A program made the translations under genes and the position numbers. The notes beneath the pieces were generated by a model, which was not told the DNA's origin, made no database searches, and saw nothing but the letters and a program-made list of their open reading frames with translations. From positions 186,001 to 250,000 of the forward strand of contig NZ_JAAWWK010000004.1 in assembly GCF_012272835.1 (NCBI RefSeq): 64,000 nt of DNA, in the 5' to 3' direction. This DNA comes from Spongiibacter thalassae (GTDB taxonomy: Bacteria > Pseudomonadota > Gammaproteobacteria > Pseudomonadales > Spongiibacteraceae). Each line of letters opens with the position of its first letter. Positions within the stretch are counted from its first letter, which is position 1. This document shows positions 1 through 64,000 of this stretch, piece after piece.

Positions 1-396
1 CACCTCTGCACAGTTGCCATCGCCCATCATCAGCGTGCTAAACGCTTCGCCAAAGGGCAGGTTTTCAAACATATACTCCAGGCTGGGACCACAGGCGGGC
101 ACCTGATCTGGCGGCAGGCCCTGCAACCACACCTGACGCCCCGCGACTGCAGCGCCACCCGCACAACACAGCAGCATCAACCCGGCTGAGAGGTAGCGGC
201 CCACTCCGTGGGGATGAAAAATCAGCGACATCAGCGCCACTAACCCAGTGAGCACAAAAAAGGCACGCTGGGTGATACACAGGGGGCAGGGGTGCAAACC
301 ATCGACATACTGGGCATACAGCGCATAGGCGAGCAGACCGATACAGCAGGCGAGAATAAAGGTGTAAATCACACGAACCGGAATGGGTAGTAACAT
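1..396 (-). CDS. dsbB: Disulfide bond formation protein DsbB (C-terminus beyond window)
   Basis: Inner-membrane quinone reductase that reoxidises periplasmic DsbA. I translated 132 residues from ATG at 396; the frame is still open at base 1, so the C-terminus lies outside. Visible: a first membrane segment (about residues 9-29), the redox motif CPLC at Cys37/Cys40, further hydrophobic segments (about 45-60 and 68-86), and a second periplasmic loop with Cys102 and Cys129. These are the two redox pairs expected of DsbB (Cys41/44 and 104/130 in E. coli). The gene follows gshA and acpH on the same strand with a 78-bp gap, so it may be read with them; glutathione and disulfide metabolism would then be neighbours. 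Identification is firm; only the end is unseen. Confidence 0.93.
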   Translation of the reverse strand, partial: MLLPIPVRVIYTFILACCIGLLAYALYAQYVDGLHPCPLCITQRAFFVLTGLVALMSLIFHPHGVGRYLSAGLMLLCCAGGAAVAGRQVWLQGLPPDQVPACGPSLEYMFENLPFGEAFSTLMMGDGNCAEV

Positions 397-474
397 GGTC
401 TGGGCCTGTAGAAAATTTTCTGCATACGTTAGGGGATTGCCGCGCCGCAAACAAGCGCTGCGACGCGGGGTGGT

Positions 475-1089
475 TTAATGGGCAAATTCCTGTGGCAACT
501 GCTCCAGTAACCGGGGGTAGAGTTGATCGAAACAACGGGCGATCGCCGGACGTTGGGCGTCGAGTACCGCGGCGCAATCCCGCAGGGGGTTTTGCCGCTT
601 CAGCCGCCGGGAGATACGCGCCAGCATCTGCGCCGCCATCGTCCAGTCGCGCAGTATACACAGCACATTGTGCTCGGTGAGAAACGCCAGTTGGCGCTGG
701 GCCGCCACCGGAAAATGCTCGCGCTTAGCCCCCAGCACCCGGTAGCATTCCCCGGCAAACTGCGCCGCGGTAGGCGCGTTATCCAGGGCATGGTCTGACC
801 AGCGATCCAGTAAAAAATGGTCAAAGCACACGTCCAGTGCAATACCGCCATAGCGTCGAAACTCACTGGGGAAGCCCGCCAGACACTCGCTGACCAGAGG
901 ATGGCCGTCAGTCAGCGCATCTATACGCCGATGCAAACGTATGCCCACCTCCCACTCTGCGGGCCAATCGCCCCGCAGCGGCCCCTTGATATAGTCCCCC
1001 AGCAGCGCGCCGACCAACAGCGCCTCATCATCGTAACCACCCTGACGGGCAACCACCGCCGCCAGATGAAAATGAGCCAGGTAATTCAC
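475..1089 (-). CDS. acpH: Acyl carrier protein phosphodiesterase (AcpH, DUF479)
   Basis: Removes the 4'-phosphopantetheine arm from holo-acyl carrier protein. The 204-residue product begins MNYLAHFHLA and carries the family signatures GDYIKG (about residues 31-36) and DHFLLDRW (about 89-96); E. coli AcpH has 193 residues. The start is a GTG at 1089 that overlaps the gshA stop in a GTGA tetranucleotide, which argues for translational coupling with gshA. The same-strand neighbour downstream is dsbB. The family assignment rests on the N-terminal and Asp/His motifs; activity on ACP is inferred from the family. Confidence 0.88.
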   Translation of the reverse strand: MNYLAHFHLAAVVARQGGYDDEALLVGALLGDYIKGPLRGDWPAEWEVGIRLHRRIDALTDGHPLVSECLAGFPSEFRRYGGIALDVCFDHFLLDRWSDHALDNAPTAAQFAGECYRVLGAKREHFPVAAQRQLAFLTEHNVLCILRDWTMAAQMLARISRRLKRQNPLRDCAAVLDAQRPAIARCFDQLYPRLLEQLPQEFAH

Positions 1090-2666
1090 AGCTCGCTGTA
1101 TTGCCGATAGAAGCGCGCCAGATAGTCGTCGAAGCTCTCCTCCTGCTGGCTTTCTGCGGCGGCCTGAGCCGCTTTGGATTCCTGCTTCAAGGCGACATAG
1201 TGGGCGTGTTGTGCGGGAGACAAAACCCGCTCCCGGAACGCCGCATCGTGCTGCTGTGACTGGCGCAGGGCAAAGTGGAAAAAGCTACCGTCGGTCTCTG
1301 CAATCTGCTCAAGAATCTGCGCCGAGGGTGTCAGTGCCGAATTGCGCAGCTTGGCCCGCTGGGCGGCACAGCTTTCCATATAATCGCCGCCACCGTGGGC
1401 CTCGTCGAGCAGGGCGGCAAGCTGTTCAACCCCGTCGAGAATGTCCTCCCCCCACTCCACCAGATTCCGGGACTGCCCCAGATGACGCAGGGTAAGTCCC
1501 GGCTCCCGGCCACGATTCACCACATCAAGCAGGTTTTCGGTGATGTCGGCATTGGCATCGTCGTCGCAGAAGGGACTTTCCACACAAAGGCAGTACAGTA
1601 GAAACGCATCGATAAACCGAATCTGCTGGGCGCTGATGCCCACCGGCAGCAAGGGGTTTACATCCAGACAGCGCACTTCGATATATTCCACGCCACCCCG
1701 GCGCAGGGCGCCCAGCGGAATCTCACCGCTGGCGGTGACTCGCTTGGGGCGTATCGGGCTGTAAAACTCGTTTTCAATTTGCAGCAAACCGGTGCTGAGC
1801 TGCTCATCGGCGGGGAAGTCCTCGTAATCACTGTGGGACGTGGTGATGGCCCGGCACAGGGTATCCACATAGTAGTCGAGGTGGTTGTAGCAAATGTGAA
1901 GGTTTTTCTGGGCGTTGCTCTGGTAGCCCAAATCCCCCATGCGCAGCGAGGTGGCGTGGCGGGCGTACAGCGTATAGTCACCCAGCGCTTCCAAACTGTG
2001 GGCCTGCCCGTTCACGAAACAGCTGGACACCGCCGGTGCCGCACCAAAGGCGTATACCAGCAGCCAGGAATAACGACGGAAATTACGTATCAACGCAAAA
2101 TAGTTTTCCGTGACATAGTCTTTGTCAGCACTGCCGTTGCGACCATGTTGAGCGACTTCGCTCCGGTGCAGAACGTCCCACAGGGACTCCGGCAGGGAGA
2201 AGTTGTAATGGATGCCGGCAATGGTCTGCATCTTGCGGCCGTAGCGATGCCCCAGCCCCAGCCGATAGCGGGTTTTCATCGTCGCGGAATGGCTGCTGCC
2301 ATACTGGGCAACGGGAATCGCATCGTCGTCGCTACCCAGACGACAGGGCATACTCGCATTCCACAGGGCCTCGCCGCCGAGGTTCTGGCTGACGAAGCGG
2401 TGAATATCGTCCAGCTCGTTGAGGGTGTCGGCAATGCTGGTGCTGACCGGCGTGATAAACTCCAGCAGCGCCTCGGAAAAGTCAGTGGTAATCGAGGGGT
2501 GCGTCAACGGCGAGCCGAAGGCCTCGGGGTGAGGCGTTTGCGCCAGACGACCTTCGCCGTCCATACGCAGGCTTTCCTTTTCAATGCCGCGACGGATATC
2601 CCTTAGCAGGTGTCGGTTGCCGGGCTCGGCCAGCACAGCCAGCTTCTGCGTAAATGTACTAGACAA
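1086..2666 (-). CDS. gshA: Glutamate-cysteine ligase
   Basis: First enzyme of glutathione synthesis: ATP-dependent joining of L-glutamate and L-cysteine in the cytoplasm. Motifs: GIEKESLRM near the N-terminus, THPSITTDFSE, and VEYIEVRCLDVNP near residue 320, all typical of the E. coli-type (class 1) enzyme. I chose a TTG start at 2666 because AGGA lies seven bases upstream and it gives 526 residues (E. coli 518). The same frame extends to 2933, but the extra residues are not gshA-like and would run into the divergent peroxidase gene. The stop overlaps the acpH start by four bases. The 140 bp up to 2807 must hold promoters for both directions. Confidence 0.93.
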   Translation of the reverse strand: MSSTFTQKLAVLAEPGNRHLLRDIRRGIEKESLRMDGEGRLAQTPHPEAFGSPLTHPSITTDFSEALLEFITPVSTSIADTLNELDDIHRFVSQNLGGEALWNASMPCRLGSDDDAIPVAQYGSSHSATMKTRYRLGLGHRYGRKMQTIAGIHYNFSLPESLWDVLHRSEVAQHGRNGSADKDYVTENYFALIRNFRRYSWLLVYAFGAAPAVSSCFVNGQAHSLEALGDYTLYARHATSLRMGDLGYQSNAQKNLHICYNHLDYYVDTLCRAITTSHSDYEDFPADEQLSTGLLQIENEFYSPIRPKRVTASGEIPLGALRRGGVEYIEVRCLDVNPLLPVGISAQQIRFIDAFLLYCLCVESPFCDDDANADITENLLDVVNRGREPGLTLRHLGQSRNLVEWGEDILDGVEQLAALLDEAHGGGDYMESCAAQRAKLRNSALTPSAQILEQIAETDGSFFHFALRQSQQHDAAFRERVLSPAQHAHYVALKQESKAAQAAAESQQEESFDDYLARFYRQYSEL

Positions 2667-2806
2667 ATTACTGTCCTCAAGTGGGCATTGAAAAACGGCC
2701 GGACAGTTTAAATCCGGCCCCTGTCGCGAACAAGCATTGCAGCAAATGGATTGCCAGAATAGCGCCATGCTGATAAAAATTAGGAAAAACAGGAGATCTT
2801 CGTAGA

Positions 2807-3712
2807 ATGAGTAACCCCCAGCCCGGCATTTTCGTCGAGGGCAGCCGCAGCCACTTTTTCCTTGAATACCAACTTTTGGACACCGTCGCCCCGGCGCTGT
2901 TACAACAGCAGGTCGGCGCGGCAATTGCCGCACTGCGCCAGCGGGACGGCCGCGGTGTCAATATCGTGTGGGCGTTTTCCGCCGATTGCTGGCAGCGCCT
3001 CGACAAACCCCAACCCGCAGGCCTCAAGCCCTTCCAGCCCATTGGGCAGGGCGACAAGACCGCACCCGCCAGTCAGCGCAGCATCTTTGTCTGGGTGCAC
3101 GGCGACAGCCACAGCGACAATTTTGATACCGCCCTGCGCGTCACCGGCCTACTCGAAGGCATTGCGCGACTGGAACTGGAGGTCAATGGCTTTGTTTACA
3201 AGGACTCCCGCGACCTGACCGGTTTTATCGACGGCACCGAAAATCCCAAAGAGCAGGGCCGTCAGAAGGTCGCACTGATCCCCGATGGAGAGATCGGCGC
3301 CGGAGGCAGCTTCGTGCTCTCGCAGCAATGGCAGCATCAGCTCAAGCCCTTCCACGCCCTGCCCGAAGCGGAACAGGAAAAAGTCATTGGCCGCACCAAG
3401 GCCGACAGCATAGAGCTGGACGACGAAGTGATGCCCGAGGATTCCCATGTCAGCCGCAGCGACGTAAAACTCGACGGCGTCGCCCAGAAGCTCTACCGCC
3501 GCAGCGTGCCCTATGGCGGTGTGCGCGACCATGGCCTGTACTTTCTGGCCTTCAGCTGCGAACTGGAACGCTACGACCGGATTCTGGCCAGTATGTTCGG
3601 CACCACCGACGACGGCGTTCGCGACCGCATCACCGACTTTTCCACGCCATTGACAGGAAATTACTGGTTTTCGCCGAGCCGGGATGAACTTTATTCACTG
3701 GTAGCGGACTAA
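2807..3712 (+). CDS. DyP-type haem peroxidase (YfeX-like)
   Basis: 301-residue dye-decolourising peroxidase family protein, expected to bind haem and use hydrogen peroxide. The family motif appears as GFIDGTENP (about residues 139-147), containing the distal Asp; the segment EDSHVSRSD (about 208-216) holds the probable proximal His. There is no Tat or Sec signal, so a cytoplasmic YfeX-like class is likely. A Shine-Dalgarno AGGAG precedes ATG 2807. It is divergent from gshA, fitting a redox-stress neighbourhood, and is followed at once by a strong terminator, so it is monocistronic. The natural substrate (porphyrinogen or other) cannot be read from sequence. Confidence 0.9.
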   Translation: MSNPQPGIFVEGSRSHFFLEYQLLDTVAPALLQQQVGAAIAALRQRDGRGVNIVWAFSADCWQRLDKPQPAGLKPFQPIGQGDKTAPASQRSIFVWVHGDSHSDNFDTALRVTGLLEGIARLELEVNGFVYKDSRDLTGFIDGTENPKEQGRQKVALIPDGEIGAGGSFVLSQQWQHQLKPFHALPEAEQEKVIGRTKADSIELDDEVMPEDSHVSRSDVKLDGVAQKLYRRSVPYGGVRDHGLYFLAFSCELERYDRILASMFGTTDDGVRDRITDFSTPLTGNYWFSPSRDELYSLVAD

Positions 3713-3743
3713 ATTTGCGAAGTCTCCTACTCTAGGTATTTTT

Positions 3744-3771
3744 GGGCGCCCCCTGTGGCGCCCTTTTTTTT
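3744..3771 (+). terminator. Rho-independent terminator of the peroxidase gene
   Basis: A perfect 7-bp stem, GGGCGCC (3744-3750) and GGCGCCC (3757-3763), with a six-base loop, followed by eight T residues. It lies 31 bases after the peroxidase stop. Confidence 0.9.
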
Positions 3772-3774
3772 GGG

Positions 3775-3859
3775 CGCTAGACGCTAGACGCTAGACGCTA
3801 GACGCTAGACGCTAGACGCTAGACGCTAGACGCTAGACGCTAGACGCTAGACGCTAGAC
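3775..3859. repeat. Heptamer tandem repeat, about 12 copies of CGCTAGA
   Basis: Uninterrupted array of a 7-bp unit covering 85 bp with no variant copy that I could see. It starts three bases after the T-run of the peroxidase terminator and lies about 185 bp upstream of lptM. Being intergenic it cannot shift a reading frame, but copy-number change could alter spacing upstream of the lptM-lysA-dapF promoter. The 180 bp after it are rich in C and T (repeated CTCCCG) and hold no gene. Confidence 0.95.
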
Positions 3860-4042
3860 AGCGTTTGGATCGAGTGTCTTTGCAGTCAAGCAGCAATTTG
3901 CCAATGTTCTATATTTTCCGCACCCGATCCGACTGTCTTTGCGCCTCCCGTCTCCCGTCCAGCATCTCCCGCCTCCTTCCCGGCCCCTGCCATCTCCCCC
4001 TCAGCACAGGTATACTACGCGATCAATTTTCAGGGGCTTGTC

Positions 4043-4219
4043 ATGTTCGCCAGCAACCACACCCGCCGTCGTACCGCTATCGCCTTCTGCCTGTGTGCCT
4101 TGAGCCTTGGCGGTTTGAGCGCCTGCGGTCAGACCGGGCCACTGGTCTACCCCGACGACAACGGCGCCGCCACGCCACAGCAGTCGGCACCCCAACGCCA
4201 ACCATCCGCAAGCGAGTAA
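4043..4219 (+). CDS. lptM: LPS-assembly-associated small lipoprotein LptM (YifL-like)
   Basis: A 58-residue lipoprotein. A hydrophobic signal (about residues 12-27) leads into a lipobox LSAC with the lipidated Cys28, then GQTGPLVYP, the conserved start of the mature LptM/YifL family, and a low-complexity Pro/Gln/Ser tail. LptM is an outer-membrane lipoprotein that helps the LptD-LptE translocon mature. It sits directly in front of lysA with a two-base gap, the family's usual position. Start ATG 4043. Confidence 0.87.
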   Translation: MFASNHTRRRTAIAFCLCALSLGGLSACGQTGPLVYPDDNGAATPQQSAPQRQPSASE

Positions 4220-4221
4220 GC

Positions 4222-5472
4222 ATGAGCGCATTCCATTACCAGAACGGCAGTCTTTATGCCGAGTCCGTTTCCCTGTCTGATATTGCCGCCGAGTACGGCA
4301 GCCCCTGCTATGTCTATTCGCGCAATTATCTGGAACAACGCTTTCTGGAATACAGCAACGCGCTTGAGGGTCAGGACCACCTGGTGTGCTACGCGGTAAA
4401 GGCCAACTCCAATATCGCGGTACTCAATGTGCTGGCGCGGCTTGGCGCGGGCTTTGACATTGTTTCCGTGGGCGAGCTGGAGCGGGTATTGGCCGCCGGC
4501 GGCAAGGCGGAGCGCGTGGTATTTTCCGGCGTGGGCAAAACCAAGGCGGAAATGCGCCGGGCATTGGAGGTAGGCATACTCTGCTTCAATGTGGAATCAG
4601 AGGCCGAACTGGAGCGCCTGAACGAGGTCGCCGCTGAACTGGGCTGTCGCGCACCGGTGTCCATTCGCGTCAATCCCGACGTGGACGCCAAAACCCACCC
4701 GTATATCTCCACCGGGCTGCGTGACAACAAATTCGGCATCGATATCGCCCGTGCACCGGCGGTATACCAGCGGGCCGCTTCCCTCGATCATCTGGAAATC
4801 AAAGGTGTGGATTGCCATATCGGTTCCCAGTTGATCGACACCACACCCTTCCTCGACACTCTGGAGCGCCTGCTTCAGCTGGTCGACGAACTGGCGAAGC
4901 AACAGATACACCTGAGCCATATCGACCTTGGCGGTGGCCTCGGCGTGCGCTATCGCGACGAGCAGGCACCGAACACCGGCGAATATATCGCAGCCATTCG
5001 CCGCCGGCTCGGCGACCGCCAGGTCAAGCTGATGTTTGAACCCGGCCGCTCCATTGCCGCCAATGCCGGGGTATTGCTGACAACCGTGGAATTTTTGAAG
5101 CTCAATCCGCATAAAAATTTCGCCGTGATCGATGCTGCTATGAACGACATGCTGCGCCCGTCGCTATATCAGGCGTGGATGGACCTGCTGCCCGTCACCC
5201 CCCGCGAAGACGTGGACGCGCGGCTTTACGACGTCGTCGGCCCGGTGTGTGAAACCGGCGATTTCCTGGCAAAAGACCGCGAATTGCGCATTGAATCCGG
5301 CGACTTGTTGGCTCTGGCGTCGAGCGGCGCCTATGGATTTACCATGAGTTCCAATTACAATAGCCGTGGACGGGTGGCCGAGGTGATGGTCGATGGCGAT
5401 CAGCATTATCTGATTCGCGCCCGTGAAACTGTCGCCGACTTGATGCGTGGCGAAGCTCTGTTACCGCTATAG
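4222..5472 (+). CDS. lysA: Diaminopimelate decarboxylase
   Basis: PLP enzyme that decarboxylates meso-diaminopimelate to L-lysine, the last step of lysine synthesis. From ATG 4222 the product has 416 residues (E. coli 420). The PLP lysine is Lys60 in YAVKANSN; HIGSQ, the glycine-rich HIDLGGGLG, FEPGRS, and the catalytic segment GPVCETGD near the C-terminus are all present. The frame is open from 3865, but those extra residues cover the repeat region and lptM and are not real. It is the second gene of lptM-lysA-dapF-DUF484; lysA and dapF together convert LL-diaminopimelate to the meso form and then to lysine. Confidence 0.96.
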   Translation: MSAFHYQNGSLYAESVSLSDIAAEYGSPCYVYSRNYLEQRFLEYSNALEGQDHLVCYAVKANSNIAVLNVLARLGAGFDIVSVGELERVLAAGGKAERVVFSGVGKTKAEMRRALEVGILCFNVESEAELERLNEVAAELGCRAPVSIRVNPDVDAKTHPYISTGLRDNKFGIDIARAPAVYQRAASLDHLEIKGVDCHIGSQLIDTTPFLDTLERLLQLVDELAKQQIHLSHIDLGGGLGVRYRDEQAPNTGEYIAAIRRRLGDRQVKLMFEPGRSIAANAGVLLTTVEFLKLNPHKNFAVIDAAMNDMLRPSLYQAWMDLLPVTPREDVDARLYDVVGPVCETGDFLAKDRELRIESGDLLALASSGAYGFTMSSNYNSRGRVAEVMVDGDQHYLIRARETVADLMRGEALLPL

Positions 5473-5553
5473 CCGCACCTCGCGGCAAGTACAGAATAAG
5501 AGCGCCCGCATCGCACTACTGCGCTATCGGCGAGGCGCCTCACAGGACACACA

Positions 5554-6384
5554 ATGCAGCTACGTTTTACCAAAATGCATGGCCTGGGCAATGATTTTGT
5601 TGTGGTGGACTTAATCACCCAGCGCTTCAAACTCAAGCCCCACCATATCCGCAAGCTCGCCGACCGGCATTTTGGCGTCGGCTGCGATCAGGTGCTGGCG
5701 GTGGAAATTCCCACCCGGCCCGATGTGGATTTCCGCTATCGCATCTACAATGCCGAAGGCAGTGAGGTCGAGCAGTGTGGCAACGGCGCTCGCTGCTTCG
5801 CTCGCTATGTGGTCGACAAGCGACTCACCGGAAAACAGGTTATCAGGGTAGAAACCCTTGCCGGAGTGATTGAACTCGAGCTGGCTGAAAACCGCCAGGT
5901 GCGCGTCGATATGGGCCAGCCCATTCTGGAGCCGGCACAGATTCCCTTTCAGGCCGAGGCTCAAGCCGAGTACTATCCGCTGGAGATCGACGGTCAGTCC
6001 TGGCAGGTGGGTGCCGTGTCCATGGGCAATCCCCATGTAGTGTTGCCGGTGGACAACGTCGATACCGCGCCAGTGGCACAGATCGGCCCCATCGCCGAAA
6101 GCCACCCCCGCTTTCCCCAGCGGGTCAATGTCGGTTTTATGCAGATTATCAACCGCGACAAGATTCGTCTGCGGGTGTTCGAGCGCGGCGTCGGCGAAAC
6201 CCTGGCCTGCGGCACCGGAGCCTGCGCGGCCGCTGTCGCGGGCATCGTACAGGGCCACCTGAACGACACCGTAACGGTAGAGCTGCCCGGTGGCGCCTTG
6301 AGCATCCACTGGTCGGGTCCCGGCCATCCCGTTATTATGACCGGGCCAGCTACCACGGTGTTTGAAGGCCAGATTCAGGTGTAA
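5554..6384 (+). CDS. dapF: Diaminopimelate epimerase
   Basis: Cofactor-independent two-base racemase converting LL- to meso-diaminopimelate for lysine and peptidoglycan. The 276-residue length matches the family. Both catalytic cysteines are visible: Cys75 in EQCGNGARC and the second in [10 protein letters not shown] near residue 219. The N-terminus [15 protein letters not shown] is canonical. It lies 81 bp after lysA, whose substrate it makes. Confidence 0.97.
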
Positions 6385-6414
6385 TACAACGCCCAGCCAC
6401 CCCCAAACAAGGAT

Positions 6415-7128
6415 ATGCGTGTGGACAATGCCAAACCCAACAAAGACGGCCTGCCCAGCGAAAGCGAAGTGGCGCGCTACCTGCGCAACCATCCGGGCTT
6501 TTTCTTGAACAACGAAGATATCCTGGCAGAACTCAAGCTCGCCCACGCCTCGGGCAAGGCCGTTAGCCTGCTGGAGCGCCAGGTAGAGCTGCTGCGCGAA
6601 CGCAATATGGACATGCGCACCCGGCTCAATAACCTGCTGGAAAACGCCCAGAACAACGACGTGATTTTTCAGCGCAGCCGCGAGCTGATTCTGGCTCTGC
6701 TGGAGGCCCGTCGCCCGGAAGAATTGAACAATATCCTGTGCCGCCGTCTGGTCGCCGATTTTGAAAAAATCGACTACGCCAGCCTGATTCTGTTCGGCGA
6801 TCCATCGCGTATGGGCAGCAGCCAACTTCGAGTGGTCAGCCCGGAAACCGCCCAGGAAAACATCGGCGCCCTGCTCCGTGGCAAGGCGGTATGCGGCGTG
6901 CTTCGCGGCGAAGAACTGAGCTTTTTGTTTGGCAAACACGCCGACCACATTGGCTCGGCGGCACTGGTGCCGGTCTGCCCCGGCACCGGCCAGGGCGTGC
7001 TCGCAATTGCCAGCAAAGACCCCCAGCACTTCAAGTCCAGCATGGGCACCCTGTTTATCGACTTTATCGTCGAGGTGCTGAATCGCACCCTGCCGCGACT
7101 GATGAAAGGCCCCTACAGCGCCGGCTAA
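6415..7128 (+). CDS. DUF484 family protein (GAF-like)
   Basis: 237-residue cytoplasmic protein of the DUF484 family, usually found between dapF and xerC in gammaproteobacteria. Signatures: VARYLRNHPGFFLNN near the N-terminus, a coiled segment SLLERQVELLRERN, and a GAF-like C-terminal half. Its biochemical role is unknown. ATG 6415 is close to dapF (30 bp), so it shares the operon. Here xerC does not follow; a terminator ends the operon instead. Confidence 0.88.
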   Translation: MRVDNAKPNKDGLPSESEVARYLRNHPGFFLNNEDILAELKLAHASGKAVSLLERQVELLRERNMDMRTRLNNLLENAQNNDVIFQRSRELILALLEARRPEELNNILCRRLVADFEKIDYASLILFGDPSRMGSSQLRVVSPETAQENIGALLRGKAVCGVLRGEELSFLFGKHADHIGSAALVPVCPGTGQGVLAIASKDPQHFKSSMGTLFIDFIVEVLNRTLPRLMKGPYSAG

Positions 7129-7146
7129 AACCCGGTTGCCGAGCGT

Positions 7147-7175
7147 AAAAAAGGCCGCATCAAGCGGCCTTTTTT
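7147..7175. terminator. Bidirectional terminator between DUF484 gene and ilvE
   Basis: Stem GGCCGC (7153-7158) / GCGGCC (7164-7169) with a five-base loop, A-tract on the left and T-tract on the right. It can therefore end transcription of the plus-strand dapF operon and of the minus-strand ilvE operon. Confidence 0.9.
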
Positions 7176-7190
7176 ATGTCTTTGGCGAGG

Positions 7191-8123
7191 TTATTTCACC
7201 GGCGTCAGCCACTCGGGGAATTGCTCGCGACGGCCTTTCACCTGGTCGAAGTAGCGGGTTTGCAGCTCGGTGGTAATCGGGCCGCGCACACCGCTGCCTA
7301 TTTTGCGACCGTCCAGTTCACGGATCGGCAGCACTTCGGCAGCCGTACCGGTGAAAAAGGCCTCGTCGGCAACGTAAACTTCGTCCCGGGTAATCCGTTT
7401 TTCAATCAGCTCCACGCCCATTTCCTGACAGAAGGCAAAGATGGTGTTGCGGGTAATCCCGTCCAAACAGCTAGTCAGCTCGGGGGTGAAGATTTTCCCC
7501 TCACGCACAATAAAGACGTTCTCGCCGCTGCCTTCTGCCACATAGCCTTCGTTGTCGAGCAGCAGTGCTTCTTCGCAGCCGCTGTCCAGCGCCTCGCGCA
7601 GCGCCAGCATCGAGTTGATGTAGTGGCCGTTGGCCTTGGCTTTACACATAGAGATATTGACGTGGTGACGGGTATAGGAGCTGCAACGCACCTTGATGCC
7701 ATTGTCACGGGCTTCCGGGCTCATATAGGACGGCCAGTCCCATGCCGCCACAATAACGTGGGTGCGCAGATTGTCGGCGCGCAGCCCCATGCCCTCTGAT
7801 CCCAAAAACACCATCGGCCGCAAATACGCTTCGTCGAGATTATTCTCGCGCACTACCTGGCGCTGGGCCTCATTGATGACCGCCTTGTCGAAGGGCATGT
7901 CCATTCTCATGATATGGGCGGAGCGGAACAGGCGGTCGGTGTGTTCCTGCAGACGGAAAATACAGGTACCCCGGTCTGCAGTCTGGTAAGCGCGAACGCC
8001 TTCGAACACGCCCATGCCGTAGTGCAGGGTGTGGGTGAGCACGTGCACCCGGGCATCGCGCCAGGGAACCATTTCACCGTCAAACCAGATCAGACCATCG
8101 CGGTCGGCCATGGACATCGTCAT
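7191..8123 (-). CDS. ilvE: Branched-chain amino acid aminotransferase
   Basis: PLP fold-type IV transaminase for the last step of valine, leucine and isoleucine synthesis. 310 residues (E. coli 309). Landmarks: HYGMGVFEGVRAY (about 34-46), the PLP lysine Lys163 in KANGHYINSM, and EGSGENVF. Start choice is open: ATG 8123 lies very near AGGAG, so the ATG two codons later (8117) may be used. It is the last gene of a minus-strand group gspE-like, glnE, ilvE, with a 33-bp gap after glnE. Confidence 0.95.
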   Translation of the reverse strand: MTMSMADRDGLIWFDGEMVPWRDARVHVLTHTLHYGMGVFEGVRAYQTADRGTCIFRLQEHTDRLFRSAHIMRMDMPFDKAVINEAQRQVVRENNLDEAYLRPMVFLGSEGMGLRADNLRTHVIVAAWDWPSYMSPEARDNGIKVRCSSYTRHHVNISMCKAKANGHYINSMLALREALDSGCEEALLLDNEGYVAEGSGENVFIVREGKIFTPELTSCLDGITRNTIFAFCQEMGVELIEKRITRDEVYVADEAFFTGTAAEVLPIRELDGRKIGSGVRGPITTELQTRYFDQVKGRREQFPEWLTPVK

Positions 8124-8156
8124 CTACTCCTAAACTTATGTGCTCTGTAAGCGTTA

Positions 8157-11084
8157 TTAACCAGCTTGATCCGCCACCATCAACCGTTGCCACAGACGTT
8201 GAACATTGGCGCGTTCCGCCGTCAGCAGTGTATCGTCGAGCAAGCCCTTCTGTTCCTGAAGGCTGGCCCGATGCGACTCACTGCGAAAGGCAATATACGC
8301 GTCGATCAGCGCCTGAGTATCTGCCTCGGGAATCAAACCTCGCTCGCGAAGGGATTCGAGAATGCGGATATTATCAGTGTAGTTATGCAGCGGCGGGTGC
8401 AGATGCGACCAAGCTAAAACGGCGTATTGCACCATAAATTCAATATCAACGATACCACCCAGCCCCTGTTTAAGATGAAATTTGCCATTTTTTTCGCCAC
8501 CGGCTGGCAGCAGGTGTTGACGCATTTTTTCGCGCATGGCCACCACATCTTCGCGCAGCGCTGCTTGATCCCGCTGTATTTGCAGAATTTCGCCGCGCAG
8601 TTCGTTAAATTTCGCCGCCAGCACCTCGTCACCCACTACCACCCGCGCCCGCACCAGGGCCTGATGCTCCCAGGTCCAGGCCTGGCCACGCTGGTAGTCG
8701 CGAAAGGCAGAAAAAGAGCTGACCAACAAGCCGGAATTGCCCGAGGGCCGCAGGCGCATATCAACCTCATACAAAGCGCCCAGGCGGGTCGTCGCCGACA
8801 GGATATGAATAATGCGCTGCCCCAAACGGGTGTAGAACATATTGCTGTCGAGTGGCCGCTCGCCATCGGTGATCGCCCCGGCAGGAGCGTCGTGCAGAAA
8901 CACCAGGTCGAGATCCGAGCCATAGCCCAGTTCAATACCGCCCATTTTGCCGTAGCCCAACACCACGAAATGGCGGCGCTCGCTGGGCAGGCCGTCGGTG
9001 GCGGTCGGCGCACCGTGCTTTTCCACAAGGTTTTGCCAGGCGATATCCACCACCGCTTCCAGCACCACTTCGGCAATGGCGGTAAGGTAATCACTCACTT
9101 TCATCAGCGGCAGGCTGCCGCCTATTTCAGAGGCCGCTACCCGCAATACGTGGGCCAGACGGAAGTAACGCAGCGCCTCCATCTGGGCTTCCAAATCCTG
9201 TTCGTCGATGCGCAGCATACGCTGACGCAGTTCGCTGTGCAGGCCGTCCTTGTCCGGCACCGAATACAGGCTGCGGGCATCCAGCAACTCGTCGAGGAGC
9301 ACCGGGTGGGCCGCCAGCTGACGCGACACCCAGGGGCTGGCGTCGCACAGCCTTACCAACTGGCGCAGTGCGCCGGGGTTTTCCATTAACAACACGAGAT
9401 AGGCGGTACGTCGCAACACCGACTCAATCAGCGGCAGTAGTCGCAACAGGGTGCGCCCGGGCTCTTCGGCCTCCGACAGCTGCTCCAGCAGTAACGGCAG
9501 AAAATCGTCGAGCCGCTCCCGCGCGCTGCCCTGCATTCGCTGCACCACCGCACCGCCCAGCAACGCGACCAGTCGCCGCGCCACTTCCTCGGCGTCGTCG
9601 TATCCGGCAGCGGTGAACGCAGCGGCAAGTTCCTCCTGATCGGCGTCTTCGATCAAGGCCTGCCACTCATTGAGGTGGTCCTTGTTCAGTGAGGTCTCTT
9701 CGTCGGGCGACGCGATGACATTGGCGAAATGTTCGGCGACACGCCCGCGCAGCCGCGCCAGCTCCTCGGCAAAATCATCCCACCCGGAAAAGCCCATTGC
9801 CCAGGCCAGCGCCGCCTGGGCATCTTCTGCTGCGGGGAGCTTCTGGGTTTGTTCGTCGCGCCAGGCCTGGATGGCGTGCTCGGTATTGCGCAGGAACACG
9901 TTGGCCGCCTGAAGGTCTGCCACCACCGGAGCGGGCAGCAGCTCCATGTCCCGCAAATTGGTCAAAATCGTCTGCAGCGCCCGCTCCTGTAACTCCGGCT
10001 CCTGACCGCCGCGAATCAACTGAAAACACTGGGCGATAAATTCAATTTCGCGAATACCGCCGGAGCCCAGCTTGATGTTGTCCTGCAAACTGCGGCGCAC
10101 CACTTCGCGCTGTATCATGCCCTTCATATCACGCAGGGAGTCTATCGCCGAAAAGTCCAGATAACGGCGATAAACAAAGGGCCGCAGTCGCGCCATCAGC
10201 CCATTTCCCACCTTGGGGTCGCCGGCGATGCAGCGGGCCTTGATGAGCGCGTAACGCTCCCAGTCCCGCCCCTGATCTTCGTAGTATTCCTCCAGTGCAT
10301 CAAAGCTCACTACCAGTGGGCCGCTCTGGCCATAGGGGCGCAGTCGCATATCAACCCGGAACACAAAGCCATCACCGGTGCGGGCATCCAGAGCCTTGAT
10401 CAGGCGCTGCCCCAAACGGATAAAAAACTGCTGATTATCGACGGTACGCGGCCCGCCAACGGTCTCCCCGGCCTCGGGGTAACTGAACACTAAATCGATA
10501 TCCGAGGATAAATTGAGCTCCCCTGCACCGAGCTTGCCCATCGCGATCACCAACATCCGCTGGGGCACCCCGGCCCGGGATTGCGGCTCGCCCCACTCCC
10601 GGCATAACTCCTCGTGCAGCCAGTCCAGAGCGCGGCGCACACAGACCTCGGCCAAAGCGGATAAGTCCGCAACAGTGGCCTCCATCGGCGCCACACGGTT
10701 GATGTCCCGCCAGACAATACGCAGCCAGTGACGGTGCCGGAATTGACGTAAACACGCTCCCAGTTCATCGGCGTTAGTACAAGCGGCGCTCGCCGCGGCC
10801 AACTCACCGTCGATAGCACCCGCTGCCAAGGGCTGGTCGAGGGCACCGCTGTCAGCCAGCTCGATCAGCATTGCCGGGTAGCGTGTACAGTAATCGGCAA
10901 AGGCGGGACTGCAGGCCATTGCCTTCAACAATTGCGGGCGGGCTGGCGAATCGGCAAAGCCTTGGTACCACTGCGCCTGCTCGGGGCTGCAACGCTCCAG
11001 CAAACCCACCCAGCGGGCGCGCAGGCCCGGTTGAAGAGCGACGGGAACGGTATCGCTGTTACGCAGTAAATCGACCTGAGTCAT
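8157..11084 (-). CDS. glnE: Bifunctional glutamine synthetase adenylyltransferase/deadenylase
   Basis: 975-residue nitrogen-control enzyme that adenylylates and de-adenylylates glutamine synthetase in response to PII. Two nucleotidyltransferase domains are visible, each with its GSD/DLD-type motif: MGKLGAGELNLSSDIDLVF in the N-terminal half (about residues 187-205) and GYGKMGGIELGYGSDLDLVF in the C-terminal half (about 706-725). Repeated RLRP boxes and the family length (E. coli 946) agree. It precedes ilvE by 33 bp and follows the GspE-like gene by 36 bp. Confidence 0.97.
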   Translation of the reverse strand: MTQVDLLRNSDTVPVALQPGLRARWVGLLERCSPEQAQWYQGFADSPARPQLLKAMACSPAFADYCTRYPAMLIELADSGALDQPLAAGAIDGELAAASAACTNADELGACLRQFRHRHWLRIVWRDINRVAPMEATVADLSALAEVCVRRALDWLHEELCREWGEPQSRAGVPQRMLVIAMGKLGAGELNLSSDIDLVFSYPEAGETVGGPRTVDNQQFFIRLGQRLIKALDARTGDGFVFRVDMRLRPYGQSGPLVVSFDALEEYYEDQGRDWERYALIKARCIAGDPKVGNGLMARLRPFVYRRYLDFSAIDSLRDMKGMIQREVVRRSLQDNIKLGSGGIREIEFIAQCFQLIRGGQEPELQERALQTILTNLRDMELLPAPVVADLQAANVFLRNTEHAIQAWRDEQTQKLPAAEDAQAALAWAMGFSGWDDFAEELARLRGRVAEHFANVIASPDEETSLNKDHLNEWQALIEDADQEELAAAFTAAGYDDAEEVARRLVALLGGAVVQRMQGSARERLDDFLPLLLEQLSEAEEPGRTLLRLLPLIESVLRRTAYLVLLMENPGALRQLVRLCDASPWVSRQLAAHPVLLDELLDARSLYSVPDKDGLHSELRQRMLRIDEQDLEAQMEALRYFRLAHVLRVAASEIGGSLPLMKVSDYLTAIAEVVLEAVVDIAWQNLVEKHGAPTATDGLPSERRHFVVLGYGKMGGIELGYGSDLDLVFLHDAPAGAITDGERPLDSNMFYTRLGQRIIHILSATTRLGALYEVDMRLRPSGNSGLLVSSFSAFRDYQRGQAWTWEHQALVRARVVVGDEVLAAKFNELRGEILQIQRDQAALREDVVAMREKMRQHLLPAGGEKNGKFHLKQGLGGIVDIEFMVQYAVLAWSHLHPPLHNYTDNIRILESLRERGLIPEADTQALIDAYIAFRSESHRASLQEQKGLLDDTLLTAERANVQRLWQRLMVADQAG

Positions 11085-11120
11085 CGAGCTTTCCTTTTTA
11101 TTTTGCTGTGGCCTGCGCTC

Positions 11121-12911
11121 TCAGGGCCGGTGTACCGGCGGCGCGACGCGAAGAATTTCGGCGATGGTGGTCTCTCCGGCGGCGACCTTGCGCGCACCGC
11201 TGAGGCGCAGCGTTCTCATACCCTTTTTCATCGCCAGCAGGCGCAATTCATCCAGTGCGACATCGTCTTTAATTGCCGCCTGAATTTCGCCCTCTACCGT
11301 CAGAATTTCATACACCCCCTGACGGCCGTAGAAGCCGGTATTACGGCACTCCAGACAACCCTCGGCGTGAAAATACCGCGCCGGGGCGGCCAGCTTCCAC
11401 GGAGCGGTCAGCGCCGACCATTCCACCCCGTTGGGATCAACCTCCTCCACGGTCTGGGGCGCCTTGCAATGGGGGCACAGGGTACGCACCAGCCGCTGGG
11501 CCATCACCCCAAGCACAGTGGCACGAATCAAATACGCAGGCACCCCCAGCTCCAGCAGCCGCGTCACCGCCGAGGGCGCGTCGTTGGTATGCAGGGTGGA
11601 GATCACCAGGTGGCCGGTGAGGGCGGCCTGTATCGCCATTTCGGCGGTTTCCAGATCGCGGATTTCGCCGATCATGATGATGTCCGGGTCCTGGCGCAGC
11701 AGGGCACGCACCCCGCCGGCAAAATCAAGGTTGATGTTGTGCTGGACCTGCATTTGATTGAAGGCGTCCTCGACCATTTCGATGGGGTCTTCAATGGTGC
11801 AGACATTGACCTCGGAACTGGCGATTTGACGCAGGCTGGAATAAAGCGTGGTGGTTTTACCGGACCCGGTCGGCCCGGTCACCAGCACAATACCGTGGGC
11901 CGCACCGATCATCGACCGCCACCGGCTCAGGTCTTCACCGCGCAAACCCAGCTGATCGAAGGAGCGCAGCAGTACCTCGGGGTCGAAGATCCGCATCACC
12001 AGCTTTTCGCCAAAGGCCGTCGGCAGGGTAGACAGGCGCAGCTCTATCTCCTCACCGTTGGGGTTTTTGGTTTTCAGGCGGCCGTCCTGGGGGCGACGTT
12101 TTTCCGCCACATCCATTCGTCCGAGAATTTTCAGGCGGCTGACCACCGCGGTGAGCACCGCTGCGGGTAGTTGATAGACGGTGTAAAGCACGCCGTCGAT
12201 ACGAAAGCGCACATTGCCCTGATCCCGGCGCGGCTCGATATGAATATCACTCGCGCGCTGGTCATAGGCGTACTGGAGTAGCCAATCCACAATATTAACG
12301 ACATGGCTGTCGTTGGCATCCAGATCCTTCTGCTTGCTGATCTCCAGCAGCTGCTCAAGGTTGGCGCTGCCCCCGGATTTGCGGTCCTCGCCACTGGCCC
12401 CGCGCACCGAGCGCGCCAGGCTGTAAAACTCGACCGTAAAGCGGTCGATGGCCTCGGGGTCGGCCAATACTCGGCGAATGGGGCGGTTGAGAATATGTTG
12501 AAGGTCCTTCACCCAGGTGCTGACCTTCGGCTCGGCGCAGGCTATGACCACCTCGTCATGGGTCGAGGCCACTGCCAGAATGCGGTGGCGCTGGGCAAAG
12601 GCAAAGGACATTACCTCCGTGACTGACGGCACATCGACCTTTAGCGGATCAATACGCATGCACCCCATTTCGCACTCGCCGCCGAGCCATTCGAGAATAC
12701 TGTCTATACTCAGGCAGGTATCGGCGCGGCGGGCATCGGCAATTTGCTGGCTGGCGAGGAAATTCACCGGGTGTTGCAGACGGTCGCCCCGGCGTGGCGG
12801 CGACAGTGACACCCGTTTTGCTGACGCACTGGCCAGTAGTCCGGCCTCGACCAGTCCCCGCACCAGTAATCCGGTGTCCAAGGGGCCCTTATGGGACGAC
12901 AAAACCGACAT
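11121..12911 (-). CDS. Orphan GspE/PilB-family secretion ATPase
   Basis: 596-residue hexameric traffic ATPase of the type II secretion/type IV pilus class. In order: an N-terminal GspE_N-like part (about 1-170), RASDIHIEPR (Asp box), Walker A GPTGSGKTT near residue 350, the LRQDPDIIMIGEIRDLETA Walker B/Asp region, HLVISTLHTNDA (His box), and a tetracysteine zinc element (CPHC ... CLECRN) near 490-525. No secretin, pseudopilin or pilus gene lies within this window, so its partners must be elsewhere. It is the first gene of the glnE-ilvE group. Whether it serves secretion, pili or DNA uptake cannot be decided here. Confidence 0.88.
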   Translation of the reverse strand: MSVLSSHKGPLDTGLLVRGLVEAGLLASASAKRVSLSPPRRGDRLQHPVNFLASQQIADARRADTCLSIDSILEWLGGECEMGCMRIDPLKVDVPSVTEVMSFAFAQRHRILAVASTHDEVVIACAEPKVSTWVKDLQHILNRPIRRVLADPEAIDRFTVEFYSLARSVRGASGEDRKSGGSANLEQLLEISKQKDLDANDSHVVNIVDWLLQYAYDQRASDIHIEPRRDQGNVRFRIDGVLYTVYQLPAAVLTAVVSRLKILGRMDVAEKRRPQDGRLKTKNPNGEEIELRLSTLPTAFGEKLVMRIFDPEVLLRSFDQLGLRGEDLSRWRSMIGAAHGIVLVTGPTGSGKTTTLYSSLRQIASSEVNVCTIEDPIEMVEDAFNQMQVQHNINLDFAGGVRALLRQDPDIIMIGEIRDLETAEMAIQAALTGHLVISTLHTNDAPSAVTRLLELGVPAYLIRATVLGVMAQRLVRTLCPHCKAPQTVEEVDPNGVEWSALTAPWKLAAPARYFHAEGCLECRNTGFYGRQGVYEILTVEGEIQAAIKDDVALDELRLLAMKKGMRTLRLSGARKVAAGETTIAEILRVAPPVHRP

Positions 12912-13049
12912 TCATTCTCCAAATTGTCACAGTTGTCCGAAATGATAATAGCTGGCGATGGACGCGGGAATAACGCCGCAAGACCACTGACTGCGAAAGT
13001 TTACAGCATAGCTTCACCGCCAGTGCGATGCACTGATTGTGAACAAAAC

Positions 13050-13079
13050 TGGTGACTGACCCCGCTCCGTCCGTATAAT
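13050..13079 (+). promoter_or_regulatory. Probable sigma70 promoter of the phosphate transport pair
   Basis: A perfect TATAAT (13074-13079) with a weak TGGTGA -35 (13050-13055) 18 bp upstream; it sits 44 bp before the GTG start of the DUF47 gene. I saw no convincing Pho box. Confidence 0.5.
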
Positions 13080-13123
13080 CCGCCGCAGGTCGCACCCCAA
13101 AAACCGACAATGGAGCCTTTATC

Positions 13124-13801
13124 GTGCCCTTGAATCAGTTGAACAACCTGTTTGGCAAGTCGCCCTTCAACCCGATCCAGAAGCATATCCAGAAGGCGGA
13201 AGCCTGCGCCCAGGGCCTGCGGCCCTTTATCGCAGCGGTCATCGCCGAAGACTGGGATGCCGCGCTGGCCGCCCAACAGCACATCGTCACCCTGGAGAAC
13301 GAGGCCGATGAACTGAAAAAGCACATTCGGCTGAATATGCCCCGTAGCCTGTTCATGCCCGTGCCGCGACCCGATCTGCTTGATCTGGTGACCATGCAGG
13401 ATCGCATCGCCAACTGCGCCAAGGATGTGGCCGGATTGATGCTCGGCCGCAAAATGCGCATTCCCGACGTGCTGACCACCAGCATGACCGAATACGTCGA
13501 TCTGGCCGTTCGCACCGCCTCCCAGGCGCGCGGTGCCATCGACGAGCTGGACGAATTGCTGGAAACCGGCTTTCGCGGCAGGGAAGTGGAATTGGTCGAA
13601 AAAATGATCGAAGACCTCGATCAACTGGAGTCTGCCGCCGATCAACTGCAGATCAGCATCCGCGGCGACCTGTACAGCATTGAACGCGACCTGCCACCGG
13701 TGGACGTAATGTTCCTCTACCGCATCATCGAGCTGATCGGCGAGCTGTCAGACAAATCGCAGAAAGTAGGCTCGCGCCTGCAGGTCATTATCGCCCGCTA
13801 A
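13124..13801 (+). CDS. DUF47/TIGR00153 PhoU-like accessory protein
   Basis: 225-residue all-helical protein of the DUF47 (TIGR00153) family, distantly PhoU-like, usually encoded next to a PiT phosphate permease and thought to modulate it. N-terminus MPLNQLNNLFGKSPFNPIQKH; helical segments with LENEADELKKHI and the C-terminal LIGELSDKSQKVGSRLQV are typical. GTG start at 13124 is supported by GGAG about nine bases upstream. The transporter follows after 38 bp. Confidence 0.88.
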   Translation: MPLNQLNNLFGKSPFNPIQKHIQKAEACAQGLRPFIAAVIAEDWDAALAAQQHIVTLENEADELKKHIRLNMPRSLFMPVPRPDLLDLVTMQDRIANCAKDVAGLMLGRKMRIPDVLTTSMTEYVDLAVRTASQARGAIDELDELLETGFRGREVELVEKMIEDLDQLESAADQLQISIRGDLYSIERDLPPVDVMFLYRIIELIGELSDKSQKVGSRLQVIIAR

Positions 13802-13839
13802 GCGCGCCGGGTGGAAATTCGCTAGTTAAAGGAACTCAC

Positions 13840-15102
13840 ATGTCTATTATCGCTGAACACGGGCAGTTGCTGCTCATCCTCGGCTGCCTATTCGGCTTCT
13901 TTATGGCCTGGGGTGTTGGAGCCAACGACGTTGCCAACGCCATGGGGACCTCTGTCGGTGCCAAGGCACTGACCATCAAGCAAGCCATTCTGATCGCCAT
14001 GCTGTTCGAATTCTGCGGCGCCTACCTCGCCGGGGGAGAGGTTACCCAGACCATCCGCAAGGGCATTCTCGACCCCAGCTTTGTGGCTGATACCCCTGAA
14101 TTACTAGTCTACGGAATGCTATCGGCCCTGCTCGCCGCAGGCACATGGCTGCTGGTGGCCAGTATGATGGGCTGGCCGGTATCCACCACCCACTCCATTG
14201 TTGGCGCCCTGGTTGGCTTCGCCGCTGTGGGTATCGACGTAGATGCGGTCGCCTGGGGTAAGGTCGGTCAGATTGTTGCCAGCTGGGTGGTCTCACCGGT
14301 ATTGGCGGGCACCATATCCTTTGGCCTGTTCCTCAGCGCCCAGAATCTGATCCTCAACGCCGACAAGCCTTTTGAAGCGGCCAAGCGCTACATTCCGTTC
14401 TACCTGTTCCTTGTCGGCTTTATGATCGCGATGGTCACCCTGACCAAAGGTCTGAAGCATATTGGCCTTGGCCTGAACTTCGGCGAATGCCTGGTCTACG
14501 CCGCCTTCGCCGGCCTCGTCATTACCGCCATTGGTCAGTTGTTCCTGTCCCGCATCACCGACACCCCCAGTAAGGACGGCAACCGTTTCGCCAGCGTCGA
14601 GCGGGTGTTTGCGGTATTGATGGTATTCACTGCCTGCGCCATGGCCTTTGCCCACGGCTCCAACGACGTTGCCAATGCCATTGGCCCTGTGGCCGCAGTG
14701 GTCAGCGTGATTCAGTCCGGCGGCGAAATAGCCGCGAAAGCCGCTCTGCCCTGGTGGGTGTTGCTGCTGGGCGCGGCGGGTATTGTGTTTGGTCTGGCCA
14801 CCTACGGTTTCAAGGTCATCGCCACCGTCGGCACCAAAATCACCGAATTGACCCCAAGCCGGGGCTTCGCGGCGGAACTCGGCGCGGCGACCACGGTGGT
14901 ACTGGCCTCGGCCACTGGCCTGCCGATCTCAACCACCCACACCCTGGTTGGCGCGGTACTCGGTGTCGGTCTGGCCCGGGGCATTGCTGCACTCAACCTG
15001 CGGGTGATTCGCAACATCTTTATGTCGTGGATTGTCACCCTGCCAGCCGGTGCGGGCCTGGCAATTGTGTTCTTCTTCACCTTCAAGGCTATCTTCGGCT
15101 AA
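13840..15102 (+). CDS. PiT-family inorganic phosphate transporter
   Basis: 420-residue inner-membrane cation/phosphate symporter. Two inverted PHO-4 signatures are clear: GVGANDVANAMGTSVGAKAL (about residues 26-45) and the second GSNDVANAIGPVAAVV (about 275-290). Repeated GxPxSTTH motifs (GWPVSTTHSIVGA, GLPISTTHTLVGA) mark the two halves. Many hydrophobic helices. It forms a two-gene unit with the preceding DUF47 protein. Low-affinity phosphate uptake is the expected function; metal-phosphate or sulfate cannot be excluded. Confidence 0.93.
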   Translation: MSIIAEHGQLLLILGCLFGFFMAWGVGANDVANAMGTSVGAKALTIKQAILIAMLFEFCGAYLAGGEVTQTIRKGILDPSFVADTPELLVYGMLSALLAAGTWLLVASMMGWPVSTTHSIVGALVGFAAVGIDVDAVAWGKVGQIVASWVVSPVLAGTISFGLFLSAQNLILNADKPFEAAKRYIPFYLFLVGFMIAMVTLTKGLKHIGLGLNFGECLVYAAFAGLVITAIGQLFLSRITDTPSKDGNRFASVERVFAVLMVFTACAMAFAHGSNDVANAIGPVAAVVSVIQSGGEIAAKAALPWWVLLLGAAGIVFGLATYGFKVIATVGTKITELTPSRGFAAELGAATTVVLASATGLPISTTHTLVGAVLGVGLARGIAALNLRVIRNIFMSWIVTLPAGAGLAIVFFFTFKAIFG

Positions 15103-15227
15103 CAGCCGATACGGTGCGACCCGGTCAAAGGGTCGCACCCCTCTCCCCACCGAATTTTCCTGCGCCCCTGTTCCGCATTGGGTTTCGGCCATACAATAGG
15201 CTTCCCCCACGCCCGAGTTACGCCGTA

Positions 15228-16385
15228 ATGAACACCCCCCGCCTACTTGACATGATGGGCCAGCTCATTGCCCTGCCCTCTGTGAGCGCCACCAGCGAAC
15301 GCTGGGACATGGGCAATCGCAAGGTCATCGAACAACTGGCCAACTGGCTGGAACCACTGGGGTTCAAGGTGCGCATCATGCCCCTGGCCAACCCCGACAA
15401 AGCCAACCTTATTGCGACCTACGGCAGTGGCGAAGGCGGCTTGGTATTGGCCGGTCACACCGACACCGTGCCCTATGACGAGGCCAAATGGCAGTCAGAC
15501 CCCTTTACCCTCAGCGAACGCGACAACCGCTACTACGGCCTGGGCAGCGCCGACATGAAGGGCTTTTTTGCACTGGTCATCGAAGCCCTCAAACCAATGC
15601 TCGAGCAGAATTTCAAGTCACCGTTAATCATTCTGGCCACCGCCGACGAAGAGAGCAGCATGGACGGTGCCCGGGCACTGGTTAAAGCCGACCTCAGCGG
15701 CGCCCGCTACGCCATTGTCGGCGAACCTACCGGCCTGCGCCCTATTCGCGCCCACAAGGGCATGATGATGGAAGGCATTACCATTACCGGCCGCAGCGGC
15801 CACAGCTCGAACCCTGCACTGGGCAACAACGCCCTGGAAGCCATGCATGAGGTTATGGGCGCGCTGATGACCCTGCGCGGACAACTGCAACAGCAGTACC
15901 ATCACCCCGGCTTTGCGGTGCCCGGCCCCAGCATGAACTTCGGCTGCATCCACGGCGGCGACAACCCCAACCGCATCTGCGGCCAGTGCGAGCTGCACTT
16001 CGACATTCGCCCGGTGCCCGGAATGGAAGTTGCCGCCACCCGCGAACGCTTGCAACAACTGCTTACCCCCATTGCCGAACGCCGCAAAATCAATATTGGC
16101 CTGCGCGAACTGATGCCCGGCATCGAGGCCTACGAGCAGGCTGCCAACTCCGAACTGGTGCAAATGGTTGAGCAGCTGACGGGACTTGGCGCAGAAACCG
16201 TCGGCTTTGCCACTGAAGCCTCGTTTTTCCAAAAGCTGGGAATGCAAACCATTGTGATGGGGCCGGGCCATATCGATCAGGCCCATCAACCCGACGAATA
16301 CCTGGGCGCGGACCAAATCACCGACGGCATCACCCTGCTGCAGCAACTGATCGCAAAAGTCTGTCTGCACCAAAACAAAGCATAG
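15228..16385 (+). CDS. argE: Acetylornithine deacetylase
   Basis: M20 zinc peptidase-family enzyme that releases ornithine from N-acetylornithine in arginine synthesis. ATG 15228 gives 385 residues (E. coli 383). Metal-site motifs: GHTDTVPYD (about 79-87), GLGSADMKGFFA (about 105-116), TADEESSMDGA, and the dimerisation-domain GRSGHSSNP. The frame is open upstream inside the phosphate transporter, but that part is not ArgE. A TACAAT -10-like element is at 15192. The stop TAG shares its last base with a 26-bp palindromic repeat. argB, of the same pathway, lies 35 kb away. Confidence 0.93.
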   Translation: MNTPRLLDMMGQLIALPSVSATSERWDMGNRKVIEQLANWLEPLGFKVRIMPLANPDKANLIATYGSGEGGLVLAGHTDTVPYDEAKWQSDPFTLSERDNRYYGLGSADMKGFFALVIEALKPMLEQNFKSPLIILATADEESSMDGARALVKADLSGARYAIVGEPTGLRPIRAHKGMMMEGITITGRSGHSSNPALGNNALEAMHEVMGALMTLRGQLQQQYHHPGFAVPGPSMNFGCIHGGDNPNRICGQCELHFDIRPVPGMEVAATRERLQQLLTPIAERRKINIGLRELMPGIEAYEQAANSELVQMVEQLTGLGAETVGFATEASFFQKLGMQTIVMGPGHIDQAHQPDEYLGADQITDGITLLQQLIAKVCLHQNKA

Positions 16386-16410
16386 GGGTCTGTCCCCGGG
16401 GACAGACCCC
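16385..16410. repeat. Dispersed palindromic repeat, copy 1
   Basis: Perfect 26-bp palindrome made of GGGGTCTGTCCCC followed by its reverse complement. It begins in the argE stop codon. The same sequence is found at 36634-36659 (inside a longer palindrome) and 44723-44748. As RNA it would form a 13-bp hairpin without a loop; there is no T-run, so it is not a standard terminator. Confidence 0.95.
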
Positions 16411-16480
16411 TTAAATGCTGGCAATCGCCTAACAGGGCGCTATAGTTAATCATTGTCGATAATCGTACAGGACAGGGATA

Positions 16481-19024
16481 ATGAACCGCGCAACTGTCGC
16501 CAGATGGCTACTTACCGGGATTTTTTCAGTCACATTCATTGCTTGCGGCGGCGAAACCTCGCCCGACAAGACCACCAGCAAGGATATTGGTGCAGAAGGC
16601 GGAGAGATCGTCGCCACTGATGGGCGCCTGAAATTGACCTTCCCACCCCAGGCACTGCCGGAAACCACAACCATTACGATTAACGAAGTCGAGCGCAGCC
16701 AGCTTCCGCAAACCTTTCAGGAGGGTGACTTCGCCGAGGGTTCCCGTTTTTATCAGCTGCTGCCCGATGACCTGACCTTTACCCAGGCAGTCAAAATTGA
16801 ATTGGAGATGGATGCCAGCGAAATCGATAACAGCTCGCTGGCCTTTCACGGCACCCACTTTTTACTTACCGCCGGCGATGATGATGCACCGCAGTTGGTG
16901 GCCAATCAGCTACTCGACGTCGACGCCGCCACCGGCAAGGCCATTTTGCACGGTGACCTGCTGCACTTTTCGCCGCTGGTCGACCTGGTCACCCTCAGCA
17001 ACCGCTCGGGTAGCGGCGGCGAGCTTCAACGCAGTTTTACCTACGACGTGGGCCAGAGTTTCAGCTACAACGTCGTGGCCTCCCTTGGCGTTGACAATAT
17101 CGACACCGACGACCACCTGACCAGTATTTCGGTCAGCAGCCAGACCAGCGCTTTTATCAATATTATCGGCACTCCACTTGTCACCGCCCAGAGTCAGTTC
17201 TTCCCCTACCTGAACGACGACACCGAGCAATCCGGTCGCCACTACGCCGAGGCCATTTCCCAGTTCGAATGCGCCGAGAGCGGCGTGGGCACGGTGGTGA
17301 TGACCCTTACCGAATTCTTCAACCGGCGACCCGACGACAGCACATTTATCAGCCAGGCCAATGTTGGCAACAGCATTACCCTCGCCCAGATTCTTCCCGA
17401 GGAAGCGCTGCCCAGCCAATATCTTACCCGTTACAACGTACCGGTGACCTGCGTTGGCACCACCGACCCCGGCACTGATCCGGGGACAGACCCCGGTACC
17501 AGTTGCGCGAATGAAGTACAGCGGGAGTTCCTCCGTCTGGATATTGCACTGACTGGCCCCGGCGTGCCCACGGTACCTGCCGACAGCGAAATTGCGCTGT
17601 CTCGCATCAGTAATATCGAAGCCGTTTCCGACGCCCATATTCAGGAGTTTGGCTGCTCGGTACGCCACCTGCATGGCAGCGCCATATATGTCGACAAAAA
17701 AGGGCCGCACCCCGAGCCCGATCGCAGCGGCGAACCGACATCTGAGCAAGGCTGTGGTTACGGCGAGGTCTTCACCAAAGCGGTTTGCCTTGATCCCGTG
17801 CAACCCGGCGAACTGGAAGTTGGCATACACCGGGTTCGTCACCCCCAGGACCGCTTTGTTGAGTCGGCCCCCATCACCCACGCCCAGGTGTTGAATCAGG
17901 CCACAGGTATCCCGGCCGACGGCACGGTGGCCACCTCGTCGGAAGCTTCCGTCGCCAAGGGACTCAACGGCAGCGGCAGCCGCGGATTTGCACTGAATAA
18001 TACGGCCTTCGGCCCGCTGGTTGCTTTCAATATCGATTTCAGCTTTCAGCAGAAGCAGGATCTCGCGGTCGATCTGCTCCACGGTGACGTGTTGCATACC
18101 GGGTTGACCATCGGCGAAAAATTCCGCTTTGCCCTGTCGCAGAAGGTGCCCGGGCCGGGCAGTCGCGCGGTCACCGGCGCCGGAGATGAAGCCAGCACGG
18201 CGGCCGAGGAATACGACCCCGCCTTTGATTCCACCGAACCCACACTACAGGACGTGTTCAACGCCCCGTTAAGCGACTACAGCCTGTCCGGGTTCAGCGG
18301 TAATTTCACCGGGACGGCTGAGACCATTGTGTTGACCAACCCCGATGCCATCGCCGTAGTGTCCTTCGCGAACCCTGAAATCGCCGGTGACCGAAACCCG
18401 GCTAACCGCTTCAATCAAACAAGCTACTTCGGCCTGGAATATTTCGGTTCAGATACCATTGTCACGGCAGCGGCGGTGGGTGGTGGCAGCAGCTCCGACC
18501 TGTTGGTGGTCACCTCCAACTCCGTCAACGGCAAGCTGTGGTTTATCCAGCAGGGCGAAGCGATAGAGATCGCCACTCTGGGTACGCGCCCCAAACGTTT
18601 GCGCTGTTTGAATAGCACCCTGTGTGCCGTCATCGATGATGCCGACAACACGCTGACGACCATTAGCCTGCTGGAATCAACACTGCCCACCGTCAAAACC
18701 ACGGTGTCCATCGGCAGTCAGCCGCAAAGCCTGGATTTACTGCTCGATGACAGTGGTAATTATGTGGCGCTCACCCTCGACAGCACCGGTGATTCGAGCC
18801 AGTACCATTTGGTTAAACTCGACGCTAACGCCAATCTGATAGACAGCGAGTCCTACACCATCGACAGCGCCTGTGCCGATCCCGGCGAAGCGATTTGGGT
18901 CAGGGATACGGTGAGCAGCAAGGTACTGGTAACATGCCCCGGCGCCTTGTCACCCGCCGAAAAGGCAGAGGCCACTTACTGGATTGACGCGCCCTTCAAT
19001 AGCAGTGATGACGACGACACCTAA
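16481..19024 (+). CDS. Large lipoprotein with ZU5-like N-terminal domain
   Basis: 847-residue protein with a signal peptide and lipobox FIAC|G (Cys22), so probably attached to the outer membrane. Residues about 35-75 (GAEGGEIVATDGRLKLTFPP and following) resemble a ZU5-type beta domain. A short linker of DPGT repeats near residues 327-338 separates the N-terminal part from a Cys-containing middle region, and the C-terminal third, with evenly spaced beta-like segments and SIGSQPQSLDLLLDDSGNYV, may form a propeller. I do not recognise a function. Its end overlaps the convergent PepSY gene by four bases. A partial copy of the palindromic repeat (17480-17494) codes for part of the linker. Confidence 0.75.
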   Translation: MNRATVARWLLTGIFSVTFIACGGETSPDKTTSKDIGAEGGEIVATDGRLKLTFPPQALPETTTITINEVERSQLPQTFQEGDFAEGSRFYQLLPDDLTFTQAVKIELEMDASEIDNSSLAFHGTHFLLTAGDDDAPQLVANQLLDVDAATGKAILHGDLLHFSPLVDLVTLSNRSGSGGELQRSFTYDVGQSFSYNVVASLGVDNIDTDDHLTSISVSSQTSAFINIIGTPLVTAQSQFFPYLNDDTEQSGRHYAEAISQFECAESGVGTVVMTLTEFFNRRPDDSTFISQANVGNSITLAQILPEEALPSQYLTRYNVPVTCVGTTDPGTDPGTDPGTSCANEVQREFLRLDIALTGPGVPTVPADSEIALSRISNIEAVSDAHIQEFGCSVRHLHGSAIYVDKKGPHPEPDRSGEPTSEQGCGYGEVFTKAVCLDPVQPGELEVGIHRVRHPQDRFVESAPITHAQVLNQATGIPADGTVATSSEASVAKGLNGSGSRGFALNNTAFGPLVAFNIDFSFQQKQDLAVDLLHGDVLHTGLTIGEKFRFALSQKVPGPGSRAVTGAGDEASTAAEEYDPAFDSTEPTLQDVFNAPLSDYSLSGFSGNFTGTAETIVLTNPDAIAVVSFANPEIAGDRNPANRFNQTSYFGLEYFGSDTIVTAAAVGGGSSSDLLVVTSNSVNGKLWFIQQGEAIEIATLGTRPKRLRCLNSTLCAVIDDADNTLTTISLLESTLPTVKTTVSIGSQPQSLDLLLDDSGNYVALTLDSTGDSSQYHLVKLDANANLIDSESYTIDSACADPGEAIWVRDTVSSKVLVTCPGALSPAEKAEATYWIDAPFNSSDDDDT

Positions 19025-20445
19025 CGCCTTTGAACTTGCCCGCGACGCCGGCTGATGCGGCGCCCGTATAGGGCAACGCCAAGAGCAAAGGTCAGCGCGA
19101 TGCCCAAGGCGAACACCGCCGCCACGGTGTCGCGGGTGGTTTTGCCCAGGCCATCGAGAAAGTGCCACTTGTGCAGCCAGGCAAAACTCCAGCCCTCTGC
19201 CCGGTCGCTGTTGCGCACCACAGCGGCCAAGGCGCCGCTGCGGGGCTCTACGTAATAACTGGTCGCAGCAGGGTCGGAGCGATCTACCGCAATCACCGGC
19301 AGGCGTTTGTTAACAAAGCCATATTCCCCGCCAAACTCATTTACCGTGCGCACCCCGACCACCTCGGCGGCGAATGCGTCAGCCGGCTCACCGGCATAGG
19401 CCGCCGCCAGCTCCAACGCATGGCGTTCTTCGCCGACCTCCAGCTCGACACCCGTACCCGCGTGCACATACCGCAATGTGCGATCGGCCCACACGCGGAA
19501 ATAGGGCTGCCCCCCCACCGAAACCAATTCGGCCTGGGTCACAGAAGCACCCGTCTGCAACCAATCAATCTGCATCGAGGCCAGAGGAAACGCCCACGGT
19601 TCAACGCCAACAACCTGCGCGCCATTGTGCTTTTGCAACAGATGCCAGCTGCCACTGACAGTGAACGTGACCACACTCAGCGACACCACAATTCCCAGTC
19701 GCCGATGCCAGTTTTTCATCGGTGTTGAACGCCCCTCACGTCCGGCTCTGCCCCGCCTCCGCAACAGCGAGTACTGCACGATACCTGCGATACCCACCAG
19801 AGCACCACCAGCGAGAAAGCACAGCATCAAACCGTGGCGCAGCGCTTCGTTGCGAATAAACACCCAGCTGTGCACATTGCGAAAGAAGGCCGTTGCCAGC
19901 GCCTTGTTGTCGTTAACGATGGCCGCAAGGCGGCCACTCTCCGTATCCACATAGACCCGCGCGCCGTCGTCCCGCTGAAACACGACCTTCCAGACCGGCA
20001 ACAAACGATTGATAAAGACATACTCGCCGTCAAAGTGGTGCTGCCGACTCACGGAGATCACCGCGCTGTCGCTGTCACCCAGGTAGTGTCGCGCCAGCAT
20101 TATGGCGTAGTCCCGCTCGCCATTGGCGATTTCCTCCCCGGTGATCGCGTCACGCCATTGCACACCGGCTACCGACTCAAGTCGGTACACCGGCCTTTGC
20201 CAGTTCACCAGCCGCAATGCCGACACCACGCCAAGCTCAAGCCCTTCCACCAATTCGACAGGGCTGCGCAAGCGGGCTGTGGGAAAGTCCTCCAGCGGCA
20301 GCGACATCGCCGCAGGGCGCGGATTAAAATTGGCCAGAATCGGGTGAGCCATTCCACTGAGGCCCCAGCCGATGATCGCCACCGACACCACCATGCCAAT
20401 GCGCATATGCCATCGCAGTAGCCAGGCAATCGTTTTCGCGGGCAT
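19021..20445 (-). CDS. PepSY-domain transmembrane protein
   Basis: 474-residue inner-membrane protein with PepSY and PepSY-associated transmembrane segments, a class often encoded next to TonB receptors and sometimes acting as iron or flavin reductases. Start ATG 20445 (MPAKTIAWLLRWHMRIGM) shares one base with the receptor stop (TGATG), a sign of translational coupling; the frame extends upstream inside the receptor gene but that part is not protein-like. Visible membrane segments near residues 12-32, about 190-215, about 240-262 and 435-460. No CDS for a siderophore reductase or ABC importer is adjacent. A role in releasing iron from an imported siderophore is inference from context. Confidence 0.82.
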   Translation of the reverse strand: MPAKTIAWLLRWHMRIGMVVSVAIIGWGLSGMAHPILANFNPRPAAMSLPLEDFPTARLRSPVELVEGLELGVVSALRLVNWQRPVYRLESVAGVQWRDAITGEEIANGERDYAIMLARHYLGDSDSAVISVSRQHHFDGEYVFINRLLPVWKVVFQRDDGARVYVDTESGRLAAIVNDNKALATAFFRNVHSWVFIRNEALRHGLMLCFLAGGALVGIAGIVQYSLLRRRGRAGREGRSTPMKNWHRRLGIVVSLSVVTFTVSGSWHLLQKHNGAQVVGVEPWAFPLASMQIDWLQTGASVTQAELVSVGGQPYFRVWADRTLRYVHAGTGVELEVGEERHALELAAAYAGEPADAFAAEVVGVRTVNEFGGEYGFVNKRLPVIAVDRSDPAATSYYVEPRSGALAAVVRNSDRAEGWSFAWLHKWHFLDGLGKTTRDTVAAVFALGIALTFALGVALYGRRISRRRGQVQRR

Positions 20446-22586
20446 CAGAATTCCATCCTCGCGCCCAGATAGGCGGTACGCCCACGGCCCGGTGTAAAGC
20501 CCGGCCCCCATTTGCTGGTCGTCTCGGCATAACGCTTGTCGGCGAGGTTCATAACCCGCGTATAAACGGTGAGTTGAGGAGATACCGCATACTCGCCCCG
20601 CAGATTAAGCAAGCTGTGCCCCTTATAACGGTCGACATCGCCGTCGTTGTTATCATCGGCGTTGCTTTCGTCGATCCAATGCGCTCCCTGATGGGAGGCT
20701 TCCAGCTCGATAAAGCCACCACCCAGCCAAGCGGGGTGATAATTCAGGTGAAGGTGACTAAAGCTGCTCGGTGCATCGGGCATGGTATTACCACTGAAAT
20801 CACCGCTGCGATCCCGCCAATCCTCAAAACGATGTTGATTGCGGCTATAGGCAATGCCGATATCCCATTGCGCAGTCAGACGGTGCTCCACCCCCACTTC
20901 GATACCACGGTGGCGGGTTTCACCGGCATTGCTGTGTCGACGAGCGCCGCTACCCGCATCCTGAACCGATAAAATATCGTCCTCTTTGCGCAGGGTGTAC
21001 ACCGCGACCTCAAAACTGCTGCGCCGACCCAGGTTCCCGCGAACCCCTACCTCCAGGCTGTCGGCCTGAACCGGCTTCAGCTCAGTGGAGTCAACGGTGC
21101 TGCCACTGCGAAACAGCTGCCCCGATGACGGAATGCGGAAGGCGTGGCGATAGGCTAAATAGCCATTGATCGACGGGCTAAAGTCGTAGATCAGGCCCAG
21201 CTTGGGGCTGACATGGTGATAGTCCAGCGACTGATCTTCCGGGCGCAAGTGGTTGGGGTCGGTGTTGGCGGCATCGATATTATCTTCGTAGTCATAACGA
21301 ATCGCGTCGTAACGCAGACCCGCGGTCAACCGCCAGCTCGGCGCCAACTGAAACTCGCTGTGCACATAGGGCGATATCGAGGTAAACGCCACCTTGTAGT
21401 CATAGAGCTTGCCCGCGCGCCGATAGCTCAACCAATACTGGCCCGGGTCATTGTCGTTGCGTTCTATATAGTACTGAGTCTGGCCACCAAAGCTTTGGTC
21501 GATATCGACCCCGGAAATGACCAAACTGTTGTCACCAATATCCCGGCGCAGCTTGAGCAGTATGCCCAGCGAGTCGTGACCGTCGTCATTAATGTGCGCG
21601 TCCTGGGAATCCAGCGCCGCAGGGCAGCTGGGGCACCAGGGCGGGGGTGGCTGCACTCGACCGGTATTGAGAGTCCACGTAGCAATATACGCCAGGCGAT
21701 TACTGCGCAAATACGGCGTTACGCTGAGCTGGCCATTCTCCAGTGTTTTGTCAAAGGCACTGGACACGCGCACTGCACTGACATCGCGAAAGCCGATTTT
21801 ATTACCCGCCCGCTCGGGCGTATTGTGATAATCATCCGCTCCCAGGGCCGAACCTCCGGTTTCCATATTGACCCGGCTGGCGCTGAATACCGAATTGACC
21901 TGCCAGTCGCCGTCGAATTGATGAAACCACGACGCCAGTAATTCCTGACGGTCGGCGGCGGTATTGTCCCGCCAGCCGCCGTTGCGACTCGCCGAGACAT
22001 TCAGGGTATAGCTATCGACCTCACCCACTGCGGCACCACGCCACTGCAAGCGCGTCCAGTCATCTTCGCCCACCTCCATGCTGAGCGACGCCCGGTCTTC
22101 TTCAGGGGGCTGGCCACTGAGACTGTTGACCACAGCGCCAATCGCATCCGAGCCGTAGAGTGCTGACCCCGGCCCCTTGATAATTTCGACGCCGTTGCCC
22201 AGCGCACTGTTCACCTCATACAGCGCATTGTGATTAAAAAAGCCCGCACTGCGGGTTGGCACACCGTTTTCCAGATATAAATAAACCGGACCATACGACA
22301 CCGGTTGACGGATGGCTGCTGCGACACCTTCACCACTGGAGCCAAGCTGAACAATATTCACTCCCGGAATACGATTCATCAGCTCGGCGGCATGGGTCGG
22401 GTTCAATTTTTCCAGTGTGTCCTGGTCCAACACCCCCACACTTGCGGCGATATCAGAAAGCGACTGTGTGTCCCTGGTTGCCGTGACCAATACGGTTTCC
22501 AGTTTACTGTGTTCCGCGTGGGCGGCCAGGCTGGCAGAAGCCGCGAGCATAAACAAGGACAGACGATTTAGACGTAGGGAAAACAC
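20445..22586 (-). CDS. TonB-dependent outer-membrane receptor
   Basis: 713-residue receptor from a GTG at 22586 (an AGGA lies about ten bases upstream); a longer open frame to 23357 overlaps tesB on the opposite strand and is rejected. Signal peptide ends near AAHAEH; TonB box ETVLVTATRD; plug domain with IPGVNIVQLG and IIKGPGSALYGSDAIGAVVN; beta-barrel ending in an aromatic C-terminus (ARMEF). A Pro-rich loop with a CPSC pair is unusual (about residues 308-320). The PepSY gene follows with overlapping stop and start. Ligand unknown; ferric siderophore or cobalamin are the usual choices. Confidence 0.9.
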   Translation of the reverse strand: MFSLRLNRLSLFMLAASASLAAHAEHSKLETVLVTATRDTQSLSDIAASVGVLDQDTLEKLNPTHAAELMNRIPGVNIVQLGSSGEGVAAAIRQPVSYGPVYLYLENGVPTRSAGFFNHNALYEVNSALGNGVEIIKGPGSALYGSDAIGAVVNSLSGQPPEEDRASLSMEVGEDDWTRLQWRGAAVGEVDSYTLNVSASRNGGWRDNTAADRQELLASWFHQFDGDWQVNSVFSASRVNMETGGSALGADDYHNTPERAGNKIGFRDVSAVRVSSAFDKTLENGQLSVTPYLRSNRLAYIATWTLNTGRVQPPPPWCPSCPAALDSQDAHINDDGHDSLGILLKLRRDIGDNSLVISGVDIDQSFGGQTQYYIERNDNDPGQYWLSYRRAGKLYDYKVAFTSISPYVHSEFQLAPSWRLTAGLRYDAIRYDYEDNIDAANTDPNHLRPEDQSLDYHHVSPKLGLIYDFSPSINGYLAYRHAFRIPSSGQLFRSGSTVDSTELKPVQADSLEVGVRGNLGRRSSFEVAVYTLRKEDDILSVQDAGSGARRHSNAGETRHRGIEVGVEHRLTAQWDIGIAYSRNQHRFEDWRDRSGDFSGNTMPDAPSSFSHLHLNYHPAWLGGGFIELEASHQGAHWIDESNADDNNDGDVDRYKGHSLLNLRGEYAVSPQLTVYTRVMNLADKRYAETTSKWGPGFTPGRGRTAYLGARMEF

Positions 22587-22742
22587 GGCGAGTAATCCTG
22601 AAAATAGACAGGCGCACAGAATAGAGGCTTTTAGCAAAATGAAAATGCGACCGATTGTCGCAGGGCGCTTGTGCAAACCTTCGGGATCTCCCGAAAAATG
22701 GTAATATGCGCGGCCCTCAATCCGGTTGAGAGCATTCTGACA

Positions 22743-23612
22743 GTGAGCACTTCCCCACATCCTGCGACCTTCCCAACAGCGGCAGAGCTGTTGGAATTTG
22801 ACGTTATCGGCACCGACCACTTCCGCGCCCGCCACAACCTCGACAACCTCGACAACCTCGCCGGGATGACCTTTGGCGGCCAGGCGCTGGGCCAGTCCCT
22901 CGCCGTCGCCACCCGCACCGTTGAAAACTGGCACTGCCACAGCCTCAGTGGCTATTTTATTCGCGGCGGTATTATCGACGAACCCATCGACTACGCGGTA
23001 GAGCGGGTCAGCGACAGCCGTAGCTTCGCCTGTCGTCGGGTCCGCGCAAGCCAGCGGGGAAAAACCATCTTTGAGCTGCTGTGTTCCTTCCACTGTGGCG
23101 AACAGAGCCTCACCCACCAGTACATCGACATCGGCGAGCCCCCTTCTGCCGATACCCTGGACACCCTTCAACAATTTGCCAACAGGCATCGCAGTGAGCT
23201 GGCCACGCCCGTGTTCAATATGCTCAGCCGGGACTATGTCTTTGACATAGCACCCACCCGAGTCGATCACTTTTTTGCCCCTGTCGACGAACCGTCCTTC
23301 GACTACTGGATTCGCACTCCCAGTGCCGCAACACTGAGCGACGTTCGCGACCACCACGCCGTACTGGCCCTGATGTCAGACTATTGGTTCCCGGGCACCA
23401 TCGGCATTACCCACCCCCGGGAGCAGGTCAACGCCCTGATGTCGCTGAACCACACCCTGCGCCTGCACGCACCGGTAAAAACCGATCAGTGGCTGCTATA
23501 TCGCACCCGCAGCGACTGGGCCGACCTCGGCCGCGGCATCGCCGAGGGCAGCATCTTCGACCAGTCCGGTCGTCTGGTGGCCACCGTCAGCCAGGAAGCG
23601 CTGCTGCGCTAG
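22743..23612 (+). CDS. tesB: Acyl-CoA thioesterase II
   Basis: 289-residue double-hotdog thioesterase that hydrolyses medium- to long-chain acyl-CoA. GTG start at 22743 gives a length close to E. coli TesB (286). Hallmarks: GMTFGGQALGQSLAVA (about residues 41-56), HSLSGYFIRGG, and C-terminal SLNHTLRLHAP ... GRGIAEGSIFDQSGRLVATVSQE with the catalytic Asp/Thr/Gln region. Near the N-terminus a 9-base repeat gives NLDNLDNL. The stop codon directly borders the integron integrase remnant, so the gene marks the left edge of the island. Confidence 0.93.
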   Translation: MSTSPHPATFPTAAELLEFDVIGTDHFRARHNLDNLDNLAGMTFGGQALGQSLAVATRTVENWHCHSLSGYFIRGGIIDEPIDYAVERVSDSRSFACRRVRASQRGKTIFELLCSFHCGEQSLTHQYIDIGEPPSADTLDTLQQFANRHRSELATPVFNMLSRDYVFDIAPTRVDHFFAPVDEPSFDYWIRTPSAATLSDVRDHHAVLALMSDYWFPGTIGITHPREQVNALMSLNHTLRLHAPVKTDQWLLYRTRSDWADLGRGIAEGSIFDQSGRLVATVSQEALLR

Positions 23613-23933
23613 GGCGGCGTACCTCGCGCCCTCCCCTGGCCGAAGGCGACAAACTCCAGTCCCCTTACCCCGCCGAACAATACACTCAATAGTCGCTCGA
23701 CCGCTTTTAGCGCGATCTCTTACGTCGACGCTGATACCTCTCGGACAACGGCTAGCCACGTTAAGAATTGCTCTACGGCCTGCCCGCTTAAATCGCCAGG
23801 GTGTTTTTTCCCCATGAAATACCATAAAGTAACGAATCCAGCACAAGTACGTGCTTACAGTACGGCGGCTATAGTGCCGCACCAACATATACTCGCGGAT
23901 TGACTCAAGGAATGGGGATGCTGACGACGACAT
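23613..23933 (-). pseudogene. Degenerate integron integrase (intI) remnant
   Basis: Read from ATG 23933, the product starts MSSSASPFLESIREY and continues LVRHYSRRTVSTYLCWIRY, the N-terminal SAM-like DNA-binding domain of an IntI tyrosine recombinase. At a run of six A (complement near 23810-23815) the frame breaks; shifting one base restores KHPGDLSGQAVEQFLTWLA and VVREVSAST, again IntI-like. A TAA then stands where Gln (CAA) is expected, and weakly similar residues run on to the tesB stop. The whole catalytic domain (RHRY residues) is absent. So this is a dead integrase, truncated at tesB, oriented away from the adjacent array as integron integrases are. Confidence 0.85.
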
Positions 23934-24111
23934 TACGATACCCCCTCACCGAAATCTGTGTATTTAAGCCGTGTTTTATATTCGCTGTGCTTGCAAGGTG
24001 CGCTCTGAAAAAATGCCAGGCCCGAAGGGCGAATGGAAATAATATTTGTATTTTTATGGGGTTGGCTGATTTCGTCTGGGCCAGCTCAAGATATTACTCA
24101 GGCCGCCCGCT

Positions 24112-24156
24112 AAGAATTCTTATAAGGCCGTTGGCCTTATTAACAGGCTGTTATGT
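24112..24156 (+). other. attI/attC-like recombination site at the array start
   Basis: Between the intI remnant and the first cassette-like gene lies a hairpin (ATAAGGCC / GGCCTTAT, 24122-24140) followed by GGCTGTTATG (24147-24156), whose GTTATG matches the core cleavage sequence of integron sites. The 240 bp from 23934 to 24174 contain no credible gene and would be expected to hold the Pc promoter and attI. The assignment rests on position and the core only. Confidence 0.4.
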
Positions 24157-24174
24157 GATCTCTAGTAGGTAAAG

Positions 24175-24642
24175 ATGAAACATTCCGATATTCGATTGGT
24201 GCTATGGTTTATTTTTCGGCCAAATAAGTTTTTACAAGAATCCGAGAAGCACATGGCTTGGATAAACTCACCAGAAGCAAACTCGGAAAGTCAGGGCGAG
24301 AAAACGGATAGTCAGTCAGCGCGAGCAGCTAAGCTAATTAGAGCAGCGTATAGCAAATCGTTTTGGCTGGTTGTTTCCGCAGTTCTCACCGGAGGCATGG
24401 TAGGTAAATTTTTAGTCGGGCTGGGCATTATCAATGGGCAGGCAACTTCCGAGGCCTCTCAGTATGCTGGTATTGCCCTATTGCTATGGGCAACATTTGG
24501 GCAGGTAGGTTGGGGTCTCCAAACTATGCACGGAGCAACATATCCTGAGAGAGTGAATGATTTCCTTTGCCGCACACTTTATGTGCTCGGGTCTTTCTTG
24601 CTCGCGTTGTCAGCGGGGGCGACCTTTGCGCAATCCCCATAA
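24175..24642 (+). CDS. Small membrane protein of unknown function (island gene 1)
   Basis: 155 residues; not recognised. Three hydrophobic segments are visible: about residues 64-86, 97-113 and 132-150. The N-terminus is basic with a hydrophilic stretch rich in Ser/Glu. It is the first gene after the attI-like site, on the plus strand like all the following island genes, and is AT-rich compared with tesB. An inner ATG at 24253 (MAWINS) is an alternative start. As the first gene before the ABC-3C set it could be part of that system or an independent cassette. Confidence 0.6.
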   Translation: MKHSDIRLVLWFIFRPNKFLQESEKHMAWINSPEANSESQGEKTDSQSARAAKLIRAAYSKSFWLVVSAVLTGGMVGKFLVGLGIINGQATSEASQYAGIALLLWATFGQVGWGLQTMHGATYPERVNDFLCRTLYVLGSFLLALSAGATFAQSP

Positions 24643-24716
24643 CAATAAAAATTGGCGCGCCTTTCTTTTTTCGCTAGCTTGCTCATAAACATCATCATTT
24701 GTCATCTAGGATAGAA

Positions 24717-24956
24717 ATGGATACTTTCATTGAATTTGTAAAATCGGATATTGGTGTCACACTGGCTTGGGTATGTACTGTTGGAAGTACGTTATTTGCT
24801 GTGATTTCATCAAAGAAAAACAAAAAGTTGAAAATACAAATTGGCGAAATAACAAAAAACTCAATAGTAGATAATAGTCAGGATAGTGTTACGCAAAACG
24901 GCCAGAAGAATGTATATACAAAGAACAACTCAGGCGGCATGAAAATAGACATGTAA
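24717..24956 (+). CDS. Single-pass membrane peptide with Asn/Gln/Gly-rich tail (island gene 2)
   Basis: 79 residues from ATG 24717, chosen because AGGAT lies five bases upstream; a TTG at 24699 in the same frame is weaker. A hydrophobic segment (about residues 12-32) is followed by Lys-rich SSKKNKKLK and then a tail of alternating polar residues (DNSQDSVTQNGQKN, SGGMKID). Similar short Asn/Gly-rich strand repeats are common in proteins attached to bacterial conflict systems. It ends 12 bp before the ABC-3C gene set, so it is probably co-transcribed. Function unknown; a membrane-anchored accessory component is one possibility. Confidence 0.6.
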   Translation: MDTFIEFVKSDIGVTLAWVCTVGSTLFAVISSKKNKKLKIQIGEITKNSIVDNSQDSVTQNGQKNVYTKNNSGGMKIDM

Positions 24957-24967
24957 GGGACTAAACC

Positions 24968-25552
24968 TTGACGATAGTAAATGAAGGGAACAATCCCCCT
25001 GTGAATAAAACAATTAAAGTTGACCGTAATGCTGGAAATATCATAATCGGGAATTCACCCGAATATGAGATCAGCTCAGCTATAAATGAGCTGCTAAAGT
25101 CACTAGCTAATAAGCCATTTACATTCAAGAAAAACAGAAGACGCCCATCTTCTGAAACAGTTGTAAAGATACAACACAATAATCTTAAAGCTAAAAGCCA
25201 TATCATAAAGCAATACTTAGATCATTCTTCAAAAGTAGAAGAAGCCTATTCCGAGATTGACTCATTGATAACTTTTGGAAAAGCTACAATCCTTCAGAAT
25301 TTAAACGATTTATACTTTCTTGCTTTAGACGCTGTTGAAATTGACTATTTAATTTGCGATATAGACATAGCTAAAGTCAGAGAAAATTCTGAGTTCATTT
25401 TGGAATTTATCATTCAAAGATTAAAAAATACTGTATTTGAATCAAAAAACACTCCTGCTTACAAAGAGCATGTTGAATTGGGAGTGAATGTTGTTGTAGC
25501 TCATGCTTTTATCGAATGCATAATCATGGAGAATCCAGCTGATGATTCCTAG
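24968..25552 (+). CDS. ABC-3C system C-terminal-domain (CTD) protein
   Basis: 194 residues from TTG 24968 (AAGGGA seven bases upstream). The N-terminus has a short Asn/Gly strand motif (RNAGNIIIGNS) and the rest is helical, ending in NVVVAHAFIECIIMENP, a pattern I associate with the CTD proteins of ABC-three-component (ABC-3C) conflict systems. In that class the CTD is usually fused to a toxic effector domain; here none is evident, so the effector may be supplied by another gene. It overlaps the next gene by 11 bases. Family assignment follows from the motif together with gene order; a profile search is needed to confirm it. Confidence 0.65.
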   Translation: MTIVNEGNNPPVNKTIKVDRNAGNIIIGNSPEYEISSAINELLKSLANKPFTFKKNRRRPSSETVVKIQHNNLKAKSHIIKQYLDHSSKVEEAYSEIDSLITFGKATILQNLNDLYFLALDAVEIDYLICDIDIAKVRENSEFILEFIIQRLKNTVFESKNTPAYKEHVELGVNVVVAHAFIECIIMENPADDS

Positions 25553-25766
25553 GAGTGGTTGTGACCCAGAAATAAACGTTGTAAGCATAGGGGCAAAAAT
25601 TTTAAAGAAAGTGGCAGATGAAAATCCGCCCTTAGATGCGATACTTTCTGACTGCTCTTCAGAGCTAAAAGTATCGATTGATCACATCATACTGTCGTTA
25701 GGTTGGTTGTTTTCAATTAAGGCCATTGGGTTTAATGGAGTAGAGGTTTTTATAAATGAAGCTTGA
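25542..25766 (+). CDS. ABC-3C system middle component
   Basis: 74 residues, start ATG 25542 within the end of the previous gene, stop 11 bases into the ATPase gene. The pattern of a short N-terminal loop, a helix (NVVSIGAKILKKV), a second helix region and a hydrophobic LSLGWLFSIKAIGF near the C-terminus fits the small middle components (MC6-like, about 75-80 residues) that bridge CTD protein and ATPase in ABC-3C systems. Size, position and tight overlaps are the main evidence. Confidence 0.65.
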   Translation: MIPRSGCDPEINVVSIGAKILKKVADENPPLDAILSDCSSELKVSIDHIILSLGWLFSIKAIGFNGVEVFINEA

Positions 25767-27447
25767 TAGCCTTGAAATAAAGATAAATAACGAAGTAAAA
25801 AGATTTGTTAAATTCAAACCTGGTCTTAACCTCGTCACAAACAAGCCAAATTCTGGTCGTACAGGTAACAGTGTAGGTAAATCAACACTATCACGAGTGG
25901 TTGATTTTCTAATGTTAGGAAGCATAGACAGCATTTACATTGACGAAGAGTTCAAAAAGCCAAATCTTGAGATAGAAACGCTATTTAAGAACAACATTGT
26001 AATTGCCTCTCTCAGCTTCTTTGACTACTCAAACAAAATAAATCAAATTTCTCGCTATTTATGTATTGATGACGAAGCCGAACCCGAATTCTGGATAAAT
26101 GGTGAAGTTGTTGAAGAAAAGGGATATGAGTCATTTATTCAGGATAAAATTTTTAATATATCTACTAGAAGACCTTCTGTCCGAGCTGTAGCACCGAAGT
26201 TCATTAGAAATGACAGCCACAGAATGTTAAGTACGACTAAGTTTCTTGATAAACGACAAGGCCCAAAAGATTATAGCGAACTTTTTTTATACCTTTTCGG
26301 TTTCAATAATACGTCTCTACTTACGGAGAAAAGAGATGCAACGAATCTGGTTAACAGGCGAAAAAGGAATTCCACATCGATTAATGCGCTAGTGAAAGAG
26401 CAAAAGCCGAAAAGTGAAATCAAGAAATATAAGGCAGATGCTAAAGAGCTAGAGGACAACCTTTTAACATTCGAGTATTCATCAGAATATTCAAACCCAA
26501 TAGAAAGACTTTCAGAGCTACAAGCAAAAGAAGACCGATATACCGAAGAACTTCTATCTATACAGCGAAAAGTAGACAACATAAATCACACTATAGAACT
26601 CTTATCTAAAGACAAAGATGGTTATTTGATTAACGAGCTTAAAGCTATATATAGCTTCTCCGGTGTCGCAATTGACGGAGCCTTACGAGAACTTGAAGAC
26701 GTCATTTTGTTCCATACAAACCTCGTTGAGAAAAAGAAGCACTTTCTTACGATTGATTTACCTAAATTGAATGAGGAGTCTGAAGGGCTTCAGGCAGAGC
26801 TAAGTTCAATAAGGAAAGATAAGTTACAAGTTTTTTCTGACATGAGGTCTAAGGAAAGCTTAGACAATGTGACTAAAAACCTGAAACGACTGGGTGAGCT
26901 TAAAGTTGAGCTTGGAAAGTTAGAAGGTCTAATGGAGCAGCAGTCCAAAGCAAAATCAGATCAAGCTGAAGCAGAAGCTCAATTGCAAAAGATCCTTGAG
27001 GCCATTTCCAAAGAAATTGATCATGTTTATGAGTTTGAGAAAAAATTTAACACATATTTAAGGTCTCTTACCAAAAGTCTTCACGATGAAGAATACAGCA
27101 TAGACTTAGATTTTAATAAGGATAGTGGTGCTTGCTCTATAGAACTCATTAACACGGCAACTAATCCTGAGGGCGGGAAGAAGAAAGCCGAAGTTATTGC
27201 TTTTGATTTTGCATATATACATGCCATCAATGAGTTAAAAATTAATCGCCCAAGCTTTATTTTCCATGACAGTATTGAGGATATTGACAAAAAACAAATT
27301 GAAGATATTCTCGACGAAGCAAACAAGCTTCCAGGCCAACAGATTCTGTCAATGCTATCAGATAAAATATCAGAAAAAACCTATAAGAAGGTATCCAGAA
27401 ATATAATCTTGTCTCTGGATGAGGATGAAAAATTCTTTTGTGTTTAA
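25756..27447 (+). CDS. ABC-3C ATPase, DUF2326/YydD-like SMC-type
   Basis: 563 residues. Walker A GNSVGKST at 37-44, long coiled coil from about residue 200 to 430, and a C-terminal DUF2326 domain with the Walker-B-like segment FIFHDSIEDID near residue 500. This head-coil-head design is that of YydD-like SMC/Rad50-type ATPases, the motor of ABC-three-component systems that are predicted to detect invading nucleoprotein and trigger an effector. In the Walker B region the usual DE is DS, as in other DUF2326 proteins. It is the last of three overlapping genes and is AT-rich and Lys/Asn-rich against its chromosomal neighbours, a sign of transfer. An attC-like site follows its stop by six bases. 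Confidence 0.83.
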   Translation: MKLDSLEIKINNEVKRFVKFKPGLNLVTNKPNSGRTGNSVGKSTLSRVVDFLMLGSIDSIYIDEEFKKPNLEIETLFKNNIVIASLSFFDYSNKINQISRYLCIDDEAEPEFWINGEVVEEKGYESFIQDKIFNISTRRPSVRAVAPKFIRNDSHRMLSTTKFLDKRQGPKDYSELFLYLFGFNNTSLLTEKRDATNLVNRRKRNSTSINALVKEQKPKSEIKKYKADAKELEDNLLTFEYSSEYSNPIERLSELQAKEDRYTEELLSIQRKVDNINHTIELLSKDKDGYLINELKAIYSFSGVAIDGALRELEDVILFHTNLVEKKKHFLTIDLPKLNEESEGLQAELSSIRKDKLQVFSDMRSKESLDNVTKNLKRLGELKVELGKLEGLMEQQSKAKSDQAEAEAQLQKILEAISKEIDHVYEFEKKFNTYLRSLTKSLHDEEYSIDLDFNKDSGACSIELINTATNPEGGKKKAEVIAFDFAYIHAINELKINRPSFIFHDSIEDIDKKQIEDILDEANKLPGQQILSMLSDKISEKTYKKVSRNIILSLDEDEKFFCV

Positions 27448-27452
27448 ACGAA

Positions 27453-27519
27453 AGCCAACAAATCAAAATACTCGGACAATTAAGCTGTCGCTCCCGCGCC
27501 CCAAAACACGGCGTTATAC
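27453..27519 (+). other. attC-like cassette recombination site (degenerate)
   Basis: Just after the ATPase stop: AGCCAAC (27453-27459, R''-like RYYYAAC), inner CGGACA and TGTCGCTCC blocks, and GGCGTTATAC with the core GTTATAC (27513-27519). The order and 67-bp length are those of a short attC, and the GCGTTATAC ending is common in marine chromosomal integrons. Complementarity between the outer arms is poor beyond the AAC/GTT cores, so it is probably a decayed site. Confidence 0.42.
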
Positions 27520-27538
27520 CCCCGTGTGCCCCACAACT

Positions 27539-27732
27539 TGTAGACACCTCCCAGTAGTTATATAAACCTATTTGGAGGTGTAAAATGGCACGTAAAGGAA
27601 CCCCGCTTTCACCCAGGAATTTCGTCGGGAAGCAGTAAAGAGGTCAGAGAAGCCCGGCGTCACTCAAGCCCAGGTAGCAAAAGAATTGGGTGTAAGTGCT
27701 CAGCATTACGCTTCAGTCGGAAAATCATGGCG
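27539..27732 (+). mobile_element. Left-end fragment of an IS3-type insertion sequence
   Basis: Begins at TGTAGACACCTCC (27539-27551), a possible terminal repeat whose ACACCTCC is complementary to GGAGGTGT at 27574-27581, just before an orfA start. It continues into an orfA-like remnant and stops where the YoeB gene ends. No right end, orfB or target duplication can be seen. Confidence 0.6.
27585..27732 (+). pseudogene. IS3-family transposase OrfA fragment
   Basis: After ATG 27585 two frame changes are needed, but the pieces read RFTQEFRREAVKRSEKPGV and TQAQVAKELGVSAQHY, the helix-turn-helix of an IS3 OrfA. An extra C after CGCTTT breaks the frame and gives an early TAA at the GlnAla codons. 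Only about 50 codons remain. It is inactive. Confidence 0.7.
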
Positions 27733-27747
27733 GCGTTTTTCGCTAGG

Positions 27748-28002
27748 TCAGTAGTGGTAGAGAAGCTGGGCAATAAACAGGAAATCTTGATGGATTTTAT
27801 AAACCATTCGTTGCTCGTCGTTAATCCTTCGAGACCAATATCCCGAAAGGGCATGTTTCAGCGGCTCCGGCTTTCCAATGCCTTCGAATGGCTCTCGTTT
27901 GATTTCCTTTATAAGGGTATTAATGCGTTTCAGTATCTGCTTGTCGGTTTTTTGCCAGAACAGGTAATCTTCCCATGCCTTCTCCGCAAAAATTAATTTC
28001 AC
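27748..28002 (-). CDS. yoeB: YoeB-type toxin, ribosome-dependent mRNA endonuclease
   Basis: 84 residues, the same length as E. coli YoeB. The catalytic residues described for YoeB are all in register: Glu46 (KPEPLK), Arg65 (DEQRMVY), and the C-terminal His83-Tyr84 (LLYHY). Trp10 and the LFWQK region also match. The start overlaps the antitoxin stop by four bases. With the residues intact, the toxin should be active and the module should stabilise the surrounding island; that last point is inference. It is on the opposite strand to the ABC-3C genes. Confidence 0.93.
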   Translation of the reverse strand: MKLIFAEKAWEDYLFWQKTDKQILKRINTLIKEIKREPFEGIGKPEPLKHALSGYWSRRINDEQRMVYKIHQDFLFIAQLLYHY

Positions 28003-28250
28003 TCAAGCAGTTCCTTTTCATGCCCTTTGCCATCCTCAAGCTCGGAAATAGACTCCATCAGGCGTCGCGTATTTTTGGGGCTCCTGAGCAGATATGCCGT
28101 TTCTTCCAAGGCTTGGTAGTCGTCCATAGAAATCATGACAACGGCACCTTCGCCCTTTCGAGTAATCGCAATGGGGGCATGGTCGTTACAGACCTTCTCC
28201 ATAGTTTTAGCCAAGTTGCTCCTGGCGGCGGTATAGCTAATGCTTTCCAT
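27999..28250 (-). CDS. yefM: YefM-type antitoxin
   Basis: 83-residue Phd/YefM antitoxin that binds YoeB and represses its own operon. The N-terminus MESISYTAARSNLAKTME and RKGEGAVVMISMDDYQALEETAYLL are canonical. I use ATG 28250; a longer open frame to 28358 lacks family similarity and would cover the operator. It overlaps yoeB by four bases (ATGA), the usual coupling. Confidence 0.93.
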   Translation of the reverse strand: MESISYTAARSNLAKTMEKVCNDHAPIAITRKGEGAVVMISMDDYQALEETAYLLRSPKNTRRLMESISELEDGKGHEKELLE

Positions 28251-28259
28251 CGACTTTTC

Positions 28260-28285
28260 CTGTACATGTACAACAATACGTACAG
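28260..28285 (-). promoter_or_regulatory. YefM-YoeB operator
   Basis: TGTACATGTACA (28261-28272) is a perfect palindrome, followed by a second half TACGTACAG; CTGTAC (28260-28265) and GTACAG (28280-28285) also form an inverted pair. YefM of E. coli is known to bind paired palindromes with a TGTACA core next to its promoter; here it lies ten bases upstream of the yefM start. Confidence 0.7.
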
Positions 28286-28472
28286 AAGTATAGCCGCGCG
28301 CAACAAGCACAGGCAAGCGCCCCGTGAGCATCACCCGCTTTAACGGACAGCAAATCACCGTTTGTTTAAAGAGGTGCTCCAGCAGCCGTTGCGGTAAGCA
28401 TTAAATACCTTTCAGAAGAAAATCGAGCGCTGAACTAATGACCGAACGGGCCCACTCCTTTAGGATAGCCCC

Positions 28473-29861
28473 ATGAGTTTTCCAAGCGATATCGAAGCCG
28501 CACTGGGCAAGTTGGTGGGCCTGTTGTGGGGGCCACCACTGGTGACCTTGCTGGTTGGCGGTGGCCTATTCTTTCTGCTGTATTCCCGTGGTCTGCCCTA
28601 TCGCCACTTTGGTCAAAGTGTGCGTTTGCTGTTTACCCGTGCCGATAGCCGCGACCCCGGACAGCTGTCCCACTTTCAGGCGCTCAGCACCGCACTGTCG
28701 GGCACTCTGGGAATGGGCAATATCTCCGGTGTCGCGCTGGCCATTGCAATGGGTGGTCCCGGCGCTATTTTCTGGATGTGGGTGAGCGCCCTGCTGGGCG
28801 TTGCCACCAAGTTCTACACCTGCACCCTGGCGGTAATGTATCGCGGGCAGGACAGCGAGGGCGAATGGCAGGGCGGGCCGATGTATGTCATTCGCGAGGG
28901 CTTGGGCCGACGCTGGCGTCCCCTGGCTTATTTTTTTGCGGTGGCGGGCCTGCTCGGCACAATGCCGATTTTTCAGGTAAACCAGCTAGTGCAGGTACTG
29001 CGGGACACCCTCGCGATACCCGCAGGGCTGACCACCGCGGACCAGCACCTGTCCTTCGATTTCACCGTTGGTGTGGTGATCGCCGCCTTGATGTTAATGG
29101 TGTCTACCGGGCGTTTACCGCGCCTGGGCAAGGTTACCAGCTGGTTAGTGCCATCAATGGTGGGTGGCTATCTGCTGCTCACTGGCTACGTGTTACTCAA
29201 CCACCTCGCTGAGATTCCCAGTGCCCTGGCATTGATTGTCAGCGATGCCTTTTCGGGCAACGCGGTCGCCGGTGGCGCACTGGGCACGGTGATTATTACC
29301 GGCATCCGCCGCGCGGCCTTTTCCAATGAAGCGGGTATTGGCACCGAGGCAATGGCCCACGGTGCCGCTCGCACCCGTGAGCCGGTGCGGGAGGGGCTGG
29401 TTGCCATGCTGGGGCCGGTGATCGACACGCTGATTGTGTGCACCTGCACCGCGCTGGTGATTTTAATCAGCGGTGTGTGGCAAGAGGGCAACCACGATGG
29501 CGTCACTCTCACAGCCACCGCCTTTGGTCAGCTTTTTCCGACAGGAGGCGCCGGTATTCTCGCCGTGCTGGTCAGCCTGTTGAGTCTGAGTACGGTGTTT
29601 ACCTTCTGGTATTACGGCAGCAAATGCCTTGGGTTTCTGATTGGCGCGCGCTACCAACACCTCTATATCTGGTTCTATCTGCTGTTGATCGTGGCCGGTG
29701 CGGTGGCGTCCCTGCAACTGGTGGTCAACCTTATCGACTCCATGTACGCCCTGATGGCTATTCCCACCATAACGGCAGCCCTGCTATTGGCGCCCAAGGT
29801 CAACGCGGCGGCGCGCAGGTATTTCGCCGCCGGCTCGCCGTCATCAGTGCCTGATGCATAA
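28473..29861 (+). CDS. AGCS-family sodium:alanine/glycine symporter
   Basis: 462-residue inner-membrane amino acid carrier. Signature segments: LSGTLGMGNISGVALAIAMG (about residues 75-94), GPGAIFWMWVSALLGVATKF, RRAAFSNEAGIGTEAMAHGA (about 279-298). About ten hydrophobic helices. It is the first core-type, GC-rich gene after the island. Its last 62 bases overlap the 3' end of the convergent DUF1461 gene. Substrate (alanine or glycine, Na+ driven) is from the family. Confidence 0.93.
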   Translation: MSFPSDIEAALGKLVGLLWGPPLVTLLVGGGLFFLLYSRGLPYRHFGQSVRLLFTRADSRDPGQLSHFQALSTALSGTLGMGNISGVALAIAMGGPGAIFWMWVSALLGVATKFYTCTLAVMYRGQDSEGEWQGGPMYVIREGLGRRWRPLAYFFAVAGLLGTMPIFQVNQLVQVLRDTLAIPAGLTTADQHLSFDFTVGVVIAALMLMVSTGRLPRLGKVTSWLVPSMVGGYLLLTGYVLLNHLAEIPSALALIVSDAFSGNAVAGGALGTVIITGIRRAAFSNEAGIGTEAMAHGAARTREPVREGLVAMLGPVIDTLIVCTCTALVILISGVWQEGNHDGVTLTATAFGQLFPTGGAGILAVLVSLLSLSTVFTFWYYGSKCLGFLIGARYQHLYIWFYLLLIVAGAVASLQLVVNLIDSMYALMAIPTITAALLLAPKVNAAARRYFAAGSPSSVPDA

Positions 29862-30543
29862 GCACAAACAGCAGCAGCGCCAGTAGCAACAGGGTGACAC
29901 CAATATATAAAAACAGATCAGGGGCCTTCATCATCGTCGACATCAGCGAGTCCTGGTAATAGAAAAACCACTGATGGTCGTCGGGAAAGACCCAGCGGTG
30001 GGCGGCGTAGAAGATTTCCACCCAGCCCACCGACAGGATGGCAATCACCGCTATTGCAATGGCGCCTGAGTAAAGCCACAGCAGGCGGCGATAGCCCGGG
30101 AACGCCCAGCGGCGGTAGAGAAATAACACCACCACCCCCAACCACAGGGCCACCACCCAGGGCTTCAGAGTTTGTGTTGTCGTCACCAGGTTGGCCACGT
30201 CCTGCAGATGAATAATTTCCGCCCGGTGCAACAGGGGCACTGGCTGCCCCGATGGGCCGGTATAGTGAATATCCGCCAAGCCCTCGCCGCCATTTGATAT
30301 CGCTCGGCAAATCTCGCCAAACACGGCCAGGCGCTCTGCCCGCTCAGTATCTTCAAAACCCTGACGGTAGCGATTCTGCGGCCCCATCTCGGCAATATTC
30401 TCGGCGATGCCGACATTGTCGTGCCAGAAGCCATAAAAGAAATCTACCGACAACAGCGCGTGCCAACTCATGTAGAGACACACCAGCAAGGTTAGCGCGC
30501 TGTAAAGAAATTGCCGGAGTGGCGCGATCAGGCGATTCTGCAT
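29800..30543 (-). CDS. DUF1461 (TIGR01906-like) integral membrane protein
   Basis: 247 residues from ATG 30543 (MQNRLIAPLRQFLYS); the frame continues to 30768 without family similarity and would overlap the divergent CPBP gene. Membrane segments near residues 12-32, 105-122, 132-152 and 200-222. The segment HRAEIIHLQDVANLV (about 88-102) before the second helix is typical of this family. Function unknown. Its 3' end overlaps that of the AGCS gene on the other strand by 62 bp. Confidence 0.78.
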   Translation of the reverse strand: MQNRLIAPLRQFLYSALTLLVCLYMSWHALLSVDFFYGFWHDNVGIAENIAEMGPQNRYRQGFEDTERAERLAVFGEICRAISNGGEGLADIHYTGPSGQPVPLLHRAEIIHLQDVANLVTTTQTLKPWVVALWLGVVVLFLYRRWAFPGYRRLLWLYSGAIAIAVIAILSVGWVEIFYAAHRWVFPDDHQWFFYYQDSLMSTMMKAPDLFLYIGVTLLLLALLLFVLMHQALMTASRRRNTCAPPR

Positions 30544-30739
30544 GGGCTTGCGATCCAGATTGAGTGCAAAAGCCGGGCATAGCAGGCTACTGCCGCCGGC
30601 GGCGATACCATAGAATAACCGCTGCTCCCGCAGGAAACACCTGCCCCTAGAATGTTCACCAGCCAGGAAGCCGGTTTTGACCACAACCCGACGCCTACAG
30701 CCCGCCGCCATTCTCAGATGGCTCCATCCACGGCAAATT

Positions 30740-31546
30740 ATGGCCGCATTGGACGACATCGACGCCACGGCCCCCAGCTATACCATGAGCCGCCCAGCCG
30801 CCCTGCGCCGAGTGTTTGCAGTGCTTGCCTGTATATCCCTGTGCCTGCTGCTGATTCACTATGTGAAGTTTTCCAATGTTTTTGTCGAGACCACGGCTCT
30901 GCTCAGCCGCTGGCAGGATCTCCCGGCCAACCACTATTACATGATTCTGCGGCGCTTGGGCTTTCTGGAGCTGGCGGGCTATGCCTGGTGGACGGCCTGG
31001 CATGTCGTCGGTTATCTGTTAATACCGGCCCTGCTGATTAAACTGCTGTGGAAGGACAGGGTTCGGGATTACGGTTGGCGCTGGAACGACACCGGCAAAC
31101 ACTGGGCCGGTTACGCCTTGCTGCTGTCGCCGATTTTGCTGTTTGTGGTTATCGCTTCGTTTAACCGCGATTTTCTTGCCCACTACCCCTTCTACAAACA
31201 AAGCGGGCGCAGCTGGTTTGATTTTATCGCCTGGGAGGCGCTCTATCTCTGCCAATTCCTCTGCCTTGAGTTTTTCTTTCGCGGCTTTTTTCTCCAGGCA
31301 TTGCGCCCGGCTATCGGTGCCAATGCTGTATGGGTGATGTGCGTGCCCTATTTGATGATCCACTTTCCCAAGCTGTGGCCCGAGGCCTTCGGCGCGATTT
31401 CCTTCGGCCTGTTCCTGGGCATCCTCGCCCTTCGCTCTCGCTCCATTTGGGGAGGGTTTTTCGTCCACGCCGGTATTGCCGTGGGCATGGATGTGGCCTC
31501 GCTGGTGCAACAGGACAAATTGCCCTCGGTATTCTGGCCGTTCTAG
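30740..31546 (+). CDS. CPBP-family intramembrane protease
   Basis: 268 residues from ATG 30740 (an ATG at 30677 is an alternative). CPBP/Abi motifs: LEFFFRGFFLQAL (EExxxR-like; here the first Glu is followed by FFFR), MIHFPK, and FGLFLGILALRSRSIWGGFF with HAGIA. These supply the usual Glu/Arg, His and His residues of glutamic-type intramembrane proteases. At least six hydrophobic helices. Natural substrate unknown. Divergent from the DUF1461 gene with a 196-bp gap. Confidence 0.83.
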   Translation: MAALDDIDATAPSYTMSRPAALRRVFAVLACISLCLLLIHYVKFSNVFVETTALLSRWQDLPANHYYMILRRLGFLELAGYAWWTAWHVVGYLLIPALLIKLLWKDRVRDYGWRWNDTGKHWAGYALLLSPILLFVVIASFNRDFLAHYPFYKQSGRSWFDFIAWEALYLCQFLCLEFFFRGFFLQALRPAIGANAVWVMCVPYLMIHFPKLWPEAFGAISFGLFLGILALRSRSIWGGFFVHAGIAVGMDVASLVQQDKLPSVFWPF

Positions 31547-31625
31547 GGCCCGGCCTCGTCATACGCCTGTAATCGACTTCGTGTTCAATCAATAACTTTG
31601 GGATTGTTGTTTCTACACGAGGCCT

Positions 31626-33152
31626 ATGCAGATTCGTCACACCCTGGGTCAGCTGCTGGCCACGCTGTTGCTCAGGATTCGTCAGTTGCACCAGATGATT
31701 CGCGGCGCCGACCTCACCGACGAGGTGACACTGAGCCTGGCCAGCCACCAACCGGTTGCGCGCACCGACCCCCGCTACCTGTCCTTCTCCATTGATATTT
31801 CTGTGTTGGCCGGCGGCTTTTGGTGGGAGGGTGCCCTCGATGTAAAACGCGGATTAGGCACTCTGCGGGTGCCACCCCTGAGCCTCACCTCTAAAAAACT
31901 CGACAAGCTGGTACAGTTACTCGGGCCAGCCTACCTGCGCATAGGCGGCTCGGAAGCGGATAAAATTCACTATTTCAACAAGCCAGAGGACGATGAGGAC
32001 GCGCTGGTACTGACCCACCAGCAGTGGGATGAGCTGCACGACTTTATTCGCCGCAATCAGCTGCAACTGATTTTTACCTGTAAGTACGGCCTGTTCAATC
32101 GACGACAGCAGGGGCGCTGGCAGGGAGATGAGCTAGTCGCTCTGCTGGAGTACACCCGCGCCAAGGGCTATAACGTTGAGGTGTTCGAGCTCGGCAACGA
32201 ACTCAATGCCTACTGGGCCTTCCACGGCCTCACCTCACAGCCCCGCGCACACAACCTTGCCCGGGACTACGACCGGTTCAGCGCGCTGGTTCACAGCCTG
32301 TTCCCCGAGGCGAAAATCTCCGGGCCGGGCAGTGCCTTCTGGCCCAAGCTCGGAGAAACCGTCAAACCCCTCAGCAATATCACACCGCGCTTTTTGGCCT
32401 CGCTGAATACCCGACTGGATATCGTCGACTGGCACTACTACCCCTTTCAGAGCGACCGCAGCCCGGTGCGCACCCGTCGCGCCCGTATCGAACACCTTAT
32501 CGACCCCAAATCCTTTGAGTACTTTCGGCGTTACAGCCATCGTCTCAGCGCCCTGCGCGACCGTTTTCAACCCGAGGCCGAACTGTGGACCGGCGAGACC
32601 GGCTCTGCCCAGTGCGGTGGCCAGCCGGAGCTGTCCGACCGCTGGATTTCCAGCTTCTGGTGGGCTGACCAACTGGGCATGGGCGCGCGACTGGGGCAGA
32701 AAGTCATGGTGAGACAGTCATTGCTTGGCGGCGACTACGGAATGATCGCAAGGCTTACCCTGAAACCTCGCCCGGATTATTGGGTGAGCTGGCTGTGGGG
32801 CCAGCTCATGGGGCAAAATGTTTACGCCATCGACAGCAGCGACCCGGCCCTGCGCAGCTATTTACACGACCGGCCGGACAACAGCGGCCAAACGCTGATG
32901 CTGATTAACCTCAAGGCCCACTGCGTTAGCGCACACCTCCCAGCAGAACTCCGTAGTCGTATCAGCCACGGCTACGAAATGACGGCCAAGCGTCTGACCG
33001 GGCGGCGGGTGAGAATCAACGACAAAAAAGTGCGCTTCAAGGGCGGCGCCGTCCGCCTCGATCAATTTCCACAGAAGACCTTCAGCGGTACTCTGGCGGC
33101 TTATAGCATCAGTTTCTGGTGTTGTAACATCGACCCTGAGCCCGATACCTAG
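31626..33152 (+). CDS. GH79-like (heparanase-type) glycoside hydrolase
   Basis: 508 residues. RIGGSEADKIHYF (about residues 104-116), ELGNELNAYW with the acid/base Glu (about 192-201), and the nucleophile segment WTGETGSAQCGGQPELSDRW (about 320-339) are the hallmarks of GH79 heparanase/glucuronidase-type clan-A TIM barrels; the C-terminal beta-sandwich follows. The N-terminus has no obvious signal peptide, which is odd for an enzyme acting on polysaccharide. Its stop overlaps by four bases with the stop of the convergent secreted protein. Substrate unknown; glucuronic-acid-containing glycans are usual for the family. Confidence 0.85.
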   Translation: MQIRHTLGQLLATLLLRIRQLHQMIRGADLTDEVTLSLASHQPVARTDPRYLSFSIDISVLAGGFWWEGALDVKRGLGTLRVPPLSLTSKKLDKLVQLLGPAYLRIGGSEADKIHYFNKPEDDEDALVLTHQQWDELHDFIRRNQLQLIFTCKYGLFNRRQQGRWQGDELVALLEYTRAKGYNVEVFELGNELNAYWAFHGLTSQPRAHNLARDYDRFSALVHSLFPEAKISGPGSAFWPKLGETVKPLSNITPRFLASLNTRLDIVDWHYYPFQSDRSPVRTRRARIEHLIDPKSFEYFRRYSHRLSALRDRFQPEAELWTGETGSAQCGGQPELSDRWISSFWWADQLGMGARLGQKVMVRQSLLGGDYGMIARLTLKPRPDYWVSWLWGQLMGQNVYAIDSSDPALRSYLHDRPDNSGQTLMLINLKAHCVSAHLPAELRSRISHGYEMTAKRLTGRRVRINDKKVRFKGGAVRLDQFPQKTFSGTLAAYSISFWCCNIDPEPDT

Positions 33153-34507
33153 CGTCGCATAGTGCGGTAGGTTTCGTAATGATGCACCGCAAAGCCACGA
33201 TAACTGTCGTTAACCGGCAATCGTCCATCAACCCGCTGTAATACCCATTCCATATTGGCGCTGCCCTCTTCGCAGAAGGTAATCATCTCGGGGGGAATAC
33301 ACATGGTTTCCACACCCACGACGATTTCCTTGCCTCGGCTGCTGGCATAGCGCAGTTCGTCTCCGGCATCGTTCACAATGCGCTCCTCAGTGTCGCGGTA
33401 ATCCATTAGTGCGATTCGATCAGCGCCGTCGATAACCCACTGATGCAGGGGGCGAGAGACACCCTCGCGCACTATACTGAATGTGTCCCACCACACTGGC
33501 ATATCTATTACCAAAGGCAGCGACACCGCCGCCGAGCGATGGCGCGCCTGGGCGATCAGGTCGATAAACTGATTCGCCACCCAGTTGCGTTGATCTTGCC
33601 ACTCACGAATCAGGTGAGCTTCTATATCAAGATGAATCGCCGTGGGTCGCGCGGCCGGATAGCGACGAGTGTACTCCACAGCCTGATCAATCAGGCTCAG
33701 CACTTCGTGATGATGGTCGCGCAGGGCCCACTCCGGTTTGCCAAACATCAGTTCGACACTGATCCCCCTGGATTGGAAGGTACGGATAAATTCCGACAGC
33801 ATATAATGATTGTTCATTACCGGAATGCGGGCGTCGATATAGGCGGTATTCAAGCCCTTGTTCAGCATAAAGGTCAGCAGTTCAGTGCGCTTGTTCACAT
33901 TCAACACCGGCTCGGCCCGCCACACCCAAAGCCCTTTTTGCATGGACCTGGGGCCAGCCGCTCTGGCCGGAGCGGGGGCCGCAGTCCCATCGCTTAACTC
34001 CGGTGCGGATAAAAACACTCGATCGACACCGGGGTTTGCCGAGAAGTAGGGGGAGCCATTCCCACCGGCAATCCCCAGGTGCACGCTGGTCACATCGGCG
34101 GCGTTATAGCTGATGCTCACCCGGTACCAGCCGCCCCCTATCGCCGCAATGTCAGCGCGATGCTCGCTGCCGCGCTCGCCGACAACGCCGGCGCCGAGAT
34201 CAAAGAAACTGCGCTGAATGTGTCCGCTCTTCCGTGTGCCTAAATACACCCAGCGACGGCCCGTATCCTTGAAATAGGCCGACAACACCTTGCTGCCACT
34301 GCGCTGTACCCCAGGAATATCTTCCAGCAAATCGTGGGCGCCTCCGCCATAGGCACGCAAGGAGTAATAACGACCACCCGGGCCGTCTTCCCCGGCGATC
34401 GCCGATTCAATTTGATTGGGCTTTAGATTGTGGAGAGTGGCGGCAGATAAAAAAGTGGAGTGAAAACACGCTGCTGCAAACAGCAGGGCGAGGGAGAATA
34501 ATTTCAT
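33149..34507 (-). CDS. Secreted protein with putative carbohydrate-binding and TIM-barrel parts
   Basis: 452 residues with a signal peptide (hydrophobic 4-22, cleavage near LSAAT). An N-terminal beta-rich domain (about 25-165) resembles carbohydrate-binding modules in size. After a Pro/Ala linker, KGLWVWRAEPVL begins a part with barrel-like strands: LNTAYIDARIP, ISVELMFGKPEW, AIHLDIEAH, DRIALMDYRD, EIVVGVETM. Asp/Glu at strand ends (LDIE, MDYRD, GVET) could be catalytic. I do not recognise the family. It is convergent with the GH79-like gene, suggesting a shared glycan theme. The 459 bp upstream (34508-34966) contain no gene. Confidence 0.7.
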   Translation of the reverse strand: MKLFSLALLFAAACFHSTFLSAATLHNLKPNQIESAIAGEDGPGGRYYSLRAYGGGAHDLLEDIPGVQRSGSKVLSAYFKDTGRRWVYLGTRKSGHIQRSFFDLGAGVVGERGSEHRADIAAIGGGWYRVSISYNAADVTSVHLGIAGGNGSPYFSANPGVDRVFLSAPELSDGTAAPAPARAAGPRSMQKGLWVWRAEPVLNVNKRTELLTFMLNKGLNTAYIDARIPVMNNHYMLSEFIRTFQSRGISVELMFGKPEWALRDHHHEVLSLIDQAVEYTRRYPAARPTAIHLDIEAHLIREWQDQRNWVANQFIDLIAQARHRSAAVSLPLVIDMPVWWDTFSIVREGVSRPLHQWVIDGADRIALMDYRDTEERIVNDAGDELRYASSRGKEIVVGVETMCIPPEMITFCEEGSANMEWVLQRVDGRLPVNDSYRGFAVHHYETYRTMRR

Positions 34508-34794
34508 GAAGGGGCGGCCTCAAAAACTGCGTCGCCGTACATCGTTCTTGCAACACAGGCGCGCGCCGCCCGCCCAGGTATCAAGCGAGACGTAAGCAGT
34601 TTGAACACACGCAGAAACGCTGAGAACCGACTGACGAAAAAATTTAGCGAATAATGTTGTTCCGTGGATAACGCAACGCGTGCAAGACTAGAAACAATCA
34701 CCAATCCCGGTCAATAGCGCAGAACGCCTTGTGCCAATGGTGTGCGCCAGTTCAAACTTAACACCTTGATAATGCTGCATTTTGTAGGATAACA

Positions 34795-34821
34795 GCGACA
34801 TATGGCGCGCCATTATGTCGC
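34795..34821. repeat. Near-perfect palindrome in AT-rich intergenic region
   Basis: GCGACATA (34795-34802) and TATGTCGC (34814-34821) flank a palindromic TGGCGCGCCA. GCGACATA recurs at 34887-34894. The surrounding gap 34508-34966 is AT-rich towards terC and shows no coding frame; the elements may be regulator-binding sites. Confidence 0.6.
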
Positions 34822-34966
34822 CGATAAGCAACACTGATTATTTTTTTAATTTAAGTATATAAAATAATTTTATCGTCAAAAACAATGCGACATATTCATA
34901 TCGTTATATCAAAAAACCTATCGATATTGAAAACATCAGTCGCATCGCATATGCAGCCTGACCACC

Positions 34967-35704
34967 CTATTCACTGATCTTTTTATTCAACGGTATTTGC
35001 CGACGGCGGCGCACGCGAATGTTCAGCAACTCCACGGCGAAGGAAAACGCCATTGCAAAGTAGATATAGCCCTTGGGCACGTGAACATCAAAACCCTCTG
35101 CCGTCAGCATCAGACCAATCATTAACAAAAAGGACAGGGCCAGCATTTTGATGGTGGGGTTGCTATCCACAAAGTCGCCAATGGGTTTGGCGGCAAACAA
35201 CATCACACCGACGGAAATCACCACGGCGATGACCATCACTGATATGTGGTCCACCAAACCGACGGCTGTGATCACCGAGTCGAGGGAAAACACGAGATCC
35301 AGCGCGGCGATTTGCACCATAATGCTGGCAAAACTTGCCACAGCAACCTTTGGCGCACCGGGGTCGTCAAGTTCGAGGCTCGCATGTATTTCGTGGGTCG
35401 ATTTCGCCAGCAGAAACAAACCGCCGAGAATGAGGATACAGTCGCGACCGGAGATCTCATTACCGAACACACTAAACAGGGGTTCAATCAGCCCCATTAC
35501 CCAGAACAGGCTGAACAGCAGGGCCAGACGGGCAAACATTGCCAGACCCAGACCAATCCGCCGGGCTTTATCGCGCTGCTCTGCAGGCAAGCGGCCAACC
35601 AGAATGGAGATAAAAATAATATTGTCGATGCCCAGCACGATTTCCAGCGCAATCAGGGTACCCAGCGCCACCCAGGCTTCCGGGCTCACCATCCACTCAA
35701 ACAT
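34967..35704 (-). CDS. TerC-family integral membrane protein
   Basis: 245 residues from ATG 35704 (MFEWMVSPEAWVALGTLI). Typical TerC features: LEIVLGIDNIIFISI (about residues 19-33) and DLVFSLDSVITAVG (about 143-156), each with the conserved acidic residues inside helices, and seven or so hydrophobic segments. TerC proteins are linked to metal (manganese) export and to tellurite resistance. Monocistronic. Confidence 0.9.
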   Translation of the reverse strand: MFEWMVSPEAWVALGTLIALEIVLGIDNIIFISILVGRLPAEQRDKARRIGLGLAMFARLALLFSLFWVMGLIEPLFSVFGNEISGRDCILILGGLFLLAKSTHEIHASLELDDPGAPKVAVASFASIMVQIAALDLVFSLDSVITAVGLVDHISVMVIAVVISVGVMLFAAKPIGDFVDSNPTIKMLALSFLLMIGLMLTAEGFDVHVPKGYIYFAMAFSFAVELLNIRVRRRRQIPLNKKISE

Positions 35705-35855
35705 ACTCACCCTCCGACAACGACGCTCAAAAAAAGCCGAGCATAGCGCCTTTTTGGGTGGGGAATAAGGACCCATCGGAAAAATACCCGCGGGTTTAAC
35801 TTCCTCCTGCGCCCTGCGATAATTTCGCCCACATTATCGCTCAGCTGGAAACCCC

Positions 35856-36599
35856 ATGACCCACACCCCCGTCGCCCTGATTACCGGAGCCGCCCAGCGC
35901 ATCGGCGCGGAAACCGCCCGTCTGTTGCACCACGAGGGCTACAATATTGTTGTCCACTACCACCACTCCGCCGACGACGCCGAAAAGCTGTGCGCTGAAC
36001 TCAACGCACAGCGCAACGACTCCGCACTGCCCCTGTCCGCCGAGCTCAGCGACATCGCCAGTGTGCAGGCCCTGGCCACCAACACTATCCAACACTGGGG
36101 ACGGGTCGATGCGCTGGTGAATAACGCGTCAGGGTTTTATCCCACCCCGCTGGCCAGCGCCAGTGGTGACGATTGGGACAGTCTGTTCGGCAGCAACGTG
36201 AAGGGCGCATTTTTTCTCAGCCAGGCGCTCGCACCGACACTCAGCCAGCATCAGGGCGCGATTGTGAATATTGTCGATATCTATGGCGACCGTCCCCTTC
36301 CCCAGCATTCGATATACAGCATGGCCAAGGCCGCACTGGCAATGATGACCAAATCGCTGGCGATTGAGCTGGGGCCCAATGTGCGCGTGAACGGGGTATC
36401 ACCCGGCGCCATACTGCCGCCCATGGCCAGTGACGAATTCGGTGAGCTGGAAGAACGCAATGTCAGCGAACGGGTACCGCTGGCGCGCTGGGGAGCACCC
36501 GCCAATATCGCCACGACCGTGTCCTTTCTGCTGAACAAGACCAGCTACATCAATGGCCAGATTATCGCCGTTGATGGTGGTCGCAGCCTTTCGGTGTAG
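35856..36599 (+). CDS. Pteridine/dihydromonapterin reductase-like SDR
   Basis: 247-residue short-chain dehydrogenase. TGAAQRIGAETA (NADPH-binding; Arg of the pteridine-reductase TGxxxRIG form), NNASGFYPTPL (about residues 88-98) and YSMAKAALAMMTKSLA with the catalytic Tyr/Lys. These match FolM/PTR1-like enzymes reducing dihydromonapterin or dihydrofolate rather than fatty-acid SDRs. It is followed by a 52-bp palindrome, then nsrR. Confidence 0.85.
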   Translation: MTHTPVALITGAAQRIGAETARLLHHEGYNIVVHYHHSADDAEKLCAELNAQRNDSALPLSAELSDIASVQALATNTIQHWGRVDALVNNASGFYPTPLASASGDDWDSLFGSNVKGAFFLSQALAPTLSQHQGAIVNIVDIYGDRPLPQHSIYSMAKAALAMMTKSLAIELGPNVRVNGVSPGAILPPMASDEFGELEERNVSERVPLARWGAPANIATTVSFLLNKTSYINGQIIAVDGGRSLSV

Positions 36600-36620
36600 C
36601 ACTACTGCACCATTGCCGCT

Positions 36621-36672
36621 CAATTATGCCCTTGGGGACAGACCCCGGGGTCTGTCCCCAAGGGCATAATTG
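36621..36672. repeat. Perfect 52-bp palindrome containing dispersed repeat copy 2
   Basis: Two 26-base arms, each the exact reverse complement of the other, with no spacer (centre between 36646 and 36647). The middle 26 bp are the dispersed repeat in the opposite order (GGGGACAGACCCC then its complement); the outer arms are CAATTATGCCCTT and complement. It lies 22 bp after the pteridine reductase stop and 100 bp before nsrR. Confidence 0.97.
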
Positions 36673-36771
36673 TCTGTTTTTACTACACATTAATATGTCT
36701 CGCACGATTTATGCATTGAGCTTGTAGCAACGCTCTACAACAACAAACTTTGCAGAAGAATCGGCGCTACC

Positions 36772-37200
36772 ATGAAACTGAGCAAGCAGACAGATTTCGC
36801 GTTTCGCACCCTGCTGTATCTGGGTCAACAGCCCCAGGGTAAGCTGGTTAATATTCAGCAGGTCTGCGATTTTTATGATATTTCGGCAAACCATATCGCC
36901 AAGGTCGTGATGCGGCTGGTGCACCTGGGTTTTGTCGATGCGGTGAGGGGCAAAGGGGGCGGCATCAGGTTAGGTTGCCGCGCCGAGGAGATATCGCTGG
37001 TCACGGTGATCAGGGAGTTTGAAACCACCCTGCAACCGATAAACTGTGCGGAGCAGCCCTGCCGGGTCATTCAGGGCTGTAAATTGAAGGGCCTGCTGGG
37101 CAAGGCGGTGGTCGCCTTTTTAGCGACCCTGGAGCCCTATTCCCTTGCGGATTTACTCTACAACGAGACCACCCGCATTAACTTTCTGACGGAGTCGTAA
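36772..37200 (+). CDS. nsrR: Rrf2-family nitric-oxide-sensing repressor NsrR
   Basis: 142-residue regulator. N-terminal winged helix (MKLSKQTDFAFRTLLYLG, YDISANHIAKVVMRLVHLG) and the Fe-S cluster cysteines in NCAEQPCRVIQGC: spacing Cys-x4-Cys-x5-Cys equals that of E. coli NsrR (91, 96, 102). It would repress NO-detoxification genes until its cluster is nitrosylated. None of its usual targets (hmp, norVW) is in the window. It converges with yebC, two bases apart. Confidence 0.9.
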   Translation: MKLSKQTDFAFRTLLYLGQQPQGKLVNIQQVCDFYDISANHIAKVVMRLVHLGFVDAVRGKGGGIRLGCRAEEISLVTVIREFETTLQPINCAEQPCRVIQGCKLKGLLGKAVVAFLATLEPYSLADLLYNETTRINFLTES

Positions 37201-37202
37201 AC

Positions 37203-37934
37203 CTACTCCGCAGAATCCGGCAGTTCAACGTTGTGGTAAACCTGCTGAACATCGTCGAGGTCGTTCAGCATATCGAGAAATTTCTCGAACATCGGCATAT
37301 CTTCTTCGCTGATGGGCGCAGTGGTTTGCGGCAGGAATTGAATTTCTTCCACGTCGAAGTCGATGCCTTCAAAGGCATCCTGCAAGGCCTGCTTCACCTT
37401 GAAAAATTCGGTGTTGGGTGCAAATACACTGATTTTTCCGTCTTCGCATTCGATGTCGCTGACATCGACATCGGCCATCATCAGTGCTTCCAGTACCGCT
37501 TCTTCGTCGTCGCCGGAAAATACAAATATCGCCGAGTGGTCAAACATATGGGCAACACTGCCCTGGGTGCCGATTTTGCATTTGGTTTTGGTAAAGGCCA
37601 GACGCACATCACCAAAGGTACGATTGGGGTTGTCGGTCAGGCAGTCGACGATCACCATGCAGTTACCCGGGCCATAGCCTTCGTAGCGGGCCGGAGAGTA
37701 GTCTTCGCCACCGCCGCCCTTGGCTTTGTCCAGAGCGTTCTTGATGACGTGACTGGGCACCTGGTCTTTTTTCGCGCGATCGAGCAAGCTGCGCAGCGAC
37801 AGATTGCCCGCCGGGTCGATACCACCGGCCTTGGCGCTCATGTAGATTTCGCGACCGTAGCGGCTGTAGACCTTGGTCTTGGCGGCGGCCGTCTTGGCCA
37901 TGGAATCTTTCCGGTTTTGGTAGGCTCTGCCCAT
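37203..37934 (-). CDS. YebC/TACO1-family regulator
   Basis: 243 residues. [19 protein letters not shown] at the N-terminus and [38 protein letters not shown] are conserved in the family. These proteins have been described as DNA-binding regulators and as translation factors for proline-rich stretches. The MGRAYQNRK start places it in the group typified by E. coli YeeN. It converges with nsrR. Confidence 0.9.
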
Positions 37935-38030
37935 TACGAGGCTCCGCTGAAAACGATAAAGCTGGTGATTTTATCCTGCTCGTGCGATCACAGCCAGCGC
38001 GGATTGCCCCCGCGCCGGCGGTGATCGAGC

Positions 38031-38690
38031 TCAGAATTCGAACTTGAGGGGACTGTCGTTGCGCTCATCCAGAACGATGGGCAGGCTGAAGTCCTTGGGC
38101 ATTTTACGCACGGTGTACACCCGCCCGGTTTCAACATGGCGGTAACGGAAGTGCCCGCTGTTCAACATTTCAACATGGTAGGCATCGTAGTGACCGGAGT
38201 CACCCGGGTTTGCGAGTTTCATGCCGTCGAGCATCACCCAGCCGCGAAAGATGCGAAAGTAGATGTCGCCGGACACGCCCCAAAATCCGACTTCCGATTG
38301 CGAGCGCACCGCGCCGTCGCTGGCCACGGTGTGAAAGTCGGTGCGGTAGGTGCCATCTGCCGCCCGCTCCACCAGCCACTCCTTGCGCCCGCCGCCCCGG
38401 GTTTCGGTCATGCCGTACCATTTACCTATCAGCGCCTTGCGCGCCAACGCTGTGGGCAGGCCGGTGTCGATTTCACTGCGCTCGCCGCGCAGTTCCAGAA
38501 CGATATTCGAGTCCCCCTCGACGGCGAGGTTAGCGGCGGCGTTGTCATCGCTGTCGGTTTTTGCCTGCATAGCCTTGCGTTTTTCATCGACGCTGACGCA
38601 GGCACCCAGCAACAGCAAGGCGACCAATACGAGGATTTTTTGCGGCGCGGCGGCGCTGGCCACCACCCGGAAATGGACTTGATTAAACAT
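38031..38690 (-). CDS. Hypothetical lipoprotein
   Basis: 219 residues from ATG 38690 (an ATG at 38699 is possible). Signal segment with lipobox LLGAC, lipidated Cys31. The mature part has KWYGMTETRGGGRKEWLVE and IYFRIFRGWVML, a small beta-rich domain that resembles lipocalin-like hypothetical proteins. The start lies inside the end of the addA-like gene (8-base overlap), so it is probably translated from the same mRNA. Function unknown. Confidence 0.7.
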   Translation of the reverse strand: MFNQVHFRVVASAAAPQKILVLVALLLLGACVSVDEKRKAMQAKTDSDDNAAANLAVEGDSNIVLELRGERSEIDTGLPTALARKALIGKWYGMTETRGGGRKEWLVERAADGTYRTDFHTVASDGAVRSQSEVGFWGVSGDIYFRIFRGWVMLDGMKLANPGDSGHYDAYHVEMLNSGHFRYRHVETGRVYTVRKMPKDFSLPIVLDERNDSPLKFEF

Positions 38691-41600
38691 CGGTGTCATC
38701 CAAACAAAGCAAATGCTGATGCGCGGGAAAATACAGGGCCGCAACAATCGGGCATTCTAACCCAGTTGCCCGCAAAGCCTCCTTATAAATTTGCATCTTT
38801 GGTGCATATCGCTCGGTCTGCATACGCAGGAATTCATCGAAGCTTCCGCGACTGCGCGCGGTTTTATAATCGACTATCCAACAGCGCGGCGCATCGCCGT
38901 CTTCAATAAAGGCCCGATCGAGAATCAGCGTTTGCCATTGCCCTCCCATCAAGCGGCGAATCGTTTGCTCGCTGGCCTGCCATTGATAGCTACCCAGAAT
39001 CCAGCGGCCGTCGGGGCACGCCAGAGTATTGTCCAACAACTCCAGTACCCGCCCGACACTGTGCTCCAGCTCCGGCTCCGGGTGGCAGTGATGCCGCAGA
39101 CGCTGGCGCAGGGCCGCTGACAATCTGCTGCGATCGCTCAACAGGGCTTTTCCGTTTTGCCGTCGACCCAGGTGTTCCATCAGTTCGTGGAACACAATAC
39201 CGACTGCGCGCTCTTCAATATTGTCTTCCAGCACGGCGTTTTCCGTTTGCCGCTGCACCCGCCGCAAAGGCGAGTCCGCCGTGGGCAGGTTCAGCCACGG
39301 GCTGTTCACCGTCACACGGTAGTCCCGCAAGCGCGGGCTCAATGGCACCCGCCGGGGGAGTTGCGCGTCGCTCTCGACCATCATATCGGCACGTTCGAAA
39401 TCCCCTTCGACCATCGGCCACAGGCGCTGTAAAAAACTGCCTGTGGCGGGTACCAGGTCGCCATCCTTGTTGGCGGTCACCGCCGCGAACACATGCAATT
39501 CTCCTTTCGCCCGGGTCAGCGCCACATAGAGCAGCCGGTCCAGTTCTTCCTTGAGCGCACGACTCTGTTCACCACAGAGAAAGTCATACAGGCGCTTTTC
39601 CGGCCCACTGCTGGCTTGGGGACGCGGGCCAAACAGCATATGCCCCTGCAGGCGCTGCCAGGCAAGCAGGGGCTTGTCATCGTTGCGACCTCGACCACCA
39701 AGGCCGGGCAAAATCACCACATCGAATTCCAGTCCCTTGGATTTGTGGATGGTCATAAGCTCTACGCGGCTGACCGGCGGCGCGGCAAACAGCCGACCCA
39801 GGGCATTTTCCAGCGCGGTAATATCTTCCAGAATGCCCGAGGGCGCGTGTTCGTTCAGCACCGCCAACACTCGGTCGATGTCGGTTTGCTGATGGGCCTC
39901 AATGCAGGCTGGCCCGCCGAGCCGATACCACAGGGTGCGCAGCGCCCAGCGCAGATCGCGACTCTCCGGGCGCTGGTCCAGCCACTGCAGTTCGGTGCGC
40001 AGCCGCGCAACACGGCCCTGCCCCTCCTGGCTCAGTCCTTGCCGGCGCAGGGCAAAGGCTTCCTCGTCCGACAAAATGGCATCGCGCAACAGGCCACCCC
40101 CGGTGCGCAGCTGCAACAGGTCGTCCCAGCTGAGGCCGACAAAGGGCGCCCGCAACACGCCGGCCCAGGCGACATCGTCGGCGTCGTGCCACAATGCCCT
40201 CAGCAGGCACATTAAATCCATTACCGCGGGGGTGTCGGTAAGACTGTCGATGTCCTGCCCGGAAAAGGCGATACCCGCCGCTTTCAGTGCGGGCAGTATG
40301 CCCCGCAGGTGGCTGCGACTGCGCACAAGAATGGCGATCGATACGTCCGCTTGCTCGGCTTGCCGACGCTGGATGATATCGACAATGTGCGCCGCTTCCC
40401 GGGCCGCCACCCCCGCCTTGGCGTCGCAGTCTTTGGCAATCGCAAAGGGGTGAATCTGTACCGCACCCGGATTTTTCCGCTGCGGTAAGGCCGCCACATA
40501 TTCACTGCCACGCTCGGCGAACAGGGCGCTGAAACACTGGTTAACCCAATTGACCAAATCCGGCGACGAGCGAAAGTTCGCCCGCAATTGCAGACGTTCA
40601 AGGGCTTTTCCGGCGAACTCTCCGCGCTGACTCAGCTCGTCAAACAGGCTGACCAGACTGCCACGGAAGGCGTAAATAGACTGCTGCAGATCGCCACAGA
40701 AAAATACACTGCGGCCATCGTCCGGCTCCCAGCCCTGACAGAGTGCCTCCAGTAACTGGATTTGGCTTACCGATGTATCCTGCATTTCATCGACGAGAAT
40801 GTGCTCGATACGGTCTTCCAGCAACAGAGCCTCGGAGACGGTATCGGTTCCATCGCCCTGCCCCTCACTGCGCAGAGCCATAATGGCGCGCTGGGCAATT
40901 TCACCAAAATCAACGCCACCGCGCTGCTCAAAGACGAGCCGCAGGTGGGCCAGCAAAAAGCGCAGGGCTACACAGAAGTGGCCAACCAGTTCTCGGCTGG
41001 CCTCGGGCAGTGTCGGCAAAGGCAAGATCGCCAACCGCCCCAAGGCCTCAGCAAGCATGGGAGCCGCGCCCTCGTCATGGGCGCGCTTCAACCAGGCCTT
41101 GACCTGCTCGGTGCCGGGCTGACCCTTGGTAAATTTGGCGTGGTGGGCAGAACCTGGCTTATAGAGCTCGCCCTTACCATTGCACAGACTGGCGGCGAGG
41201 GTTGAAACCATCGCCATATCGTCCACACTGACCAACTCCGGGTCGGGCAAATTTGCCGCCCAGGCATGGGCGTCGCAACTACCGGAGGACTCCCTATAGG
41301 CGGCGAACAGCTCGTCCACGCCAAAGCGTGTCAGCACCTCCCATTGGGGCAGGAACGCCTCCTCGACCAACTCCGCCAGCGCCGCTTCCATAACATCCAG
41401 GTCGGCATTGAGAATATCGTCCTGCCACTGATCCCGTTTAGCCAGCAGCGAGGCCAGCAGCGGTGCCAGGCTTTCGATACGGTTGCTGCCGTAGCGCAGT
41501 AGACTCTGCAGGGCCTCGGCCAATACCGGCGGGCAGCTGCGGTCGTCGAGCTGGCGGAACAGGGCCAGGATGGCCTCGCGATACAGACTGTCACTATCGC

Positions 41601-42033
41601 TGAGGGGCGCAGCGGCACCCATTCCCGACAATAGCGGCAAGCGCCGCACCAGGCTGCCGCAAAAACTGTCGAAGGTGGCAATACGCAGGCGCGAGCTGTT
41701 TTCCAGCAGGCCCCAGTTCAGGCGCTGGCTGTGGGCTCTGACCTCGGCGACAGCGGCGGCGATATCCCGGTCGAAGGCACTGCGCACCTCAATGGCCTCA
41801 CCCTCCAGCAGCGCCTCCATTACCCGCTCTTTGATTTCGCCAGCGGCCTTGTTGGTAAAGGTGATGGCAACCACCTTTTCCGGGCGATCCACCCGCAGCA
41901 GGCAGCGCAGGTAACGCAGTAACAGTACACCGGTCTTACCGGAGCCGGCCGGGGCCCGCAGCAACACCGAGCGCGCCGGATCTACCGCAAGGTCACGGGC
42001 ATCCTGGTCCGGCGGCAACAGCAGCTCTGTCAT
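38683..42033 (-). CDS. AddA-like UvrD-type helicase/nuclease
   Basis: 1116 residues from ATG 42033, which overlaps the upstream AddB-like gene stop in ATGA; the frame is open further upstream but there it is antisense-like sequence inside the other gene. Superfamily 1 motifs: LLRAPAGSGKTGVLLLRYL (motif I, about 25-43), AITFTNKAAGEIKERV (Ia), LVDEMQDTS (II), and TIHKSKGLEFDVVILPGL (motif V). A C-terminal PD-(D/E)xK nuclease is marked by CWIVDYKTARSRG near residue 1060. With AddB it would resect double-strand breaks for recombination. Confidence 0.9.
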   Translation of the reverse strand: MTELLLPPDQDARDLAVDPARSVLLRAPAGSGKTGVLLLRYLRCLLRVDRPEKVVAITFTNKAAGEIKERVMEALLEGEAIEVRSAFDRDIAAAVAEVRAHSQRLNWGLLENSSRLRIATFDSFCGSLVRRLPLLSGMGAAAPLSDSDSLYREAILALFRQLDDRSCPPVLAEALQSLLRYGSNRIESLAPLLASLLAKRDQWQDDILNADLDVMEAALAELVEEAFLPQWEVLTRFGVDELFAAYRESSGSCDAHAWAANLPDPELVSVDDMAMVSTLAASLCNGKGELYKPGSAHHAKFTKGQPGTEQVKAWLKRAHDEGAAPMLAEALGRLAILPLPTLPEASRELVGHFCVALRFLLAHLRLVFEQRGGVDFGEIAQRAIMALRSEGQGDGTDTVSEALLLEDRIEHILVDEMQDTSVSQIQLLEALCQGWEPDDGRSVFFCGDLQQSIYAFRGSLVSLFDELSQRGEFAGKALERLQLRANFRSSPDLVNWVNQCFSALFAERGSEYVAALPQRKNPGAVQIHPFAIAKDCDAKAGVAAREAAHIVDIIQRRQAEQADVSIAILVRSRSHLRGILPALKAAGIAFSGQDIDSLTDTPAVMDLMCLLRALWHDADDVAWAGVLRAPFVGLSWDDLLQLRTGGGLLRDAILSDEEAFALRRQGLSQEGQGRVARLRTELQWLDQRPESRDLRWALRTLWYRLGGPACIEAHQQTDIDRVLAVLNEHAPSGILEDITALENALGRLFAAPPVSRVELMTIHKSKGLEFDVVILPGLGGRGRNDDKPLLAWQRLQGHMLFGPRPQASSGPEKRLYDFLCGEQSRALKEELDRLLYVALTRAKGELHVFAAVTANKDGDLVPATGSFLQRLWPMVEGDFERADMMVESDAQLPRRVPLSPRLRDYRVTVNSPWLNLPTADSPLRRVQRQTENAVLEDNIEERAVGIVFHELMEHLGRRQNGKALLSDRSRLSAALRQRLRHHCHPEPELEHSVGRVLELLDNTLACPDGRWILGSYQWQASEQTIRRLMGGQWQTLILDRAFIEDGDAPRCWIVDYKTARSRGSFDEFLRMQTERYAPKMQIYKEALRATGLECPIVAALYFPAHQHLLCLDDTDV

Positions 42034-44705
42034 CACAGCACCTCCTCGTCGTCGGTGGCCGCGCTGCGCAATAGCGGCATGAGATAGCCGCTGAAACTGC
42101 GACTCATATTGAGGCTGTAATCGTGCTCGATGTTGCCAGCCAAAATACCCTCTGCCATCGCCTCCAGAGCGGCAGCCCAGGCCTTGAGTTCCGCGGCCCA
42201 TTTTTGCTCGTCGTCCACATCACTGTCGTGGGCTTTTTTGGCGATAACGCTGTTCGTCCAGTTGCTGCGCACATGAATTTTCAGGTCGTCGGAGCTTTTG
42301 ATCTGGGCCAGCATCACCCCGTCGATAGGCGCCGCCTCGCTGGCCGCCAGGGCGTATATCGGCAACTGCGGCTCGGTCAGGGCATCGCTGTTAAGGGTTT
42401 TGCCATCGACCGTGCCGGTTTTGTAATCGATTACCAGACGCTTGTCGCCGATGCGATCGATGCGATCCATCCGCAGCTTTAACGGTATGCCCATAAAACG
42501 GGTATCCAGCTGGGTTTCCACCGCCTCGACGGTGAAGTCCTGCAAACGCATTTTTTCCTTGAATTCGAGCCAGTGACTGACGAGCGCCACAACCCGGGTT
42601 TTCTCCAGCCGCAACAGGGCCTCACCGAACCTCATGGTATTGATTTCCGAGCCCGCAAGGGCCTCGTCCACACACTGGCCAACCAACTCCTGCAAGCGCG
42701 CAAAGTCGAGTCTGTCCAGCTCGGCTTTGCCACCCAGCCGCCGCCAAACCGCTTCCAGAGTGTCGTGTACCAGCACCCCTTGCAGGCGATGGTCCAGGCC
42801 CTCGGCGGGGCGGGGAAACTCGCGCAGATCAAGGCGATATTTCAGGAACGCAAAAAACGGGCTTTGTGCGTACTCCTTGAACAAGCCACTACCACCGCGC
42901 AGCTGGTCGCGCTGGGCCACCGGCACCGGCCGTACCTCATCCATGTCTGGCCATTCACAACGGCCCTGCTGGAGGAGCGATTCTTCCTGATCAGGCCAGT
43001 TAAACAGAGATTCCGGCAAGGTCAGCAGGCTGCATACCGAACGTGGCGCACCGCCCTCGGCCTCGTGGGCAAGACTGCAATTGACCACGGGGGCGGCCTG
43101 CAGAAGGCCCGCCAGAACCTCGCGGTCGCGCTGCAGGCACAGGTTGGCCTCACAACCCGCCACCTGCGCCCGCTGTTGCAGGTGCTGGGGCAAAAACGGC
43201 GAGGGCGACGCGCGGCGCGGCAGGGCACTATCGTCCAGCCCCACCAGCCACACTTCGTCGAAGGTCAGCGCCAGGGCATCGTCAATGGTGAGAATTCGAA
43301 TCGGGCAGGGCCAATCGCGGCTCACGGAAAAACGTTTGGTGGTTAAAATATGCTGCAGCCAGGACAAGGCCTCGCTGTGTTCGACTTCGCCGAGCTGGCG
43401 GTCAAGGGCGCGGAACACATCCATCGCCTGACTGAAGCCCTGTCGACACTGGGCGACCACCGGGTCGTCATCGTCGGCGTTGGGCCAACCAGTGGCCAGT
43501 AATAACTGATCAAAGCTGCGCACCCAGGCAGAGGGCAATTGCCGCCCGGGATAGGCCGACAACTGTTCACGGGCGGCCATCAACACCGCGACGGTGTCTG
43601 GTTCCGCGGCGCGTCTGGCCTGCACTTCGATATCACGCAGACTGCACTGCACGGTGAGCCGTTCGCGCAGCAGGCGATCGAAACTCGCCCGCGCACTGCG
43701 CTGTTCCGGCCAGCCGCTGACAAAGCGGCTGCGCAACACTCGGCTAAAGTGCTCCAGCTCGCCAGGCCCGTCGCGCAGCGAGATCAGATCCCAGGCCGCG
43801 CGGATCAGCGGATAGGCATAAAGACTCTCACTTCCCTCGAAGTGCCAGGGTTCCTGAATTTCATCCTCAGGCAACAGCGACTGCGGATACAGCTGCCGCC
43901 GCAGCGCACTCTCCAGCAAGGGCTTGTAGGTGTTCATATCCGGCACCACTACACCCAGTGATGGCGGCGGACAGGGGTTCGTCGCAGCGTCTTTGCGCCA
44001 GGCTCGCAAGATTTCGCTGAGCCGGGTCGCTACAGCGCGGCACTCGTCATCACGCTGGGGAAAGCAATACAGCCGCTGATCACTGGCCGGGGGCGTTTCA
44101 TCAAGGAGAAAAATGTCCAGCTGCGGCGCGCAGTGGTCAATAAACTGCCGCACTGCGGGCACCAGCTCCGTACGCGGACTGATCACCAAGCGGGCGGGCA
44201 AATCCAGGGCGCCATCGGCCAGCAGTGGGGTCAGACGCAATGGCAGCTGCTCACTGCTCAGGGCATCAAGCTCATCCAGTTGCTGTTGCAGCTGCGCGCG
44301 CCAATGGTAGAAAGCCTGATATTCCGGCGAGAACAGGTAGTCCTCGCGCTCAGTGCTGAGCATGTACGCTGCATGTAGCTGAAAGGCATCAACAAACTGC
44401 CGAACAATCGCCAGGCTGTTCAGACAATTGTCCGGGTAGTAGTCACTGCTTTCGATTATGGGCCGGGCCAGAGCCAGTAACTGAATTGGCCTCAGCACCT
44501 GCGCCGAGGGAAAACTCCCATCCCAAAGTTCCGCCAGCCACTGGGCGGCAGGCATCACGGTAATGTGTTCCAGAAACGCCTGGTCGTGGTCGCCCCGCAG
44601 GGCGGCGACCCGGTCGCGCTGCTGACGAGCGCTGGCATCACTGGGCATCAGCAGTACGCTCTGCCCCGGCAGATCAAACAGGTGTTCGGCGCGAATGGGT
44701 GTCAT
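42033..44705 (-). CDS. AddB-like exonuclease subunit (TIGR03623-type DNA repair protein)
   Basis: 890 residues. The N-terminal half looks like a degenerate helicase without a clear P-loop; the C-terminal nuclease has RMDRIDRIGDKRLVIDYKTG and later DGVMLAQIK. The family is the probable DNA repair protein class found in gammaproteobacteria next to an AddA-like helicase, similar to AddB but shorter and, as far as I see, without the Fe-S cysteine set. ATG 44705 is preceded by AAGGA; a dispersed palindromic repeat lies 18 bp upstream. First gene of a three-gene unit with addA-like and the lipoprotein. Confidence 0.82.
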   Translation of the reverse strand: MTPIRAEHLFDLPGQSVLLMPSDASARQQRDRVAALRGDHDQAFLEHITVMPAAQWLAELWDGSFPSAQVLRPIQLLALARPIIESSDYYPDNCLNSLAIVRQFVDAFQLHAAYMLSTEREDYLFSPEYQAFYHWRAQLQQQLDELDALSSEQLPLRLTPLLADGALDLPARLVISPRTELVPAVRQFIDHCAPQLDIFLLDETPPASDQRLYCFPQRDDECRAVATRLSEILRAWRKDAATNPCPPPSLGVVVPDMNTYKPLLESALRRQLYPQSLLPEDEIQEPWHFEGSESLYAYPLIRAAWDLISLRDGPGELEHFSRVLRSRFVSGWPEQRSARASFDRLLRERLTVQCSLRDIEVQARRAAEPDTVAVLMAAREQLSAYPGRQLPSAWVRSFDQLLLATGWPNADDDDPVVAQCRQGFSQAMDVFRALDRQLGEVEHSEALSWLQHILTTKRFSVSRDWPCPIRILTIDDALALTFDEVWLVGLDDSALPRRASPSPFLPQHLQQRAQVAGCEANLCLQRDREVLAGLLQAAPVVNCSLAHEAEGGAPRSVCSLLTLPESLFNWPDQEESLLQQGRCEWPDMDEVRPVPVAQRDQLRGGSGLFKEYAQSPFFAFLKYRLDLREFPRPAEGLDHRLQGVLVHDTLEAVWRRLGGKAELDRLDFARLQELVGQCVDEALAGSEINTMRFGEALLRLEKTRVVALVSHWLEFKEKMRLQDFTVEAVETQLDTRFMGIPLKLRMDRIDRIGDKRLVIDYKTGTVDGKTLNSDALTEPQLPIYALAASEAAPIDGVMLAQIKSSDDLKIHVRSNWTNSVIAKKAHDSDVDDEQKWAAELKAWAAALEAMAEGILAGNIEHDYSLNMSRSFSGYLMPLLRSAATDDEEVL

Positions 44706-44722
44706 AGCGTCGTCCTTAACAG

Positions 44723-44748
44723 GGGGTCTGTCCCCGGGGACAGACCCC
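44723..44748. repeat. Dispersed palindromic repeat, copy 3
   Basis: Same perfect 26-bp palindrome as at 16385-16410, placed between the rpmG terminator and the AddB-like start. Together the three copies share the 13-base arm exactly. Confidence 0.95.
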
Positions 44749-44753
44749 AGACG

Positions 44754-44780
44754 AAAAAAAGCCGCGACAGGCGCGGCTTT
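44754..44780 (-). terminator. Terminator of rpmB-rpmG
   Basis: Stem GCCGCG (44761-44766) / CGCGGC (44772-44777) with a five-base loop; read on the minus strand it is followed by seven T. It ends the ribosomal protein transcript before the repeat and the AddB-like gene. Confidence 0.85.
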
Positions 44781-44802
44781 CTTCGCAGAAAATCCAGTGC
44801 AA

Positions 44803-44973
44803 TTACTTGATTTTAGCTTCTTTGTAGATCACGTGCTTGCGAACAACAGGATCGTATTTCGAAAATTCGAATTTATCCGGAGTGTTACGCTTGTTCTTGG
44901 TGGTCGTGTAGAAGTGACCAGTACCCGCGCTGGAGACCAGACGGATTTTATCGCTAGCGCCTTTCTTCGCCAT
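44803..44973 (-). CDS. rpmG: 50S ribosomal protein L33
   Basis: 56 residues, too short for many gene lists. [20 protein letters not shown] and [20 protein letters not shown] are the L33 signature. It is the form without the zinc-binding cysteines (C- form). It follows rpmB by 11 bp in the usual rpmB-rpmG pair. Confidence 0.97.
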
Positions 44974-44984
44974 GACGGTGCTCC

Positions 44985-45221
44985 TTAGTATTTTTCGCCG
45001 CGGGCAGTCATTTCAGCCAGTACGGCAGAAATACCCTTTTTATCGATGATCCGCATACCCTTGGCAGAAACACGCAGGGTTACGAAACGCTTCTCTGCCT
45101 CAACCCAAAAACGGTGGCTGTGCAGGTTTGGCAAAAAACGGCGACGGGTGCGGTTTTTTGCGTGAGATACATTATTACCGGTTACAGGACGTTTGCCGGT
45201 AACTTGACATACTCTGGACAT
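44985..45221 (-). CDS. rpmB: 50S ribosomal protein L28
   Basis: 78 residues, the standard length. [20 protein letters not shown] and [16 protein letters not shown] are conserved L28 segments. The first gene of the rpmB-rpmG transcript. The 324 bp upstream (45222-45545) hold its promoter and that of the divergent oxidoreductase; no gene there. Confidence 0.97.
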
Positions 45222-45455
45222 GATTTCTTTCGCCTCTTAAAGCTTTTTACGCAAAAAAGCCCGATGAATTCTGCTTCAAAACTTCCGCTTTAAAAATATG
45301 GGCCACAACGCTGCAAACAGCGCCCGAATCAGGCTCGGTTGACTCTCAGGGAGGTCAGACCCAAATAGAGCGCGACTTTATACCAGAACCCTTCCCGCTA
45401 ATCAACGAAACTGGTGAAATTTCCATCATAAAGATCACTCTCACAGTAAAATGTA

Positions 45456-45474
45456 ATCACTGAAAACTTGTGAT
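45456..45474 (+). promoter_or_regulatory. Inverted repeat ATCAC-N9-GTGAT upstream of the OYE gene
   Basis: ATCAC (45456-45460) and GTGAT (45470-45474) lie 72 bp before the oxidoreductase start in a 324-bp divergent gap; a related GATCACT lies at 45433. Candidate operator; no regulator gene of the LysR or TetR type adjoins. Confidence 0.35.
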
Positions 45475-45545
45475 AGACTTAGCTCAACCTTATCGCGCGC
45501 GATATTAATCCACACTTTTCGCCGCATCGACCAGCAGGAGTCACG

Positions 45546-46661
45546 ATGTCTCAAGACGCTTTCTTCCAGACCTTTCAATGCAAGTCATTAACGCTGCGCA
45601 ACCGTTTCGCAATGGCGCCCATGACCCGCTCGGGCTCCCCTGGCGGCGTCGTATCTGACACCATGCGCGACTATTATCAGCGCCGCGCCGCTGGCGGTGT
45701 GGGCTTGATTATCTCCGAGGGCACCGGCATTAATCGCCCCGGCGCGCTGAACGATAAAAATGTGCCACGCTTCCACGGCGAGGCCGAACTGGCCGCCTGG
45801 CAGCAGGTTGTCGAGGCGGTGCACGCTGCCGGCGGCGCCTTTGTTCCCCAGCTCTGGCATGTCGGCGCCATGCGCGCCGCCGCACACGCTGATCCGATCA
45901 GCAGCGACATACTGGAAAGCCCCTCCGGACTGGCCATGGCCGAGCGCCCCCGAGGCCTCACCATGAGCGATAGCGATATCGCTGACTGTATCGACGCCTT
46001 TGCCCAGGCCGCGCTGGATGCCAAAAACATCGGCTGTGATGGTGCCGAATTTCACGGCGCCCACGGCTATCTCATCGATGAGTTTTTCTGGGGGCCGACC
46101 AATCAGCGCAGCGATCGCTACGGCGGCAAATCGCTGGTGGAGCGCAGTCGCTTCGCGGTGGAAATCCTCCAGGCTGCGCGCAAGGCTGTCGGCGAAGACT
46201 TTGCGCTGATTCTGCGGGTGTCCCAGTGGAAACAACAGGACTACACCGCGCGCCTGGCAGAGACCCCCGCAGAAATGGAGGCATGGCTGGGCGCACTCAG
46301 CGATGCCGGTGCCGATATTTTTCACTGTTCCCAACGTCGTTTCTGGGAACCGGAGTTTGACGGCTCTTCGATGAACTTTGCCGGTTGGGCGAAAAAGCTG
46401 ACGGGCAAACCGAGCATCACCGTGGGTTCGGTAGGGCTGGAAAGCGACTTTCTCGGCGCACTGACCCACGGCGAGTCCGCACAGCAAAGCTCCGGTGACC
46501 GCATCCACGACCTGCAAACCCGCTTTGAACGGGGTGAGTTCGACCTTATCGCCGTAGGCCGCGCCCTGCTTCAGGATGCCAACTGGGTGCAAAAGCTGCA
46601 GGACGGCCGGGTTGACGAGTTCGAGGACTTTGATATCGCGTCAATGATGGCAATCAACTAG
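45546..46661 (+). CDS. Old Yellow Enzyme-family NADH:flavin oxidoreductase
   Basis: 371-residue FMN ene-reductase. RNRFAMAPMTRS (about residues 18-29), PQLWHVGAMR (about 101-110) and FHGAHGYLIDEFFWGPTNQRSDRYGG pieces (about 165-190) are the family's FMN and substrate-binding blocks; the His/Ala-His pair that binds the substrate carbonyl is seen as HGAHG. Likely reduces activated double bonds of electrophiles. Monocistronic, between rpmB and radC, where the two are usually adjacent. Confidence 0.92.
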   Translation: MSQDAFFQTFQCKSLTLRNRFAMAPMTRSGSPGGVVSDTMRDYYQRRAAGGVGLIISEGTGINRPGALNDKNVPRFHGEAELAAWQQVVEAVHAAGGAFVPQLWHVGAMRAAAHADPISSDILESPSGLAMAERPRGLTMSDSDIADCIDAFAQAALDAKNIGCDGAEFHGAHGYLIDEFFWGPTNQRSDRYGGKSLVERSRFAVEILQAARKAVGEDFALILRVSQWKQQDYTARLAETPAEMEAWLGALSDAGADIFHCSQRRFWEPEFDGSSMNFAGWAKKLTGKPSITVGSVGLESDFLGALTHGESAQQSSGDRIHDLQTRFERGEFDLIAVGRALLQDANWVQKLQDGRVDEFEDFDIASMMAIN

Positions 46662-46701
46662 CACAATCACTGGCAGACGCTCAGGGCCTGTTATGCAGGC
46701 C

Positions 46702-47376
46702 CTAGATCAATCCCCGTTCCGCCAGTGACACCACCTCTGGCCCGGCAACAACACAGTGGTCGAGTAGACGGATGTCCAGCAATGCCAGCGCTTCGCGGAT
46801 GCGTCGAGTAATTCTGACGTCGGCATCACTCGGCTCGGCAACCCCACTGGGGTGATTGTGGGCAATAATCAGCGCCGCCGCATGCATTTCCAGCGCACGG
46901 CGGGCAATTTCCCGCGGGTAGACCGCCGCGCCATCGATGGTGCCGTAGAACAGTGGCTCATAGGCGATCAGCCGATGCTGATTGTCGAGATAGAGCACCG
47001 CAAACACCTCCCGCTGCTCACCGCGCAGACGGCCGACCAGAAACTGCCGGGTTGCCTGGGCGCTGGCAAACACTTCGTCGCGCTGCAAGGCCTCGCTGAG
47101 GTAGCGCCGCGACATCTCCATCACCGCTTGCAGCTGCACGAACTTGGCATCCCCGAGACCCTTTGAAGCGCAGAACTGCTGCTGGCTGGCAGACATCAGC
47201 GCCGACAGACCGCCGTGTTCGGCCAACAGCTCCCGCGACAAATCCACCGCCGACTTGCCGCGCACCCCGGTGCGTAAAAAAATCGCCAGCAATTCGGCAT
47301 CAGACAACGCGCCAGCCCCGCGCTGCAACAGTTTTTCCCGTGGCCGCTCATCCGCAGGCCAGTCACTTATTGCCAT
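46702..47376 (-). CDS. radC: RadC/JAB1 domain protein
   Basis: 224 residues, full length. N-terminal helix-hairpin-helix ([21 protein letters not shown], first 20 residues of this match only) and the C-terminal JAMM zinc motif [14 protein letters not shown] (about residues 172-185). Role in repair is historical and doubtful; metalloprotease-like fold. Divergent from coaBC in the conserved radC-coaBC arrangement. Confidence 0.95.
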
Positions 47377-47475
47377 ATCACCCTCCGTGGTGAAGCATCA
47401 GATTCCAGCGGGCGGTAGTCCCCACCGCCGCGAAACGTCATAATAGCGCTTCCGCCAGCATTAGCGAGCCACAGC

Positions 47476-48672
47476 ATGCAGCAGCTCAGCAACAGACAGA
47501 TTATCCTCGGCATCAGCGGCGGCATCGCCGCCTACAAGAGCGCAGAACTCGTGCGTCGTCTCAAGGAACACGGCGCCGATGTGCGCGTGGTGATGACCGC
47601 CGCCGCGATGGAGTTCATTACCCCGCTGACCTTACAGGCACTGTCCGGGAACCCGGTGCACACCACCTTGCTCGACCCCGAGGCCGAGGCGGGCATGGGC
47701 CATATCGAGCTGGCCCGCTGGGCCGATGTGATTCTGGTCGCACCGGCAACCGCTGATTTTATGGCGCGTCTGGCCAATGGCCGCGGCGATGATTTACTGA
47801 CCACTCTCTGTCTGGCGACCCCCTCACAAATCGCCCTGGCTCCGGCAATGAACCAGGGCATGTGGCGCGACCCTGCAACCCAGCACAATGCCGAGATACT
47901 ACGCCAGCGTGGCGTGACCCTGTTCGGCCCCGCAGAGGGTGAGCAGGCCTGTGGCGACGTTGGCCCCGGGCGCATGCTGGAAGCCGAGCAGTTGGCCGCA
48001 ATGACCGCCGCCATGTTCACCAGCCGCGCCCTGGACGGCGTACAGCTGTGTATTACCGCTGGCCCAACCCGCGAGGCCATCGACCCGGTGCGCTATATCA
48101 GCAATCACAGTTCCGGCAAAATGGGCTATGCTCTGGCTACCGCCGCCGCCGACGCCGGCGCGCGAGTGACCCTTATCAGCGGCCCCACTCAACTCGCCTG
48201 CCCCGAGCGCGTCACGCGAATCGACGTTATCAGCGCTCAGGAAATGTATGACGCAGCACTGGCGCAGATGGGCGACTGCCAGATTTTTATCGGCTGCGCC
48301 GCCGTCGCTGACTACCGCCCGGTCAGCACCGCCAGCCAGAAAATCAAAAAACACGAGGAGGCCATGCACATTGAACTGGTGCGCAACCCCGACATTGTCA
48401 GCGCAGTGGCCAGCCACTCACAAAGGCCGTTCACCGTCGGTTTTGCCGCTGAAACACAGGATGTGCTGAACTACGCCAAAGGCAAACTCGAAAGAAAGGG
48501 ACTTGACCTGATAGTTGCCAATGATGTGTCAAACAGCGATATTGGCTTTAATTCAGACGAGAATGAAGTCTTGGTGGTGACTCCGGAGCAGGTAATACCG
48601 ATCCCGCAGATGGGTAAAAATCAACTTGCCCGGCAGTTGCTGAAGGTCATTGCCGACGCCTTCAAGGCTTGA
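47476..48672 (+). CDS. coaBC: Bifunctional phosphopantothenoylcysteine decarboxylase/synthetase
   Basis: 398 residues. N-terminal flavoprotein CoaC: LGISGGIAAYKSAELVRRL (about 12-30), APATADFMARLANG, APAMNQGMW. C-terminal CoaB: AGPTREAIDPVRYISNHSSG (about 195-214) and KIKKHE. It makes 4'-phosphopantetheine for coenzyme A in two steps. In relatives dut follows; here the next gene is algC after 46 bp. Confidence 0.96.
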   Translation: MQQLSNRQIILGISGGIAAYKSAELVRRLKEHGADVRVVMTAAAMEFITPLTLQALSGNPVHTTLLDPEAEAGMGHIELARWADVILVAPATADFMARLANGRGDDLLTTLCLATPSQIALAPAMNQGMWRDPATQHNAEILRQRGVTLFGPAEGEQACGDVGPGRMLEAEQLAAMTAAMFTSRALDGVQLCITAGPTREAIDPVRYISNHSSGKMGYALATAAADAGARVTLISGPTQLACPERVTRIDVISAQEMYDAALAQMGDCQIFIGCAAVADYRPVSTASQKIKKHEEAMHIELVRNPDIVSAVASHSQRPFTVGFAAETQDVLNYAKGKLERKGLDLIVANDVSNSDIGFNSDENEVLVVTPEQVIPIPQMGKNQLARQLLKVIADAFKA

Positions 48673-48718
48673 TGCACAGCTGACGGCGACCTACGGCCAC
48701 CCGGAATAACAATACAAT

Positions 48719-52233
<3,515 letters not shown>

Positions 52234-52287
52234 CCCCTGAACCGGGCTTTCGCCCGGTCACGCATCAGATTCAAGAGTTGTAGCGGA

Positions 52288-52872
52288 ATGAATAAACGCC
52301 CCTCCCGTCGCGATGAGATCCTGCAAGCATTGGCCACCATGCTTGAGTCTCACCCCGGCGGACGCATTACTACCGCCAAACTGGCCGCCGAAGTCGGCGT
52401 CTCCGAGGCAGCCCTGTATCGGCATTTTCCCAGCAAGGCGAAAATGTTCGAAGGCTTGATAGAGTTTGTCGAAGAGGCGATTTTCAGCCGCATCAGCGTT
52501 ATTACCGAGGACGAGGGCTCGGCCACCACCAAGGTCGGCAAAATATTGCACCTGCTGCTGGCCTTTACCGAGCGCAACCCCGGCATTACGCGAATTTTCA
52601 ACGGCGACGCCCTGGCGGGTGAACACGAGCGTCTGCGCGAGCGGGTGTTGCAATTCTACGACCGCATCGAAACCCAATTGCGGCAGATTTTACGGGAAGC
52701 AGAGCTGCGCGAAGGTTTGCGCACCAGCATGACCGTTAACAGCAGCGCCAATCTACTGCTGGCCTGGGTAGATGGACGAATCGGCCAGTTTGTGCGCAGT
52801 GAATTTCGCCGCCAGCCCACCGAACACTGGGACGAGCAGTGGCTGTTTCTGGTGGAGCGCTTATTCCGCTGA
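52288..52872 (+). CDS. slmA: Nucleoid occlusion factor SlmA (TetR family)
   Basis: 194 residues. N-terminal [23 protein letters not shown] (about 26-45) and [17 protein letters not shown]. The C-terminal region ([21 protein letters not shown]) matches SlmA rather than other TetR proteins. It blocks FtsZ-ring assembly over the chromosome by binding SBS sites. Lies 54 bp after argB. Confidence 0.94.
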
Positions 52873-52884
52873 GGGCTGGCAACG

Positions 52885-53556
52885 CTATTCGTCGGCCTCA
52901 TCATTGCGGTGATAATTCCGCCTTTTCAGCACGCTTTCCTGCAGCTGCGAAAAGCGCGCACGATCCCGCTCATAGGCCTCTGCCACCTCGTCAAGCTCCT
53001 GGGTACGGCTGACGATTTGCGCTTCAGTACCACTGACCTCGCGGCGCAGGTCACTCAGAGTGGTCACCAGTGATTCCGGCACCTGTTGGCCGCGGCGCTC
53101 CAGCTCAGCAGCCTCAGCCTGATTGTTTAATACCTGCTGTTTGATCGCAGTCAGGTTACTTTTCAGTATGGATATACGCACCTGAATATCGCGCAGGGCG
53201 CGCTCCTTCGCCACATCGATATCGGCAACATCGCTGTAGCGCAGCAGCAACGACTCATCCCAGGCACGCATTTTCGCCTCGGCCTCTGCCCGGGCCTTGG
53301 CCACCGCCTGTTCCTGTCGCCACACTCGACGCTCGTCATCCGACAGGCGGGGCGCGATGGTATCCACCACGGTGCCGTTCGCGCGAATAATGTCGTAACC
53401 CCGCGGGACGATCTCCGGGGTCAGGCGATCGACGATGGCAATCTTGCCCTCACTATCGACATAGCGATAAAACACCTTTTCCGCCACCGCCGTGCCGGCA
53501 AAAGCCAGCAACAGCGCAGCGAGGGTTATCCATTTTAGCGACCTTAAGGGCTGCAA
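52885..53556 (-). CDS. Secreted DUF4124 coiled-coil protein
   Basis: 223 residues with a signal peptide (hydrophobic 9-24, cleavage near AVAEK). DUF4124 start: KVFYRYVDSEGKIAIVDRL. The rest is a long charged coiled coil with heptads (about residues 75-215). Probably periplasmic; function unknown. It lies downstream of pyrE on the same strand (21-bp gap) and converges with slmA. Confidence 0.8.
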   Translation of the reverse strand: MQPLRSLKWITLAALLLAFAGTAVAEKVFYRYVDSEGKIAIVDRLTPEIVPRGYDIIRANGTVVDTIAPRLSDDERRVWRQEQAVAKARAEAEAKMRAWDESLLLRYSDVADIDVAKERALRDIQVRISILKSNLTAIKQQVLNNQAEAAELERRGQQVPESLVTTLSDLRREVSGTEAQIVSRTQELDEVAEAYERDRARFSQLQESVLKRRNYHRNDEADE

Positions 53557-53577
53557 GGATCGATCACCTCATTATTA

Positions 53578-54228
53578 TCAACCACGCACACCGTATTGAT
53601 CCCGATACGCGTTAATTCGCTTCACCAGATCTTCGTCACGTTCGGCGTGCAAAAATTCAACGATATCCGCCAGCCCGACAATGCTGACAACAGACAGACC
53701 ACGCTCCTGCTCCAGCTCCTGAATGGCAGAACGCTCACCCTGGCCACGCTCTTGACGATCAAGACCAATGGCCACCGCCGCCACACTCGCTCCGGCGGCT
53801 TCAATCATGCCGATTGCTTCCCGAATGGCGGTACCTGCGGTAATCACATCATCGATGATTAACACGCGGCCGTGCAACTCGGCCCCCACCAGCGTGCCAC
53901 CCTCGCCGTGGGTTTTCGCCTCCTTGCGGTTGTATACAAAAGGCACATCCCGCCCGTGGCGTTCGGCCAGCGCGCAGGCCGTTGCCGCCGCCAGCGGAAT
54001 CCCCTTGTAGGCGGGGCCAAACAGCACATCAAACTCAATCCCGGAATCCACTATCGCATCGGCGTAACAACGCGCCAGTGCCAGCAGCGCAGAACCGCTG
54101 CCAAAGCGCCCGGCATTAAAAAAATACGGGCTGACACGCCCTGATTTCAGGGTAAATTCACCAAAACACAGGGCTTGGCTGCTGATAGCCTGCCGAATAA
54201 AGGCTTCTTGAAAGGGCTTGATACTCAT
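53578..54228 (-). CDS. pyrE: Orotate phosphoribosyltransferase
   Basis: 216 residues (E. coli 213). Type I PRTase: [20 protein letters not shown] (about residues 68-87) and the PRPP loop [18 protein letters not shown] (about 120-137). Converts orotate and PRPP to OMP in pyrimidine synthesis. The 382 bp between its start and crc (54229-54610) show no gene; an open frame at 54260-54442 is unconvincing. Confidence 0.97.
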
Positions 54229-54610
54229 ACGACGCTATAATCTCTGCACTTGACGACTGTTGGAAGACGCATTGTACGCGCTGACTCGACACTCTCCCAG
54301 CACCCCGGATCTCTGCCTTTACCCAGGGCCTGCCAACACTGATTTCTCACCCCACTTTGCCATCGGCACAGAAGAAATAATGGGATTTTTGTCACTGCGG
54401 ACTAAAGCTGATTGTTGTCAATGGGGTTTCATTGTAGTCTAACACCCTATTTGCAGGCGAATTGCGGCCTGAGTGTGTAATAGTCGCTCGCATGGCAGCA
54501 TCCCTGTATCGCAATCATTTTGGGGAGTGGGCGATTGCCCAGCGCTATATTTAGCACCCTCGATTAAACGCCTACGGCGCTACGATCAGACTTCAAAGTA
54601 CAGGAAACTC

Positions 54611-55393
54611 ATGAGAATCATCAGCTTTTGCGCTGACAGCATCGTCGATGCCGCAGAAAAAGGCTTCTTTGACTGGGTCGTCAAGCAAGACGCCGACATC
54701 ATTTGCCTGCAGAACCTCGGCATTGCCGAGTACAAGCTGCGCGACGACGTGTACTTTCCCCGCGAGTACAACCCCTACTTCTTTGACTCTGCCGACGGCA
54801 AGAGCAACGGGGTGGCGATTTATTGTCGCCAGCTGCCCAAAGCCATTATGACCGGCCTCGGCTTCATGGATTTCGATATGGACGGCCTCTACATTCAGGC
54901 CGACTTTGACGATATCAGCATCGGCAGCCTGCTCGCTCCCAGCGTGCCGGATAACGACCCGAAAGCGCAAATACGTAAAAACCAGTTCTTTGAGCAGTTT
55001 TACAACCACCTGCACAAAGTGCGCAACAAGCGCCGGGATTTCGTCATTTGCGGCAACTGGGGCATCGCCCACAAAAATATCGACCTTCAGGACGCCAAGT
55101 CCAATCACGGCGTATCCGGCAGCCTGAACGAAGAACAGCAGTGGATGGAGCGCCTGTTCCACGAAGAGCACTATGCCGACGCCTTCCGCCTGGTGAACAC
55201 TGATGCCGACGAATTCAGCTGGTGGCCCGACGGCGAACCCGGTAAAAATGGCTGGCGGGTAGACTATCAAATTGTGTCAGAGCGACTGAAGCCACGGGTG
55301 GAATACGGCGCCATTTACAAGGTTCAGCAGTTCGGCAAGCACGCTCCGGTCATTATGGACTACGATTACGAGCTGCCGGAAAGCGCGTTCTGA
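54611..55393 (+). CDS. crc: Catabolite repression control protein Crc
   Basis: 260 residues from ATG 54611 (the frame extends upstream to 54473 without similarity). Exonuclease III fold, but the catalytic residues are lost: ICLQE of ExoIII is ICLQN (Glu34 to Asn), the GDFN loop is CGNWGIAH, and the final SDHCPV is KHAPVIMDYD. FSWWPDGEPG and GWRVDYQIVS are retained. This is the pattern of Pseudomonas Crc, which works with Hfq to repress translation of catabolic mRNAs. The neighbourhood pyrE-crc-rph is the same as in Pseudomonas. Loss of nuclease function is read from the sequence; the Hfq role is inference. Confidence 0.88.
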   Translation: MRIISFCADSIVDAAEKGFFDWVVKQDADIICLQNLGIAEYKLRDDVYFPREYNPYFFDSADGKSNGVAIYCRQLPKAIMTGLGFMDFDMDGLYIQADFDDISIGSLLAPSVPDNDPKAQIRKNQFFEQFYNHLHKVRNKRRDFVICGNWGIAHKNIDLQDAKSNHGVSGSLNEEQQWMERLFHEEHYADAFRLVNTDADEFSWWPDGEPGKNGWRVDYQIVSERLKPRVEYGAIYKVQQFGKHAPVIMDYDYELPESAF

Positions 55394-55427
55394 TTCCATC
55401 GGGCGGAGACTCTCCGCCCGTTCTGTT

Positions 55428-56153
55428 TTACTCCGCCAACGCCGCCTTTTGCGCCGCAATCAACTCGGCAATACCCTTTTCCGCCAAATCCATCATCGCG
55501 TTCATTTCAGCACGGGAAAACGTCGCGCCCTCTGCGGTGCCCTGCACCTCGATGATTCCGCCACTCTCGTCCATAACCACGTTCATATCCGTTTCCGCGC
55601 TTGAGTCCTCGATATAGTCGAGATCCAGCACCGCCTGCCCCTGATAAATGCCTACCGAGACCGCCGCCACCATCTGCTTTAACGGCTCAGTGCTGATCGC
55701 ACCGCTGCGCTGGAGGCTGCGAATGGCATCCACCAAAGCGACACAGGCACCGGTAATCGAGGCTGTGCGGGTGCCGCCATCAGCCTGTATGACATCACAG
55801 TCCAGCGTAATGGTATTTTCGCCCAAGGCCGACAGATCCACCGCCGCTCGCAGTGACCGACCGATCAGCCGCTGAATTTCCTGGGTGCGCCCGGACTGCT
55901 TGCCCCGCGCCGCTTCACGCCCCATACGACTGCCGGTCGAGCGCGGCAGCATACCGTATTCAGCAGTTATCCAACCCTGGCCCTTGCCCCGCAAAAAACC
56001 CGGCACACCGCTCTCCACCGACGCGGTACACAGCACCTTGGTGTCACCCGTTGCCACCAACACCGAACCCTCGGCGTGGCAGGTATAGTTGCGGGTAATA
56101 GACAGACTGCGCTTTTCATCAACAGCGCGCTCACTGGGGCGGATCACAGACAT
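55428..56153 (-). CDS. rph: Ribonuclease PH
   Basis: 241 residues (E. coli 238 in intact form). [40 protein letters not shown] and the phosphate-site [34 protein letters not shown] are conserved. A phosphorolytic 3' to 5' exoribonuclease trimming tRNA ends. Divergent from yicC with a 105-bp gap. Confidence 0.96.
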
Positions 56154-56258
56154 AACACTCTCCTTTGACTAAGCGCGACAGTATACCCCTGAAGCGAAAG
56201 ACTTTTCCCGCTACAATGGAGGTGATTTACCCTCACCCTCGACCAGACAGGTGCGCCC

Positions 56259-57140
56259 GTGACGACAACGCCCGTGACCATATGCAGTATGACCGCCTTC
56301 GCCCACCACCGCAGTGAACACTCCTGGGGAAGCGCCACCTGGGAGCTGCGCTCGGTCAATCACCGCTACCTGGAGCTGGCCTTCAAACTACCCGAAAACT
56401 GGCGGCAGCTGGAGCCGGAACTGCGCGACCGCCTGCGCAAGGGACTGCAACGGGGCAAGGTAGAATGCTCGCTGAAAATTCAACTGCAATCCCAGGACCA
56501 GTCCCTGCAACTGAATCATGCACTCGCCCAACAACTCCTCGAAACCGCTCACAGCCTGCGCGCTGACATTGCCCACGCTGCACCTATCGACGTACTCGAT
56601 GTGCTGCGCTGGCCCGGCGTTATTATCAGCGGCGACATCGACGGCGACGCCATCACCCGCGACCTGCTCGCCACCTTTGCCACCACCCTCACCGAGCATA
56701 TCGCCAACCGCCAGCGTGAAGGCCACGCCCTCGCCGAACTGATAGAACAGCGCCTGCAAAGCATCGACGACATCGTCCGCGACCTGCGCAGCCGTATGCC
56801 CGACATCGTCAGCGCCCAGCGCGACAAACTCCGCGCCCGCCTTGCAGAGCTCAAGGCCGAACTGCACGACGAACGCCTGGAACAGGAAATGGCCCTGATT
56901 GCCCAAAAGGCCGATGTCGATGAAGAACTCGACCGTCTCGACACCCACGTCGTTGAAGTTCGTCGCATACTGAAAAAGGGCGGCGCCGTTGGCCGACGAC
57001 TCGACTTCCTGATGCAAGAGCTGAATCGCGAGGCCAACACCCTGTCATCGAAAGCCGTGGCTTCGGAAAGCACTCAGGCGGCGGTGGAACTGAAAGTACT
57101 GATCGAGCAGATGCGGGAGCAGATTCAAAACATCGAATAG
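56259..57140 (+). CDS. yicC: YicC-family endoribonuclease
   Basis: 293 residues. ICSMTAFAHHRSE near the N-terminus, WELRSVNHRYLELAFKLPE (about 28-46), and the C-terminal GRRLDFLMQELNREANTLSS signature. YicC proteins have been shown to be a family of endoribonucleases acting on small RNA. GTG 56259 or a GTG five codons later are possible starts. Ended by a clear terminator. Confidence 0.92.
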   Translation: MTTTPVTICSMTAFAHHRSEHSWGSATWELRSVNHRYLELAFKLPENWRQLEPELRDRLRKGLQRGKVECSLKIQLQSQDQSLQLNHALAQQLLETAHSLRADIAHAAPIDVLDVLRWPGVIISGDIDGDAITRDLLATFATTLTEHIANRQREGHALAELIEQRLQSIDDIVRDLRSRMPDIVSAQRDKLRARLAELKAELHDERLEQEMALIAQKADVDEELDRLDTHVVEVRRILKKGGAVGRRLDFLMQELNREANTLSSKAVASESTQAAVELKVLIEQMREQIQNIE

Positions 57141-57168
57141 CTTTTTTACCCGTCCAAGAATGTCTTAG

Positions 57169-57205
57169 AAGCCCTGTTATTTGCTTGTAAATACAGGGCT
57201 TTTTT
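57169..57205 (+). terminator. Terminator after yicC
   Basis: AAGCCCTGT (57169-57177) pairs with ACAGGGCTT (57193-57201) around a 15-base loop, with T to 57205. The 9-base word CCCGTCCAA stands on both sides (57149-57157 and 57212-57220). Confidence 0.85.
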
Positions 57206-57256
57206 ATTTTTCCCGTCCAAATCGGTTTGCAGATGTCCGTTACCAACTACCTGTTT

Positions 57257-57268
57257 AGTGGTGGGCAG
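57257..57268 (+). repeat. 12-bp direct repeat AGTGGTGGGCAG, left copy
   Basis: The same 12 bases recur at 59247-59258, bracketing the 2-kb AT-rich insert with the DUF4143 ATPase. The shorter word GTGGGCA occurs also at 57356 and 59263, all in the same direction, as arm-type sites of tyrosine integrases do. No integrase gene is present. The gap 57141-57575 holds no convincing gene. Confidence 0.55.
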
Positions 57269-57478
57269 ATAAATGCCCAGTTCGTGCTGCTTTCTGAGGG
57301 TACAGGTAGCTAGCTGCCCCAGAATTGACATAATGCCCCAAGTCATAAATACCCTGTGGGCAGGGTTAGTGTGTTGCTAAGTAGCGTGAATTAAGGCTTT
57401 GCCCCAAAAGCCCAAGGGATGAGTGCCAAAAGCTTTCTCAAAAAGGGAAAGTCTTGCTCAATTAGAACGTCACAACAC

Positions 57479-57526
57479 TTTTATGCGCATAAAAATGTAA
57501 AATTACGCACTTTTATGCGCTAAAAA
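57479..57526 (+). promoter_or_regulatory. Pair of TTTTATGCGC palindromic operators upstream of the ATPase gene
   Basis: TTTTATGCGCATAAAA (57479-57494) is a perfect palindrome; TTTTATGCGCTAAAAA (57511-57526) is a near copy starting 32 bp later, i.e. three helical turns. Both are preceded by AC and followed by ATGTA. They end 50 bp before the ATPase start, suggesting an operator pair at its promoter. Confidence 0.6.
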
Positions 57527-57575
57527 ATGTAGACTAAGTTATATACAGGCAGCTAACAGTCTTAATTGGCGGGAA

Positions 57576-58895
57576 ATGACAATGCAGCGCAACTTACTCA
57601 ACGCCCTAATAGCATGGAAAAATCAACCTGTGCGCAAGCCATTATTGATCGATGGCGCAAGACAAACAGGTAAAACCTATCTACTGCAAGAGTTGTTTGG
57701 GAAGACCTTTGCCAACATCCTTCGTATCGACTTCCTTGAAAACCCAGCTTACAAAGAAGCGTTCGATGGCTCGTTGTCACCTGACGAGCTAGTAATGAAC
57801 ATTGAGTTGTTAACCAACCAAGCGTTCAATCCAGAAACCGACTTGCTGATATTAGATGAAATTGGCGAATGTGAACGAGCCGTAACTTCGCTGAAGTATT
57901 TTGCCGAAAAAGCACCGTCCTATTTTGTCGCAGCCAGCGGTTCAAACATTGGTTTGCTCAATACCTTCCCTGTAGGCAAGGTAGAACAATACAATTTACG
58001 ACCACTGACCTTCCAAGAATTTATTTACGCATCCAACGAGCAAGCACTGATCAAAGCATTTGATAGTCAAGCAAGCACACCGGCGGTGCACACTAAATTG
58101 ATGGATAAACTAACCGACTATTTTTTTACCGGTGGTATGCCGGAAGCCGTTTCTGCTTGGTATCAGTTTAAGGATTCGAGCATTCTAGAGCGTGTTGAAA
58201 AAGTCACAAAAATTCATGCCGATTTAGTTGAAGGTTATCGCCGCGATTTCGGTAAGTACGCGGGCAAGGTCGATGCCACACTGATTGAATCGGTGTTTAA
58301 TAGCATTCCAGCCCAGCTATCACTTGTCAGCGATGAGTCGGTTAAACGCTTTAAATTTAAGCATGTGCATGAGCGTAAATCTCGTTATAGCGATTTTGAA
58401 ACCGCGATCCATTGGCTTAACTGCTGCCGCTTAGCTTTGCCAAACTACCCTATTGAAGGATTGCCGAAATCTCCGTTGGCGGCTTATAAAAAAGAAAATA
58501 TGGTGAAACTGTTTCTGTTTGATGTGGGCCTGCTCAATCATATGCTGGGCAGCGGTTATAAAGAGATTAAGCAACAAAACTATGAATACAAAGGCTATGT
58601 GGCTGAAAACTTTGTGCAACAAGAGCTCACTGCTATTGGCGTTGACCCAAGCTATTCATGGAATGACGCCCGCGCCGAAATCGAATTTATTTTGGCGACC
58701 GATGAAGGCGATATCATCCCTGTTGAAGTCAAAAGTGGTAAACGTACAAGAGCAAAATCGTTGGTATCCTACGTTGAAAAATGTACTCCAAGTAAAACCT
58801 TTAAGTTAACGGGTACACAAGGCTCTTCAGCGTTAGAACAAACCAATATCGTGATGCCTTTGTATTTCACGCAGTATTTACCTCAGAGATGGTAA
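57576..58895 (+). CDS. AAA_14/DUF4143-type ATPase
   Basis: 439 residues. P-loop LLIDGARQTGKTYLLQEL (about residues 23-40; Walker A GARQTGKT), Walker B LLILDEIGE (about 88-96), and sensor-like FVAASGSNIG. The C-terminal DUF4143 domain has the nuclease-fold trace AEIEFILATDEGDIIPVEVK and SGK (about 367-390), a PD-(D/E)xK-like D/E-x-K. The role of these ATPases is unknown; they are common in accessory DNA. Codon use and AT content differ from the neighbours, and possible integrase-arm repeats surround it. Start ATG 57576 or 57582. Confidence 0.88.
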   Translation: MTMQRNLLNALIAWKNQPVRKPLLIDGARQTGKTYLLQELFGKTFANILRIDFLENPAYKEAFDGSLSPDELVMNIELLTNQAFNPETDLLILDEIGECERAVTSLKYFAEKAPSYFVAASGSNIGLLNTFPVGKVEQYNLRPLTFQEFIYASNEQALIKAFDSQASTPAVHTKLMDKLTDYFFTGGMPEAVSAWYQFKDSSILERVEKVTKIHADLVEGYRRDFGKYAGKVDATLIESVFNSIPAQLSLVSDESVKRFKFKHVHERKSRYSDFETAIHWLNCCRLALPNYPIEGLPKSPLAAYKKENMVKLFLFDVGLLNHMLGSGYKEIKQQNYEYKGYVAENFVQQELTAIGVDPSYSWNDARAEIEFILATDEGDIIPVEVKSGKRTRAKSLVSYVEKCTPSKTFKLTGTQGSSALEQTNIVMPLYFTQYLPQRW

Positions 58896-58917
58896 AGGCG
58901 CGTTGCCTAGCCCCGAA

Positions 58918-59055
58918 GGTCTACACAAAGTTACCTTAGGAATAACAATTTGTAGACCTGATGCTTACCATTCGACACTCAGTCTTATCTCTCTTGGATA
59001 CCGTAGTATCCATATTTAGCTTATTTTTATTAAAATGGACACCATAATGTCCATT
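58918..59055. promoter_or_regulatory. Cluster of inverted repeats in gene-free region after the ATPase
   Basis: The 560 bp 58896-59455 have no supported gene but three inverted repeats: GGTCTACA/TGTAGACC (58918-58958), TGGATAC-CGTA-GTATCCA (58995-59012) and AATGGACA-N6-TGTCCATT (59034-59055). The last two are diverged copies of one 19-base palindrome whose starts are 41 bp apart, as tandem operators would be. No regulator gene is left beside them. The right 12-bp repeat follows at 59247-59258. Confidence 0.6.
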
Positions 59056-59246
59056 TCAGGCTAAGTGAGCTTTCTGCTGACTCATTACTATCGCGTGGAA
59101 CCAGTGAAAAAATGGCAAAGCTATGTTGACGGAAATCGTGCTCGATAAAGCCCTTCAAAACTGCTATGTTTTAGCCCTAACAGCAGCATAAAAACGGCAC
59201 TGTTTTTCCATTGCTAACCACTAAGATTTAGTAAAAGCCATAGGCA

Positions 59247-59258
59247 AGTGGTGGGCAG
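59247..59258 (+). repeat. 12-bp direct repeat AGTGGTGGGCAG, right copy
   Basis: Exact match to 57257-57268; followed at once by a further GTGGGCA (59263-59269). Confidence 0.55.
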
Positions 59259-59455
59259 TTTGGTGGGCAAACAAGCATTTTTGATCGGTTCCTTTTCGGT
59301 AAATAATTGATTTTGTTATGGTCTAGGCTGGTACTCAATGAGCAGATCCAGAATATTGAATAACCTTGCTAACGCCCGCACCAGCGAATACGCGGCCAGC
59401 TGAATTACAAATAGCTTAAGCCGCTAACAGAGCAGCCCTATACCTTGCTGACTTT

Positions 59456-60901
59456 TCATCCGCTTACCTCGTCCTCCACCACCGGCGCGTGCTTCGCCAG
59501 GTCCCCCAGCCGACGTATTTGAATGGCTTCCACACCGTGGGTAGACAGGGCATCTGAAATCACCACGACTTTGTCGTTATCCGTGAACTCGTCCCGCCGG
59601 GTCATAATTGCCGCGGCGGTGCCGAGGGTCTTTTCCGGGTCAGAGCTGAAGTTGATGCGGTAGCTGAGCACATTGCGGTTCAACACCAAATGACGGCGGG
59701 TACGGCTGTCATTGGTAAAGGCGCAGATCGTGGAGTGCTGGGGGTGGCAGTTGCTCACCAGGTTGGCCATCAGCCCGCGCCGGGTGGGCACCAGTATCGC
59801 CTTGGCCTGAATAGATTCTGCCAGCTTGACCGCTGCGGCGGCGATTTCCTGTTTGTCGTTATTCATCACCAGTTCGTCACTAAAGCGCAGGCCACGGGTG
59901 CGCTCAATGGAACGGGCGATGCGGTCAAGGATTTCCACACACTTTACCGGGTATTTGCCCACGGTGGTTTCGCCGGACAGCATAATGGCGTCTGCCTCCT
60001 CGTAAACGGCATTGGCGACATCGGTGACCTCTGCCCGGGTGGGCATGGGGTTGTCGATCATGGACTCCAGCATATGGGTAGCGACAATGCTGCGTTTGCC
60101 GTGTTTGGCGCATTGGGAAATAATCCGCCGCTGCACAATGGGCAGTTCTTCCAGTGGAATCTCCACCCCGAGATCGCCCCGGGCGACCATCACACCGTGA
60201 GACTCCTGAATAATCGCGTCGAGGTTTTTAACTCCTTCCTGATCTTCAATTTTGGCGATAATTTTGATTTTCCCTGCCTTTTCGCCCAGTAGTTCCTTCA
60301 GTTCGCGGATATCGTCGGGGCTGCGCACAAAGGACAGCGCGATAAAATCCACATCCTGCTCTATCGCAAACTGGATATCCCGCCGGTCCTTTTCGGTGAT
60401 GGCCGGCAGGTTCACTCGAATGCCGGGCAGGTTGACGTGGCGCTTGCTTTTCAGCACCCCGCCGTCGATCACTCGACACTGCATGGTACGGGCTTCCTTG
60501 CTGAGTACTTCGAGATTGATAAGGCCGTTATCGACGGTGATTTTGTCGCCCACGGCGACATCGGTAATCAGGTCTTCGTAGTTGATACGAATCGAGCTGG
60601 CTTCCACATCGGCTTCGCCCCGGGCGACAACCGACACGACGTCACCCTTGCGCAGGGGCAGGTCCTGGCTCATATCGCCGGTGCGAATTTCCGGTCCCTG
60701 GGTGTCCATCAGCACCGCTACCGGGTGAGCCAGCTTGCGATTGAGGGTGCGAATCGCCTTGATGATCGCGGCACAGCTCTCATGTTCGCCGTGGGACATA
60801 TTCAAACGAATCACATTCATCCCCGCGTGAGCGAGCTTGCTGAGCATCTCGTAATTACTGGTGGCGGGGCCAATGGTGCAAATGATTTTGGTTTTACGCA
60901 T
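59456..60901 (-). CDS. pyk: Pyruvate kinase
   Basis: 481 residues from ATG 60901 (MRKTKIICTIGPATSNYEML, the usual start; an in-frame ATG at 60925 is less likely). Motifs: VIRLNMSHG, MDTQGPEIRTG, the active-site IIAKIEDQEGVKNLDAII, ARGDLGVEIP, and the C-terminal TRRGLMANLVSNCHP. Last step of glycolysis, PEP to pyruvate with ATP formation. It sits where yicC and gmk are adjacent in relatives. E. coli has type I and II forms; this is nearer to PykA in length. Confidence 0.96.
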   Translation of the reverse strand: MRKTKIICTIGPATSNYEMLSKLAHAGMNVIRLNMSHGEHESCAAIIKAIRTLNRKLAHPVAVLMDTQGPEIRTGDMSQDLPLRKGDVVSVVARGEADVEASSIRINYEDLITDVAVGDKITVDNGLINLEVLSKEARTMQCRVIDGGVLKSKRHVNLPGIRVNLPAITEKDRRDIQFAIEQDVDFIALSFVRSPDDIRELKELLGEKAGKIKIIAKIEDQEGVKNLDAIIQESHGVMVARGDLGVEIPLEELPIVQRRIISQCAKHGKRSIVATHMLESMIDNPMPTRAEVTDVANAVYEEADAIMLSGETTVGKYPVKCVEILDRIARSIERTRGLRFSDELVMNNDKQEIAAAAVKLAESIQAKAILVPTRRGLMANLVSNCHPQHSTICAFTNDSRTRRHLVLNRNVLSYRINFSSDPEKTLGTAAAIMTRRDEFTDNDKVVVISDALSTHGVEAIQIRRLGDLAKHAPVVEDEVSG

Positions 60902-60928
60902 GGGCAGTTGGGCACATTCGGTCAATAG

Positions 60929-61702
<774 letters not shown>

Positions 61703-61776
61703 CCTCTTTGGTAGACTATGTCCAGGTGCCGGTGGCAAATATGTCGCCGCAATTCAGAAATTCAGGATACATGTTC

Positions 61777-62040
61777 ATGGCCCGTATAACCGTAGAAGAC
61801 TGTCTGTCGGCAGTAGATAACCGTTTTGAGTTGGTAATGGTATCGAGCAAGCGTGCTCGCGCGCTGGCCACCGGCGGTAAAGATCCTCTGGTCGCGGAAG
61901 AAGGCGACAAGCCCACAGTGCTGGCCCTGCGTGAAATTGCGGCGGGAAAAATTACTCGTGAAGAAATCATGGCCGCCGACGTGGAAAAAGAAGCCCCTTC
62001 ACTGGACCTCGGGATTGAGCTGGACCCTTCAGCACTGTAA
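61777..62040 (+). CDS. rpoZ: RNA polymerase omega subunit
   Basis: 87 residues from ATG 61777 (a second ATG two codons upstream is possible). [20 protein letters not shown] and [20 protein letters not shown] are canonical. Omega stabilises beta' and forms part of a ppGpp site on the polymerase, a link to the next gene. Confidence 0.97.
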
Positions 62041-62061
62041 ACCCGTGTACCAGAGGCGTCG

Positions 62062-64000
62062 ATGCACCAATATAGCTTCTTCAACTATAGCCACGGTAAA
62101 CCCGAACCGGCGCAGTCCATCGACGCCCTCGCAGAATCCCTAGCCAACTACCTTACTCCCGCCCAGGTCAATCAGGTCAAGCGGGCGTATTACTATGCCG
62201 AGCAAGCCCATGAGGGCCAGAATCGGCGCAGTGGCGAGCCCTATGTCACCCACCCCCTGGCCGTTGCCGGCATTCTGTCGGAGATGCGTCTCGACGCCCA
62301 AAGCCTGATGGCAGCCATGCTGCACGACGTGATCGAAGACACGGCGATCAGCAAGCAGGATCTCAGCGAACAATTCGGCGAGCCGGTGGCCGAGCTGGTC
62401 GACGGCGTCTCCAAACTGACCCGTATCGAGTTTCAATCCAAGGCCGAACAACAGGCCGAGAATTTCCAGAAAATGGCCCTGGCCATGGCCAAGGATATTC
62501 GCGTCATTCTGGTGAAGCTTGCCGACCGCCTGCACAATATGCGCACCCTGGGAGTGATGCCGCCAGTCAAGCGTCGGCGCATTGCCCGGGAAACGCTGGA
62601 AATTTACGCCCCCATTGCCCAGCGCCTGGGTATGCACAATATTCGCGTAGAGTTTGAAGACCTCGGCTTCCAGTCGATGCACCCCATGCGGGCGCGGCGG
62701 ATCAGTCGGGCCATTGGCACGCGCTTTGGCGACCGCCACAAATCGATCAACATGATTCGCGAAGCCATAGAAAACTGCCTGATCGAAGAGGGGCACAAGG
62801 CCCACGTGATCGGCCGGGAAAAGCACCTGTTCAGCATTTACAGCAAAATGCGCAACAAGCGCAAATCGCTGAAAGAGATCATGGATCTCTACGCCTTTCG
62901 CATCGTTGTTGATTCGGTAGACACCTGCTATCGGGTACTCGGTTGTGTCCACGCCCTGTACAAACCGGTGCCGGGTCAGTTTAAAGACTATATCGCCATA
63001 CCCAAGGCCAACGGCTACCAGTCGCTGCACACCGTACTGTTCGGCCTGCAGGGCGTGCCCATCGAAATCCAGATTCGCACCACCGAAATGGAGGAGATGG
63101 CCAACAACGGCATCGCCGCCCACTGGCTGTACAAATCCAGTGAACAGGAGCCCAAGCGCAACTCCAGCCACGCCCGCGCCCGCCAGTGGGTACAGGGCCT
63201 GTTGGAAATGCAGCAGCGCGCCGGTGACTCGCTGGAATTTATTGAAAACGTCAAAATCGATCTGTTCCCCGACGAAGTCTATGTGTTTACCCCACGGGGC
63301 GACATTATGGAGCTACCCGCCGGGGCAACTGCGGTGGATTTCGCCTACGCGGTACACAGCGATATCGGCAACACCTGCGTGGCCTGTCGGATCAACCGCC
63401 GCCTCGCACCCTTGTCAGAACCCCTGCAGAGCGGGCAAACCGTCGAAGTCATCACCACCCCCGGCGCACAACCCAACCCGGCCTGGCTGCATTTTGTGGT
63501 CACCGCCAAGGCCCGCAGCGGGATTCGCCACTACCTGAAACACCAGCGCCGCGCCGAAGCCGTCGCCCTCGGTCGCCGTATGCTCGAACGGGCACTGGCG
63601 AGCATGGACGACAACCTCGAAAACTTCGAGGACGCCCATCTGGCACAGCTGGTCGAAACCACCGGCACCCAAACCGCCGACAGCCTGTACGAGCAGATCG
63701 GACTGGGCAACCGAGTGGCGTACCTCACTGCCCGGCAATTACTGAATCTCAGGGACGAAGGCGAGAGCGACGGTGAACACAGCCTGCCCGCACCGATCAA
63801 CCGCCAGGCAATGGTGATCCACGGCACCGAAGGCTTCCTGGTCAACTTTGCCCGCTGCTGCTACCCCATTCCCGGCGACCATATCGTCGGCATTGTCAGC
63901 TCGGAAAAAGGCGTGGTGGTGCACTGCGAAAACTGCCACAACAGTATAGAACTGCGCAATGAACCGGAACGCGTAGTGCCGCTGAGCTGGGCAGATGATA
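62062..64000 (+). CDS. spoT: Bifunctional (p)ppGpp synthetase/hydrolase SpoT (C-terminus beyond window)
   Basis: About 646 codons from ATG 62062, still open at the window end; full SpoT is about 700. HD hydrolase domain with YVTHPLAVAGIL, MLHDVIEDT (HD at about 95-96) and KLADRLHNMRTL; synthetase domain with DLYAFRIVV, GQFKDYIAIPKANGYQSLHT, EIQIRTTEMEEMANNGIAAH; TGS domain starting DEVYVFTPRGDIMELPAGAT; then the Cys/His zinc-finger-like region NFARCCYPIPGDHIVG near 596-611. Controls the stringent response. ATG is 22 bp after rpoZ, in one operon with gmk and rpoZ. The HD motif is intact, so hydrolysis is expected. Confidence 0.96.
   Translation, partial: MHQYSFFNYSHGKPEPAQSIDALAESLANYLTPAQVNQVKRAYYYAEQAHEGQNRRSGEPYVTHPLAVAGILSEMRLDAQSLMAAMLHDVIEDTAISKQDLSEQFGEPVAELVDGVSKLTRIEFQSKAEQQAENFQKMALAMAKDIRVILVKLADRLHNMRTLGVMPPVKRRRIARETLEIYAPIAQRLGMHNIRVEFEDLGFQSMHPMRARRISRAIGTRFGDRHKSINMIREAIENCLIEEGHKAHVIGREKHLFSIYSKMRNKRKSLKEIMDLYAFRIVVDSVDTCYRVLGCVHALYKPVPGQFKDYIAIPKANGYQSLHTVLFGLQGVPIEIQIRTTEMEEMANNGIAAHWLYKSSEQEPKRNSSHARARQWVQGLLEMQQRAGDSLEFIENVKIDLFPDEVYVFTPRGDIMELPAGATAVDFAYAVHSDIGNTCVACRINRRLAPLSEPLQSGQTVEVITTPGAQPNPAWLHFVVTAKARSGIRHYLKHQRRAEAVALGRRMLERALASMDDNLENFEDAHLAQLVETTGTQTADSLYEQIGLGNRVAYLTARQLLNLRDEGESDGEHSLPAPINRQAMVIHGTEGFLVNFARCCYPIPGDHIVGIVSSEKGVVVHCENCHNSIELRNEPERVVPLSWADD

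Follow-up and report, generated by a model that had tools for sequence, protein, structure and literature searches.

The perfect 52-bp palindrome at positions 36621..36672 (no strand assigned) of the window, by which we mean the whole stretch of 64,000 nucleotides of Spongiibacter thalassae DNA analysed here, most likely consists of two copies of a 13-bp TIR/REP-like unit, joined as an inverted dimer with no spacer; the unit would be part of a RAYT-type (Y1, HUH) transposase system of the species' own. We assign this reading a probability of roughly 0.78. Three observations lead to it: two units in inverted orientation make up the core of the palindrome, the unit is present in 110 copies, and units flank a RAYT/Y1 gene of the same genome.

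Arm-to-arm comparison confirmed the two 26-base arms without spacer reported in the preliminary description: 36621-36646 is the exact reverse complement of 36647-36672, with 0 bases between them, and the symmetry stops at 26 bases per arm, the next outside bases being unpaired. The palindrome consists of a 26-bp core, i.e. an exact copy of the dispersed unit GGGGACAGACCCC (36634..36646, + strand) joined with spacer 0 to its own reverse complement (the second, inverted unit at 36647..36659, − strand), and of 13 extra paired bases on each side, CAATTATGCCCTT (36621..36633, + strand) and its exact complement AAGGGCATAATTG (36660..36672, + strand), which lie outside the dispersed unit. The arm, CAATTATGCCCTTGGGG, occurs in the window once per arm of the palindrome and nowhere else, even with 3 mismatches. 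By base counting, the chance of encountering an equivalent 52-mer in 64 kb is negligible; no Rfam family matched at the site.

The core had been described as a repeat present twice more in the window. There are indeed two more sites (16385..16410 and 44723..44748, no strand assigned), both zero-spacer inverted pairs, but their units are arranged the other way round (GGGGTCTGTCCCC before GGGGACAGACCCC); what these sites share with the palindrome is therefore the 13-base unit rather than the whole 26-base core. A fourth site, overlooked at first, is a single unit on the + strand (17482..17494) within an 847-codon ORF, where it is translated PGTDP. In total, the window contains 8 matches to the unit at up to 2 mismatches (1.5 expected), a number reached in 0 of 100 shuffles. 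Note that the single unit lies within the run DPGTDPGTDPGTS, and that the peptide repeat encoded there may be the unit's own source; separately, a GC-rich inverted repeat, recognized by eye, comes after the pair at 44723..44748.

On the scale of the 4.4-Mb genome, GGGGACAGACCCC is present in 110 exact copies, 55 per strand, versus 0 for the reversed unit used as a control. Allowing up to 1 mismatch raises the count to 156 (control, 5) and up to 2 mismatches to 252 (control, 135); that is, 46 copies have one mismatch and 96 have two, compared to 5 and 130 for the reversed pattern. A 1.05-Mb sample, composed of 800 kb of contig C1, 100 kb of C6 and stretches chosen for their copies (the window together with portions of C12 and C13), holds 39 exact copies, 5 with one mismatch and 14 with two. 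The distribution along C1 is uneven: positions 1-379926 have 0 exact 13-mers, and the next 470 kb hold 14 clusters.

The copies are mostly grouped. An inventory covering 109 of the 110 exact copies yielded 76 clusters, namely 34 singles (30 of them exact), 33 pairs and 9 larger groups, with 79 of the 109 exact copies sitting in pairs or larger clusters; the same holds for 22 of the 26 one-mismatch copies in the clusters read, 19 of the 46 one-mismatch copies falling outside this reading. The spacing within the 33 two-unit pairs takes two forms only: the spacer is 0 in 23 and 6-10 in 10, with none between. Fifteen of the zero-spacer pairs have one unit order and 8 the other. Relative to heuristically called ORFs, 10 of the 23 lie between convergent neighbours, 2 between divergent ones, 4 between two − strand and 3 between two + strand ORFs, 2 are inside short ORFs and 2 have one neighbour missing; by the same ORF calls, many zero-spacer pairs start 2-10 bases past an ORF end and many are within 15 bases of one.

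What sets the palindrome apart is the unusual extension of its symmetry, by 13 bases per arm, beyond the core. When flank complementarity was scored at the 23 zero-spacer pairs, the values were 13, 7, 5, 4, 3, 3, 2 and 2, the remainder being 1 or 0. Among 506 cross-pairings of flanks taken from different sites, by contrast, at least 3 complementary bases were obtained in 2.6% and at least 5 never, compared to 3 of 23 authentic pairs with 5 or more. No such excess was seen at the 10 spaced pairs or at 29 singles (one exact single was dropped because of Ns in its flank). The second-highest value, 7, belongs to the pair in front of the transposase gene P0001 (see below). Two routes could account for the symmetry of the arms: the dimer may have been generated by hairpin-primed inverted copying that extended into the flanking DNA, or it may have landed in a pre-existing stem-loop.

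The genome contains two Y1_Tnp genes, P0001 and P0002. P0001 lies on C13, a contig other than that of the window, and encodes a protein of 192 residues that passes the Pfam Y1_Tnp model and, narrowly, the NCBIfam REP_Tyr_transpos model (81.6 versus a cut-off of 80); a sequence search of the PDB returned no relative. It is preceded by an inverted unit pair ending 27 bases before the ATG; on its other side, a cluster of three units begins 2 bases past the stop codon. The preliminary description was thus right to connect the dispersed repeat with a transposase of the TnpA-REP (Y1) type. P0002 passes REP_Tyr_transpos more clearly (122 bits) and is surrounded by a different, longer repeat; together they make up the genome's second repeat system. 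These longer repeats, TGTAGGAGCTTGCCCTGCAAGCGAA, recall Pseudomonas REPs (P0002 locus at L032 1100-1960, C9 near 8333).

The association of the unit with the transposase extends to other genomes. Among the best 80 of 511 stretches encoding a relative of P0001 (52-61% identity), 76 carry the unit at up to 2 mismatches, versus only 4 of 30 loci from the searched relatives, whose P0001-like genes are more distant (S. thalassae's own locus is counted in both figures), which confines the link to the closer relatives of P0001; the reversed unit was found at 10 of the 110 P0001-type loci. The unit at these loci is commonly on the + strand before the gene and on the − strand after it, and it usually reads GGGGACAGACCAC, preceded by AATA and followed by GGTTT or GTTTT. 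This form is absent from the S. thalassae genome, where the three non-C forms at the position distinguishing GGGGACAGACCAC account for one copy, ending in CGC.

Exact copies of the unit are missing from 17 genomes of the same genus, which together have 19 copies at up to 1 mismatch. In a sample of 369 genomes of the class, 24 have the exact unit, S. thalassae ranking first with its 110 copies, followed by genomes with 46, 35 and 20. A genome of the same order (G028) harbours a sister family, GGGGTCAGACCCC, which resembles the S. thalassae unit in lying near a P0001-like transposase (46% identical; L113) and differs from it in that most of its copies have AT-rich paired arms (e.g. taaat/attta; 11 stretches, L349-L359).

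The absence of exact units from the congeners fits the recent formation proposed for the palindrome at the outset, with the proviso that "recent" is to be taken loosely, since the congeners are mostly 63-83% identical over matched stretches. The accompanying argument, that long perfect palindromes are usually unstable and that this one may be protected, carries little weight. Palindromes of 52 bp are normally tolerated, and no protection is needed to explain persistence, since 22 other zero-spacer pairs sit in the genome. The palindrome studied as a break hotspot in Escherichia coli is far longer, at 460 bp according to the portion of that study available to us (PMC4245961).

Two described families of transposase-linked repeats offer close parallels. 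In the sections of the TIRYT/TIRtron paper at hand (PMC3733652), a RAYT-like Y1 gene lies between inverted repeats, some TIRs share the motif GGGGWSAS and some of the repeats form moderately abundant families occurring in dimers and clusters; likewise, P0001 is a RAYT-like gene flanked by inverted repeats, GGGGACAG of the unit fits GGGGWSAS, and the unit is dispersed as singles, dimers and groups. The S. thalassae unit departs from TIRYT/TIRtron elements in having shrunk to a bare 13-mer, in its 23 zero-spacer dimers and in its singles at native positions within genes. REP/REPIN sequences with their RAYT, as presented in extracts of PMC2817692 and PMC3116915, are also small palindromic repeats that occur in inverted pairs and are tied to a Y1 transposase. 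Unlike them, the S. thalassae unit has no GTAG-type tag as judged by eye, and its singles are mostly in genes: by heuristic ORF calls, 23 of the 30 exact singles lie in ORFs, compared to 2 of the 23 zero-spacer pairs. Neither the flanks of the 76 clusters, inspected by eye, nor base counts around the 30 singles revealed a shared GTAG/GTRG tag, the only flanking consensus of the 30 singles (exact by selection) being a weak GA after the unit. Taken as a palindrome, the feature is an unremarkable representative of the transposase-linked repeats, a class that has received little study. A search by three 10- or 11-base pieces of the 13-mer gave no bacterial paper on the motif among the matches listed.

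The transposase would have made the dimers and spread them through hairpin single strands. This mobility is an inference: no empty site could be aligned, the congeners being too distant in intergenic DNA.

The part that matters is the copies in genes. From their translations, we accepted as real genes 21 of the 23 ORFs that contain an exact single. Eighteen of the 21 were scanned against Pfam; all 18 had a family match, and the site was inside the matched domain in 13. The unit is read in sense in 10 of the 21 genes and in antisense in 11, in all reading phases, giving rise to the peptides GTDP (8 genes), GLSP (6), GSVP (3), GVCP (2), GQTP (1) and GDRP (1).

Insertion of a 13-base unit is expected to leave four-five extra residues or a frame shift. 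Neither was observed in any of the 10 genes tested, and insertion of the unit was therefore rejected as the source of the copies in these genes. At the site, 8 of the 10 are gapless in the best alignment. For CarB, 18 relatives were read at the DNA level, all of them aligning gaplessly and showing GGY GGN CAR ACN CC, versus GGG GGA CAG ACC CC in S. thalassae; the GltB-like gene aligns without a gap with 12 of 12 relatives read; the Maf protein is gapless at the site relative to 7 relatives (at the DNA level, paired gaps occur within the aligned segment in 4 of the 7, the proteins remaining gapless at the site); PdxB is gapless relative to 2 relatives, and the MaoC-like protein and RsmD relative to 1 each. 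The best alignments of the ChsH2-like and solute-binding proteins to solved homologues are also gapless at the site, their second-best alignments having one- or two-residue differences near it. In the two other cases, an FAD dehydrogenase and one LysR regulator, gaps occur at or beside the site and it is the S. thalassae protein that is shorter. Of the 13 positions of the unit, about 2 to 7 are different in the relatives, as counted by eye. In the genes tested, the 13-mers thus occupy native positions and, judging from these alignments, were made by substitution rather than by insertion.

Chance was likewise rejected as the origin of the gene copies. The ORFs of the 1.05-Mb sample contain 7 copies (some of which may lie in spurious ORFs over pairs), whereas the mean was 0.12 and the maximum 1 when these 761 ORFs were shuffled synonymously 60 times. 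The 17 congeners have 0 exact copies.

We also looked for copies in genes elsewhere, in 18 stretches of G067, 11 of G028, 2 of G064, 1 of G018 and 1 of G046, and in 20 further stretches taken from the class sample (11 genomes), all picked from the places listed. The behaviour was rejected for these genomes: their units mostly have paired AT-rich or GATC-like arms, and on this account it is so far particular to the S. thalassae genome. About six stretches look like native coding sequence by eye, one each in G067, G320, G224, G165, G018 and G046; we provisionally take them as chance background.

A single 13-mer appears both to insert and to arise in place in one genome: provided that the dimers spread by insertion, insertion between genes and gain in place within genes would be two processes acting on one sequence. 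One tentative interpretation, which we consider possible though short of probable, is that the transposase repeat has become a self-spreading signal, with dimers inserted between genes and, within genes, partly matching native DNA overwritten one base at a time or through templated conversion, in a manner resembling DNA uptake sequences. If the dual behaviour holds, the genome would be a natural case for testing how uptake-like signals, or other sequence signals that spread themselves, originate; and if a transposase recognition sequence did turn uptake-like, it would reveal a route by which such signals are born. In the published record, intragenic REPs are described as insertions in the available part of Di Nocera et al. 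2013 (PMC3733652), and a literature search for a connection between RAYT and intragenic, synonymous or uptake behaviour yielded nothing relevant among the matches listed.

A different and rather doubtful view is that the 13-mer is itself a DNA-uptake-type or transfer-biased signal, which builds up through substitutions within genes and, between them, in the form of inverted-pair terminators, DNA bearing it being preferred as a donor and the transposase repeat having become, or copied, the signal. The behaviour of the copies agrees with it: single gene copies arise in place where tested (none of the 10 genes has an inserted unit), they occur in both senses (10 versus 11) and in all reading phases, and the inverted pairs lie behind ORF ends. 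The accessible passages of PMC1939737 and PMC2397512 ascribe similar behaviour to uptake sequences, mentioning their origin by in-place point mutation and their location inside ORFs (65% in Haemophilus influenzae, 35% in Neisseria gonorrhoeae; PMC1939737), and the action of their closely spaced inverted repeats as terminators (PMC2397512). In-place coding origin, both orientations and inverted pairs near gene ends are thus common to DUS/USS and to the 13-mer. The genome also has a ComEC-family gene, but its presence is uninformative because ComEC is common (10 of 14 control genomes have it). Several points speak against this view. Although over-represented, the 13-mer has 110 exact copies, few by the standard of DUS (hundreds to thousands; about 2,000 in Neisseria according to the portion consulted of PMC2397512); 79 of 109 copies are clustered, versus about 10% present as inverted repeats in uptake systems in the excerpted PMC1939737; exact copies are absent from the 17 congeners; and, unlike DUS/USS, the 13-mer is identical to the repeat flanking a transposase.

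It is also conceivable, but improbable, that the gene copies are selected binding sites for a host protein, such as a chromosome organiser or the transposase, the dimers being double sites. The over-representation of the exact sequence in coding DNA (7 versus 0.12) is compatible with such selection, whereas the 13-mer is no full palindrome and has no known binding protein here.

As regards its local role, the palindrome lies between a pteridine reductase gene (P0003, 35856..36599, + strand; NCBIfam NF006598, 333.5 bits versus a cut-off of 288) and a gene encoding an Rrf2-family, NsrR-like regulator (P0004, 36772..37200, + strand; Rrf2 superfamily, 101.5 versus a cut-off of 73.3; NsrR equivalog model, 131 bits, under the cut-off of 182). 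It is separated by 21 bases from the stop codon of the former and by 99 bases from the start of the latter. Its predicted RNA fold has an energy of −49.3 kcal/mol (mean of shuffles, −23.1; z −7.95), equalled by 0 of 200 shuffles, and the GC-rich stem is followed by a T-rich tail, TCTGTTTTTACT (36673..36684, + strand), that is terminator-like according to sequence, terminator scan and fold, with the T-run not beginning directly at the stem end. The RNA hairpin probably ends or protects the pteridine reductase transcript. That the palindrome is a mere intrinsic terminator of this gene with no tie to a mobile element is nonetheless very unlikely: the strong hairpin, the T-rich tail and the location 21 bases past the stop suit a terminator, but as a sole explanation it is contradicted by the 110 occurrences of the 13-mer and by its presence around a transposase gene. 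Finally, while foldback reads can yield perfect symmetry, an assembly artefact of this kind is hardly credible, because 23 zero-spacer pairs are found at different places with differing flanks, and here the symmetry ends sharply at 26 bases with gene-bearing DNA on both sides.

In the nearest syntenic genome found (G006), the gap between the pteridine reductase and nsrR-like genes is longer and different: it spans about 450 bases (L363), compared to 172 in the window, and a reverse-strand ORF within it resembles, by eye, a truncated haemoglobin. Other repeats were noticed in S. thalassae. Positions 3775-3858 of the window consist of 12 head-to-tail copies of a 7-base repeat (CGCTAGA), a sequence also seen in the 11-mers that are most over-represented in the 1.05-Mb sample; TGAACTGAACT-type repeats are over-represented in the C1 sample (L309-L348); and a tandem array of at least 10 13-bp units (CGGGACAGACCCC) lies beside an N run at L056 6932-7061 (C9 near 22131).
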